Shown here: positions 1 to 64,000 of the stretch, one piece after another
How positions within the stretch are numbered: position 1 is the stretch's first letter
How the letters are laid out: each line of letters begins with the position of its first letter
From: Auricularia sp. M13
Taxonomy: Eukaryota > Basidiomycota > Agaricomycetes > Auriculariales > Auriculariaceae
Direction: 5' to 3'
Assembly (NCBI GenBank): GCA_037042915.1
Contig: CM073202.1
Span: 2,356,001 to 2,420,000, forward strand
DNA length: 64,000 nucleotides
The notes under the pieces: generated by a model
Database searches by the model: none
Seen by the model: the letters and a program-made list of their open reading frames with translations, nothing else
Told to the model about the DNA's origin: nothing
Made by a program: the position numbers and the translations under genes

Positions 1-525
1 ATTCTCCAAGTTGAAAACGGAGAAGCCCATTGCCTCGGGCTCTTCGTCGTCCGACTCGTCGGGGTCCACTGAGAAGGAGGATGAGACAGAGTTAAAGTCA
101 GCTCGTGAGAGAGCTACCTTGCAGGTACAGATACGCGGGTGGAGCCTGGAACTGAAAGGCTACAGGTCCGAGTTAATTGCACACTCTTTGAACCGAGCTG
201 GAGTAATCTCACCTGGATTGAACACCGAATTTCGCACGGCAATGGCTGGAGTTGTAGCAACATACACTAAGAAGAGTCTCAGGGAATAAAGCTGAAGGCG
301 ACGACAAGCAGGCAGCGTACCTTCATAGAAGCAGTCGTCGGCTTCGTACTGGTGAGCACATACGAATTTGTAGACCTTTTTCCCGTCCTTTGTCTCAGGA
401 ACAAGTCTAGCTTGAGCTTCTTGACGCGTCACAAAGCCGCTACGGCCATGCAGGCAGACTGGATAGGCTAGTCCGTGCTCTGCTATGTGCACTCGAAGCC
501 CGCTGGCAGCTACGAACGCGCCCAT
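1..525 (-). CDS. Unrecognised gene, partial at left edge
   Basis: The minus strand is open from an ATG at 525 to about 321. This first exon reads as an ordinary soluble protein with VHIAEHGLAYPVCLHGRSGF and KKVYKFVCAHQYEADDCFYE. A GT donor follows the last motif. A second exon is likely at about 1-78: it begins after a good branch-point and acceptor stretch (GCTGAC, then TTCTCAG) and encodes an acidic run DESDDEEPEAMGFSVFNLEN that leaves the window. The exon between them is not resolved. I do not recognise the family. The 3' end lies outside the window, so size and function are open. The plus-strand reading at 11-289 is Ser-rich and looks like the shadow of the acidic exon. Confidence 0.45.
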
Positions 526-1581
526 CCGAGCGCCTGCGCGTGCGCCGTGAACTGGCCTATTGTACCAGAGTTAATTCAATCCTAATGTCACAAGGAGTGC
601 ACATGCGTACCAGTGCCACGGACGAAGGTCGTTGGCATCGTGCGACCATTCCAAAACAGTCCCGAGCTGAGAAGCTACCTCAATGCGACGAAGGAGAGTC
701 AGGGTCGCGTCAGGAGCTAGAAGAACGCGCGCCATGCGATGAGCCGGGGTGATAGGGTACGGGGCCGGGCGACGATATCCTGCCAGCGGCTGAGCTTGGC
801 GACGAGGACCGACTTCGCCACGACGAGGGAAGAACATGCTAAGGAACGGTTTGGGAAGTCAAAAGGCAACGCAATGCGGTCAGCGTTTGCAAAGACGACC
901 TTTATATATCCTCAGAGGCAGGAATCAGGGTCTATGCAATGTGAGGACTTCGACGAAACAGACGCGCTCTGGACCAGAGCACTCATTGAGCTTCGACGCG
1001 CACTCGGCTTTCTCTAGAACACGGCGAGCACTCGGACCATTCTCAGTGCTCGTACCAATTCCGCGGCGATGTGGCGGGCACAGCAATCCCAGCACCCAGT
1101 GCTCGCTCCAGCTCCATCAAGCCGTAGCTGCCGGGAGCCGAGTGCTCACTATCAGCCCCCTCCACGGATCGTTTGAAGTCCGGACACGTGCGACACACGC
1201 GAGCGGCCAATCCGTCGCTCTTCGCGCCACTTCGCGTCCCATTCCTGTCAGCGCGCAGAACAGCTGCCTCTGGCTCGGAAACTTCAACGGGCTCGAAGTT
1301 TCCGAGCTTCTATGCGCATTCAACAGATTCACACGAACAAGTGGCGGTTTGACAGTGCGAGTTTGACAAATATTTCTTGGCGTTGAACGTGATGGCGGCG
1401 GGCTGGGTATCAACGGCGAGAGATATCCTTCTCCCTATCTCTCGTTCCTGCTGCGTCCTGGACGTGTGTCGCGTGCTCCCAGCGTCCGAAGAAACGACGA
1501 GCAGTTTAAATGCGCGACCCTGCGCGTCCACGGATTGCCAGACTTCGTTTGGGACCCTGATCGCCTCCGCCCCCGTCAGCC
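526..1581. other. Intergenic region upstream of the subtilase
   Basis: No convincing gene is visible. Several overlapping open frames exist but are compositionally odd and antisense to one another. It lies between two divergent genes, so it should hold both promoters. The one notable object is a perfect 13 bp inverted repeat at 1273-1307. Confidence 0.5.
1273..1307. repeat. Perfect 13 bp inverted repeat in subtilase upstream region
   Basis: The arms are GCTCGGAAACTTC (1273-1285) and its exact reverse complement GAAGTTTCCGAGC (1295-1307), with a 9 base spacer. It sits about 275 bp before the subtilase ATG. It could be a binding site for a dimeric regulator or a hairpin in a 5' leader. Function is inferred only from symmetry and position. 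Confidence 0.6.
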
Positions 1582-4500
1582 ATGAAGATCGCAACAGCGC
1601 TTGGACTACTCGTAACGGCCGCTCTGGGGAAGCAGACGCTCGACCAAGTGCCAACCTCTGGAAAGCCGCTCGCGGACGTCGTGCCCAACAAGTACATCCT
1701 CCAGTTCGACCATCCCGCCGACGTCCCGACCAATAAACGCTCCGAGTCGGTCAGTCTGGCGCGCTCACGGATGTTGCGTTTGAAATATTTGCTCATGAGG
1801 TGTTTTAGCCGCATGCCGCTGTCTACGAGGCCCTTGCGAAGCGCCGTGTTGGCTTCCGCGTCCGCAAGGAGTACAAGCATGAGGGCATCTTCGTCGGCGC
1901 TGCCGTCGTGCTGGATGTGAGCGTGTCCATCTCCGTCTCTGTCTCCTGCTAAAAAGTCTACTTGCAGTCCGCGAAGGACTATCAAGCATTGGAAACGACG
2001 CCTGGAGTCACGGGCATCTATCCCGTGACGAGGATTCCTGCTCCCAAGTGCGCGTTTTACCACAAGCTTAGGACCTCTACTAATGCTGTCCACGAAGGCC
2101 TGTCTCCATACAGAAAGGAGTCAACGGTACCAAGGCCGGCAATGCAGTTTCTACCCACGTCGCAACCGTACGTATGCGGGCTGCAGTAAAGGCCCGGCCA
2201 TACTGAATTCGGGTGCAGGGCGTCGACAAGCTGCACAACGAGGGCCTCTATGGTTCCGGAGTCAAGGTTGGAATGTAGGCACATCCCGAAGTTATGGTCG
2301 AAAGTCTCTGACGTGACTCTCCAGCATCGACACTGGCGTTGACTGTAAGAGCTCGCTGGTGCACTGCAGACCTCGGGGCTTACTCACATGCTGACAGATG
2401 AGCATCCGTCTCTTGGAGGAGGGTTTGGCAAGGGTTTCAAGATCGCTGGTGGCTATGATTTTGTTGGGGATGATTACAATGGGTGAGTAAGGCCTCTGCC
2501 AGTGGCTTTTGACTTTCCTCCAATGCTAACGCTGTCTAGGGAGAACGAACCCGTTCCCGACGCGGATCCTCTTGACCGCTGCATCGGCCACGGTACCCAC
2601 GTTGCGGTATGGCTCTATATCAAAGAATGTAACGATGCTCAATGTTATGCTTAGGGCATTGTCGGCGCCGACGGCAACAACCAGTTCGGGTTAATTGGTG
2701 TCGCTCCGAAGGCATCACTCTACGCGTGTACGCCGCAGTGAATTTTGACAACGGTGGTAATCTGACATCTCTGGTAGACCGCGTGTTTGGCTGTGGAGGT
2801 ACTTCACTTTGCTCTATACTCTGCCGTGTCTAAGGCTTCATTCAGGATCCGCCGATGACAGTGTCATCATTGACGCCATGCTGCGTGCATACACAGATGG
2901 CATGGACGTCATCACATTGTCTCTGGGCTCATTGGACGGTTGGTCATGGAGTCCCAAAGCCGAAGTGGCAGACAGGATCGCAGAGCGAGGCAGGGTAAGT
3001 TACATTCATATATAGTGAGCTTTATTTTGACGTCTGCGGATAGATCGTCACCGTTGCTGCAGGCAATGAAGGGTAAGTTTCTTTGGACTCAAATCACCAT
3101 GGCTCACGCTCCTTCAGCGAGGTCGGTCCTTGGTTCACGTCGTCACCTTCGGGAGGACGCAATGTCATATCGGTCGCTAGTACAGACAAGTGAGTTGTCC
3201 GTGTTCCACGCATGGATTTCACATTAAATCACACCCCAAAGCACTGCTGCCCCTGCACAAAAGGCGACGCTCTCCGGCGTCGACCGGGAGTACATCGTGT
3301 ACTACGGCATCGAGCCAATTCCCATCCCTGGAAAGCTTCCTATCTACGCTGTCTCCAAGGATAGCAACGTGACCGCGGACGCATGCGAACCGCTGGCTGC
3401 CGACACGCCTGACCTGTCTAACTCGGTGGTCCTCATCCGCCGCGGTGACTGCACCTTCATCCAAAAGATCGAGAACGCCGCGGAGAAGGGCGCGCAGTAC
3501 TTCCTGTTCTACAACAATGTCGATGGGCTCGAGCCGCTGTCCTACGGCGACTACGGCATTTCCGAGCTCATTCCCAAAGAGCACGGCGAGTATCTCGTGC
3601 AGCAGATCGCCGCTGGGAAGAAGCCCTTCGTCTCCTTCCCCCAGACTGGCGCGTACACCCAGTGGACTGACCCGAGCGGCGGTCTCGTTTCGTACTACAC
3701 AACTTACGGTTGGTCACGTGCCGCGTGACACGTCACGCTGTCGGCTTACATGGAGCTCCCACCGTCTAGGCCCGACGTTTGACATGTTCCTCAAGCCGCA
3801 AATCGCAGCTCGTATGTCCCGACGCTATGTATCTTTTTTCGCGGCCTGACGCGTCATCGTTTTCAGCCGGTGGAAATATCCTGAGCACATGGCTGACCAA
3901 CGAAGGCGACTGGGCTGTCATCAGTGGCACCTCTATGGTGGGCCACGCGCCCTTTATGTTCCCGTTGTATGCTCATTTGAATAGGCAACACCGTTCATGG
4001 CGGGCGTCAGCGCGCTGCTGTTGCAGGCTAAGGGCAAGACTGCCGCCACGGCGAAGAGCGCGCGCAAACTCTTCATGAACACCGCGAAGCCCGTCCTGAA
4101 CGGCCGCGAGAAGGAATCTCTTCCTCGCACGCTCGCGCAACAGGGTTCCGGACTTGTGGACGCCTACGCTGCCGTGCGGACGACGACCTTCCTGTCGACC
4201 GATCAGATCCTGCTCAACGATACTCAGTACTTCAAGCCGCTGTACGTCTTCGCGGATTGTTGAACCGCGGAACCGCTACTCATGCACTATTGAAGGCAGA
4301 TATTCACGATCGAGAATAAGAGCAATAAGATCAAGACGTACAAGCTTGGGTATGTTTGCGCTTTCTTCACAACTCAATCCGTATTGCGCCGATCATTCAT
4401 CATCCGAACTCAGGCATGTGTCTGCGGAAACGATTCCCACTGTGGCCAAGGGCGAAATCCTCCCGCTCCCCGACAACGCCCTGTCACCGCTTGTGCCACT

Positions 4501-5249
4501 CCCCAACGGCGCGGCGAGTGTCAAGTTCGGCCTGAACACCGTCACGCTCCTACCCGGCTTCTCACTCCCCGTCATCGCGACGTTCTCCCCGCCCAAGGGG
4601 CTCGACCCGGAGACGTTCCCTGTGTACTCTGGATGGATCACAGTCACCAGCGGCTCGGAGGTCCACCGCATCCCGTACATGGGCCTCGCGGCGAAGCTCA
4701 ACACCAAACGCATCGTCAGGAATCCAATCTTCATCGGGAGCGAAGGGCCTGTGACGCAGCCCACGAACTATACGTTTGCGCAGAACGACTTCCCCATCTT
4801 GCTCATGTCGTGCGTTCCTTTTATGCATTGTCCTCGGGGCTGCACTAAGCTTTCTTTGACGCTTAGTTTGGGCTTTGGCACGAAGGTCTTCCAGATCGAC
4901 CTTGTGTCGCCGGACATCAAGTACGATGGCACCAAGCACGCGACGTTCAAGTCCATCAAGACCGTCGGCACCGTGTTCAAGGAGCAGTACACCACGCGTA
5001 ATGCTGCGACGCCGGTACGTGCTTTGTCTTCGCCCATCCTCGTCGAGTTTCTAATGCGCGCTATGATAGTTCGGCGATCTTCTGTTCTCCGAGGTCGACT
5101 TCAAACAGCCGACCTTCGAGAACGGGACCCAAGTCCCTCGGGGGCAGTACAAGTTCCTCATCCGGGCGCTCAAGCCGTTCGGAAATCCCGTCTACAATGA
5201 GGACTACGAGAGCTACCTCTCGACGACCATTGGGTACTACTATGCATAA
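1582..5249 (+). CDS. Secreted subtilisin-like serine protease (S8A, PA domain)
   Basis: This is a multi-exon secreted endopeptidase gene. The ATG at 1582 opens a signal peptide (MKIATALGLLVTAALG), followed by an I9-like propeptide with YEALAKRRVGFRVRKEY. The S8 triad is in order: Asp in IDTGVD (about 2326-2343), His in GHGTHVAGIVGAD (about 2586, interrupted by an intron) and Ser in GTSMATPFMAGVSALL (split by an intron at about 3938-3984). A protease-associated domain with LIRRGDCTFIQKIENAAEKG (about 3430-3480) is inserted before the catalytic Ser, as in Vpr/C5a-peptidase-type subtilases. A C-terminal Fn3-like region follows and ends at the TAA at 5247. About ten short introns are seen. I found no frame break, so it is probably functional. 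The likely role is extracellular protein degradation; no membrane anchor is visible. Confidence 0.92.
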
Positions 5250-5605
5250 TACCGCTGTCATAAGTAGCAGCGCCTTCCTGTCTTTACATCATCTAGGGCC
5301 TCATACATGTAATAGTTGCATAGTCAACATAAATCGCTCTTTTTTGTCGTCGAGATTCGACTGAGGGAATTTATCAGACCCTGGGATGATTGAATGAGAT
5401 GCAAGGCCGTTTGCAACGCGTCCTTCTGGCGTCATGGGCGTACTAACGCCTGTTCCTCGCGACGGACATCAGGCTCGGGAGCGATCAGCCGACGCACCCG
5501 CATCTTGCCCTCCTCCTTCCCGGTCGTTCATGCCTGCTTGCCAGCTCTGACGACTCTCCCTCCCCGCCTCTCCCACTCCCGCCACACCGAGAATCTTGAG
5601 ACGCC

Positions 5606-6422
5606 ATGCAGCTCTCTGTCCTGGTTTTCTACCTTTTCGCTCTTTTCGCTCTCGCTCGGGCCCAGCTTGCCGCCCACAATGAGGCAGCCGGCCGCCTCGT
5701 TGCCCGCCTGGACGACGACACGGTGGCGGAACGCGCAAAGTGCGCGACGCTCTGCGACCCGCCCAACGCGGCCTTGCGCGAATGCGCCGCGGACGCGACC
5801 ACGCGTATAGAATGTGCGTCTGCGATGGTCCCCGTACGCGTTCTAGCTGCTAATTCTGCGGTTTCTGGGTGCAGGCATGTGCAAGCCGGCGCTGGAGCGG
5901 GCCATCTACCAGTGCACCGTGTGCCTCGGCCGCGCATCAAAGCAGACCGACTACACCGACAGCCAGGCCGCTCTTGACTGTACGCTACCATTCTGCAAAA
6001 ACTGAGATGTCTGGCTTACAGTCTGTTCTGCAGCGCTCGTACGGACTTGCGCGGCCAGTGGCATCACCATGCCCATCTACACCCTGCCTGGTCAGGTCAG
6101 GAACCGCCCGGGCCTCCCTTCCGCCAGCGCCGCCTCCACGCCCACGCCCACGCCGACACCGACACCCATCTCTACGGCGACGCCAACACCGACGCCGACG
6201 CCCGCGCCGCTCGTACCGTCATCGCAGCAGCGCGTCGCCCAGACGCCCGCGGCGGCAGCAGGCACCGCGCTGCCCGCCACCAACGCGGCCGCGGGCAGCG
6301 ACATCGACGACGGCCTCGAGCTGAACGACCCGAGCTTCAACGCCGCGCCGCAAGGCGCACGCGCGCCCATGCGCGTGCTCGGCACCGCCCTTCTTGGCAT
6401 CGCGCTTGTCCTGTCGCTGTAA
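5606..6422 (+). CDS. Small secreted Cys-containing protein with Pro/Thr repeat and GPI signal
   Basis: Three exons are supported. Exon 1 gives a strong signal peptide (MQLSVLVFYLFALFALARAQ) and a cysteine-bearing segment with CATLCDPPNAALRECAAD. Exon 2 follows an intron at about 5814-5875 and contains CMCKPALERAIYQCTVCLGR. After another intron the protein has a Pro/Thr linker of about 25 residues encoded by a 6-base repeat (6137-6210), a short acidic stretch, and a hydrophobic C-terminus (VLGTALLGIALVLSL) preceded by small residues. That architecture is typical of fungal GPI-anchored cell-surface proteins. The paired cysteines recall small Cys-rich extracellular domains, but I cannot assign CFEM or another named family. 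Function unknown. Confidence 0.75.
6135..6212 (+). repeat. Hexanucleotide repeat coding for (Thr-Pro)n
   Basis: An imperfect 6-base repeat of the type ACGCCC/ACGCCG/ACACCG encodes TPTPTPTPTP and a second TPTPTPTP block in the preceding GPI-protein gene. Thr-Pro linkers in fungal wall proteins are normally O-mannosylated stalks. Such a repeat is prone to length change between strains. Confidence 0.8.
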
Positions 6423-7067
6423 CCCTACCCACGTAACGCCGTTGTCCGCTCGCTTTGCCGCCGCCCACCCATCCCCATCCCCATTCACACACTCGCATCC
6501 ACCGCATCGCATATTCCGCTCCTCTGTTCTGGTCTCCCTGCTCTTTTTCGGTCTCCATTTGTGGTGTCATACCGGCCCCTTTATCCCCCATATTCTCAGT
6601 CTGTGCGGATGCCGCGCGTCCACTCCTTTTTGCCTTTTTGGAATCGGTTCTTGGATCTCCTCTCCTGCTATTAGTCCTCTTCGTATTCCGTCGCGCACAC
6701 ACATTTGTCTGTCTGCTGCTTTGAACAAATGGATTGGAGGCACGCCGTTTTCTGTATTTGCACTGCACTGCACCGAGTCGGATCTGCCTCTGAGTCTGTC
6801 AAAGGCAATCGGATCCGCCAATCCGAAGCCGTGCATGCACATGCAGCTTCGCAACGTTTGGTCATGGGCACAGGATCTCAGGCGACTCACGAATCGCTTT
6901 TTCTGAGCAATGTGGAGTGTTCATGTGGATTGCGTGTATGGAGTGTGCTATTGCTACGAAAATGTTCATGAGGGATCCCGGACAAGTAAAAAATATAACG
7001 CAGCAATGCGGTTAGAGTTGCAAAGGATAGATGAAGCAAAGGTAAATCATGGATGTGGAGGGGGGAG
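6423..7067. other. Convergent intergenic region, 3' UTRs
   Basis: This lies between the convergent GPI-protein gene and TFIIE-alpha. The plus strand is pyrimidine-rich (about 6460-6720), as expected for a fungal 3' UTR. Open frames here are short and antisense to each other. I see no gene. Confidence 0.5.
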
Positions 7068-8690
7068 TTAGAGCCCGCGAGCATCGAGCACTTCGAAGTA
7101 GGCGAGATACTCCTCCGGGGTCATGCGCTCGTGGTGCTCTTCCGTAATCTGTGAGAAGGGCACAGGCTGCCCTGCAACCAAAACTGCAACGTCTGGCTCG
7201 GAAGTTTCGGTCGTGTGTCGCGAAACGATGCTTTGTCCAGGTGCGCAGGCGTCCGAGCGGGCCGTCTTCGCATTCGCCGCGCGGTCGTCGCGATCGTGAG
7301 TGTGCTCGCGCGGGCGTTTGACACCGGTGCCGACGTTAACGCTGACCTGAACTTGCGGGGGCGGGATATTCTCTTGCAGACCATTCTGCAGCGATGCGTA
7401 ATAGCGGTCGTAAACTGCAAAAGTGAGCGGTCAGCGAGCAGCACAAGACGGATCCGCCGGAGTTCACATTCAGCGTCGTTTTCAACGCTGGTCGTGGTCT
7501 TTGTCGGTTTGGAAACTGCTGTGATCCCCGCAGGTCTGGGAAATGCGACGGTCGCCGCTGGTTTATTGGAAACTGCGATGGTCTCCGCAGGTGGAGGGCG
7601 TGGTGTTGCGCAATGGACGAGCCCAGGATGTTCAGCGTGTTAGAATTTGGGAGTGAGGATGTCGAAGCCGCGACACTGGCTGGCTCAGCCTGGCGGCCCT
7701 CGATACGTGGCAGCGCAACAGTACTCGAGACATGCCACGACGGGAGCACGTCCATCTCGCGCGTCGCGGCGGCCTGAGCCTGGTGCGCCAGCCGGATGGC
7801 TTCGTCGTCGTCGTCCTCGCCGAAGACAACGTCGATCTGCGCTTTCGGGGCGCGGCTGCGGCGACTTGCTGCGTCTTCTGGCGGATGGCCGATGCGACGT
7901 CGAAGGCGGGAATCGGGACGGTGTCCGCCAGCTTCAGAGCGTCAACGACGGCGGCCGTCTGCGCGTTGAACCGGCCCATGCGATCGTGATCTTCAGAGTC
8001 GTCGAAGGCCCGGGTCTCGTTGTGCTCGACCTCGTGGTGACAAATCAGGCAGCGGAGCGTGTGAGACGCGTGGCAAAGTAGCTCGTCGGCCTGAAGGAGA
8101 GTGTATGTGGTTTTGCACTCCGGGCAGGCGAATCCCTTCGTTTCGATTACCTCGGTGGCACACAGCGTGAGTCGTCACGGTGGTCCCGCGCTTCTGTCTT
8201 CAAGACAAGACACACCTTGCGGGCCCCCGCATCGAGCAGGGCCCTGAGTTTCATCATACGCCATTTGACGACGTTGATGAACAACTTGTAGTCGATGTAA
8301 TAGTAAGAACGAATGCTGGCACGCTGGTGGCCTTGTTTCAGCTCATTTTGCTTGTATCTAGAAAGAGTATCAGCAAATAGCAACATTGCGTACAAAGGCT
8401 CTGGAGTCTTACTCGGAAATCAAGCGGTGGCTGCAGAGGACTGCTGTGAGCTTCGCGAGCTCCTTGAGCTTTACACCGAGCCGCGCCGCGAGGTCGTCGT
8501 CCCTAAGACTAACAGAATTAAGCGTTCAAATGGACCTACGGTATCAACGGCGCGACGGCACTCACACTGGGTGCTCAACCAGCTGGTCGAGAACCACAGT
8601 GTATTGTGGCTCGTAGAACGAGCGCGCGACGATTTGCACGAGTGTGCGGAGCGGCGCGGGGATTGGGGAGGGTACAGTAGAGGTGGTCAT
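7068..8690 (-). CDS. TFA1: Transcription initiation factor IIE subunit alpha
   Basis: TFIIE-alpha works with TFIIH in RNA polymerase II initiation. The ATG at 8690 starts a conserved-looking N-terminus with TLVQIVARSFYEPQYTVVLD, the winged-helix (TFE/IIE) domain. This continues over introns with RYKQNELKQGHQRASIRSYY and DYKLFINVVKWRM. The zinc ribbon is visible at about 8130-8030 as TYTCPECKTTYTLLQADE followed by LRCLICHHEVE, supplying four Cys. An acidic segment (FGEDDDDEAIRLAHQ) and a C-terminal TPEEYLAYFEVLDARGL finish the protein. The frame slips once at about 7857: upstream AAAAP and downstream KAQIDVVFGED lie in different frames, best explained by one base missing in a GCGCCCC run. Several short introns are present. 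It is convergent with the GPI-protein gene. Confidence 0.88.
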
Positions 8691-10647
8691 CGCGGCCCTG
8701 CGTGGGGGAAAAGGCGTTAGCAGCGGACCGAGAGGTTGGACGAAGGCTGCAGACACGGACATGGTGGTACGATGGCAAGTGCGGCGCGGGAGTGTCGGGA
8801 ACTTGCGACGGGTCCGCGCCAGATTTGACTCGGGGAGGAGGCGTGGTGCAAGAAGCGCACCACGTGCACAGCCACGCAGTATCCCGGTTCCAAGACGACG
8901 CGTGGGAATGATGAGTTGCACGTGACCGAAGGATCGTGCTGGGAAATTGCTAGAGAGACGGTCGCCAACTAGCAGGGCTTCATGTGACAGCTAATTCTTC
9001 GCGTTCAGGCCATGCTCGGAACAGAGTAGCCTCAAGTTGAACGTCGTCGGTTGACATCCGGCATGTTTCGAAGCTGGCCCGATGCGTCAGCTATGTATGT
9101 TGTTCATAGGACGAGAACCGCAGTACCTGGACCAGAATGACGTAGCTCACAGCGTGGGCAGCGAAGAACGACGAGGAAAATGTTGTTCGAAGTCCGACGT
9201 CCCAGTCTCTCTTCCGCCTTGCACACCAGGCTGCTGTTCGAGCTAGTGCGCCGTTCTTACGAGTGCACCGCATGCCGCGCGCGTTCCTCCCGATGTCAGC
9301 CTTCTTTTGACTTGGGCCATGGCATTGTCGCTGGGCGCTTGACAACACTATCTACCAGTTCCCAGCTTTTTGCTGTCTTCCATCGCGCACAGGCCCTTTT
9401 AGTTTCTTTTACATTCAACTGCTGTGCCCAATGTTATGTTCCACACCTCAGCGTTGACGAACTGCTCGGCATGCCTTGTAACAGGAGTGTACAAGGCTGT
9501 CTTGGACCTTGCGCAACCGTGCACCTGGACCAAGTTATACGAGATGTGGGCTACTGGCTGATAATACTATCTATCATCTGGCGTCCGCGTCCGACTCGGA
9601 GAGAGACCTGTCGCAGTACTCTGTCCCTGACTGGCTACGCAAGGACTTCGGGCTCTGGTCTGTAGACTCACGCGGATCGACGTGGAGCGTTGACGGCGCG
9701 CGCTGCTGCGCTGTATCGCAGTTGGCTCACTTATCACTGGCCGGAGTGAAAGGATCGCATGGCTGGGTGACACTGCTTTTATCCACTGGCGGCAACGTTC
9801 GCGAAACTGGCTATCTGTCTTGCACGCCGTCACTTACTCGGCCATTCATACCCGTGGGATAAGCTGCTACTTCACTTACTGTAATCATTTATACTGCCTT
9901 GTGCCGCGTGTATGATCCTTCTCGTCGCCTCCGGCCTATCTGCCGTGCTGGACTGCTCATCTGACCTTGGGAGCGCACTGGCAGCTCGTAGTTACGCTGT
10001 CTGTTCCAGCCTGCAGGCCAGACATCATGTCGATGTCCACGTCTATGCCACTGGCAAATATTGCTGTACTGACTTCATACGCAGCACCATGTTTATATGG
10101 CGGAAAGAGCGGGCTCCCGTCGGAAAACTAGAACAGGAGAGCACGGAGCTTCGCAGTGATCATGTCTGTGATCACCGGACACTTGCAGGCCTTCAAGTGG
10201 AGAACGCAGCACGGACGGCTGTCCAAAGAGAGGATGGAACGCGCTTCAGACCGCGGAAATTTGGAATTGCCGCCTCGTCAGGTCAGATTGCCTGACCGCC
10301 TCGCACTGCAAAGCCGCGCAGGCGGTTTGTGCTCCTTGTTACAGCGTCTGAGCGCGCCGATAGCCATCAAGGTGTAAGCTACAGTGTATTGGAGTGTCCT
10401 TCCTGCTGTGAAATATACTGGTCTGGACTCTCAGAGTCGGAGAGTCTGACTCAGATTTAGGAACTCAGTCGACCGAAGGGATCATGAGTTACGAGTGTCA
10501 AATTGGCGGCTGTGATTGGGCGCGAGGAGGCGCGGAGGACCAAGCGCCCGAGCAGGATGTGGCGTGTTGTCGGCCGATCGCGTCATCCGACCGCATCGTT
10601 GGCGTCGGTTGGGCAGCGAGTGGGACGACGGGCTCGCGAATTCAAAG
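8691..10647. other. Long intergenic region, no gene seen
   Basis: About 2 kb lies between the divergent TFIIE-alpha and the PLP lyase. Open frames are short, overlap on both strands and show no recognisable motif. It should contain both promoters. I see no transposase or reverse transcriptase relic and no long repeat. Confidence 0.45.
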
Positions 10648-12285
10648 ATGCAGGATCAATTTTCGTCACCCCGACGCTCTCTCCCGCGCTCGCCCGCCTT
10701 TGGAGACCGCCAGCTGCAGGGCCAGATGCCGCTCAAGACGCCCCTCAGCCACGGCCTCCTCACGCCCGAGGAGAGCAAGTCGCCCGTGAGCGGCCGCAGG
10801 CCCTACAGCTTCGCCACCATATGCGCCACCGTCGACAACCCCGCCCAGAAGGACCAGCACGGCTCCAGCTCCGTGCCCATCTACCAGTCCGCCACCTTCA
10901 AGGGTATCGGCGGCCAGTATGACTACTCGCGCAGCGGCAACCCGACGCGCAGCCATCTCGGTGAGCTCTGCGCTGCCTGCCGCGTCGCTGAGCACTTACC
11001 GCCGTGCCAGTGCACCATCTCGCAAAAATGTACGCGGCCCGGCACGCGTTCGCCGTGTCCTCCGGCATGGCCGCGCTCGACGTGATCACCCGGCTGCTCA
11101 AGCCCGGCGACGAGGTCGTCACCGGCGACGACCTCTACGGCGGCACCAACAGGCTGCTCGTCTACATGCAAAAGCACGTCGGCATCGTCGTCCACCACGT
11201 CGACACGACCGTGTCCGAGTCCGTCATCCCTGTCCTCAACGAAAAGACCGCCATGGTCCTGCTCGAGACGCCCACCAACCCCATGCTCAAGATTGCAGAC
11301 ATTCTCACCATCGTCCTCAAAGTCCGCGAGGTCGCGCCCAACGCCATCGTGGTCGTCGACAACACCATGATGAGCCCGTACTTGCTGCGCCCCTTGGAGC
11401 TCGGCGCAGATATCGTTTACGACAGCGCCACCAAGTATCTCTCTGGCCACCATGATCTCATGGCCGGCATCATTGCGTGCAACAGGGACGACCTGGCCAA
11501 GGTCTGTCTAGCCCCTCTGTTTTCGTGACATTCCTCATTCTGCTGCAGGAACTGGGTTTCGTGATCAATGCGGTCGGGAACGCGCTCTCCCCATTCGACT
11601 CCTTCCTCCTGCTGCGCGGTACCAAGACGCTTGCGATCCGGATGGACCGCCAGCAGTCCACGGCCATGACCGTCGCGCACTATCTCTCGCGGCTCGGCTT
11701 CACCGTCTACTACCCCGGCCTGGTCGACCACCCGGGCCGGGCGCTGCACGAGTCCATGGCCTCGGGCCCGGGCGCCGTGCTGAGCTTCACGACGGGCGAC
11801 AAGGCGCTGAGCGAGCGCATCGTCGGCGCGACGCGCCTGTGGGGCATCAGCGTGTCGTTCGGCGCGGTCAACTCGCTCATCAGCATGCCGTGCGCCATGT
11901 CGCACGCGTCCATCGACCCCAAGGTGCGCGCGCGCGCGGCCTGCCGGAGGACCTCATCCGTCTGTGCGTCGGCATCGAGGACGTGCAGGACCTCGTGGAC
12001 GACCTCGAGCACGCGCTGCTCGAGGCCGGCGCCATCGAGATCGCGCCGCAGGATGCCGGCGCGCGCTATGTGCGCGTCTCCGAGGAGGCCAAGGCCAATC
12101 GCGTTCTGCACGGTCTCGGACTGCAGTCGCCCGTCAGGCTCGCGGTGGAGCCCCTCCCGCGCAAGAAGGAGTTGCGCGAGTGGTTTGTGTCCGCGCCGGA
12201 AAGGTCATCCTGTTCGGCGAGCATGCCGTTGTTCACGGTGTCACTGCTATTGCCGCCTCTGTTGACTTGCGCTGTTACGGCTTGA
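10648..12285 (+). CDS. Cystathionine beta/gamma-lyase-type PLP enzyme (N-terminal part of possible fusion)
   Basis: This is a Cys/Met-metabolism PLP-dependent enzyme, best fitting cystathionine beta-lyase, which converts cystathionine to homocysteine in methionine synthesis. The ATG at 10648 precedes SFATICATVDNPAQKDQHGS. Family motifs are YDYSRSGNPTRSHL, AARHAFAVSSGMAALDVI, ETPTNPMLKIADI and the PLP-binding lysine in YDSATKYLSGHHDLMAG (about 11420-11465). Introns lie at about 10966-11015 and 11502-11548. At about 11924-11940 the frame changes inside a GC dinucleotide run: ASIDPKVRA is in one frame and RGLPEDLIRLCVGIEDVQDL in the next, consistent with one missing base. The second frame has no stop before mevalonate kinase begins; it runs on to VSAP, the residues that normally open that enzyme. 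The listed end is the first in-frame stop in the raw sequence and is probably not the biological end. Confidence 0.85.
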
Positions 12286-13688
12286 CGTCGCCGCGGCATG
12301 ATGGCAAGCTGTCCTTGAACTTGCCGGATGTCGGCGGATTCTACCATGAGTGGGACCTGGAGTCATTGCCGTGGGACGCGGTGACGCGCGTTCGCATCGG
12401 CGATGTGCACCCGTCGGCGCTCGACATTCGTCTCGTCGACGCGATCATGGCGCGCGGTCTGCCCCCCACCTCGCACAGCCGGAGAACAGGCGCATACGCG
12501 AGGCCGTCATCGCTTTCTTATATCTGTACATGTCGCTGCAGCACGGCGACGAGAAGTATGCTTGTTCATGCTCACTCGCAATTTCTTCTCTGACCATTGT
12601 GTTCATTACAGGCCTTCGTTCAATTTCTCCGCTCGCTCAGCACTTCCCATTGGCGCCGGCCTTGGCTCGTCAGCGTCTTACTCGACTTGCGTCGCGACTG
12701 CCCTGCTTTTGCTGCACCAGCGCATCACAATCCCGCCCCAGCCGTACAGCCGCGATCCCATCGAGGGCACGCCGGGCCACGTGCACATCTCGCACGGCGG
12801 CCGCCGCGCGATCCCCACGGAGGCCGCGGAGGAGGTCAACCGGTGGGCGTACGTCGCGGAGAAGGTGCTGCACGGCATGCCGAGCGGCGTGGACAACGCC
12901 GTTGCGGTCTACGGCGGTGCGCTGGCGTTCTCCAAGGGCGGGTACGGGCGCAAGGCCGGCATGGAGGGCATCCAGGGCTTCAAGTCGATGCAGTTCTTGC
13001 TCACGGACTCGCGCGTGCCGCGGGACACGAAGAGCCTCGTTGCGGGCGTGGTACGGAAGAAGGAGGCTGAGCCTGATGTTGTGGACAAGCTGCTTGGTGC
13101 GATACAGAATATCGCGGACGAGGCGCAGCGCGCGCTGGCTGATCCTGAGCTGCCGCGCGAAAAGCTGTTGTGGGTTCTTTCGGTGCGTTCGAGCGGTATC
13201 TTGTCTTCAGGCGCACAGTTGTATTCATATCTGCGCAGGAACTCATCAACGAGAACCACGCGCACTTGAAGGCGCTCGGCGTCTCGCATCCAGCGTTGGA
13301 GACCATCCGCGATCTGACGCAGAAAGAGCCGTTCTCGCTTGCGACGAAGCTCACGGGTGCCGGCGGCGGTGGATGCGCCGTCACGCTCATCCCGGATTGT
13401 ATGTGGCCCTCATTCCTGCGTCGAATGGAATTCTCATTTTCATCTTCCGTAGCGTTCGCGCAGGACGCGCTCGAGCAACTGCGGAAGGCGCTGACCGCGG
13501 AGGGTTTCCAGCCATACGTGACAGCTGTGGGCGGCAGCGGCCTTGGCGTGCTCTCGCCGTACTACGAGGGCAACTACACGCCGCCCGACAGCGAGCACAC
13601 GGGCGAGCTGCGCAAGATGTTCGAGACGACTGCGCAGGACGAGCTTGCGGGCTGGGCGGCCGGTAGAGGACGTTGGCTCTTCGTCTAA
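12187..13688 (+). CDS. ERG12: Mevalonate kinase (GHMP kinase), apparently fused to the upstream lyase
   Basis: Mevalonate kinase phosphorylates mevalonate in isoprenoid and ergosterol synthesis. All three GHMP motifs are visible: GKVILFGEHAVVHGVTAIAA at the N-terminus, RSALPIGAGLGSSASYSTCV (about 12634-12690) for ATP binding, and KLTGAGGGGCAVTLIP (about 13350-13395). MPSGVDNAVAVYGGAL is also typical. The protein ends WAAGRGRWLFV at the TAA 13686. Introns are at about 12557-12611, 13182-13240 and 13400-13450. No ATG lies in a plausible position before the first motif. VSAP (12187-12198) is in the lyase frame while GKVILFGEHAV is in another, so one base appears missing at about 12199. A second offset lies at the C6 run at about 12462-12467, where IMARGLPP is followed out of frame by HLAQPENRRIREAV. 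Confidence 0.88.
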
Positions 13689-13900
13689 ACTGAAATACAG
13701 CAACTGCGACTCCTCATTGGCATTAGGAACTTACATTTAGTTTTACTGTGGCTCCCGTTAGAGTGCCCGGAGCTTTGGATATGTACGAATATAGTTACTG
13801 GGTCAATGCGATTGGCATTGATATGTGGCGTAAAACCCGCTTGCTGCAGGCCGGCAGTCGGACTCGCTTCATCGCTTTCAATACCACTGAGCAACTTTGC

Positions 13901-15383
13901 ATGGTCAGCCCTGCTCACGTCTTCTTGCTCCTCGCAGCGTCATCGTCCACAATGGCCCAACAGCTCAACATGGCCAAAGTCCTCATCTACTCGGCGACCG
14001 CTGGGTATGTTTGTGACGTCTTGACGCCGTCCGGCGCTTATTGACGCGCTCTCGAGTTATCGCCACGAGTCGATCCCAGCTGCAGTAGACGCGCTCACGC
14101 GACTGGGGCCGGCGTCCAACATCCAATTTGACGCGACAGAAGACAAGAGCAAGTTCACGGACGACGCGCTGAAGGTGTACGATGGGGTGCTGTTCATGAT
14201 GAACACCCAGCAAGGTGCGTGCGCTACGCGTCTGCGACCGCTCACTGGGCTCATTACGGCGTGTGTATGCATAGTGCTCGATGACGACGGCGTTGCTGCG
14301 CTGCAGAGATACCTGAACGCCGGCGGCAACTTCGTCGCGGTCCACAGCGCGTCCGACTGCCTGCTCCAGGCCGATTTCTATCGCAGGGAAGTCGGTGCGT
14401 GTCTGTATTTGCTCTCGTGACGCGTCTGACGTCTGCCGAGCTCAGGCGCGTACTTTGACTACCATCCGGCGTTGCAGAACGCAGTGAGTGCGCCTCGCTG
14501 GCAGCGTTCAAGACATATTTCGTCATCACTCAATTCCAACCGCTTGGTAGACGGTGCTCGTCGTCGACAAGGACCACCCGAGCACGAGCATGCTCCCCGA
14601 ACGCTGGAACGTGCACGACGAAATGTTCGTTCGCATGCTCAGCTGCTCTGCAGAGGCCTGCCGCTCATCGGCTTTTGCAGTTATAATTTCAAGTCGGACC
14701 CTCGCTCGGTCGGCGCAAAAGTTATCCTTTCTGTCGATGAATCGTCGTACACCGGTACTTTCTTACTGTACTTGCGCAGATATTGTATCTCTGACCTCTC
14801 TGCAGATGACGGCACGCGCAAATTCGACCAGGGAACACCTCACCCTATTGGTGCGTGCTCTCAGGTTAGCAGGAGCTCATAAGATTGAAGTCCTAGCACG
14901 CGCCTCCAGCTTGGTACCAGGAGAAGGGCGCAGGAGCTGACGAGGGCTCTAAGCTCGTCGGGAGAAGCTGGTACACCGCGCTAGGCCACGACGTCGACAC
15001 ATGGAAGGTCCGTGCCGCAGGTTCCCAAAGGAAGGCTTCCTGAACGCTCACCGCGTCCGCAGAACGAGACGTTCTTGTCCCATGTGATGGGCGGCGTAAC
15101 ATGGGCTCTTGCATCGGGTACTACGCGCGCCTTCAACGCAGATGCGTCTGTAGGCAATAGTGATAGCAGCGCGAAGCCGACGTCTCCGAGGTATGCATTA
15201 TCGTCATTCTTTCTTCCTCGTACGCTTGCTGATGCGAACGTCAGTCCCACGACCGGGGCCTCTGGCGGTGACTCCCAGCAGACGGGAAGTACTCCAGCAC
15301 CAACGGGCTCGAGTCCCCGACGCGCAGGGCTGTCGGCTCTTGGGGCAGCATCATCCATCGTGCTCGCTCTCTTCGGTCTGTGA
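13901..15383 (+). CDS. ThuA-like protein with signal peptide and GPI-anchor signal
   Basis: This is a multi-exon gene. The ATG at 13901 starts a signal peptide (MVSPAHVFLLLAASSSTMAQ), followed by MAKVLIYSATAGYRHDSIPA across the first intron. Further exons give VYDGVLFMMNTQQ, ALQRYLNAGGNFVAVHSASD and later GRSWYTALGHDVDTW and FLSHVMGGVTWALASG. These are the ThuA/trehalose-utilization fold motifs (class I glutamine-amidotransferase-like), found in secreted or surface proteins of many fungi. After the domain come a Ser/Thr/Pro-rich linker and a hydrophobic tail (AGLSALGAASSIVLALFGL), a likely GPI attachment signal. Substrate is unknown; bacterial relatives are linked to sugar metabolism. No frame break was found. 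Confidence 0.8.
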
Positions 15384-15462
15384 TCGAAAGCGGCAGGGAG
15401 GGAACGCTCGCCTGTTGTGATCCTGTTTCTGCTCTTGCTTTGCACATGTGTAACATCATTCG

Positions 15463-15804
15463 TCAATGGACACTTTCTGGACACTGCTGGGTGCGGAGAA
15501 TGTCGGTCTGCCACGAAGTAACGGCGCCGGTATCCCACCACGTTGGCTTAAACTTGAAGTAGTGTTCGGTCTTGCCAATAGGCTTGCTGTCGTAGACGTG
15601 GCCAGGCGGGAAGGAGCTGATCTTGTCGCACTCTTCTGCCAGTGCGAGAGCTTTGAGTTTGACCCAAAGTAGACGCGCTCGTGCTCGGACGGCTTCCGGC
15701 CTTGGTGGTGATACCGATAGGATCGCGTGCAGCGATAATCCTAGTTGGTTGAATGGTTCGCCGCTCTCGTCATGAAGAACGAAAGAGTATATGCCATCCG
15801 CAGA
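15463..15804 (-). pseudogene. Asparagine synthetase (glutamine-hydrolysing) fragment, frame-broken
   Basis: The minus strand encodes consecutive pieces of the glutaminase domain of asparagine synthetase, in different frames. SADGIYSFVLHDESGEPF (15751-15804) is followed by IIAARDPIGITT (about 15704-15741) and then EECDKISSFPPGHVYDSK and YFKFKPTWWDTGAV (about 15519-15650). A stop follows at 15463. The N-terminal catalytic Cys region, the rest of the domain and the synthetase domain are absent. With at least two frame changes in 340 bases and no flanking exons, this is most likely a truncated gene copy. No intact asparagine synthetase is in the window. Confidence 0.75.
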
Positions 15805-16017
15805 CGCCTGAGACGTGAGGCTCGTGGACGGCCTTGTCCTTGAGGTCGCGCCGCTCCGGGTCCACCAGAGCCCTCTCGAGCTTTTCTATCAGCCAGTCGT
15901 GTGAGAGTAGCCTTTCGTCGTTGACGGCGGACGCCTTGTCGGCATCCAGTCTCGCTTTCAGCGCGGCCATGACGTCCGTGAGAACATTGTGCAGCTGGGG
16001 GGTCCTGAATTGCATAC
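15805..16017 (-). other. Short open frame abutting the asparagine synthetase relic
   Basis: This frame encodes NVLTDVMAALKARLDADKAS and then HDWLIEKLERALVDPERRDL, a plausible amphipathic helical stretch, and continues directly into the relic in another frame. It does not match asparagine synthetase and I do not recognise it. It could be an exon of an older gene or a captured fragment. Confidence 0.25.
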
Positions 16018-17369
16018 AATCGACTGCATCGCCGGACTTGATGGCAATTTTCCTTCCCTACCTCGGTGTGCACCCTAGATATCAACACCATCGATCACCT
16101 TTGCTCGATCGTGGAATTTAGACTAGTCTCTTACGCTCGTCACGCCATTTAGTATCCCGGATTAGGAGCTCCATCGACGTCATGATTACGCCGGAATCCC
16201 AATGAATCCCGGGGGTAGGAAAACGCCCACTCGCAGGCGGGTCGCTGGTGGAGGACGCGTTCGGAGTCGGATTTGTCAGATCATGGTGATTTGTTTGGTC
16301 ACGATTGAGCTAACGTTTGGCTGTGTTCGTGTCGGCTCCGTGAGCACCAGCATTACGCCGGGTCCACACCCTGGGTCTCGGACGGTGTGTCCACAGTGCT
16401 ATGTGTTTCTCACTCGATACGGTTCTCCAACACTGTCTCAAGGAAACTACTGGACTTTTTGCTGTAGGCATTGCACTTCGGCCCACTGACACCAGCGTCG
16501 GCGCCGTGGACATTCAGCTGCATGATTGTATGCACCGAAGACGCCTCCAGCGCACGATCTACGTACATTCTACCATTTTTATGGGTCAGCATTGTGACCA
16601 CCAAGCACACACAGGAGCGGTACATCGTGCTGGTCCGGATAGATGCTTCAGATCCTGGCCTCTCCTACGCTCATTCTTATCCGTGTGCCAGGTACCACCG
16701 CTCAACCTCCGTCGGCTCTCACACTCACACAGCCTGGCCCTGACGGGGGTCAGCTGGTCCAGTATATTCCACGCCGCGCGTTCTTGTGTGGGGTTTCCCG
16801 AGAGATAACCGTGGACGTGTTCAGGCCGTCACGATTGATCCCGGTCCTTCGCTTCTGAAGGAGACCACCGTGACGCGGTGCAGCTCAGTGAGAATGTCCA
16901 TCGAATCTAAACCTGCTGGTGCACCCGAATTGCCCAAGGATGGTTGCGCTGTCGTGTCTTGGTCCCGGATGGGAACAAGCGCCGCGCATATACTTCGTGC
17001 TCATTTATGCCCTTTCACGCTTTCAGTGAAGATGCCCAGCGACACACTTAGGAAATTGTCCTCGTAATGGTCCTTGGGAATTCCCGCGTCGTGCTAACTC
17101 TGTTGGCTGTATCAGGACGGACTCGTCTATCGAATGCAGCGCCCACACTCTCGGACTGAAGGTCAAGCCTGATCCATGACACCGGGGTAAGAGCTGCGTA
17201 AAGCATATACTGCATTCGATCAAGAAGCGAACATTGTACACTCCAGACTCCCATTTGCAACGACCGCCTTGACATATCCCGCTCCTATAGACTGGCAAGG
17301 TCGATAAATATCTCAGGAGGTTAATGGAATACAAGGTCAGGGTGCACGTACAACGTCGCTAGTTCACGC
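16018..17369. other. Intergenic region, no gene seen
   Basis: About 1.35 kb with only short overlapping frames on both strands. No motif, repeat or RNA gene was recognised. Confidence 0.45.
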
Positions 17370-18230
17370 TCATCCTTGGACGATCCAGCCACTTGGAGGC
17401 CCAGCATAGGGACGTTGAATGATTGAGGTGACCTGGTTGATGGGAACATCTGCTGTCGATGACACTCCCGTGAGAGGGTGGGTGTAACCAATGCTGCAGG
17501 TGGTTTCCACGACCCAAGCACCTTGATTGGGACCGTTCCACTGGTACTGGGTTTCGTAAACGCGAGGACTCAGAAATGAGCGACCTCGATGACCAAGATA
17601 CAAGCGTCAAGCGGCGTACAGTGGTCTTATGGTTGATGGAGATGATCGTCCCTTGCAGCGCCGTCGTATTGTTCGACCCTGGGGCATTGTAGATGAAGAA
17701 GTTCACAAAGTCCTGAGGTAGGTACTTTGTCTGAGTGTGAATGACAAAGGTGGGTTGCGCGGACATGGTGCACTCTCGGGTGTGGTTCTCGGAGTGGGGA
17801 GCAGCGAGCTATCTGGCAGCAACGTCTTACTTGAGTCATTCTGAACAACAGCTACCGACCTTCCCACAGGTATTTCTGCCGGGAAAGGGCACGTGTGGCC
17901 CCGAGCTTCGCAGGTGAGAGTATTCGATGTTATGGCTGCTGACATCCTCATTTCCCCGACTTGTCAAGCATGCTGTTTGTGACTTGACACATGATCGGGC
18001 CTGCATCGACGCCGCAGGCTGCCCTGGCACTGCAGCGCCGTCCAGGCACCGCGTAAAGTAAGGCACGTGTAGAATCTCATATCATCCATCCTTGAAGGAC
18101 TGCATACCCTCGCATGCTTCAAGCAAGGGCTAGCTTACGAAGGCTGAGCATTGTTTATCATCATAACTGGGCCCGATGCGTAGTACCGCACAGAGTCGCA
18201 AACTTCGAAACTGAGCTCCGTCAATGGTGC
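17370..18230 (-). CDS. Putative multi-exon secreted-type protein, unresolved structure
   Basis: Several minus-strand segments read like exons of one gene joined by plausible introns. They are ELSFEVCDSVRYYASGPVMM (about 18150-18215, ending at a GTAAGC donor), CEARGHTCPFPAEIPVGRSV (about 17860-17925) followed by VAVVQNDS and a GTAAGA donor, then KCTMSAQPTFVIHTQTKYLP and NFFIYNAPGSNNTTALQGTI (17766 down to about 17625). After a likely 73 nt intron come YQWNGPNQGAWVVETTCSIG and a stop at 17370. The amino acid composition (Asn, Tyr, Cys, Thr) suggests an extracellular protein. No ATG in frame with the first segment was found, so it may be decayed or have a further 5' exon. Family unknown. Confidence 0.35.
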
Positions 18231-18500
18231 CAATGAGGACTGTCGAAAACAGCTAGCCGAAGGGACCAAGCCATGAGGCTGCAGGCATGTCAACTAGCCC
18301 ACCACCAGTCAAAATGACCCATATTGCGTGCTCCAGAGCAGCCATATCACTCAGGAGTATTGGAAACTCTCGCACCGTGGGAGACCGAAGTACGTAGGAG
18401 GGACCAGTTGTTTGTTTCGGTTGTTTTCTTTGCAATAGAGTCCGGCGGCTTCTTCCGATCTTTGAACACTTCCTTCGACCATCGTTGACTCGACCTCGAT

Positions 18501-19998
18501 ATGCTGACGTTGCAAGTAGCGTACAGTGCCCCACCTACAGCATGGGATGAGATAACTGGCGAAACTAGCCGGGAAACCGTCCTACAACAATGGGCGCACT
18601 ATAGCGCGCTCTTCGAAGAGCTGGGGTATCGCATGTTTCCGGAGCAGTGCGACGAGAACGGCGAATCGATCCCTCTACTCGGACCCGATCTCCCTCCTCC
18701 AATCGATTCCTTCCAACCTCAAGCTCATGAGAACTATGTTCATATTCCTGTGGCATACGTATGGAATCATCAACACATATATGTGCGCCATGCTGTTCGT
18801 CCTCCTGGCTGTGCTAACGGTGGATTCTCCTTCTTAGCAGGGAATTCAGGTTATGCTTGATGAGTCTAGGCGCGAAGTTGTGGCGAAGTTAATTCGTAAA
18901 CCCTCCGAACGCGAGCTCATCGAGTACCTTGCCACTCAAAGGCGCGAGAATCCCGATCCCCGCAACCACACTATTCCATTTCTCCAGCTGATAGACGCCG
19001 GTCATTGCGCATTCTTGATTATGCCCTGCTGGAAAGTGGACTCGACGCCATTCTATGCAATGGGCGAGCCAGTGGAAATGCTGAAGCAGTGTCTCGAGGT
19101 ACGAAGAGATCGCACCTTTATACCGCTTACGATTGACACTTTCCAGGGACTATCCTACCTCCATGAGCATCGGATAGCCCACCGCGTGAGCTCCCAGTCC
19201 TACCGAGACAAATTACTCATGATTGCCAGGATGTCTCAAAGAGCAACATTGTCATGAATTACCAGGGCGGCGATAGAGGGATAGGCGACAGAGTCAAGCC
19301 CTTCCGGTCCCTCTTCGACGCACGTTACGCGATCATCGATTTCAACTGCTCGACTAGGTTCCCAGGTGACGAACCCTTGGAGAGCATTCGCACCGTCGGC
19401 CGCATTTTCACGCCTCCGCACGAGGCTCCGGAGCTGTCTGATACTGTCCCCTACAATCCATTTCCGGTAGACGTAAGATGAGGATCGTCAAATAGCGAAA
19501 CTCGTTCGTTCTCATGTGCTCGCGTTTAGATTTACGCCCTTGGACAAGTCATCAAAGATCGCGTTGTCTCCTCCACTGTGCGTGCCTACATCTCCCTGTG
19601 CAATCTCACTTTCCTCTTTATATACCTAGACCTTCCGTTCCCGCGTCACGGAATTGTTGGCCAAGCACATGCCGGAGTTCTTCGACCTGGTGAATAGCAT
19701 GATGAACCCGAACCCCGAAGCCCGTCCGACGGCTGCGGCAGCGTACGAGAAGATATGTGCTTTGCAGTCGCAGACAGATCCAGGGATTCTCGCGCTGCAT
19801 GGCCAACCCGAGGACGATGCCCCAGAATACGGTACTCCGGAGGCGATCGCGGCGGCCGCACAACCCCAGAAAGACCCGGTCGCGGATTTTCTCGAGCTAG
19901 GCGGGCACCCAGAGCACGACGTCCACAACAATAATATTGGTGCAGACGAGATTGGAAGTGTGCAGCCAGTGCCTGTTGATTCAAATGTAGTGTCTTGA
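18501..19998 (+). CDS. Divergent Ser/Thr protein kinase-like protein
   Basis: Five or six exons follow the ATG at 18501. The core shows REVVAKLIRKPSERELIEYL (VAxK-like lysine), GHCAFLIMPCWKVDSTPFY (hinge), then GLSYLHEHRIAHR, which after an intron continues DVSKSNIVMNY to complete an HRDxxxxN catalytic loop. The activation-loop motif is IIDFNCSTRF, with DFN where DFG is usual. The C-lobe ends with LVNSMMNPNPEARPTAAAAY. A Gln/Glu/Asp-rich tail of about 80 residues runs to the TGA at 19996. The catalytic loop Asp and Asn are kept, so activity is possible, but no clear glycine-rich loop is seen. Divergent kinases of this general type are common in Agaricomycetes. Role unknown. Confidence 0.75.
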
Positions 19999-20898
19999 AT
20001 GTAGCTCGAGTCCACTCAATTTGATCAGTTGGCACTGTCGAATCGAGTAGCAGGTTCTTCGTCTCCTGGGCCACAGGCCCTGAGAATCCGATAAGGCGCG
20101 ACGCACAGGGAACCCGAGAAGACTGGATAGTTAGTATAGCATCATCTCTGTGACAGAATGCAAAATACAGCGTTTCGTCGCCGAGAAGTCTGAGCGCAAG
20201 AAGTCGAGAGATGAGCTGGCGGCTTTTGGCCTTCGTCGAACAGAGGCTCTTGTCCGCGTTGAGGCAGTTTAAGGAGTACTTATAAGTATCAGCCCAGAAG
20301 ACCTCAGAGCAGAATGGGAAGATTCTTTCACGGCTGTGACAAATTCCCACGTGGAGGCAAAGCTGTCCAGTGGTCGGACAACAGCGTCCATGGTAGGTGG
20401 ATAGGTACTGAGGTAGGTAGCAAGTCTCACATGCTAGTGCGCGGCCCGGGACCATCCCCTGGACAAATACTCTCCAGTTCAGCACGTACCGTGTAATCCG
20501 AATCTCAAATGGCTTGCGTTAATCAAGCGCAGATTTCAAGTTGAGTTGAACGTCACGTGGAATCTCCGACTATAGTATATTTCAACTCTATCTCCTTGTT
20601 CGCGAGCGAACCTGCATGGCTAGTCTTATATCCGGCAGGTTACAGTGTTTCAAAAGCTCTTGCTTGGATTGTGAAGCGGACCGTGCCACCCAGCGGACCG
20701 TTGATTTCGCATGCAGCGTCAGTTGACCTCGCCGTGTTCCCACCATCGCGCGGTTCAGCATGGATTTCGGCACACCCTCGGACGCTGTCCGCGTCATTGC
20801 GCTGCTTCTTTTCTCCTGCCAACGCAGCGCTTTATATATTACTGCATCATGCACACCGCGTCGCCGCGCACAGAGACCTTGAGTCTTGACCAACAACT
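19999..20898. other. Intergenic region before GH35 gene
   Basis: No gene is clear. A 279-codon minus-strand frame (19646-20485) crosses from this region into the kinase 3' end but has no recognisable domain. The right end holds the GH35 promoter. Confidence 0.4.
20831..20840 (+). promoter_or_regulatory. TATA box of the GH35 gene
   Basis: TTTATATATT lies about 60 bases before the ATG at 20899, a spacing that suits a core promoter with a short leader. Assigned by sequence and position only. Confidence 0.5.
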
Positions 20899-23800
20899 AT
20901 GCGCGCTCTCGCTCTGGCTGCGCTGGCGGGCTCGGCGCTGGCGGTGTCCAACGGGCTGACGACGGACGTGACGTGGGACCCGAACTCGCTCTCGATTCTT
21001 GGCCAGCGCGTCTTTCTGCACTCGGGCGAGTTCCACCCCTGGCGGCTGCCCTCGCGCTCGCTCTGGCGCGACATCATGCAGAAGGCCGCCGCGGGCGGCC
21101 TAAACGGCATCTCGCTCTACGCCCACCTCGGCCTCATGAACCCCGCGCCGGGCGTCGTCGACTTCGACGGCCTGCGCAGCTTCGAGACTGCTATTGTCGA
21201 GGCGCAGAACGCCGGGCTGTGGGTGACCGCGCGCATTGTGCGTCTTTGACGGGTTGCTTTGCCTGCTAGTGATTCATTGAAGTGTTAATTTATTGCCGTG
21301 TCGGTGCATTCTAGGGTCCATATGTCAATGGCGAGACGACGGGCGGCGGACTCCCCGGCTGGATGATGAGCATAAACGCCAACGCAAGTCCATCTGGATC
21401 AGTCGCCTCACACGACGCTAATGCATTCCATGCAATCCACAGCTGCGCACAAACGACACAGTCTACACTCAGGCTTGGACGCCGTACTGGACCGCAATGG
21501 CCAAGATGCTGGCGAAGTACCAGATCACCAAGGGCGGCCCGGTCATCTTCGTTCAGGTTGAAAACGAATTCGATAACGTGCGTACATTCCCCGAACATAT
21601 ATATCATCGTGTTGAACAGCTGGCAGGGATCGACCCGCGCAGCATATATGGTCCTGCTAGAGCAGTCTCTGCGCGCCAACGGCATTGTGGTCCCCACGAC
21701 GCACAACAACAAGGGCCTGCGCGACATCACGTATGCTTCTGGGACTGGCGCGGTTGATATCTGGGGTATCGACTCCTACCCCGGTAATGGATGCGCGAGC
21801 TCTTGGAGCGACGTCGTGACCAACGTGAGTGCACGGCGCACATCTGAGCCTGAATGTTGACTGACCGTTGATTACTTCAGTACAACGCGTTTAAGAATAC
21901 GAGCGGAAACCCCAACCTGCCTCTATACTCGCCCGAGTTTGTCGGCGGCTGGTTTGATGCCTGGGGCTCGACTGGAAGCTACGCTGCTTGCCGGGTCCGT
22001 ATTCAAACTCTGATACGCTCATGTTCGCGCGCTGACGATGATACCCACAGGCGAAGATCGGGCCTGAGTTCGAGCGCGTCTTCTACCAAGCGCTGTGGGC
22101 GCAAAATGCGCGGCTGATCAACTTCTACATGTACTACGGTGGCACAAACTGGGGCGGCCTGTAAGTCCTCCGAACGTTATCCTTTGAGCGTCGCTCACTC
22201 GTCGACAGTCCCGCGCCAGTTGTTTACACCAGGTGAGGCCGCAAGGTCCACCAACGAGATCTTCGGAGAGCTGACTGTGGGCCAGCTACGACTACGGCGC
22301 GGCCATTCCAGAGAACCGCATGATTGGCGATAAATATAACGAACTGAAGCTCATGGGCCTGTTCCTGCGAAGCGCACGCGACTTCCGCCAGACCGCCTTC
22401 GGTGCGCACTGCCCACGCCGTCCCTATCACCTGCCTTCGACTCACAGTGCTATTTGCAGCGCCTGAGGTCACCACCCTAACTTCCAGCAACCAAATCGCG
22501 ACCGCCGAAATGCGCAACCAGCAGACCGGCGCCGGATTCTATCTCGTCAGGCATACGCCTGCGAGTTCAACGTATGCTCAGCCGCTCGGCTGCCTTTATT
22601 CTTCGGCTGACGACGTCTTCGAATGTTGCAGCGCAACTATCCCGTTCACTCTGAAGGTTTCCACCAGCGCCGGAGCCCTCACGATCCCGCAGACGAGCGG
22701 CGCACAGATCGTGCTTCTCGGCCACGACTCGCGTACCATCGTCACCGACTACAAGTTCGGCTCGTCGCGCGCGCTGTATTCGACGGCTGCTGTGGTTCTG
22801 AGCACGACCATCGACGGGGTGGATTGGCTTGTCGTCCACGGATACCCACAGGCTGATAGCACTTACGAAGTCGTCCTTGCTGGCGCTTCGGGCACTGCGA
22901 CAAGCGCAGGTGACTTTACGGTTGCTACGCGTTCTACATCGGTGAGTTGCTTCACATATCATTGTGGTTTACAACTCACACCTCATAAAGGCTGGTGCTG
23001 GTTTGCTTGCCAGCTTCCGCATCGCTGCTGGGGGAAGGGCATTGCTCTCGGTGGGAACTACCCGTCTGCTTGTTCTCGACACGACTATCGCGAGGACGCT
23101 CTGGGCACCCGTCCTTCCTGGCGCAGGAACTTTCGCGCGTTTCGCAGAGGTCGGGAGCAACGCCACGGTTATGGTTGCAGGACCATCACTCGTGCGGACC
23201 GCCATGCTCTCAGGCTCCCAGCTCGCTCTGACCGGCGACACGAACCGTACCACGACGCTGCAGATTTACGGCCCGCGTTCGCTCACTGGCGTCACGTGGA
23301 ATGGCGTGTCCGTCAGCGTCGCCCAGGACGCGCTCGGCGCGTGGTCCGGGACGCTCGATGGCCCGTCGTCTGCCGCGCTCTCTTTTACTCCTCCGAAACT
23401 CTCCGCATGGAAGTTCAAGGACTCGCTGCCCGAAGTGTCGGCGGGCTACGACGACTCGCGCTGGGTAGTGGCCAACAAGACGACCACGTTCCTCACGATG
23501 CAGGCCTTCCCGCGCGACACTGCCGCCCTGCTGGGCGAGCAGGATTACGGCTTCATGACGGGCAACGTCGTGTGGCGCGGCCATTTCACTGCGAAGGGCA
23601 CGGAGACTGGCACCTTCCTGGGCATCAACGGCGCCCCGGCGTTCGCGGCGAGCGTGTATTTGAACGACGTGTACCTTGGTGCCGTCACATCGACGAGCAG
23701 CACCGATGCAGATACGAAGAACGTGACGCTCGCGTTTCCGCAGACGGCTTTGCGCACGGGAGACAATGTTGTCACGGTGCTGAAGGACAATATGGGCTTG

Positions 23801-24527
23801 AACGAGTGGAGCGGCACGGGCGGTATAAGCAGGCGAGGGGGATCATTGGGTACCAGCTTCAGGGCGGCGCGAAATTGTGGGCTCTTTGACGGCTTCGTGC
23901 TAACGCACGTAGACTGACTGGTGACTTATCGCAGCTCGACGTGGAAAGTACAGGGCAACCTTGGTGGCAACACTGCGTATCCGGACAAGGTCCGCGGTGC
24001 TCTGAACGAAGGCGGCTTGTTTGCAGAGGTGCGTGGCGTATTGGATACATCTATATCCATTCAGCGTGTCCTTACCCCACCTTACCCCACCTTTTTAGAG
24101 AGCCGGTTGGCATCTGCCTGGCTTCGACGACTCGAAGTGGGACGCACGCACGCCCTTCCAGGGCATCTCGAAACCCGGCGTTGGCTTCTTCCGCACGACG
24201 TTTGATTTGTCCGTCCCCGCCGGCCACGACGTCGCCCTGAGCTTTGTCTTCTCAGGCGGCGGGTCGACGCGCGTGCAGCTCTACGTCAACGGGTGGATGA
24301 TGGGCAAATACGTCGCGAATCTCGGCCCGCAGACAGTCTTCCCGGTGCATGAGGGCATTCTCAATTACCGCGGGAGCAACACCGTCGCGGTGTCGTTGTG
24401 GGCGGTGGGCAACGCCACCGCGGACTTTTCGATCAAGGATCTTCAGTTGAAGGTCGACTCGGTCCTGCGCGGTGGCGTACCGGTCGAGGTGAACAATCCT
24501 GCGTGGTCTCCTCGTGATGCATTCTAA
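20899..24527 (+). CDS. Beta-galactosidase, glycoside hydrolase family 35
   Basis: This enzyme removes terminal beta-galactose from plant cell-wall polysaccharides outside the cell. The ATG at 20899 starts a signal peptide ([16 protein letters not shown]). The catalytic barrel shows [36 protein letters not shown], the acid/base in VQVENEFDN (about 21553-21580) and the nucleophile in [13 protein letters not shown] (about 21927-21965), then [12 protein letters not shown]. Downstream beta-sandwich domains follow (for example [20 protein letters not shown]), and the C-terminal jelly rolls include [20 protein letters not shown]. About ten short introns are present. One frame offset lies at about 23822: NEWSGTGG is followed out of frame by [17 protein letters not shown], consistent with a missing G. 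The next exon ([12 protein letters not shown]) joins cleanly through a 58 nt intron, so the gene is probably intact. Confidence 0.93.
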
Positions 24528-24962
24528 ATATCAGGCTGTCGGATTTCCAAGACGCTGTCTGTATCAACTTAGGGCCTCACAGGTTGCCACAAATACACCC
24601 AGACGAATCGAAATCGAATCACAGATACCGTCCGCTGCAAATCACGCCTGCCCAAACCTCTGATGCCTTACAATCTTATGCTTGGGCCCAACGTATACAC
24701 TTGATTCATAGGCAGGTTGGGGTTTGACATTGACTACGGCGTACGGGATGCATTACAAGTACTTCTTATGGTGGATGGTCAATACTGTACATCAGACGGA
24801 GGCGCTTTTACACTGATGAGAATGCGGGAAGAGACAGTATTTGTATTTTGTACAGGTGCAGGCGCGGATGCCACTGTGAGACGGAAAGTGAGACCGGATC
24901 AGGAACATCTACGGGTGGCAAACGCGAACGGGGACATGGAGACTTGATTCTATAGGTCGTGC
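24528..24962. other. Convergent intergenic region, 3' UTRs
   Basis: This is the tail-to-tail gap between the GH35 gene and the small minus-strand gene. Only short frames are present; nothing else is seen. Confidence 0.5.
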
Positions 24963-25439
24963 TCAGTACCACTGCTTGATTGGGAGCGTCGACTGGCCCT
25001 GCGACCGCCGTCTGGCGAGAGTGCTGGCGTGATCGTGCGTGGCGGAGCCGGGTCTGGTGATGCGGTTGCGCTTGACGGCGAAGACATACTGGCGCTTCGC
25101 CTGCTTACGCCTGAGGTCTTCCTCCAGCTCCTTGAACAGCTGCAGGTTGCGCTCGCGTCGTTCCTCGGGTGTCAATTCTCGGCTGGTGGTCGACGCCGAT
25201 GAGATGGAGGCCAGACTGCTCGTGCGCGACGGCCCCGGGGGAGACGGTGCGGGCCACTGCACCGGCGGAGGGAACGAGATGTACACCGTCTCGGGCTCTG
25301 CGCCGGGGATCCTGGGCTCTGAGGGGAGAGATGCCCGGCGCGCGCCCTCTGCTCTGCACTCGCGCTCGAAGCGCGCCAGATCCTCGATAAGCATGAGGTG
25401 CTGTTCGTGAGAAAGCAGCGGGAAAATCGATGAGGTCAT
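24963..25439 (-). CDS. Small charged hypothetical protein, 158 aa
   Basis: This is a single-exon frame from ATG 25439. The protein starts MTSSIFPLLSHEQHLMLIED, has a Pro/Ser-rich middle, and a strongly charged helix LTPEERRERNLQLFKELEED followed by LRRKQAKRQYVFAVKRNRIT, probably a short coiled coil. There is no signal peptide or membrane segment. The plus strand over the same DNA is Arg/Ala-rich and looks like a shadow. No family was recognised. The codon composition matches neighbouring genes, which supports coding. Confidence 0.6.
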   Translation of the reverse strand: MTSSIFPLLSHEQHLMLIEDLARFERECRAEGARRASLPSEPRIPGAEPETVYISFPPPVQWPAPSPPGPSRTSSLASISSASTTSRELTPEERRERNLQLFKELEEDLRRKQAKRQYVFAVKRNRITRPGSATHDHASTLARRRSQGQSTLPIKQWY

Positions 25440-25765
25440 CTTGGAGTGCGTGCTTCGTGGACTGGGGGAGTGGCGCGAGAGCTGGACGGACGATCGTGGG
25501 CTCTGAGTTGCACTTCCGACGGCGCCTGGTGTCCCTCTTTAAGGGCCTGGACGCCATCGATCGCGACAGGAGCTCAATTCCGCATACGCGGGATCGTGCT
25601 TCCGCCGCGGCGTTCCCGCCCAGAACAGGAGGTGCAGCTTGAAACCATCAACTTCGCACGGTCACGTGGGATCTGATTCACCAGCCACGAGGTTTTTGAA
25701 CACTCGGAGAACAAGAAATGGATACACTGACATGAAGTGATTAATTTTACAGCGCATTCAGCGCG
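25440..25765. other. Intergenic region, no gene seen
   Basis: Short gap between two minus-strand genes. It should hold the promoter of the small 158 aa gene and the 3' UTR of the SMP-30-like gene. Confidence 0.45.
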
Positions 25766-27067
25766 TTACTTGGACGAGCATTGCAGAAGGCCAGGTGTAT
25801 ACAGCCCAGAGACGAAGAACGCCGAGTGGGGCAGGTCGAGGACGCCAGTCGTCGATATTTGCCAGCCCGAGCCACTGCCGTCGCTCTGGTACAGCGTGCG
25901 CACGACGTGGTTCTTCGAGGGCTTTACGAGCTTCGTCACGGGCAACGGGGCGGCGTCATCGTCCCGAGCGGAATCCGCTTCCGCGTTCGTCCGCTCACGG
26001 ATGCTGACGACCCAGCTGCCCACAGCGACGTCGCGACCGGCCGCGCGAGCCAGAAGCTGAGGGAACATCGGATGGCCGGCGGCGACGAGGGTCTGCCCGT
26101 CGAAGCCGACGTTGTCCGGGCCGAAGGGCAGCTGGATCTTGTCGGCATGTGTAAGCCTATTGGTCGCTGGATCGCGCGAGTATATGTGGACGCGTCCCGT
26201 ACTGGACGACGCGACTGCTAAACGGGTGCCGGAGGAGTCGAGGGCGATGCCGTTGGCGAAAGGCACCCCACCGGCGCCGACCCAGGATACGTTGATCGGG
26301 CTGGACGTGTCGTGCGGGTCGAAGGAGACGTGGTTGACTTGGCCCATTGGCAAGCCGAACATCGTCTCGAGCATCGCTCCGATATTCCCGAGCGGCCAGA
26401 GCATGCGACGCGTGATGAAGTGGTCCTGCGAGAGGTAGAACGAGGAGGCCGAGGTCGGCGCGATGGCGTTGGGCGAACGGAAGCGCGGGTGCGCGAGGGT
26501 GCGCACATGTGTCGCGGTGAACGGCGCGCGAGCGGCGAGGTCGAACACTTCGACCGTCGACGCGTTGCGGCCGTGATTGACGACAAAGCCGTGTGCTTCC
26601 GCGGCTTCGCGGGATCAGATAGACGGCCACGCCCAGCGGGTGGAAGTCCAAGTGCGCTGGATAGCCAGCAAGCTGCAGCTTGTGCAGCCTGCCTACGGTA
26701 TAGTCGTAGACCCAGAGAGCGCCGCGCGGGTTTGGGTCGCGCAAGGGGCCCATTACGGTGTTCCAGTTAAGCCTGTTCTGGTCGCACGAGAGCACCAGCT
26801 TGTTTCCGTCCCACAGCACGGCATCCTCACAGAATCCAAGCTCGTCGTTGGCCGTGTCCTTGACTACTTTGCATTTGGTCGCGGCGTCGCCATACGCAAA
26901 GTAATGGGACGGCAGACCCTGCTTCAAGGCTATGAGGGACAAGTAATGACCTTGTCGCCAAAGAAAGGCTGCCTGAGTGACTGGTCAGCCACGCACACGG
27001 TAGCATACGCGCCATAGAAGCTCACAAAAACGGCAACCAAAGTCGCGATAATGGTCGTTCTTGCCAT
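25766..27067 (-). CDS. SMP-30/paraoxonase-like (arylesterase-like) membrane-anchored protein
   Basis: The ATG at 27067 gives a hydrophobic N-terminus (MARTTIIATLVAVF) and, after a 53 nt intron with GTGAGC donor and CTGAC branch point, continues AAFLWRQGHYLSLIALKQG, a likely signal anchor. The beta-propeller region has KCKVVKDTANDELGFCEDAV, ALWVYDYTVGRLHKLQLAGY, HLDFHPLGVAVYL, FVVNHGRNASTVEVFDLAAR, SPNAIAPTSASSFYLSQDHF and FANGIALDSSGTRLAVASSS. These match the six-bladed calcium-dependent hydrolases (SMP-30/gluconolactonase, paraoxonase). A frame offset lies at about 26612-26616 between VAVYL and SREAAEAHGFVV, consistent with one extra base or two missing. Substrate is unknown; lactonase or arylesterase activity is the usual inference. 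Confidence 0.8.
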
Positions 27068-27333
27068 GACCCTGAGCGCTGCTTGCTAAGGCCTACCAAG
27101 GCCCGAAAGTGCATCTGCCATGTCAAGAAGGTTCAACTGGGACCGACGGTCAGCCTGCTTTGCTTTGCGTTCTTGAAGAACTTCTTGAACCTGAGGAGCG
27201 TCGCCGTTCTTGAGGTGCTTAGCTCTGCGATTACAGTGAAAAGTTCAAACCCGTTTCGCCGCGGACATCGGCGACGACTCAGCGATTTGTTGTAGAACCT
27301 GACTTAGACTACAAAGCTCCGACACTCTCCTTC

Positions 27334-28426
27334 ATGCCGCCGCGCACCGTGCCCGTTCATGGCAATTATCATGGGTACGCGTGCCGGGGATGCTCATATT
27401 CAGCTGGCTTGATAATGACGTCCGCCTTCGATACAGCTACTACACGAAGCGCATAACGGACCATGAAGGCGACGCCCGACTGCGCCTGCTCCCGCCCGCC
27501 TTCTTTCGCGGCAAGCGCGTGCTGGATATAGGCTGCAACGAGGGCCTGGTTACATGCGAAATAGGTCAGCCATACAGCTTGTTTAAGGTGGTAATTGATC
27601 CAATCCAGGCAGCACAGAGCCACGGCGCGCGTGAAGTCGTCGGGGTAGACATCGACGCTGACTTAGTCGCGCTCGCGTGGAAGCGACGGCGCCACCTCTG
27701 GAGCTGTATGGCGCCGCAGCCCGGCCCTGCGAAGCTGGACAAACCTGCGGCGCCGCAGCTGGATTACTTCCCCGTCGCGCTGCAGCACATGTTCGGCCCG
27801 CTGCTCGTCCCCAGCGCCAGCGACACCGCTGAACACGCGTCCGAGTTCCCGCACAACCTCGCCTTCGCGCACGCGGACTGGGTCGCAGACGGTACCGCAT
27901 TTGACGCGAAACTGTACGATGTCGTCCTCGCGTGCGTTCCCAGTCTTCCATTGCGTTCTCGCGCTCACCGTTCACCGCCTGCTGCAATAGGTTGTCGATC
28001 ACGAAGTGGATCCATCTGAACACCGGCGACGCGGGCATCCGCGCGTTCTTCCGGCGCGTGCACGATGCGCTACGCCCCGGCGGCGCGTTCGTGCTCGAGG
28101 TCCAGCCGTGGGAGTCGTACGCGAAGGCGCGCAGGATGCATCCTGTATGTTCAGAGCCGCCTTATCCCATTGCCAATCTCACCGGTGCACTCTCGCTCTC
28201 AGAGTTTGAAGGAGAACGCAGCGAAACTGCAGTTGCGCCCGGAGGATTTCGGCAGGCTGCTCCTCGAATTGGGCTTTGTGGACGAGGGGCTGCTAGGCGC
28301 GCCTGGAGACGGTGGTGAGTGTCTTCCGTTGTTCGAGTTATCCTTTTATAAGCTCAAAATGCTCACTGTGTCGCCAACTTTGTAGGTTTCTGCCGTCCTG
28401 TTCGCATATATAGAAGGACTACGTGA
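27334..28426 (+). CDS. Bin3/MePCE-type RNA 5'-phosphate methyltransferase
   Basis: Bin3-family enzymes methylate the gamma-phosphate at the 5' end of small RNAs (7SK or U6) or related RNA 5' phosphates. The ATG at 27334 gives MPPRTVPVHGNYHG. After a 59 nt intron it continues YYTKRITDHEGDARLRLLPP, the family start GNYxxYY. The SAM-binding motif is FFRGKRVLDIGCNEGLVTCEI, then GAREVVGVDIDADLVALAWK. The C-terminal part has LSITKWIHLNTGDAGIRAFF, PGGAFVLEVQPWESYAKARR and LKENAAKLQLRPEDFGRLLL, all hallmark Bin3 segments. The last exon (FCRPVRIYRRTT) ends at the TGA 28424. About five introns are present and no frame break was found. Confidence 0.9.
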
Positions 28427-29477
28427 CCGCTCGAGGCTTCATGATATTCGACACAGCGCTGAGCTGGCCGAGTGGAGTCGGATGTGAACTATCTGCGTCG
28501 ATTCATCAAGGCGGGCCAAACGGGCTGGTAATGCACATATTCTGAGTCATGACCAAGTCATGACAGAGTGTATGAAACAGAAACCACAAGGCTGCATGCT
28601 GTCTCCTGTCAAGACTACTACACCACAACCTCACCAAGCCATGCGTCAATGTGGTGCTAGAGGATTCTCGCAAGATGGACGCCCTGGCGCAAGCGTGCCA
28701 CGGTGTTCAACAGGCGTTCGTCCTCCGCCGAAAGCGTTGTCGCGCTCACCACTGGCTTCTCCGTCCAGAGCCTGCTCGTACTATGTTATTCCGTCTGCGT
28801 CGTCAAATGTGCCGTGGCCCTTTTTGTTCACACCTGCTGGCTCGGTGCGCTTCATTGAAGTTCGAAAGCAGCTCTGCATGGTCGGGAAATACGAGGTTTT
28901 CTCGCGACGCACATCGTCCTCGTTAGAAGAAGTAGCACACTCTGAATCGACCAGCCGTTAGCCGAGGCGCTTGGGGGGGGAAGGAAGACGGTTACGATAA
29001 CGTCGTGCTCACGTTGAGCGGCTGGTACCCCAATTACCTGGCCACAACCGTTGAGGAAAAGACTCTGATGCTTATGATTCGTACTTGCTCCAGGCGATCA
29101 CTGACAATGCTCAGAACTAGTGGCTCGCGGTACAGTAGACAGTGGAAACCGCTCTGTGCTCAGTGTCCTTCAAACTGAGTCAAGGAGACTCGGTAGACTC
29201 GTGTAGTTGACAGAGGTTCTGTCCCTTGGAATGGGATCGATTTAGGAGGATGTATTAGGTGCATTTACGACTTAAATAGCGCAGTCAGCGATGATTGTAC
29301 TTAATTCTCTCAGTTGGCGACAAAGCTGGGCACGTGATGCGGGATTGTCCGCGCCTTTTGCATCCGCTACCACGGAAGCAAACGGGCACATAACGCGCGG
29401 CGCGGCAAAGGCCGGAGAGCAAGAGCTTTTGTCTTCCTGCCTTTGCCCACCGCACACCGCACACCCGCCACAACACC
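28427..29477. other. Intergenic region, no confident gene
   Basis: About 1 kb. Two overlapping plus-strand frames at 28560-28960 have no start or motif that I trust. The right end holds the promoter of the next gene. No repeat was seen. Confidence 0.4.
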
Positions 29478-31028
29478 ATGTTCACGCGCCTGACCGCCTA
29501 TGTCGACAACGCGCGTCGGCGCCTGGCTGAACTCAACGCCCGCGCTGCCCTCGACGACGCGAACGACCTCGACCACCCATCGGTCACTTCAACCACCGGC
29601 GACGACGAAGACTATGGCAACGAATTCGAGTATTATTCCGACGAGACGACCGCTGCTGGCGATGTTCAACACGAGTACCATGCCGGCGAAGACAATAGAA
29701 ACGGCGTTGAGGACAAGAACGACGCCGGCGACAAGACTGCAGATGCTGGGCATCCGTCCTCCGGCCAACACCCGACTTCTATCGGAGACCTGCTTGCTCA
29801 ATGCGAACTCGAGCGCCGCCTCGCGGAGGAAAACGGTGGCAGCGACGGATCCAGGACCGAGATTGAGGACACCCCTGACGACGAGAGGCCTGGCGCAGAA
29901 GAGCGCCTGAGCCGTGCCGCCGAAAATATAGCCTGGGCATCCATGAGCGACGAGAGCCGCGCGGCTTCTCTGAGCGCGTGGGACGATATAGTGCGCATCG
30001 CTGCAGAGGACCGCCGCATTGCCGACGAGAAGGAGCGCAAGCGACGGGAGTTGGAATGCGGGCCCAACTGCGTCCACTGCACCCGTGACTGGGACTCGGA
30101 CAGTGACGCGGACTCGATTGGCGAAGACTCTGACCCGGCGACTGTGCCTACGTCGTCGAACAAGCCTGACGATGCCCACGCCGCCGCTCCGCCACACCTC
30201 GCCCCCGCCCGCCGTTGAAGAGACTGCCGAGGAGGCCTGGCGACGGAGCCCGACGCCAGATGTTTATGCCGCGCCGTTTGCCAACGCCGAGCGCTTCGTC
30301 CCGGCCGCGCCTGTACTCAAGTCGCAAGACGTCGGCATGGCCGACGACGACCTTGCTGCTATCCACGATGCCGGTGACTGCTCCCCTTCGCTCGACGAGG
30401 GGACGAGCTCCCAGCTTTGGCAGCAGGTCCAGGTTCCTTCCACGCCCCTCTCGACCTCGCGCAAGCAAAAGCGCGCGCGCTCGGATGACGACCACGACGT
30501 AGACGCACTGTCGGGGAAGAGGCGTCGGGTGGACACCGAAGAGCAGCCGGGGTCGCCGCGTCCCCGCGCTGGCAGGCACCACAACCAGAACGGGCGGGCT
30601 CGTCCCCGCGGCGACCCGTGCCACGCTTCAAGCATACACCGCGACATCCACTGCCCCTCAACATGCGCTCGAGGGGGCAACCGTCGCGGTCATTCAACAC
30701 GCTGCCGACCTGGTCTGATGAGGTACGTTCAGCGTCCTTTTCTTTTGCAAAGTCAGTGCTGACCGCGTCGTTCCAGACCCCGATGGCATCGACTTCGGCC
30801 GCCCCTGCCGCTGGTCCTTCCCAGGCGGCCGCAGTGACCCCAAAGCGCAACTCGCGGGCTCGCGCAAGCGCGACGCCGTCCGAGGGAAGTCGCCGGAGCA
30901 CTCGCATCCGCGAGATTGCGAACATCCACGCCGCCGAGGCAGCGGCCGCTGCAGCAGAGGCGTCGCCGCACAAGGAGCGTGGGGCGCGCGGTGGGAAGGG
31001 CAAGGCCAAGGTCAAGGGCCTCGCGTGA
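29478..31028 (+). CDS. Acidic low-complexity hypothetical protein, probably nuclear
   Basis: The frame from ATG 29478 (MFTRLTAYVDNARRRLAELN) encodes an Asp/Glu-rich protein with RLSRAAENIAWASMSDESRA and a helical charged segment IAAEDRRIADEKERKRRELE followed by CGPNCVHCTRDWDSDSDADS. It then switches frame twice. At about 30205 (C5 run) it continues PPAVEETAEEAWRRSPTPDV and RKQKRARSDDDHDVDALSGK. At about 30610 (C4 run) it returns to the first frame with PVPRFKHTPRHPLPLNMRSR and FNTLPTWSDE. After an intron (30721-30776) the C-terminus is Ala/Arg/Lys-rich and ends GARGGKGKAKVKGLA. Basic KRARS and KRRR stretches suggest nuclear import. The two offsets cancel, as expected for consensus errors. No known domain was recognised. 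Confidence 0.6.
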
Positions 31029-32334
31029 TGAAACGCGGGTCCTACACCCGGCGCCCTGCGCCTTTGAGGCCGTGGAGATTGGAGGTGGCACGCCGCTGCC
31101 TCCAGCCTCCACCGCCACGTCGCCGCCCTGCATAACCTAGCCCTGCAACTTTCTCCGCTGACATCGGAGAACGTACATAGCGTATAACTCGTCCGTTGCG
31201 TCTCGCTGTCCCCTCGTGGTCGACGGCTCGAGTGCGCGGATTGGGCTTGTAGATTCGGCCCTCCGTTGCCGTCGTCTTGCTCCATCCCCCTAATTCCTTT
31301 CTTCCCCCTCTCCTCTGTACACGACGTGTTGCTGTGCATACCTGTCTTCCACATCATCACGCCCCACTCACGACGCCCGTCTCGGTTTCCTGTCTCGGTT
31401 CTCGGCTTGCACTTCGGTTCCACATAGCTGTTTGTTTTGTCCGGTGTCTTGTTCCTTAGACTTGTTGCTCTTTCGCATGTCGTCTGCTCTTTTTGTCGGT
31501 TGTGGTTCGTGCCTTGGAATGAATCTCTTTGATGTGTGCTCAGGATGGTGTGTGGACGAGGGAGCCTGAGTGAGGGGATCCAGATGGAGAGAGATAGACT
31601 TGCATCGGACTCGGCCCGCGTGTGGCGCGCTAGATTTTCGCTCGTACTTAGTTCCTCATTATTTTACGCGACAAGTCCAAGAGCGCTACATTAAGGGCTT
31701 GGGAGGATTCGCGTAGAAGTAGCGACTGTGCGATTGACCTTCAGAAATGCTTCAAGTTCAATGGTCCGGTCCCAAGTGATTCAGAATGAATGGTGATTAG
31801 GACGTGGAGGCTCTATGTATGTCGTACAGTACGCATTAAGGTCTATAGCTCACCGGCAATGGCTGCAGCCAGGTCAGCGAGGCTGGCGGTCCCGGCTGCC
31901 GACCAGACATGGTGGTCAATGGCGATGGAGTCCACCGCGTCGTGAACGCTCCCAAGCTTGCCGCCGTCAGCGAGACCTGGTAGCCCCATGGCCCGAAGAG
32001 ATATTCAATGGCGAGGAAGAAGGCTGCAGAATGTGAGCTCTGCCGAGGGCACGGTTCGTATTGAAGGTTGTTTATTTCCGTCGGTGGCCCAACTGCAGGG
32101 CTCTGGAGATTAGGTTTTACAACGATAGATTACGAGGGAGGGGCGGTTGATAGACGGAAAGCTGGGCGCTTGATCCGACAGAACATAATCGGGAGCATTA
32201 AGAGATACTCGACGCGAGAGGCGGGCGCAATGGATGGGCATTCGCAAGTTGAAAGAGTGAATGCGCGGAGTAACGGGAGTGTATGTCCGGCGTTCTTCTG
32301 CCCTGAACTTCGCGAGACGCCAGCCACGACTGGG
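31029..32334. other. Intergenic region, 3' UTR and promoter
   Basis: Pyrimidine-rich DNA at about 31270-31500 looks like a 3' UTR or promoter. No gene is convincing. An open frame runs into the exchanger from 32068, but the first residues with a sensible signal sequence begin at 32335. Confidence 0.45.
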
Positions 32335-35084
32335 ATGCTTGGCAAGGCCGCGTTTGTGCTCGCGCTTGCCTTCAATTTTCTGCTCATCGCCCAGCACGGC
32401 TCGAACTCTGGCGTCGCCCATGTCGCCCAGCAGCGCATACGCGTGCGCTCGCTGCCGCATGCGCTGTTGACTGCTGCGCGCGCCCAGCCAGACGAGGTGC
32501 GTGCATGTCGCTTGCGGTCCCTAGCGCCGGCTGACCGCCTCCCAGTGCGCGCCATTGAGCGTGCCGGCGGGCGAGCAATGTCGATATGTGCACGAACGCT
32601 GCACGGCGCACCAGACGTCGCTCGACATCCCGTACCTGCGCACGTATTTCTGCGCGTCGACGGCGGCGCGGCCTGCGATCTTCGGGTTGCTCGTCGTCTG
32701 GCTCGTCTTCCTCTTCTCGTTCCTCGGCATCACCGCCTCCGACTTCTTCTGCCCCAACCTCGCCTCCATCGCCCATGTCCTCGGCCTCGACGAGACCGTC
32801 GCCGGCGTCACCTTCCTCGCCTTTGGCAACGGCAGCCCCGACCTCTTCTCCACCTTCTCCGCCATGAAGGCCGGCTCGGGCAGCCTGGCCATCGGCGAGC
32901 TCGTCGGCGCCGCGTCCTTCATCACCTCTGTCGTCGTGGGCTCGCTCTGCATCATCCGTCCGTTCCAGGTCCCGCGGGTATCCTTCCTGCGCGACGTCGG
33001 CTTCTTCACGACCGCCATCTCGCTGCTGCTGCTTTTCTGCATAGACGGCAGCATTCACCAGTGGGAGGCGGGTCTACTCGTGCTCCTCTACGTCACATAT
33101 GTCGTCGTGGTCGTGTTTGGAACGTGGTGGGAGAAACGCCTCGAGCGCAAGCACCAGCGCGAGCAGCTCATGCGCGCCCAGTACCGCGACGACGACAGCG
33201 TCACAGACATCGAGCCCTACCACGACGATGTTCCGGAGCCCAGTGAGTAGTATCCCGCCCGCAGATTATCTGATTGCTGAAAGCACCCGCAGACACGCTA
33301 GCAGTCACGCCTACTAACAGACCGCGCGCGCAGTCCAACCCAGCGGCGATGCGACGCACGTCCTCGACCCAGAGCCTGTCGCGGCCCAACTTCCTGCACG
33401 CAGGCGCATCCATCCCCGCGCGCCTCTCTTCCTCCGAAATCCTCGAACCCAATCACCAGCCCTCGCAAAGCCAGCACCAGATGCCCTCGTTTTCCTTGCT
33501 GGGCGCGCTCGAGTTCCGCGACGTGATCACATCGCTGCGGGCGCAGTCGAACGTTGCGGCCCTCAATGTCTTCGAGGGCCCCGTGTCGCCATATGCGGGC
33601 GGACGATATGGGCGCTCGCGAGCGCTCAGCCGGAGTGGCGCGTCGTCGCTGACCACACCCTCACGGCATCACACGGGGGACTCCGCTGCGGTGGACCCAT
33701 GGGATGCAAGCTTGGGCCTTCCATTGAGCGAGCGACGGTCGTTCGACAGCGACGCACCCTCGCCCTCTCAACGCCAGTCGCCCGTCCTGGCATTGGACCC
33801 CGCTGCGATACAGCCGTCGCCGAAGGTTCCGCCGGCGGTGCCGCACATAGCGATAACGGCCCCGCCCTCGCCGACGCTCGTGCAGCCGCAGCAGCTCGAG
33901 AACGGCGCGGGGAAGAGCGCGCGCCCTGCGCGCGGGGCGCGGTACATCGTGCAGCGCGTGTACCGCACGCTCTTCCCGTCGCTGCAGCACTTCTCCGCCA
34001 AGTCGTGGCTCGGCATGGTCGCGGCGGTGCTGAGCGTGCCCGCGCTGCTCGCGCTGACCGTCACGCTCCCCGTCGTCGTCACGCCCGACCCGCACGAGAT
34101 CCCGAGGGAGATGGACATGGCGTCGCCGAGTGCTGATAGAGTTCTCGAGGGGCGCTTGGTCGACATCGAGGAGGCGTCGCATGAGGGGAGCGGGAGCGGC
34201 GGGGAGAATGAGGTCGGGATGATGGCGGACTCCGTGGCGCAAGGCCTGGCGGAGGGCTTCCAGGATATCTTGTATGCCGAGGAAGAAGTCGTCGAGGCGA
34301 TGCATGGCGTGCAGTATAGTCGCTGGCTGATGGCCGCGCAGTGCATACTGGGGCCTATGCTTTGCTGGCTTGTCTTGCTCTGTGAGTTCTCCTCGAAAGG
34401 CTCGTTTCATTCTGATGATGCTGTCTCAGCGCGACGGCCACACGCGCTGCTCTACCTGCTCGCGACCACAGTGGCCTCGATAGCAATAGCTATCCTGGTC
34501 GTCATCTTCTCAGACAAGGGGAACGACCCGCCGCGCGCAATGCGCGGTGCTTCATGGGCTTCGCCATCGCGGTCGTGTGGATCATGGCGATCGCAGACGA
34601 GGTCGTCGCAGTCTTGCAGGTTGGTTTTCTTCTTCACACCCGCGCATCCTGCTGAGTGCTTGCCCTTCTTCTCGCACAGACGTTCGGCCACATCTTCGGC
34701 CTCTCGGATGCGATCATCGGGCTCACCATCTTCGCCGTGGGCAACAGCATGGGCGACTTCGTCGCGGACCTCTCGGTGGCGTCCTTCGCGCCGCTCATGG
34801 CGTTCGCCGCATGCTTCGGCGGGCCGATGCTCAACATCCTGCTCGGCGTCGGGCTGAGCGGGACGTACGTCATCGGGCTGCAGGAGGCCGGCGGGCCGTA
34901 CCGCCTCGACTTCAGCACGACGCTGCTCGTCAGCACCGTCGGCCTGCTCTCGCTGCTCGTCGGCACGATGCTCTTCGTGCCGTGGAACGGGTACATGCTC
35001 ACCAGACGGTGGGGGCTGTTCCTCATCGCGTGCTACGTCGTCATCATGACCATCAACATCGTCGTTGAGGTCAAGCACCTGTAG
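32335..35084 (+). CDS. Cation/Ca2+ exchanger (NCLX/CCX-type, CaCA superfamily)
   Basis: This is an integral-membrane antiporter with two Na_Ca_ex repeats. The ATG at 32335 gives a signal sequence (MLGKAAFVLALAFNFLLIAQ). After an intron at 32498-32545 comes a Cys-containing loop and the first membrane block, with alpha-1 repeat VTFLAFGNGSPDLFSTFSAM (about 32809-32868). A long Ser/Pro-rich cytosolic loop of about 300 residues follows. The second block has SWLGMVAAVLSVPALLALTV and alpha-2 repeat IIGLTIFAVGNSMGDFVADL (about 34716-34775), ending at the TAG 35082. GNGSPD and GNSMGD carry the ion-binding acidic residues. In fungi such exchangers act at vacuole, ER or mitochondrial membranes; location is not decided by the sequence. 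One frame offset at about 34545 separates DPPRAM from CFMGFAIAVVWIMAIADEVV, consistent with a missing G. Confidence 0.9.
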
Positions 35085-35432
35085 AGTCGGACTCTGCTTG
35101 CATGCTCGTTACAGTGACTTCGCTATCTTGTGTGTTTATTTTCTTTCCTCCCTCCCTCTGAGTCTCGCATGTAGCCCCATTCTTCCCGGACATTCGCACA
35201 CACAGACGCAATCAGGACCGAGTACGAGAGCAGAGAGTTGTATTGGAAAAATGGAGTAATGGACCGAGATTGCATATAGGAATCCGATGTGCAGCAAGAG
35301 AAAGATGCAAAGATAGAAGGGGGCGCGGGGTCGTTACAGGTCATGAAAGAGGGCATTACCAGATAATTTCAACCAATAAAATCTGCAGGGGAAGACGGAA
35401 CGAGCTCTAGGGGCCGGGTACCAAGCAAATTT
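35085..35432. other. Convergent intergenic region
   Basis: Tail-to-tail gap between the exchanger and the large CaaX protein gene. Nothing is seen except 3' UTR-like sequence. Confidence 0.5.
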
Positions 35433-38400
35433 TTACATGATAATGCAACTCGGCTTGTTCTTCTTCTTCTGCTTGGGCGAGGAGATCTCGCCCTCCGCGA
35501 CGGTGGGCGTTGTAGCCTGCGTCTGCGGCGAGGGCGAGCTGATCCATGCGCCGGGGAGATGTCGTGATGTCGCGGACGTCGTCGAGGTGAGACGCGAGCG
35601 GGCCGTGAAAGTCGTGGCTGTTGGCGACTCGGGGTCGTGGTACTCGGAGGTACCGTCGTCCGACGTCAATGTCAGCTTGGGTCGTCTGCAGCCAGAAAGG
35701 TTCAGTACAACGCTAAGGGCTGGCAACGAGCAAGATACGCACGATGAAGATGCATCGAAGGACTGTCTGAGGGGCGCGACTTCGTCGTGCTGTTCCTCGG
35801 CCAGAACTTTGGCAGCTTCAGATGCAGTGAGAGGGGTGGAAATGTTGAAAACGTCGGCGGAGGGCGCAATCGAGGAGACTTTGCGGGAGAGGGCCACATC
35901 CTGCGTCGGCGTCTTGACTGGCGCGGGTTCAGGTTCAGGAGTTGGGACGCGCTCGACTGGTACGGGTGAAGGATCCGCTGGAGGCGCAGGTTCGGCAGCG
36001 GCAGTTTCCTGAGGAGCGACCTCTGCCTTGGGCTCGGCTTGCTGCTCGACAACGGGTTCCGGTTCCGGCGCCGCTTGGACAGCGACGGGTTCGACGTGTT
36101 CGTCCTCAACAGCCGCCTTGACATCCGGCTCAGAAGCGGGGATGGATTCTACAACGGGCTCAGGCTCGGCTTCGACCGCTGCTGGTGCTACGGGCTCGTC
36201 TTCGACAACAGGCTTGACGTCAGGTTCGGAGACGGGCTCAGGAGCAGCTTCAGGGATGGGCGTTGGTACGCGCTCCAACTCAGGTTCTGGCTCTGGTGCG
36301 GGGACGGCGGCAGCCTCGGGCTCAGCAGCCGGTGTTTCCTGCGGGGGTGCAGGCACTTCGACTGCTGGCTCTGCGACATGTTCCTCCGCAACGACAGATT
36401 CGTGAACGGGCTCGGGCTCGGGCTCGGGCTCAGCGACAGGTGCAGGCGCTGCATCAGCAGGAACGTCGCGATACTCGATCTGAAGAATGCGTCAGAATGC
36501 AAAAATCTCATCGAATCAAATACCGACCGGTGGGGAGGCGCCACCAGCTTCGGAAGGAATGTCTTCAACGTCGGCGGGAACAGGAAGATGTTCCACCGTG
36601 GGCTCGGAGGCGAGGTCGAGCACAGGAGCAGGTTCAGCTGCTTTGATCGAAGCCGTCTGTAAAAGATGAGATGCTGAGATCATAGCGACGCATATGGCAT
36701 ACCTCAACAACCTCGTCAACCTCACTCTCGCTTAAGACCTCAGATGTCTGTGGTACGACGGGAACTGGCTCGAGAACAGGTTCGGCGATGATCTGCACCG
36801 GTGGGGGAGGCAGAGACTGGGACGAGTTAGCATAGCTAGTGACGATAGTGAGGGCATTTTACCTCGACTTCGTCAAGTTGCCCACCAGCTTCGGATGGGA
36901 TGTCACCAGCCTCAGAGAATGACGGAGCTTCAGTAACACCAGCTTCAGATGGGATGTAGCCAACATCAGACGCGGCCTTGCCCTCGTCCTCCTCGATAAC
37001 GGCAAGATGATTACCAGACTCCAGCGAGGCAGCAGCATCTGAAGCAGCTTGATCTTCGATTTGCTCCTCAACAGTGATTCGGGGCTCCTCGGCCTGGGAT
37101 AGTATGTGAGAACCAAGCGAATCAAGAGTGCGTAAAGACTCACATCATGCTCGTGAACGTGTTCCTCGGTCAAGGCCGGACGCTCTGGCTCATCTGGAAT
37201 AGGTGTGACCTCGCGTGCGGCTTCATCGCTGACAGATGCAGCAGCGATAGAGCCTTCCGGTGCCTCCGCCTCCGAGGGAAGAGGAGACGGGGTGTTACGA
37301 GGAGAGTCCGAAACCTCGGGCACGACACTCGCTGCGGCAACGCTTGGGTCGGGCGTGAGGAAGCCTTCAGTAGGAACTGCCGACGACTCCGGAATCTCAG
37401 GCGTCGGGTCAAGACGAGGGCTGGACGGCACGAGAGGGATGTGCGAAGACGCGGAAACTTCAGACCGGGAGTCGAAGGGACTGAGAGCGCCGACTGCAGA
37501 ACCTGAAAGCTACCATCAGTAAAACACAATGAGTGCAGGGTGGTCGGCGTACGAGGAGAATCCGGCACCTCCGGAACATCCGAGCGAATTGACAGGTCGA
37601 GCTCGTCGACGGCAGGAGGTAGAGATTCGCTTGCTTGGGAAGGGGTTACCGCGCCATCTGCGGCATCGCTGGCCAGGAGTTGTGGTGTTGTTTCCGGGTC
37701 GTGAGCCGCAACTGAAGGTTCCTCTGCAAGGATGGCTTCCTCAGCGACTGCTACTTCGGGCTCTGGAGCTGGAACGGTCGTGGATTCCTCGATGGCGGTC
37801 GGCGCGGCCTCAATCGCGCTCTCAGCTGCCTTCTCCTCCTCGGTGCTGGCGATGATTTGCTCCAACTCGTCAGCGGTAGAGTCAGCCGTGACCGTCTCCG
37901 ACACTGCAGGCACCGACTCGGGTTCTGGTGTCTCGTCAACCAGCGCTACGATAGGCTCTGCGCTCGCCAGCGGCTCGGTGGCAGCCTCAGCTTCAGTCTC
38001 GGTCTCAACGGGCACAGCGGGCTCATCGGCATGCGATGGCACCGACGGCTCATCAGCGTTAGCAAACGCAGCGGTCTCAGTGGCTTCTTCGATGGGTGTC
38101 TCCGGCTTGACGTCTTCCTTGACAGCGTCAACATCCTGTGGCACGGCGGGCGCGGGCTCAGATTCCTCTGAAAATAGGTCAGATCAGGGTCACGCCCAGC
38201 GCGGAAGGAACGTGAACGCACCAGCAGGCTCGGTCGGAGCTGCATCGACGTCTTCAGACACTGCTGCAGGCTCAGCAGGTACCGCAGATTCGACAGCCGA
38301 TTCTTGAGCAGCCGCCTCTTCAACAGCAGCGGGTCCCTCCTCAGCCGGAGCGGCGGTGGCATCCTCGACAGGTGCAACGGGGGCAGCTTCGTGAACAGCG

Positions 38401-41321
38401 GGGACGGCCTCTGGTTCTTCAGCGCCGGTAGCAGGGACGGTCTCCACGACGGCGACGGGTTCTTCGGTACCAGGAACCTCGGCCTCGGCTGGGACAATGA
38501 TGGCGTCCACGGCCTTGTCCGTGAGCTCCTCGATGATCACGGCGGAAGACTCAGACTCAGCGGGAACCGCATCATCTGCGTGTTCAGCGCCATCCTCCGG
38601 CGTTGTCTCGGCCTCAGCAGGAACGGGCTCCTCCTCAGCGGACTCTGGCACAGTTGCCTCGGGTTCGACAGCAGGCGCTGCTTCCTCCTCTGCTGCAGGA
38701 GTCGGCTCGGGCTCGTCGTGTGCTGCAGCTGCAGGCACCTCCGTCTCAGCTGCAGGCTCGACGGGAGGAGCATCTTCGGCCTTGGGCTCCTCAGCTGCGA
38801 CAGCAGGCTCTTCGATGGCGGCAGTCGTTTCTGCGACAGGTTCTTCCGCAGCTGGAACGTGTTCCTCAACCGCAGGCTCCTCGACGACCGGAGCTGGCAC
38901 TTCAGCAGGTTCTTCGGCGACCGCGGCCGGGTTCTTCAACAGGCTCTTCAACAACTGGAGCCGACTCTGCCACAGGCTCCTCGACGCCGGCGTTGACTCT
39001 TCAGCGACAGATTCTTCGGCGATTGTAGTCGACTCCGCGGCAGGCTCGGTGGTCGCGGATTCCTCGACAGGGGCCGTAGTCGGGAGCGCCTCCTCAGGCT
39101 GAGTAGGGAGCAGCTCGACGATGGGCACGTCGAGCTTGGGCGCAGCGACCTCTGACTCCTGTGCATCCGCCGCCGTGGTCGCCTCCGGTACCGGGTCCGT
39201 GGCCTGCTCGGTTTCGGGGACCAACGGGACGAACGTCGGCGCTGCTTCCTCAACAGGCTAGAATCAGGTGTGATTAGAGAAAGCACGGCGAGGATAAGAT
39301 GATAGAAATGAACAAACCTCGGACTCTTGAACGGGCTCTGCAGCAGGTGGTTCTGCAGCGGTTTCCTCGATCGGCAGATGCTTCAGTGTGGGTGGAAGAC
39401 TCCTCGGCGGCGACAGCAGGCTCCTCAGGCGCAGTCTCTGGCGCCTTGACATCCTCTGCGGCAGGTTCCTCGGTAGCTGCAGGGTAGCAGCCACCTCGGG
39501 GTCAGGTACAGTGGCCTCCTCAACAGCGGCAGGCGCGTTATCCTTAGCTTCCTCGACCGGCGCAGATTCTTCAACTGGCTTGGTTTCCTCAACGTGCTCG
39601 GAAACTGGTGCAGCATCCTCAGGAACTTCAGGAACGCTCTCGACCGCTGGAGCAGTCGACTCCTCGACAGGTTCGACCGGGGCGGACTCCGTCGTGGCCT
39701 CAGCCTCCGCAGCATGTTCGTCAGCTGCCTCATGAACTGGCTCCTGCGTCGTAACGGGCTCGCTCTCTTGCGCAGCGACGGTCTCCGCCTCCTTGACAGG
39801 CTCGACGGCTGCCGCTTCGACTGGCTCGCTGGCATCTGCAACGGGCTCTGACGCCGGCTCGCTTGCCTCGGTGGCGGTAGCGGGAGCTGCCTCGTCCGCA
39901 GCAGCCTCCTCGGTCGCATGCTCGGGCTCTGTGGCTGCAGCAACATCATCGGTCGTATGCTCGGGCTCGGAAGGAGCTGGGAATGCTCGACAGCTGGCTC
40001 GCTCGGTTCAGTCGGCGCAGCAGCAGTCTCTTCGACGACAGGCGCGTGCTCTGGAGCAGTTTCCGTCGCAGGAGTTGTCTCCTCGACGGACGGAGCAGGC
40101 TCGCTGACTTCGGCCTTCTCATCGGCGGGTCTCCTCGGTGACGGCTTCAGGTTCTGCTGCATGAGCACTCGCCTCGTCGGCGCTGGCGGGTTCTTCGACC
40201 GCCTGGCCAGCCTCGGCAGCAGGCGCGTCGTCCGTCGCTGAAACGGGTTCGACGGGCGCTTCGACGGCTTCCTCTGCTTCGGGTGCAGTCGCGGGCTCCT
40301 CAGCCGCTGGCGCGGGTGTGGGCTCACTAACATCGACGAGAGGAGCAGGAGTGGAGTCTTCCACCTTATCTGCGGTGGATTCTGCGGCGGGCTCCTCAGC
40401 AGGAGTCACTTCAGCGGCAGGCGCTGTGGGTTCCTCGGGTGCAGCAGCCTCTTCCAGCTGGAGCTTCCTCTTTGACAGGCTCCTCTGTGTTACCGCCGCC
40501 TCCGGAGCAGCGGCGGCGACTTCCTCGACGGGGGGTGCAGCAGTCTCCTCGGTTGTAGAAGCGACTGGAGCGTCTTCCTGCTCGATCGGAGCAGACTCCA
40601 CTGCGGGGGTGGATTCTTCTGGCACGGCTGCCGGAGACTCAGTGGGCTGAGCAGTCTCTGCGACAGCCTCGCTGCCCTCTTGGCAGGAAGGGACTCTGTA
40701 GTTGCCTCAGTCGTAGTCTGCATTGAATTCAATAAGATCGTATGCATTGGGAAATGAATGAATTGACGGACCTCGTCAGCCCCTTCGGCCTCCGTCAACA
40801 CCTGCGCATCAACGTCGAGCTCCTTGGTAGTCTGATCATCATGAGCTTCCCCAGCGGCTGCATGTTCCTCGACCGCCGCCTCGCTCTCCTTGGAAGCGGT
40901 CTCTGCGTCCGCCGGCGCGAGATCCTCAGGGACGGGGGCGCCGCGGACTCGGGTTCAAGGGACGAGTCGTCTGCTGGTTTGACGGGAGCAGACTCCTGCA
41001 GACACAAAGGAAAAGGAAAAGAGAGCACAAAGGCAACCAATTTCAGAAACCGGTTGCAGACCGCTTGTGCGCGACGGAACTGACCTCTGATTGTGCGGCG
41101 GCGGCGGCATCGCCGGACGGAGCCGCATCAGTGGGCGAAAGGACCTCGTCGTCGTGCTCGCCGCTGCCGTTGGTGTACGCGCCGTTGGCCTTGCCATTCA
41201 GGACGGGCGCGTCGTCGTGTGCCGCTGACGCGTCGGGCGCCTCCAGGACGGCCTTTTTGAGCACGTCCACGTCGGCGGGCGCGGGCAGTTCCTGCTCGAC
41301 GGCAGGGACGGGTTCGGACAT
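35433..41321 (-). CDS. Very large Glu/Ala/Pro/Val-rich protein with C-terminal CaaX box
   Basis: The ATG at 41321 gives MSEPVPAVEQELPAPADVDV. Introns are seen at about 41000-41083 (ends GTCTGCAG), 40721-40775, 39257-39317, 38168-38221, 37503-37552, 37092-37141, 36815-36862, 36662-36703, 36481-36525 and 35690-35740. Between them almost the whole length is low-complexity acidic sequence built from short units such as EEPAVEE, EPVAEE, AAPVEP and VESAPV, perhaps 1800 residues or more. A small motif recurs as YIPSEAG and DIPSEAGG (36555-36950). The C-terminus is basic and ends KQKKKNKPSCIIM-stop. CIIM is a CaaX box favouring farnesylation, and the lysines resemble a Ras-type polybasic membrane signal. 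The acidic frame is interrupted many times (for example about 40935, 40683, 40455, 39985, 39480, 38985) and always resumes in another frame. No globular domain was recognised. It may be a membrane-tethered disordered scaffold; that is inference. Confidence 0.7.
36405..36432. repeat. GGCTCG hexanucleotide microsatellite
   Basis: Four tandem copies of GGCTCG, the last ending in CA, encode a Glu-Pro run on the minus strand inside the CaaX protein gene. It is one of many short repeats in that gene. Confidence 0.7.
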
Positions 41322-42028
41322 GGCGAAGTGGTAGCAAGAACGAGCGTAGAAAGTGTAGAAAGGAGCTGTTCAGTGGGCGCGCGCGAGCGTTTCGGTTTGC
41401 TTTGTCGGTTTGGTCGGTGGGAACCAGAAAAAAATCGCGTGTCGGGTCTGGTCCTCTGCTTCGCGTCGCTTAGCCGTCGGCTAACGCGCCCGCGATCAAC
41501 GCACCTCTGGCGTCAACTGGGCGGTCGTAAAGTGCGCTGTCGACGCTCTCGCTCTGTGACTGTCCACACACAACAAAGCGCGCAGTGTCAGTGGACGGTC
41601 CGGAACGAAGACAAGCTCGGAACCAAAAGCGCGATGGCGAATACGGGGGTCACGCGCTTCGGAAACACGAGGCGCGCGCATGGTCCATTCCAATCGCGGC
41701 AACAAACGCGTCTTTCCCCTATCTCCCTTGTCCCCTCAGTCCCTGAGTGCCGTTATCACAGCTCCGACAGCGACGTAGCCACCTAGAATCTCGAGTCAGC
41801 AAATGCCATGAAGATTCGCGGACCTACTTATAGCCACAGAAGATCGCACTTTCCAACCGCACAAAACGCGACGAAGAATCTACGCTATTGCAATTGGATA
41901 GCACTGTATGTCAGATATTCCTGCAGTCTGCGCACGGCACAAATCGACAAGTGTAGAGTAGAAACAAAAGTGAGCAAGACAGGTTAATCGTTCATAAGGC
42001 ATGAAGAGTTCGTAAAGCCCATAACTGC
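41322..42028. other. Intergenic region, no gene seen
   Basis: This holds the promoter and leader of the CaaX protein gene (left) and the 3' UTR of the single-pass membrane protein (right). Short frames only. Confidence 0.45.
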
Positions 42029-43941
42029 CTAAACAATGGGCACACCAGGCGGTGGATGGTGCACATACGCTCCCGGAGGTGGCACTGGAGGCGGGCTCCC
42101 TCCTCCCGATGCGCTGGCCGGAGGGAACGCTGGCTGCGGCTGCGTCGTGAGGGGACTCCACGGCACCTGCGAAACCTGCTGTTGCGATAGCGGCTGGTAC
42201 GATTGAGGCGGCGATGCAGGCTGCTGCGGAGTGAACGACTGAGGGAGCGGAGATGCGTCTGTCGAGGGAGAGCCAACAGTCGAGGGACCCGCTCCGGGCG
42301 CGTAATATTGCTGCTGCTGCCCGTATTGCATACCCGGATAGAATCCTCCAGCCATAGGTAAACCTACGGCGCGTGTGGGAAGGCCGGGAGGGGGTGCGCC
42401 GCCGTTGCGGTAGTATTCCGCCAGAGGCCCGTAGAATTTCTTGCGGTTGCTCTATTATTTATTGAAAATAGTGAGAACGCACTCCTTCCAGAGTCAAACA
42501 CTTACCTGGCGCACAAAATGGACGATGAGTCCAATGATGAGACCTACGAACGGCACTCCGAGGAAAACTCCCTGTTGCAGTGCAACACGCATAATGATCA
42601 AGTACGTGATTCGACTGACAGCAGAACTCACCAAAACTGCGCCTACGATGGCCCACAGCTTATCCGTGTCGAAGTCTTCGTGGCAGTTAACGCAATCGTC
42701 CCCGCCCGACCACGGTCCATCATCCGCCCACGAGGTGTCGATGGCCCCGAGTCCAGTGGACGTCTTGGTTCCGCTGGGACGACCTCCAGCAGTTGCTGAC
42801 GCGCTGAGATCCGCGACGTCTTCCGCGTCGGACGGGCTCCAGGCACTCCCTGCAAGCCAGCTCTTCAGTGACGATCGAGTACAGCCTGAGCATGTTCGGC
42901 CGCACCTGACACCTCGATCTCCGCCCACTTGGGAATGATGATGCCCTGCAGCTCAAGCTGCACGTTTGACGGAAGCCTGTTGTCGTTGTCGCTGTGTCAG
43001 AGCAGTGAAGACGCGATGAGAGAGCGTATGCGCGAACCCGAGTGAGTTGTAGTTGCTACAACCGGCGGCCCAGACATCCTCGTCTACCTGCGTACAAACG
43101 TTGAGCCGCGCTCGAATATGAATGAGACGGGTTCATGCATACCCAATCGTCTGTGTGGATACCTTTGAAGTTGAAGGGAGATCGTTAGTTGTCGCGGACC
43201 GTTGCAGATGATGTAGGAGGAGTCTGACCTTTCTGGCACCTGTGAAAAGCAAAACGCTGTCAATACAGAATTCAGAGCAAGCTAGCATCTCAATCGCTTA
43301 CCAGCTACATCCAGCCTGCGGACATTCAGAAGGTGAACGAAGTGTGGTAGTGTAGAAGGCCAGATCGCACCATCAGATTGTACGCGACTGCGAGCGAATG
43401 CGTTAGCCACCATGGTTTACAGGTTGCAAACAAAAATGCGACGCACCGACGTTGCAGTTGCAGTCGTTCGCAGTCTTCCCAGTGGGCTACGGAAGGACCC
43501 ATATCACATCAACGACTGCACTGGCATTGTGGCGATCAAAGGCAGCGCGCACCGGCGGGTACGGAGCAGTCCTACACGAGACGATGCCAAGACGGTGTCG
43601 TCAAAGGATACGCGTGACGGACGACAGCGATCGCAACGCACAGGTTCGTGATGCTGCCCACCTTGGTGCCTACACGCGATCCAGTCAGTCAGTGAGCGGT
43701 GAGCAGCGGCACGGGTGATGGGCGGCTCACCAGGGACGCAAACGTCTTGCAGCTGCGCCCAGACTTTACACGCGGTGTCGCCTTGGAAATTGAGCTCCCA
43801 GCTGTGATGCACGCGTCAACCGCTATGGAGCCAGCGGGGGGAATGGAGCGCGCACTCGGCGTAGGTGCACACGACGCTGGACGTCTGCGCGCGCGCCGAC
43901 GCCGCGGCCAACGCGACGGCAGCAGCGAGTGCGGCGAGCAT
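42029..43941 (-). CDS. Single-pass membrane protein with Cys-rich ectodomain and Pro/Gln-rich tail
   Basis: The ATG at 43941 starts a signal peptide (MLAALAAAVALAAASARA). The first intron removes a small in-frame-stop region, and the next exon reads DWELNFQGDTACKVWAQLQD then VCVPG. Later small exons give VGSITN, TANDCNCNV, VAYNLM and GCSWCQKGQTPPTSS, then WAAGCSNYNSLG and NRLPSNVQLELQGIIIPKWA. The order W-x-N-x-x-G-x-x-x-C, CxC, AYNLM..C..CQ, then IPxWA matches a membrane protein family expanded in Agaricomycetes. One helix follows (KLWAIVGAVLGVFLGVPFVG then LIIGLIVHFVRQ), then a cytosolic tail rich in Pro, Gln, Ser and Tyr ending PPPGVPIV. At least eight introns are present; exon borders in 43000-43700 are approximate. 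Function unknown; a surface sensor or adhesin is possible. Confidence 0.72.
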
Positions 43942-44182
43942 TACTTATGGGTGAGAAGTGAGAAAGGGGGGAGAGAGGGAAGGACAACCTTAGCGGGACA
44001 CTTAATAGGCCAATAAAAGCGATGCTGCTGGCACTGGAATGATTCAATTGCAACGAAACGCGCGGGCGATCCGGCTGTTCCTGAGATCGGCGCGCTCTTT
44101 GGCTCTTGGCATTGCAATTGCAGCCGACGCGCCATCCGAACTCGCAAGTCCTTCGGTTTTCGACGCGTTCTGCGTTACTGTG

Positions 44183-44849
44183 ATGCAGCGACGACAACGT
44201 GAGTGCACCTGATTATATATGCGCAGGAGCTGACGGGCGTTGCTACTGCTGCAGCCCAGCGCCAGGCGGCGGGCGGGTACATCGCGCTCACGCCCGACCT
44301 CATCGCAAAGCGCACGAAGCGGCATCTCGAAGAGCTCGAGGTGCGCAGCGTGCTCATACTGATCCCGCACCGCATTTAATGCCAATGGCCAGGCGTCCAA
44401 CTACGCAGAGCCGTCGGGCTCGAAGGTGGCGCTGGAGGACAAGGACGCGTCGGCGGCCAAGTCGGGCGACCGCACGCGCACCTCGCTCTCCGCCCAGCGC
44501 GCAGCCGCCGCGGGTGTCGCGCGCAAGAAGTCGACGATGGCCGTGCGCACGGCGCTGCTGTACCGCAAGACGCTCGCCACGCTCATCGACGAGTCCGTGC
44601 GTACCGCGCACTATCCCCCACGCATACGTTTGCTCATGGCAACACCAACAGGGCGTGGCGAGCTATCCCGCACACGTGCCCACATATCTCACCAACGTCG
44701 CGCCCCCGCCCAAGCGCCCGCCGCGGCTCATCTGCTCGGTCTGCGGGTACCACGGGCGGTACAAGTGCCGCAAGTGCTGCCTTGCCTACTGCGACCTCCG
44801 CTGCGAGGCCACCCACAACGAAACGCGGTGCGAGCGACGTGTTATATAA
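44183..44849 (+). CDS. VPS71: HIT-type zinc finger protein, Vps71/SWC6 (ZNHIT1)
   Basis: This subunit of the SWR1 complex helps load histone H2A.Z. The C-terminal zf-HIT domain is clear: RLICSVCGYHGRYKCRKCCL then AYCDLRCEATHNETRCERRV, giving the Cys/His ligands, ending two codons later at TAA 44847. Upstream exons give ELTGVATAAAQRQAAGGYIA and LTPDLIAKRTKRHLEELE, then ARKKSTMAVRTALLYRKTLA and VASYPAHVPTYLTNVAPPPK, which precede the finger in Vps71 proteins. Introns are at about 44341-44392 and 44598-44651. The start is uncertain: ATG 44183 (MQRRQ) precedes a good donor but joins the next exon in the wrong frame, so either a base is missing or an earlier exon exists. It is convergent with SWD2, 58 bases apart. 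Confidence 0.85.
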
Positions 44850-44907
44850 TATGCTACATCTAGTCGACACAATATTCAAGAGCAATAACGACAGCAATAA
44901 ATCTACT

Positions 44908-46353
44908 CATGTACCCTTCATCTTGATATCACCATCCTTGTCTGCGCTATTTGCCAGGTCTGGTAGCCAAAATGCCTACGAGAGGTATCAAAACACTGTT
45001 AAAGCTACCTGAAAAGGGTGTACTCACCAGCTCTGCACCAGCGGTCGCAAGCATGGCATGGCGCGGGTTGAACTTGACGCATCGACTCGGCCCAATATGC
45101 CCATCCACCGCGGCGAGCGGCTGATGACGAACGGCAGCGGAGGACTCCGATTACTATTCGTCGCCTTGGCCTTGGACATCTCTGACGTGCGTTCCAGCAG
45201 TCGACTTCTCCACGCGTCGATATCCCACACGATGAGTTTGCCCGAATGCGACCCGCCGACGACAAACTTGCTGTCCGGCGTCCAGCACACTTCCTCCCCA
45301 CTGATCCCGCGCACGGGCGCGACGCCAATGTTGTTGGCCGACGATTTGCCGCGCTCCAGGCCGACGTGGCCCATGAGCTTGGCGAGCAGGAAGCCCTCGA
45401 ACGCGTCCATGATGTAGTGCGCGTCCGAGCTCGTGCCGACGAGCAGGAACTTCTGGTCCGAGGAGAAGTGCAGCGAGGTCATAATGAATGGCCGCGGCGG
45501 GAACGAGATGTCTTTGAGGGACGGGTCGAAGACGTTCATTGTCAAGAACGGTTCTTTATCGTATGTCGACGCGTCGTAGAGCAGGATCATCGCGTGCGCG
45601 TTGACGGCGACGGCGTAGATGACTCCGTTGGCGTCGTACGCGACTATAGGGTCGGGATTCGACGGGAGGTTCAGCTGCCCGCGCGCATGGGGAGTGCGCA
45701 AGTCCCATAATCGCACAGTGTACGGTCCAGCGAACCGCTAATGAAGCCGTCATCGACAGGCGACACTTCCAGCGAAATGACCCTGCGCAGCAAAGTCAGA
45801 GGGAGTGCATTGTGGCAATCAAGTCACGCGTGCTTACCGCTTCTTGTGTCCCTTGAAGTACATAATGTACTTGTTGTCGTGCAAGGAGTGGTACCGGATC
45901 GCATCGTCCTCCTTCGTGCTCGCGTGCACAATATTTGTCGCCTTATGAGTGAACCGTATCAAGTCCACGCCGTACTTCTTAGAAAGCAGCGTGTTTTTGA
46001 ACCTGTGAGCGCGGATGAGCAAGCGCAGGACAGGCTCAGACACGCGGTGGCGCACTTGCCGGCCTTGCAGTTGTACAAGCGGAACGTCTCGTCCTCGGCG
46101 GCAGTGACGAGGAAATCACCGCGGTCGTCAAACGACATCGACGTGATATGCCGCGGGTACAGCGCCGCGCGCCCGGTGGCCGCGGGCGGCGCGGGCTCGA
46201 CGGCCTGCTTGAAGATCTTGGCCGGCTTGAAGCGCGCCTGGCACGGGGCATCAGCGCTCGCTACGCGTCAATATGCAATCCGGGGTGCACTGACCATCTT
46301 TTCCGCGGTCAGCTGGATCGTGGGGCGGTCGCCGGAGCGGCGTTCACGTTCAT
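44908..46353 (-). CDS. SWD2: WD40 protein Swd2 (WDR82), COMPASS and mRNA 3'-processing subunit
   Basis: Swd2 is shared by the Set1/COMPASS H3K4 methyltransferase and the cleavage and polyadenylation machinery. The ATG at 46353 gives [10 protein letters not shown], then out of frame TIQLTAEKM, with one C apparently missing in a C4 run at about 46323. Next exons: [14 protein letters not shown] and [20 protein letters not shown], then [40 protein letters not shown] and YFKGHKKR, then [20 protein letters not shown]. These are near-diagnostic for Swd2/WDR82. The C-terminal repeat [20 protein letters not shown] joins over an intron to [10 protein letters not shown] and the stop at 44908. A frame offset lies at about 45128 between SPPLPF and [13 protein letters not shown]. 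Both offsets look like missing bases. Confidence 0.92.
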
Positions 46354-49098
46354 CGTGGAAGACGTCCGAGTCGCGGCCGGGACATTCCGGCCGCGCACCT
46401 TTGCATCCTTTCCCATTCGCCCTCGCCTCGGACCGCAGCATGCATGATATCGGCCCTGGAGCCTGCCCGGAGTTCTATCTGCTGCTGCAAGGAACGCTGC
46501 GTAAGGGTCTGCCTGCTTTCAGCTGTCTGCCGGCGGTGCCGTTGCGTAAACTTCGGATTTGGCTCAAGACGTGGATGTTGTTGGCTCAGATGCTCTGGCG
46601 ACTCGTTCCCAAGTTTACTGGCCAGCTGAGCCGCCAGCGCCCAACAGGCGCTGGCAGCTCAGATGGCTATAATACTGTCCCGACAACGAGGCTTCTGCAC
46701 GCAACTTCTCCAGCTCGCTAAAAAATACTGGTCATCGGCTTATCCGGGCGATAAAATCACGTTCGCATCGTGATTCAGATTGAACAAAGGCTATTTACCT
46801 CTGCGAATCCACAAAATCACTCGGGGCCTCGTTCTCCAGTCGCACGTGCTGGCGCGCCATCGCATTTCTGCCATTCATCCCAAGGTATCGGGTCATGGAA
46901 GAGTGACGTGCATCTTTGGGGGGTGTTCATTTCCTGGCCTCTGTCTACCAGCAATCCGTCCATGCGACCCCGGCGTGTCGGGAGTCTCGGGATCCAGGCG
47001 TCTGTGCCTGTGTGTGTGCAGGGTTGCGTCGCTTTCGTGTCAATACTGCCAGCCACGGACTCCAAAAATCGCTCAAATCATTATCAAACTTGGAGGGGCT
47101 GGTATAGGGCATCACATTTCCTCTTAGCCAAGGGCTGCTCTTACGTCTGCCAGACTCGGCTGTTCGGCCAGTTTTCACCGCCATTTGTGGTCGTCTGACC
47201 AGTATTACTATTCTTCGTGCTGTGGGGTGCGGTGCGGTGCGCCGGACGCTGGGAGTGACGTCGCGAGCATCGACAGATCTGGTCGACAGCGTCAACCGAC
47301 CATTCTAGGCCGCGTCTTCGTCTTCGGTGCCCAAACAGCAACGCCCTGTTTTTGCACTAGCCCTGAATCTTCAATTGCTCAACACGGCCGTTTGTTCCTG
47401 CGTGCAGCGACTTTCCAGGACAGGACGGATAGCCATTTCGACGCGTCCAATGCTCCTGACGCTGCTGCGGCGTGTTTCCAAATGGGATTAGCCATTCGCA
47501 AGGATCCTTTCCCTATCCCTACAATTGGACACGCCCACATATGCAATCCGTCGAATCAAAGCCTCTCACGCAGTGCCGGTTCCTGTTGCCCTTCATGAGG
47601 CCAGTTCTCGCGCGGCCGCAGTACTCGATACACTGGCGAGGGGCTGCCCGGACGCAATGAGGCAACGCCCACTCCCAGAAGTGTGTCAGAAGGCGAGGAG
47701 GCCAGTGGCAGCACCGACTCGGGCAGACGCGAGTCGGCACGCGTATCTGCGCGTACGTACGAAGCCTGTCCGATTGTATCGCGCCCCCTCCACTTGGGGC
47801 ATGGGTTCCACTGCTATTCTGCCAACGCGGTCGTGTGGCCAGACCTCCCGGGGCGCGCTTCGGACGCGTGGTGCGAGATGAAGACGGGATTGCTGCATAC
47901 CAGACTGGCACGCCCGCGACGCGATGACGAGGAGGATGACCCGGCACACAGAGCGAGCTTAGATGCGATGTTTGGGCTGTGCAGGGGCTCGCAGTTCTTA
48001 TTCGAGCCGGGAGACGCGTCCCAACCACGCCTGTCTAAATAGGGTGTCGAAGCGCGCCTTCAGCGGCCAGTAGTGTATACACGTGTACGTTATCCAGCTA
48101 GGGACGCGTCCGTCCGAGACTCTGTGCGGGCACGGACCCGCAGTTCGGGCAAGGGTGAAGGGATGTCCCGCGCGCGGCGCTCCGATGGCCAAACAAGAAC
48201 ATGTCGCGAGCCGGCGCGCGAACGCGACTGACCCGCGCATCTCCGGGCCATCAGCTGCGTTTGCGCGCAGATGGCCGAGAAGATCGTCGCATTGAACCCC
48301 AAGGCTGCTTGAATAAGGCGCAACGCACCTTGAGCATGCCGGCCCGTCGGCCATCGCTTGCCTGGCTGCACGAGTATTAAAGGGCGATCGAATCCCGCTG
48401 AACGTCATACCCCATCGCAACCCCGCGCCGGCGTCGCAATGCGCCCGCGAGCTTCAGTGGACCTCCCGTCGTCACGGCCGCAACTGCGGCCTGACACCCA
48501 GCTTATCTGCCAGCCTTTGCCTTTACTCCCACACTGCAATGATGGTGTTTTAACCGCACCTCTTGCCACATCACCGCTGCAGGGCAGCGGTCTCAGGTTT
48601 GCCTCTTAACATTTGTTCGTGCTCCTCCAGATTAGCTCACTTGCTTTGGGCAGCCACACTAGATCTAATCACTTAAGGGAGGAAGCAGGATAAATGCCGA
48701 CTCAATGGTGCATAGGAGCACCACCACAAACTGTTTTAACATGTGCAAAGTTTCAATTGATGTAGCCTGTAATTCGGGGATTCAACATCGTCATATTCGC
48801 CTTGCCTTGCTCTTTGCACCTATGAACTCGGCAGGTTTTGCTTCATGTATAGACTGTACTCGTAAATCTCAATGTTCACTTTGATTCATTCGCACGTCGT
48901 ATCCCGCCTGAGCCAGATTCTAGTATGCAGAGACCAATTCCGATTGCTGTCGAGAACTATTCGTACAGCATACGACAAGCAAAATCTAGGTAGTGCGACG
49001 GTGCAGCAACTGCGCGGAGATAGATAACACACTTACTACTTCAGACAGTCCGTTGTAGAGACAGGATACGATAATAAACACGGTGAGTGAACTCGAGT
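46354..49098. other. Gene-poor stretch of 2.7 kb
   Basis: This is the longest region without a gene that I can support. Open frames at 47519-48040 and 47998-48420 overlap on opposite strands and show no motif. No transposase, reverse transcriptase or tRNA was recognised. One strong hairpin lies at 46619-46669. The base composition is less GC-rich in parts (48600-49000). Confidence 0.45.
46619..46669. repeat. 23 bp imperfect inverted repeat with 5-base loop
   Basis: The left arm is 46619-46641 and the right arm 46647-46669; 20 of 23 positions pair, including a perfect GCCAGCGCC/GGCGCTGGC stem next to the loop CAACA. There is no coding sequence here. It may be a cruciform-forming site or the remnant of a small element. 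Confidence 0.7.
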
Positions 49099-49947
49099 TC
49101 AGAAGATGGCCCGAACGAGACCGCCACCGATCGCAGCACCTAACGAGAATCGTTGTCAGCGCGATCGCACAACAACACAGCAGCAATAGTGCCGATGGCG
49201 ACGGACCTGCACCGAAGCCAACACCACCCGCGGCGCTGTGGGCCATCGTCTTTCCGTAGCCACCGAACTTGCTCTTCTTCTTCTCGTCGACCGTGGGCGC
49301 GGTGAGTCCGATGGCGTTAGTGGCGGGCGGACCCTGTGCATTAGGATCGACAGGGCCGGCCTTGTCGGACGGCGGCGGCGGGACGCGGTAGGAGTTCAGG
49401 TTGGACGCCTTGTATGTCGAACTGGCTGCTACGTGGTACGGGGCGCGCTGGTTGACGTGCTGAGACGTTGACGGGACCTTCTCCACATAGTTGCTCGGGA
49501 AGAGACCCGTGCGAGCGCCCATGCGGCCCGTCCACCAGTCAGCGTTCGTCTCCTCGACAAGCTCGATGAGATCGCCGGCCTTGAACGAGAGGTCATTACC
49601 GTCCTGAGATGACATTAGCAATGGTTAGCGTAGCAAGCCGGCCGCCGGCGCACGTCGTCGGTCCAGTCCCACACGGCCTTCAGCATCACGGGCTCTGGCT
49701 CGGTCGGCGCTGGGGAGGGCATTGCGGGGGGAGGAGGGGCGTTGTTGCGCCTGAGAGCGCCCACGAACGCCGGTGGCGACGCAGTTGTGGCTGGCGGTGT
49801 CGGCATGCCCGTCGATGCTGCGGACGGCAGCTGCGAAGTAATGGCCCTGGCGGCCGCTGGGGTGAGCTCGTTCTGAGCAACGAGGAAAGCGACGTCCGCC
49901 TCGATGCGTGAGACGATGTGGGCAACGTATGGGTCTTGGGCAGTCAT
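49099..49947 (-). CDS. SH3-domain protein, Lsb1/Pin3-like
   Basis: The ATG at 49947 gives MTAQDPYVAHIVSRIEADVA then FLVAQNELTPAAARAITSQL, a helical N-terminal segment. A Pro/Ala-rich linker and the first SH3 strand VMLKAVWDWTD follow. After an intron (about 49612-49658) the SH3 continues GNDLSFKAGDLIELVEETNA, then DWWTGRMGARTGLFPSNYVE, with the ALYDY-like, DWW and SNYV ligand-groove residues. The tail is Pro-rich and Gly-rich, with KKKSKFGGYGKTMAHSAAGG, and a last short exon AAIGGGLVRAIF. The layout matches fungal Lsb1/Lsb2(Pin3) proteins that bind the WASP homologue Las17 at actin and endocytic sites. It is divergent from NUP159 with about 98 bases between the two start codons. Confidence 0.82.
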
Positions 49948-50045
49948 GGCGGTGTGGGTGGTCAAAGCAGAGCAACGGATTCGGCCGGCCGGAGCGTGCC
50001 ACATCTTGAGCCTCCGCGATCACCCCCGCGGCGACACAGAGCCTC
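49948..50045. promoter_or_regulatory. Shared divergent promoter of the SH3 gene and NUP159
   Basis: Only 98 bases separate the two ATGs, so both promoters and leaders must overlap or lie within the neighbouring gene. No TATA box is seen; the stretch is GC-rich with a CACCCCCGCGGCG run. Confidence 0.5.
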
Positions 50046-53000
50046 ATGGAGGTCGTGTCCAGCAACGTCAACCAGATCCAGGTCCCGCAGGCTGCGGGCC
50101 AACCCAGGCCGTTTGTTGCGGTCCCAGAAATTCAAGCTGAAGTAATCATATTTTGTCTGATTTTTTGACAATATATTGACCAGTGTTCAACCAGTTTCTT
50201 AGGCTGAAGCAACTCAATAAACACGCGCATTTACGCGTCTCGCCCTACCCGCTCGACAACAAGGCGTTTCAAGGGCCCGTAGCTCTCTTTGCGGTTTCTA
50301 CATCCAAAGCCTGCTTTGCCTCTGTCATCCGGACTGCCGATGCGGCCACTACTCAACAATTTGGTCTGTATTTCATGGATTTACGCGTAATACACGCGTA
50401 TCTGACTCTATTCCTTCAGCTATCGCGCTGGGTAGTCTAGCGAGTCTTCGTCAGGCACTCAGCACGGGCAAAGCGGAAGACAACCTCATTCCGTTTACGC
50501 CGCAGAAAACATTCGACTGTGGTGCCGAAAAGCCCGTCATCCTCAAGTTCGCAGCCAACGACGAGCGGCTTGTTGTGGGCTTTGAGCAGGGCCCTGTGCT
50601 CGTGTTCGACGTGAATGCCTTCGTCAACTCTAACGAGGTTCGTGTTCGACCAACGGTCCCGAATGACACTGACTCGTTTCCCCGTGTTCAGCGGCCAACG
50701 CCTATGATATTCCAATCTGACGCCTCGGGATATCCACGCTCTATCCACCCGAATCCTGGAGACCATCCCGAACTAGTCGCCGTACTTCGCGGCGTGTATG
50801 GACAGGATCGTGGACTATATGTCGAAATACTCGACGTGATGAACCACAAGATCGTAGGCGGGTGGTTCTCTTCGACGAGCCTCGATGCTATGCCCACCTC
50901 AGGTGAGTTCGGCATGCCTTTCCCTTACGCAGTTTCTCAAACATGTACAGTTTCTTGGTCTGCCAGAGGAAAGCAGATTGCCATCGGCACTCATAGTGGT
51001 GACATACTGCTGTACACTCCGCAAGACACGTCCATGCTCGCTCTCAAGGGCCACGTTCCGCGTCCTAGCGATCCAGCCCTGGCAGGCTGCTGCGCCTTCG
51101 CCATAACATGGCTTTCCAATACGGCGTTCCACGTCATTTACGCCAACCCTCGCGCTCTTGCCCGGTGGGATCCTGAAAGCGAGGACCATCCCGACTACCA
51201 TCACCGCATCGTCGTACACGACAAGACCAACCCAGGAGAATTCGCGCTCAGCGATAATCCATGCACGCCGTTTGGCGCGAAGCGCTTCCTGGTCCCTTGA
51301 ACGTCGTCCTGAAGAACTGGGGCACCCTTCAGTTCCTCATCTTCGCAGGTGACGGGCCTTCGTCGGATATCGGCGCCATAGGCTGCGTTGGCGATAAGTG
51401 GGGCACGCTCTCGCTCGACGAGACGGCACGCGCTACGCTCCCGCTGACTGGGGACATGGACGAGAGCGCGCTCTTCGGGCTCGAGCTGGACCTGACATCG
51501 CCTGAACCTGTCGATATCAGCGCCGAACAGGCCGACGACTCGCCGCCGCTTCCTCCGGCTCCCATTCTGCTCGCGTATACGAGCGAGGGATGGATAGACG
51601 GCTGGCACGTCATCGCGCAGAAGGAAGGACAGTACCCCGGCCTCCTTGCCGCGCCGGGCTCCAGCCAGATGAGCACGAAGCCCATTACGCCTCCCCCTGC
51701 GGCAGCAACTAGCGCGTTCGGCTCCGCCCAGCAGCCGTCGCCATTTGCGGCCGCGCAGCCTGCTGCTGCAGCGGCAAAGACGACTTCGCCATTCGGTGCT
51801 CCGCAGCCATCTGGCGCATTCGGAAGCGCAACCCCCACTCCGACGTTTGGCTCGACAGGCTTTGGCAGCGCTGCTGCGCCTACCTTCGGCTCGACGGGCT
51901 TTGGGAAAGCGCCGACTCCGGCCGCGCCAGCCTCTGCCTCAGCCTTCGGCAGTGGAGGTAGCGGCGGGGGCGCTTTTGCAGCATTCGCGAACAAGCCCTC
52001 GGCCTTCGGCGCGCCAGCAAGCACGACTCCCAGTCCCTTCGCCGCCGCTGCCGCCGCTGCGAAGTCGGGAGAAACAAAGCCAGTATCTGCATTCGCCCCC
52101 ACTCCCGCTTCCGCAGCGCCCACATTTGGCAGCACAAGCGCTCCATCTGCTGGCCCGACTTTCGGCCAGTCCAGCTTCGGCTTCGGAAAACCGGCAACCC
52201 CTGCTTTCGGTCAGACGGGCTTTGGGTTCGGGCAGCCCACAGCCGCGGCTGCGGCGCCGTCTGCTTCAACTGCGCCTGCAAGCGGCGGCGGGTTCGGTGC
52301 GTTTGCCAACAAGACCCCGTCCTTCGGCGCAGGTTCAACTCCGGCTGCTGAGCCTTCGAAATCCGCGACGCCGGCGGTCCCGGCTGGTGCTGGTGGCGGA
52401 TTCGCTGCGTTCGCGAGCAAGCCTCCCGCGTTTGGCTCCGGTTCTGGTTCTGCTGCGCCCCCTGCCACCGACGCAGCTGCGAAGTCGAGTGGACCCTTCA
52501 GTGCGTTCGCGAACAAGACACCGTCCTTTGGATCTGGATCGACTGCGCCTCCTGCGACCGACACTGCAAACTCGAGTGGTCCCTTCAGCGCGTTCACGAA
52601 CAAGACGTCTGCCTTTGGCTCCGCCCCTCCTGCAACGGAGGCGCCGAAGTTTGGCGGCCTTGCTGCCCCGACGTTCGGTGCTACATCAGCGTTTGGTCAG
52701 CCTCAAACGAACGTCGCGCAACAGCCCAAGGCGCCGACACCCGTTCCCGCAGCAGCAGCAGCACCGAACGCGGAATCCCGAAAGCCACCTGCACTGCGTT
52801 CCGAATCGCCGCCATCGTCAGACGACGAACAACCAAAGCCCAAACCAGGCGCGGGCGCGACCTCCAGTCTGGCATCCTTTGTCAAACCCTCGTCAGCCTT
52901 CGGTGCGTTCGGCGCGAGCAAGGACGGCACGCCGTCGCCGTTTGCGCTGGCAGCGTCGGGCAGCACGGACAGGGCTACCGTTGCGACGTCTGGCTTCGGT

Positions 53001-56000
53001 CAGCCATCTGCGTTGGGAGGGGGGATAAAGGCCATGGCTGGAACGGCGTTTGGGCAGACTTCTGCGCTCGGGAGTTGGGGAAAGCCGCCCGCGCCAGCTG
53101 CTGCCCAGCCGAAGGCGGCTGAATCCGTGTCGGCGCCCGCTGCTGGAGGTGGCTTCTCGGCTTTCAGTGGCTCTGGCGGATTTTCTGCATTCGCTACTGG
53201 TGCAAAGACCGCGTTGTCTGGCGATGCGGCGAAAGGCTTGTCCGATAAGAAGAAGGACGAAGCGTCCGCCGTATTTGGAGACTCGTCCTCGTCCAAGTCT
53301 TCGACTTTGTTCCAGTGGTCCAATCGACGGCAGTCGCAGCCAAAGCCTGCTGAGGACCGCGACTCCGACTCAAAGAGGAATCCGACCTCGGTGGGTTTGG
53401 GGCGTTGAGGCTTGAACTGGGAGATGAGAAGGCAGAGTCCCCCAAAAGCGACGACGGAGCGGGCAAGTCCACTGCAGCGGTGCCTGCCTCCAAGTCTGCG
53501 CCTGCGCCTGCCACACCGGTCAAGGATCCATCTCCCGCACCGACGCAAGGGAGTTCAACACCGACGGCGACTCCATCGAAGGAAACTCCAGCGCCAGTGA
53601 CTCCTGCAGCTTCCTCAGCTTTCGGTTCGTTTGCCAAGTCAACTTCGCCCTTCGGAGCGTTTGCGGCCAAGGACGGTGCTACTCCCATCGCATCAGCCTT
53701 TGCTCCGCAGGCCAGGCAACGACAACGCCCAAGAAGGATGACGAGGCGCAGAGCACGACTCCCTCGACAACGCCTGCGTCCGGGCCCGTCTTTGGAAAGA
53801 GTTTCTTCGGGGAGAGCAACGTGTTCGGCAAGTCCAGCACCCCGTCGCCTGCTCCGGGAAGCGCGTTTTCCGCATTCGCGACGCCTGGAAAGCCTTCTTT
53901 GTTTGGGCAGACACCGGCCAAAGATGATGGGTCTGGTGAGCAGGGTGCGGGAGGAGACTCTGCGAAGGAGAAGGATGCAGGAGCCTCCACTACACCTGCG
54001 AAGTCGCCATCCCTGCTTGATCATCTTGGGCCGGCATCGTCCAAGCCGCCGTCTCTGCTCGCGCGCATGGGACCTCCTCCGCCTGTGAGAATCGAACCGT
54101 TACCGCCGGATAGCGACGACAATGAAGAAGAGGGCGAGGAGGGCGAGGAGGGCGAACTTCCGGAGGGTGAAGAGGAGGAGGAATTCGACAGCGAGGAGGA
54201 ATATGAACTCGAGGTATGTTTACTATCTCCTTGAGCGGTTATCTCCTCATTTAGCACCTTTTCAGGATGTCGAAGAGGAAGACGAGGAGGAGGAAGGCGA
54301 GGACAATGATGAAGAGCCTGCAGAATCGCCGACCAGGGTCAAGCAAAAGGCCAAATCTGAAGACCCCCCAGCACCAGGATCGATTTTCAAAATCCCTGAG
54401 ATCAAGACGACGAAACCTGAACCTGCACGGGCCGCCAGTGAACCCGCGTCACCATTCAAGGTCCCGGCCCTGCCGACCGTGAGTACGCCTGCGAAACCTT
54501 CGCTATCCGGCCTCGGGCGTCCTGGTCTCGGCGGCGCACCCGCGCGCAGCTCGCCGCTCGCTTCCAATCCGCCAGTCACCGCTTCCGAGGGCAGCGCCGG
54601 CGCTGGTGTCGCTCAGCCAAAGCACCAGTTATTGATCTTTCCCATCCTCCCAAATCCGCAATCACGCCGTTCCCTGGATTCACGGATTCTGCGAAAAAGC
54701 CAGTCCCGACTTTCTCTGGATTCCCTGCAGCCCCCATGACGCCCGCTTCTGCCAATCCTCCAGCAGGCGGCAAGTTTACGCCTGCTCCTTTCCCTGCCAG
54801 TTCCAGTCCCATGCCTCCACTATTTGGCGATTCGAGTCGCAGTGCGGCACCGTCACCAGCAACATTCCCTGGTGCGGGGCCCAAGCCGGCATTTAGCTTG
54901 AGTCCAGCTACGTTCCCGGCCGTGTCGTCGCCGTCGCCGCCGCCTCACAGCCCGGCGTCTCAGTCTGTGGTACAACATCCTGTTCCCGATGAGACACCTC
55001 TCCAGCAACAGTTCGCAGAGATCTACCTCCAAATGACACGCGAACTGGAGCAGGTCTGTAACCCTTTAATTCTGCATGTCTTGATATACTGACTTGTATG
55101 ATAGCTAGGAGCTGATGCGCGCAAATGGGCGCAGCAGCGTGTCGACCTTGCTCAGGCCCGTGGTGGGCGGACACCGGCAGACCTGAGAAATCCTGAGAAA
55201 TGGGGTGTGGGCGATCTGGTTGCATTCCAACAGATTATCAAGAACTTCGAAAAGGAAGCTATGGGATTGAAAGACCATTCGCTTGAAATCTCAAAAATAT
55301 TTGCGGAGTTGCAGAGTTTGCTGCTTCAGGGTATGGTTAATATCTCTCTCATACCGGCGTCCGGAAACTGATCTTTGACTATAGGTGAGGTCAAGAAGGA
55401 GGAGATGGTGCGATACGCTCGGGCGAACAAGGATCCGGAGTTCAAGCACATGATCAGCGTGCGAGGATTGGGTCCGGAGCAGGAGGAAAGCCAGGCCAAG
55501 TTGCGCAAACAGATACAGGTTCGGGATTTCTATCTACGGAACGGCGGCAATGTGCTAAACAATTGCATCCAGGCCGTTGGAGATCGCGTGCAGCAGCTCG
55601 AAGACGTTCTCTCCAGCCTTCAACGCAAGCTCGAGGCTCATAATTCTGGGCGATATCGCATCGAGTATGTTCATCACATATTCGGACTCAATTGGTTTTC
55701 TGACTCAATTCAAGGGCTCCAACGCTGGATACCATCAACCGCACGTGTAGAAACATCGACATCGCTCTCGAGCAACGTGCGATGGAGATCTCGCAGCTGG
55801 CCGATCGAGTTGCCAAACTTCCTCTCACCAACGCAGCCGCTCCCGCAAACGTAGTCTCGACGTCGAACGCGGAGAAGAAACACGCGCGAGCGGCAAGTAT
55901 CGCGCATGCCAAGGCTGCGGATGCGGCTCTCGCTGCGGAGCACAGCGCCGAACGGCTGAAGAACATCCTCAACCGTGCGCGGACGGAGCCCATCCTCAGC

Positions 56001-56351
56001 GTCGTCTCCTCTGCGCCGCCGGTGCAGCACATTTCGCGCAGCAACCCCGCAGCGCGGCCGTCCACTTCGAAGACCCCTCCGCTATCGCAGGGCGGCTTTT
56101 TTGGGTTCAGTCCAGGCGCTACGCTCCCGAAGACGCCGCCGAAGTTCGAGTGGACGCCGCAGTCGCAGGCGGGCAGTCCGGCTGAGAGCGACGACGGAAG
56201 TCCGCTTGCGTCGAGGGGCGGTAGTGGGAGTAGAAGACAGCCGAGACATAGTGGGAGCGTGAAGTTTGAGAAGAGCAACGCTTCGAGTGGCTCCCAGGTT
56301 GTGCCTTTCGAATGGGGCCCGCTGCCTGACTTTTCCGCGGGCAAGAAGTAA
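50046..56351 (+). CDS. NUP159: FG-repeat nucleoporin Nup159/Nup214
   Basis: This is a cytoplasmic-side nuclear pore subunit that recruits Dbp5 for mRNA export. The ATG at 50046 gives MEVVSSNVNQIQVPQAAGQP. After an intron comes the N-terminal beta-propeller: FLRLKQLNKHAHLRVSPYPL, PVILKFAANDERLVVGFEQG, VSWSARGKQIAIGTHSGDIL and LKNWGTLQFLIFAGDGPSSD. From about 51700 the protein is Ser/Ala/Pro-rich with many FG motifs (FGSTGFG, AFGQTGFGFG, FGQPQ) to about 54900, with an acidic segment NEEEGEEGEEGELPEGEEEE at about 54121-54180. The C-terminus is coiled coil, for example LQQQFAEIYLQMTRELEQ, VAFQQIIKNFEKEAMGLKDH and VLNNCIQAVGDRVQQLEDVL, the Nup82-complex binding region. Frame offsets lie at about 51285, 53392, 53712 and 54620, each consistent with one missing base. 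Confidence 0.93.
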
Positions 56352-56839
56352 TCGCTGCGCCGTCGTTTGAATCTTGTAGATAATAGCTTGTATTCTGGCA
56401 TACTGATGAGCAGTTCGTTGTCAATCTTGATTTTGAATGCGAAATACTTGGAACAGGACGATTTTCGAGTTCTGATGCTGTTTGGCCAGGTTATTTATTT
56501 GTTAATGCATCAGTGGTCAAACTACCAATTGCCCTCTGCCTTTCCACGTTGACCATACCGCTTCCCATCGTGTATTACATGGTATCCTGAAAATGAAAAG
56601 TCGACCATTTCGCAGACTACGGCAATACCTAAGCCGAGGCCGCTGGTCCACTATATGAAGGACATGCTCTAGATTACACGTGAATAGGGGTCATACACGA
56701 TGTTGCGTCGTACTCTGAGATAGTGACATTTTGACGAGGTGAGATGCAGGTTCTGTAGTAACGGGCTGTTGGCCACTGGCTGAAGGGAGGGAATACCCGG
56801 GCTTCGGCCGGCGCTCTGCCACTCTGCTCCGGCCGCGTC
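56352..56839. other. Intergenic region, no gene seen
   Basis: This holds the 3' UTR of NUP159 (AT-richer at 56370-56530) and the promoter of the following membrane protein. Nothing else is seen. Confidence 0.5.
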
Positions 56840-56845
56840 GTGACG

Positions 56846-59448
56846 ATGAGCAACAACAAAGGAAAGGGGCGGGCTACGGAGCGCACGCCGCTACTGGGCT
56901 CGCCGGCATCGTCCAGCTCGAGGACACCGATACGCGCCGTGCCTGCGAGGAGCGAGCTCGCCAGCGTCGGGGTGCCGCGGCGGGAGCGCGTGTGCTCGCA
57001 CATACTGACGGGCTGCCTGGCCCTGCTCTCGCTCGTCTTCATACTGCTGCTCTTCGTGACGCTCATCACGCGACCCGTGGCACCGTCGCCGTCGCCCGAG
57101 CAGCTCTTCGACCGCAGCGTCCACTTTCGCGGGCCGTATAGCATCGACGTGATCAACATCACCGACCCGCTCACCACGCCCGACCATGTAGGCGGCATCT
57201 GGCTGCGCGTCGACGGCGATCTGTTCGTCGACTCCGACCTCGTGCTGCGCCAAATGGCGTCGACCGGCGTGCGCTGGTGGGCCAACCTGCGCTTGGGACT
57301 TGGTCGCTGGCTGGTGCGGACCATACACAATGCCACACTCGACCTCGGCACGCTCGACATTCACGACCCGCACGCAGAGCAGGGGTCTCCGCCGCTTGTG
57401 CGCGTGCGGCTCCCCAAGTTCATCGTACCATTAGAGCCGAACGAGACCTATGCTGGCGCACCGTTCTCCCCGTTCTCGTTGCCGGTCCTCATCTCCCCCA
57501 CACGGGACGTCTCTGCCCTTGCTCGATTTGCGGCCGACTCGTGGAATGCGAGTGCTATTGTCGCCAGGGTCAAGACCAAACGCGCGAGTGTTTACGGTGG
57601 CGACATGACGGCGGGCCCCATCCTTGGCTCCGTCTTCACCTGGGGATGGAAGGGTCTTCTTAGTGTCTCTGTCGACAAGTTCAAGAAGACGATCCGTGTT
57701 CCCAGTGAGTAGCTGAACTGTCTGCTGTCACAGTTGGTGGAAACGTGCTAGAACTTGGAACCCGAAACAATAGGAACGGCGCAAGCAGTACCCATAATGG
57801 GCGCTTGTTGCGCGCGTTTCTGTTGTTTCGAGGAGGTTTCCCCACCGCGATAGCTCCCATTCGTCGTGGATATTCGCTGACAGCGTCTACCAGTACCGAC
57901 AATACCCGGCCTGCCCGAACCGGGCACTCACTTACCAGAGCTTTCATCCCTCATCACACTGCTGTCGTACTCACTCGCATCGCATGGATCTGCTATCTCT
58001 ATGTCTGCCAACGCTTCGCTATCCAACATCTTTCCTTTCCTCAATGTACCATCCACGTTCCGCCTCACCATCCCCAGCACACCCATTGTCGTCTCGCTTC
58101 CTGTCCCGTTGCCGTCATACTCGGCTGCCACTACGTTTTCTACCACCACCTCCGTTGGCGAGCCGCTGCCAACAGGTCCTCTTCACTGCTATGACCCGAA
58201 TAACGCGACCCGCTCGCCGCTCGACTTTATCCCGAACCAGAAGTACCTTCCTCTGGGACGGCTCTCCATCCCTCCGCAGTCCATCCCGCCGCCCGGCGCG
58301 CCGAAGAATATTACTATCAGCGCGACGGGCGAGCTCATCCCTCTGCGGCCGTCGCTCACCTCGATGGAGGCCATCTCGCCCTTCCTCTCCGCCTACCTCG
58401 CCGGGAACCCGTACGACGTGCTCGTCACGATCGACCTTCCGATCGTGTCGAGCCCGGGCACGGGCACGGACCCCCTGATCGACCCGAGCAAGACGCTGTC
58501 GTTCCGCGCGCAGTTCCCTGGCGCGCGTCCGCGCCCGCGCATCCTCCAGGAGCTCACCATCCGCGACATGCATATCCGCTATGGCCACTCGCAGTCTGCT
58601 GCCGCTGCTGCTAGGCAGGGCAAGCTCGAGCTTGAGCCCATCGACGGCCCCATCTGGGAGAACGCGGGTGACTACACGGTGCTGGCGTCCGGCACCGTCT
58701 GGGCGCGCGTCGTGCTCCCGCGCCAGTTTGACGTCGAGGCGAACGTGACGCGCGTGTGGCCGGATATCATACTGTACGATGGTCCAGTGCCGGACGACGA
58801 CGAGGATGATCGGCGGAGGAAGACCCTCCAGTGCACACGCCGCTCGCACGCCGACGGCGCCGTCGTGGCGGCTATTCAGTGGCGCGGACGGCAAGGAACG
58901 TGCGCTGGCTGCGGCGCGGGGGAAGGTGCGCTGTCCGGAGCCGCTGCCGCCGTTCGACCCCGTCGTGGAGCGCGCGTGCGTGCGGCGGCCGCCCAAGGAG
59001 GCGCCGCTGCCGGACCCGCTGCCCGAGGCGGCGTTCGCGCGCATCCGGACGGCGGAGTGGCTCGCGGCGGCGTCGGAGAGCACGGTGCTCGACGACGGGA
59101 GCCGGACCACCGTCGTGCAGGCCAAGTTCGAGGACGTGCCCGTGGCCGTGCTGCCCGGGCGCGAGGGGCGGATGCGCAACTTTGTCAGCAAGGTGGGTGT
59201 TTAGCGTCTTTCGTCCGTGGCTGACTGCTTTTGTTTTGCTGACTACCATACTTGGCGTGCAGGCTATCTTCTCGCCCAAGGGCGCGGAGGCCGGGCTGAG
59301 CGGCGTGACGGCGGTGGCGATCGTCGTGGACGGCCTGGTGGCGCCGCGCGAGGACGGCGGGGAGGGCGACCCCGCGCGCGAGGTCGAGCTCCATGGACTT
59401 CCGGTCGACGGGAGCGTGCGCGTGGGCGGCAAGCTCGCGACGTTCTGA
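56846..59448 (+). CDS. Type II membrane protein, LEA-2/Tag1-like, probably vacuolar
   Basis: ATG 56846 (or the in-frame codon at 56840) gives MSNNKGKGRATERTPLLGSP. ERTPLL fits the acidic dileucine signal used for AP-3 sorting to the vacuole. One membrane helix (ILTGCLALLSLVFILLLFVT) is followed by a large luminal region with YSIDVINITDPLTTPDHVGG, IWLRVDGDLFVDSDLVLRQM and SPFSLPVLISPTRDVSALAR. After an intron (about 57703-57896) it continues PTIPGLPEPGTHLPELSSLI, then KNITISATGELIPLRPSLTS and EPIDGPIWENAGDYTVLASG. The last exon has GLSGVTAVAIVVDGLVAPRE and ends GGKLATF. Repeated LEA-2-like beta domains behind one helix resemble yeast Tag1 (autophagy termination). That assignment is by architecture, not by a decisive motif. 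A frame offset lies in the Asp/Arg-rich stretch at about 58805-58900. Confidence 0.6.
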
Positions 59449-60379
59449 TTTCATTCATCGTGTTGTGTACATTTAGATCGCTCATGCATGCATGCACTCT
59501 CTGCGCTCCCACTCTGTATGTTTAATCACTGTAACGATCGTAATGAATAGCAGGTGCATAAGGATACTCGGCTACCACCGATGTATTGAGGGTAAGTAGG
59601 CGCTGCCCAACCGGCCCAGACAATCTTTATGCAAATTCTCGCGGGGATGATACAGCCCTTTGCATAAGATTCTGGACACCCAGAAAAAAATACAAAGTCG
59701 GATTCAGCCGACTCCGACCAGATCCGGGTGCACCGCGGAAGCGCCGAAGTCGCCGCCGCCGTGCCGTAGCCATGCCTCTCGTTCGTCCAGGGCCTGAGGC
59801 CGCCTTTTTTGGCACCCCTCGCTGCCCCCGGACGGCTGTTGCATTGGCGCATGGCCCAGGTGCCATACAACTTGAATACAGAAACGGTTTGCAGTTGGTT
59901 TGCCGGGAAATCGGTCGGAACGGCCAAATCCGATTTTGTATTTTTTTCTGGGGTCCAGAATCGACGAAAACAAATAATCTTACATTGAGCCGGGAAACAT
60001 ACAGGACGACGAACAAATAATAAGACATACAGAAGTGAAGGCAAACCGGGGGGCGGGGGGAGAGACAGCGATCGGATATTGACGAGGGAATATTGTGCAG
60101 CAGTGGGAAAACATTCGGAAGGCGCGAGCAACACCTTTTCTCTGGCTCTACTTAGTCGTCGCGGGGCCGCTTGCAGACTGCCCCTTCCGTCACTGACTCA
60201 TCGGCTGACCGCTTGCGCCTGAGCACAGATTCGGGATAAACCCCTCGTCGTCCTGGCACTGCGGGACGTGGGCGCCGCCCAGGCTGTGGGCTCCATATCA
60301 TCAGGATCACAGAAGTCGGCCGACTCCAGGACGATAACCAGTGGCGGACGTTGGAGGTTGGTTCCCAGCATCAAACGAG
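59449..60379. other. Intergenic region containing a MITE-like element
   Basis: There is no gene. Open frames on both strands at 59526-60134 repeat the same short peptide because of the terminal inverted repeats of the element at 59668-59962. The rest holds 3' UTR sequence of the two convergent flanking genes. Confidence 0.55.
59668..59962. mobile_element. MITE-like element, ~295 bp, with ~50 bp terminal inverted repeats
   Basis: The left end (59668-59719) and the reverse complement of the right end (59913-59962) match at 46 of 52 aligned positions, with two single-base gaps. Both begin GATTCTGGAC and share CCCAGAAAAAAATACAAA and TCGGATT. The interior is about 190 bases, GC-rich and codes for nothing convincing. 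No target-site duplication is obvious next to either end, so the borders may be off by some bases or the copy is old. The size and structure fit a non-autonomous DNA transposon. No second copy was seen in the window. Confidence 0.65.
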
Positions 60380-62318
60380 TCACGACAACTCGGGTTCGTC
60401 CTCATCATCATCGGAATCGCTCTCCTCGACGACGACCGTCGCATACGTGGCCGCCAGAGACAGGAGCGCAAGCGCCAACACCGCCAGAGTGTCTCGCGGG
60501 GCTTTGTCGTCCAGCTTGGGTTTCTTGGGCGACGACTCGGGGGCGATTCGTCGGCATCCTCGTCCGGCTCCCGACCGCCGTTGGCTCCTGACCGCCGTTG
60601 GCTGGCCGGCCGGGGTCGTTCCTGGGTTGCTGCTGCTGTCTTGTTCATCCCCCCCTCCGCGGGGTGCGTGGTCTGGGTTGCGCCGCTGCGCTGGGCGTTT
60701 GCAGCTCGTCACGGTGCGCCACAAAGAGCGCGTAGTCGCAGTCTTTCGGCATGCTGCTGGCAAAGCCATCGACAACAGCGCTGCTGAAGTTTTTGATCAT
60801 GCGGGACGCGACGGTGTTGGCGAGCAGAAACGAAGGCGGGAAGCGGTGGTGGGCCGGGAACCAGTTTGGAGGCCGCGGCCACGGGCGCGCGGGGAGGTGC
60901 GGGGGGTCGACGTCCGAGTCCGGGTTGTGCCAGAGAGTGGTGACTCCGGAGAGACTATCCTCGCGAAATGTTTGCCGGCGCGCGTTCAGATGCGGACCGT
61001 ACGGAACCAGAGTGCCAGACGACCAATTGAGAAATGCGACGGCTGGCAGAGCCCGCAGAGGCTCAGGCTCGTTCCAGAGGTCTAAGCCTTGATGCATGGC
61101 CGCGCAGAAGGCGTCATCGTCGTGGGGTTTGTCGAGGAGCTGGATGATTTACTTTAGCTGTCGTTTCGAAACAGAACAAGATGACTGGAAAACATACCAC
61201 AAGGAATGCCCACTGATCAATGGGCTTGTTGAGCGATCCGGCGAGGAGGACCTGGTTGGTCTCCGTGTTGAGCTCGTTCCCGGACCAGTCGTGCTCATCC
61301 CACGGCTGGATGAGATCGCCATAACGACCCGTTCGCTTTGCGTCGTCGTGAAGCCCTTGCGCAATCAGCTGGAACAACTGTACTTTGGTTAAAGGTGCAC
61401 ACAACAACAACAGACTACGACGTACACTTGGGCTCATATGTTTATCAAGGATATGGGCGGCTTCACGGTCCTCCACGTAAGGGTTCAAGGTGATTGGACA
61501 GAATGGATCACGACTCCCAAGGAGGTCGCGACAGCTCGAGTTCGAGCTCTTGGCGATCTTCTGCAATCGCGACGAGTACAGGAAGCTGTGCAGAAAGAGT
61601 TCAGCAAGACCTGCATCGAACCCATCTGCGTCAAACCGTATTGTATGAGCAAATTACAGCAGGAAGAATCGCGCATACCGGGGATAGTTATGGTGTAGAC
61701 CACCATGTTGTGGTCCTCTCCGTCGATGGTCAAGGAACCCAGGGGAAGCGCAAAGGGGCGGACGAAGAGGTCCGCGACATGAATCAGCAGCGCGTGCTTC
61801 ACCAGAATGTCCGGGCGCGATGCGAATCGTTGGGGCCGATAATTGAGCAGCGGCTCGTCCAGTATGTCCTGTCGCCATGGTTTGTGCGCGGCGGCGTGGG
61901 GCACAACGACAAGGGGAAAGCTGAAGTCGTTGTCGTCCTGCTGAAGGCGGATGAAGAGGATGTAATGCTCGTCATTGACACACCCCGCTGCAAAATGGGC
62001 AGGCAAGGCTCTGGCTTGGCGCGGTAGTGGGCCCGCAGCGGCGATGATGGTTCGCAGCGAGTTGTTCGCCCAGTTGCAGAATGTCGCCAGGACAGCATCG
62101 TAGTTCGGCGGAGGCAAGGAGGCGGGCGAACTGGGAAGCGTATGCGAGGCGACCAATGCAGGCAGCGCGGGAGAGGAGGCGGAAGCCGTGGAAGGGGCAG
62201 CCTGTATACCAGTGGCTGGTGGCTGATCTCGCTTCCGCTTATGCGAGAATGCAGGCAGGGCTCTGAAGACCTCAGTGCGGACGGCAGCCAGGCTCTCGAA
62301 ATCGATAGCGTTATGCAT
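60380..62318 (-). CDS. HNH-like nuclease-fold protein (degenerate) with C-terminal membrane segment
   Basis: The ATG at 62318 gives MHNAIDFESLAAVRTEVFRA, then an Ala/Ser/Pro linker and FCNWANNSLRTIIAAAGPLP. After an intron (about 61633-61685) comes DPFCPITLNPYVEDREAAHI. The spacing C-x-I-T ... E-A-A-H-I is that of the HNH_2 group common in basidiomycetes. About 70 residues on, ETNQVLLAGSLNKPIDQWAF resembles the closing N-x-x-x-L ... LHxxFDxxxF motif, with Asn where the second His is usual, so catalysis is doubtful. The C-terminus has PKKPKLDDKAPRDTL, a hydrophobic helix LAVLALALLSLAATYATVVV and an acidic end DSDDDEDEPELS. A frame offset lies at the G7 run at 60651-60657. Introns are near 61139-61197 and 61633-61685. 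Confidence 0.5.
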
Positions 62319-62571
62319 CGTGCAGCATCGGGGTAAGTGACGAGGGAAGCTACTTTTATAACGATCAAGAGCCTGAGACAGTCTGTCTCAGATCGCGGCC
62401 AAAATGTAGATCGCTCATGCATGTATCCAGTGCATAAGGATGTAATGTGTAATGGGATGCAATGCGCAATGGGCGACCCGTGTTGTCGGCGTGGTTATCC
62501 GGCAGATATGCGCGTGGCTGGAATGATGCCGTCGTGTTGCGCGGACGCCCGCTCCTTGCCCTCCTTCCGCC

Positions 62572-64000
62572 ATGGCACTATATTCGGACGACGCTGCAGC
62601 CGGCGTCGTCGACGTCCACAGCGGGCCGTCGTCGCCCCGCGAGATCATAGAGTACGAATCGACCGGCCTCTTATCGCTGCCCGAAGACGACCGCGCGCCG
62701 TCCGAGAACACGCCATTGCTCGCGTCCGGCGACGACGATAAGAACGCGCGGCCTGCGAGCTGGCTGGCTCGTTTGCGGAAACCGTCGTCGGCATGGTGCG
62801 TGCGCTGCCGCTGCCGCTGCCGCTTGCGGGCTCGTGTGCTGACCTGGCTGGCACAGGGTCGCCATACTGGCCGTGTGCGGCTCGTTATCGGTGCGCATTC
62901 ATTGGCGCTGCTGCTTCCCCTGGCTAATGTGCAGTACAATAGCGGTCGATGGTGCTCGCGCCGCGCGTGGAGGTCTACACGACGATTGCCTGTCGGGCGC
63001 TTGTGCCTGTGCACCACACAAACTCGGGCTTGGAAACCCCAACGCTGCCCGTCCCGCTGTCCTATCCCTTGCAATCGAAGGCCAGCGCGTTTGGCACCCT
63101 GCTTGGGCTGGCCGACCCGACGCTGCAACTGCAGCTGCCGCATGTGGCTGTCGCGTTCAACGCCACCGACGACGATGAGGACGACGAGCCCGTGACGACG
63201 CTGCCGGGCAAGGAGTGTCTCGAGAACCCTCGTGTGCTTGCTGGTGCTGCCAAGATACAAACTCGTGCGTGCATCCTCGCCTGGCGCTCGACTCGCTGTG
63301 AACTGACTCATCCATCGCCCGCCTCCTCCGTAACGTAACTCTGTGATGTCGTGTGACCGCCACCGCCCGCCACGGTGCGCCCCGCATGCAGTCATGACCA
63401 TCACCATGGGCATTATGTCGTCCATTACCGGCGGCTCCTGGGGCCAGTTTGGCGACCGCCACGGCCGCCGCAAAGTCATCTTCTCTCGTCGTTTGGCCTG
63501 ATGTTTGTGTGCGTACCGACTCCGCCGCCACCTAAATGGCTCCGCTCTCCATTGGCTGATATGTTTTGCGCAGTGATGTTGTCTTCGTCCTCGTGTCGCG
63601 CCCGCACTCCATATTCAGTGGACACGGGCACAAGTTCCTGCTCGTCGCGCCATTTGTCGAAGGTCTCTTGGGCGGATGGACGACCTTCCAGGCTGCCACT
63701 AACGCGTATGTGACCGCGTTCTGCAGTCACTAGCAATCGCTCACTCACTTCGGTGGTTATCAGATACATATCAGATTGCACTGACCATGGATCCAGGTGC
63801 GGCTTCGAACCCGTTTCTCTTCTCAAATGTAAAGCTAATTGCCAAACAGAGCGAGGATATTCTCGCGTGTGACGGGCATATTCTACATCGGCTTCGCACT
63901 TGGGCCTCTGCTGGGAAACCTCTACGTGAAGCTGCACCCGTCCCACACGACCGACCGCGTTTTCTACCTCTCCATCTGCCTCGCGCTCGTGAACCTGGCC
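62572..64000 (+). CDS. Major facilitator superfamily transporter, partial at right edge
   Basis: The ATG at 62572 gives MALYSDDAAAGVVDVHSGPS, then an acidic N-terminal tail with ENTPLLASGDDD, where ENTPLL is another dileucine-type sorting signal. After short introns comes the first membrane helix VAILAVCGSLS, then SMVLAPRVEVYTTIACRALV. A luminal loop follows, then ITMGIMSSITGGSWGQFGDR with HGRRKVIF, the MFS motif A G-x-x-x-D-R-x-G-R-R between helices 2 and 3. Further exons give LLVAPFVEGLLGGWTTFQAA, TNAYISDCT and ARIFSRVTGIFYIGFALGPL. This is a TetA/Hiat1-like drug:H+ or nutrient transporter; substrate unknown. A frame offset at about 63487 lies between RRKVIF and SSFGLMFV. The gene continues beyond the window. 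Confidence 0.82.

Follow-up and report, generated by a model that had tools for sequence, protein, structure and literature searches.

A probable metC-MVK fusion gene in Auricularia sp. M13, read across three apparent breaks in its frame

The metC-MVK fusion in published basidiomycete genomes

The joining of a cystathionine lyase to a mevalonate kinase in a single gene has been known in basidiomycetes since 2012, and the arrangement discussed here is a known one. Liu et al. (2012) named the fusion metC-MVK, and the available part of their paper reports it from 12 basidiomycetes, with the exception of L. bicolor, with a mean length of about 886 aa. It is the sole K00869 homologue in those basidiomycetes, and seven of the 12 species share a conserved 16-residue insertion within the kinase (PMC3342255). 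In the same year, a study of how the rice blast fungus makes methionine described, in its accessible text, the same extension of STR3 in every basidiomycete examined other than Postia placenta, together with the statement that a stand-alone mevalonate kinase was not found in basidiomycetes (PMC3468542). The fusion is also present as a unigene in mycelia of Pleurocybella porrigens (PMC3720577), and in Lignosus rhinocerotis the fusion gene encodes 918 aa (PMC4129116), as given in the available portions of both papers. In ascomycetes, the same two enzyme families are represented by Str3 and Erg12, but these are encoded by separate genes that are not apparently clustered, according to the accessible part of the rice blast paper (PMC3468542). 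The genome paper on X. dendrorhous, in its available text, lists ERG12 and leaves the fusion unmentioned (PMC4393869), which was counted against a fusion reading. The reason for the fusion and its function were still being studied at the time of the first report (PMC3342255), and its significance remained to be determined according to the authors of the second (PMC3468542), as far as the available text of each goes. Among the titles listed in searches of open-access papers, none announces a functional test of metC-MVK.

The window analysed here is the whole stretch of 64,000 nucleotides from contig CM073202.1 of Auricularia sp. M13. One of its genes, whose parts are collected in Table 1, encodes the same enzymes in the same order as the metC-MVK of Ganoderma lucidum, Lignosus rhinocerotis, Pleurocybella porrigens and other basidiomycetes. 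The predicted fusion protein has about 922–928 aa, a range that comes from how residues at the frame breaks are counted, and it stands beside published lengths of 918 aa and, on average, about 886 aa. Like the published copies, it contains the only mevalonate kinase found in its genome. Its kinase is longer than solved mevalonate kinases by about 16 residues, counted by eye, which is the size reported for the insertion in seven of the 12 metC-MVK species; the comparison was one of size only. No difference from published metC-MVK was found beyond three frame breaks that resemble consensus errors. Because the published basidiomycete fusions agree with this gene in partners, order and approximate length, the fusion reading is favoured. 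We put at about 0.96 the probability that the locus is basidiomycete metC-MVK (STR3-ERG12 in yeast names), with one transcript and one protein of this size. The original prediction of a single protein with both functions, its frame interrupted at the joint by a consensus error, is supported by the many basidiomycetes from which the same fusion has been published. Its authors did not know of a described fusion of this pair; two reports of it date from 2012 (PMC3342255, PMC3468542, as far as their accessible text shows).

Table 1. Parts of the metC-MVK gene and breaks in its reading frame, in positions of the window
Feature	Position	Strand	Content or basis
Exon 1	10648..10960	+	Starts with ATG at 10648; translation and GT..AG boundary
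Exon 2, lyase core with SATKYLSG motif	11011..11501	+	Translation; PF01053, 426.7 bits (joined lyase piece)
Exon 3, first part	11549..12197	+	Remaining lyase domain, then tail of ~55 residues to KKELREWF-VSAP
Frame break 1, (GC)n run inside lyase	~11926..11941	+	Protein alignment unbroken across the change
Frame break 2, joint VSAP/GKV	12195..12199	+	GKVILFGEHAVVHG follows at 12198, shifted by one base
Exon 3, second part	12198..12555	+	N-terminal part of mevalonate kinase (GKVILFGEHAVVHG...)
Frame break 3, C6 run inside kinase	~12461..12469	+	
Kinase exon	12612..13182	+	GLGSSAS and SGVDNAV
Kinase exon	13239..13398	+	KLTGAGGGGC
Last kinase exon and stop	13453..13688	+	

Identity of the two halves

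Both halves of the gene were scored as translated pieces, in which the frame breaks (one in the lyase piece) were filled with X. The N-terminal half was identified as a cystathionine beta-lyase by TIGR01329 (546.8 bits, with a cut-off of 487.5), and the lyase piece, 481 residues long, is matched as far as residue 429. Matches to PF01053 overlap in two frames around the frame break of the lyase. The C-terminal half was identified as a mevalonate kinase by TIGR00549 (211.7 bits, with a cut-off of 163.05), and it contains the GHMP kinase domains PF00288 (37.5 bits) and PF08544 (37.4 bits). Since both halves score above curated equivalog cut-offs, these assignments support the reading of the locus as metC-MVK. 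The kinase part is interrupted by three introns, and its stop codon is at 13686–13688.

The best solved relatives by sequence belong to the same families as the two halves: the cystathionine beta-lyase 1ibj for the lyase (E 7e-111) and the mevalonate kinase 1kvk for the kinase (E 7.5e-69). The alignments of the kinase with 1kvk and 2r3v begin at its own second residue. Unlike the fusion, each of the chains 1ibj, 1kvk and 2r3v (464, 395 and 396 residues) holds one enzyme; we take them to come from a plant, the rat and the human, respectively. The signature motifs are intact, namely SATK in the lyase and GKVILFGEHAV, GAGLGSSAS, SGVDNAV and KLTGAGGGGC in the kinase. The lysine of SATKYLSG is presumably the PLP lysine of the lyase, and the four kinase motifs were read as signatures of mevalonate kinase. 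With gaps counted by eye, the stretch between GLGSS and SGVDN exceeds that of 1kvk and 2r3v by about 16 residues and that of 8tfo by about 13. Peroxisomal targeting of the fusion protein was considered and rejected: the C-terminus RWLFV is not PTS1-like, and a PTS2-type pattern had no match in the first 80 residues.

The assembly that was searched comprises 52.1 Mb in 14 contigs. A search of it for 5.8S rRNA, meant to show where the fungus belongs, gave no hit. Five places matching PF00288 were found in it, and the fusion locus is the only mevalonate kinase among them. Two of the other four match homoserine kinase and diphosphomevalonate decarboxylase, both over the cut-off; the remaining two are fragments under the cut-off whose best matches are galactokinase and phosphomevalonate kinase. 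For PF01053, nine other places were found. Five of these were compared with TIGR01329 as four sequences, two of the five yielding the same fragment, and the best score among the matches listed (25 of 42 rows for the shared fragment) was 271.1, below the cut-off; the comparison covered these five places, the other four being weaker. Two O-acetylhomoserine sulfhydrylase-like genes lie on the same contig, in opposite orientation, at G000:C3:584400-584966 and C3:2326189-2326755, and their translated stretches of 194 residues are identical.

Several other genes in the window were noted in passing. A ThuA-domain protein lies just 3' of the fusion gene at 14025–14420 (PF06283, 68.7 bits), a large beta-galactosidase at 22348–23914 has the domains PF10435, PF13363 and PF13364 in two frames, through either an intron or a further frame break, and a protein of the sodium/calcium exchanger family is found at 32525–33247 (PF01699, 100.6 bits). 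A nucleoporin propeller of the NUP159/214 type (50221–51297; PF16755, 68.9 bits) lies within 50221–54234 and is followed by an FG-rich stretch that probably belongs to the same gene; near 53375 and 53710 the frame of this nucleoporin-like gene shifts, and by eye neither place shows an intron. Elsewhere in the assembly, G000:C7:3374248-3417068 holds five near-alike sets of HSP70 matches that recur about every 10.25 kb and resemble five large units arrayed in tandem, or else a duplication made in assembly.

Frame breaks and the joint between the halves

Translation bore out the original description of the joint, in which the lyase frame stays open from KKELREWF into VSAP without a stop and GKVILFGEHAV follows one base off. 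That description gave one break, at the joint; two further breaks are found, one inside the lyase, whose third exon keeps its first frame to about 11931, and one inside the kinase (Table 1). The sequence as written is thus not one open frame, and a single frame requires all three breaks to be errors. Three breaks fall within about 540 bases, which looks dense. No intron is hidden at the breaks, because protein alignments to solved relatives run unbroken across them. An intron at the joint in particular was rejected, since the VSAPGK motif is complete with every residue present.

Errors of the assembly consensus are the likeliest cause of the breaks, because the frame also shifts, with no intron, in chaperone genes at other places of the assembly and, as judged by eye, in the nucleoporin-like gene of the window. 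Two PF00118 chaperonin genes (L015 and L017) and an HSP70 gene (L016) show such changes. They come from five loci (L015–L019) that were chosen because neighbouring matches sat suspiciously close in different frames; three of the five proved to be contiguous frame breaks, L019 is an ordinary intron by eye and L018 looks intron-rich. Having been picked for looking suspicious, these loci prove that such breaks exist in the assembly and do not give their frequency. The shift at the joint is likewise most likely a consensus error.

From about 11811 to 12262, in a G+C-rich stretch, each of the three forward frames is open, which makes the open frame at the joint weak evidence by itself. Codon usage was examined with a model trained on this very gene with the tail left out. 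Over the tail (12019–12195), the lyase frame scored +18.5, against -22.4 and -31.0 in the other forward frames. The control was not clean, since one reverse-strand frame reached +7.7 over the tail, and in its first half the reverse frame scored +11.1 versus +11.6 for the lyase frame. As originally predicted, no ATG suits a separate kinase: between 11900 and GKV, the sole ATGs are at 12053 and 12068, and both are out of the kinase phase. The DNA of 12100–12400 was found at one place in the genome, and the search gave no further copy of the joint.

Competing explanations and the meaning of the fusion

The original prediction regarded a collapsed intergenic segment as the main alternative, and the clustering of the three frame breaks gives this idea some footing, as the local consensus may be poor. 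Two separate genes would then have been run together when the segment between them was lost in assembly. Such a loss must end at the VSAPGK motif of the kinase. The relatives in print are fused, and the length here fits theirs. The repeats listed in 10600–13800 form 11 direct families and 15 inverted pairs, none longer than 25 bases, and include no direct family with copies close to the joint on both sides; but nothing would remain to be seen of a segment that was lost. Because the same fusion, in the same order and at about the same length, has been published in many basidiomycetes, we consider a collapsed segment very unlikely.

Two other accounts take breaks in the written sequence as genuine, and we regard both as extremely improbable. 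A decayed pseudogene with real frameshifts would match the presence of three breaks in about 540 bases, but its signature motifs are intact, breaks of the same kind occur in three chaperone genes, and no other mevalonate kinase was found in the genome. Fungi need mevalonate kinase for sterols. The other account takes the shift at the joint, which is present in the sequence as written, to be real, and has the kinase made by frameshifting or from a start inside the message. Against it, the stretch from 11900 to GKV holds no ATG in phase with the kinase, and the breaks within the lyase and within the kinase would have to be explained separately.

The preferred reading remains a metC-MVK fusion, whose product is most likely bifunctional, its two active sites being independent of each other. 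A single transcript would encode both halves. The N-terminal PLP-dependent cystathionine beta-lyase is predicted to convert cystathionine to homocysteine, and a tail of about 55 residues would link it to a C-terminal mevalonate kinase of the GHMP type, which would convert mevalonate to 5-phosphomevalonate. The two active sites would operate independently on one chain, with both halves active.

With this locus, one more genome would be added to those that carry the conserved basidiomycete fusion. It is a tentative and rather doubtful idea that the fusion couples the supply of methionine and homocysteine to isoprenoid flux, for example through control of one half by the other or through a shared assembly; if it were true, sterol synthesis, which uses S-adenosylmethionine, would follow the sulfur status of the cell.
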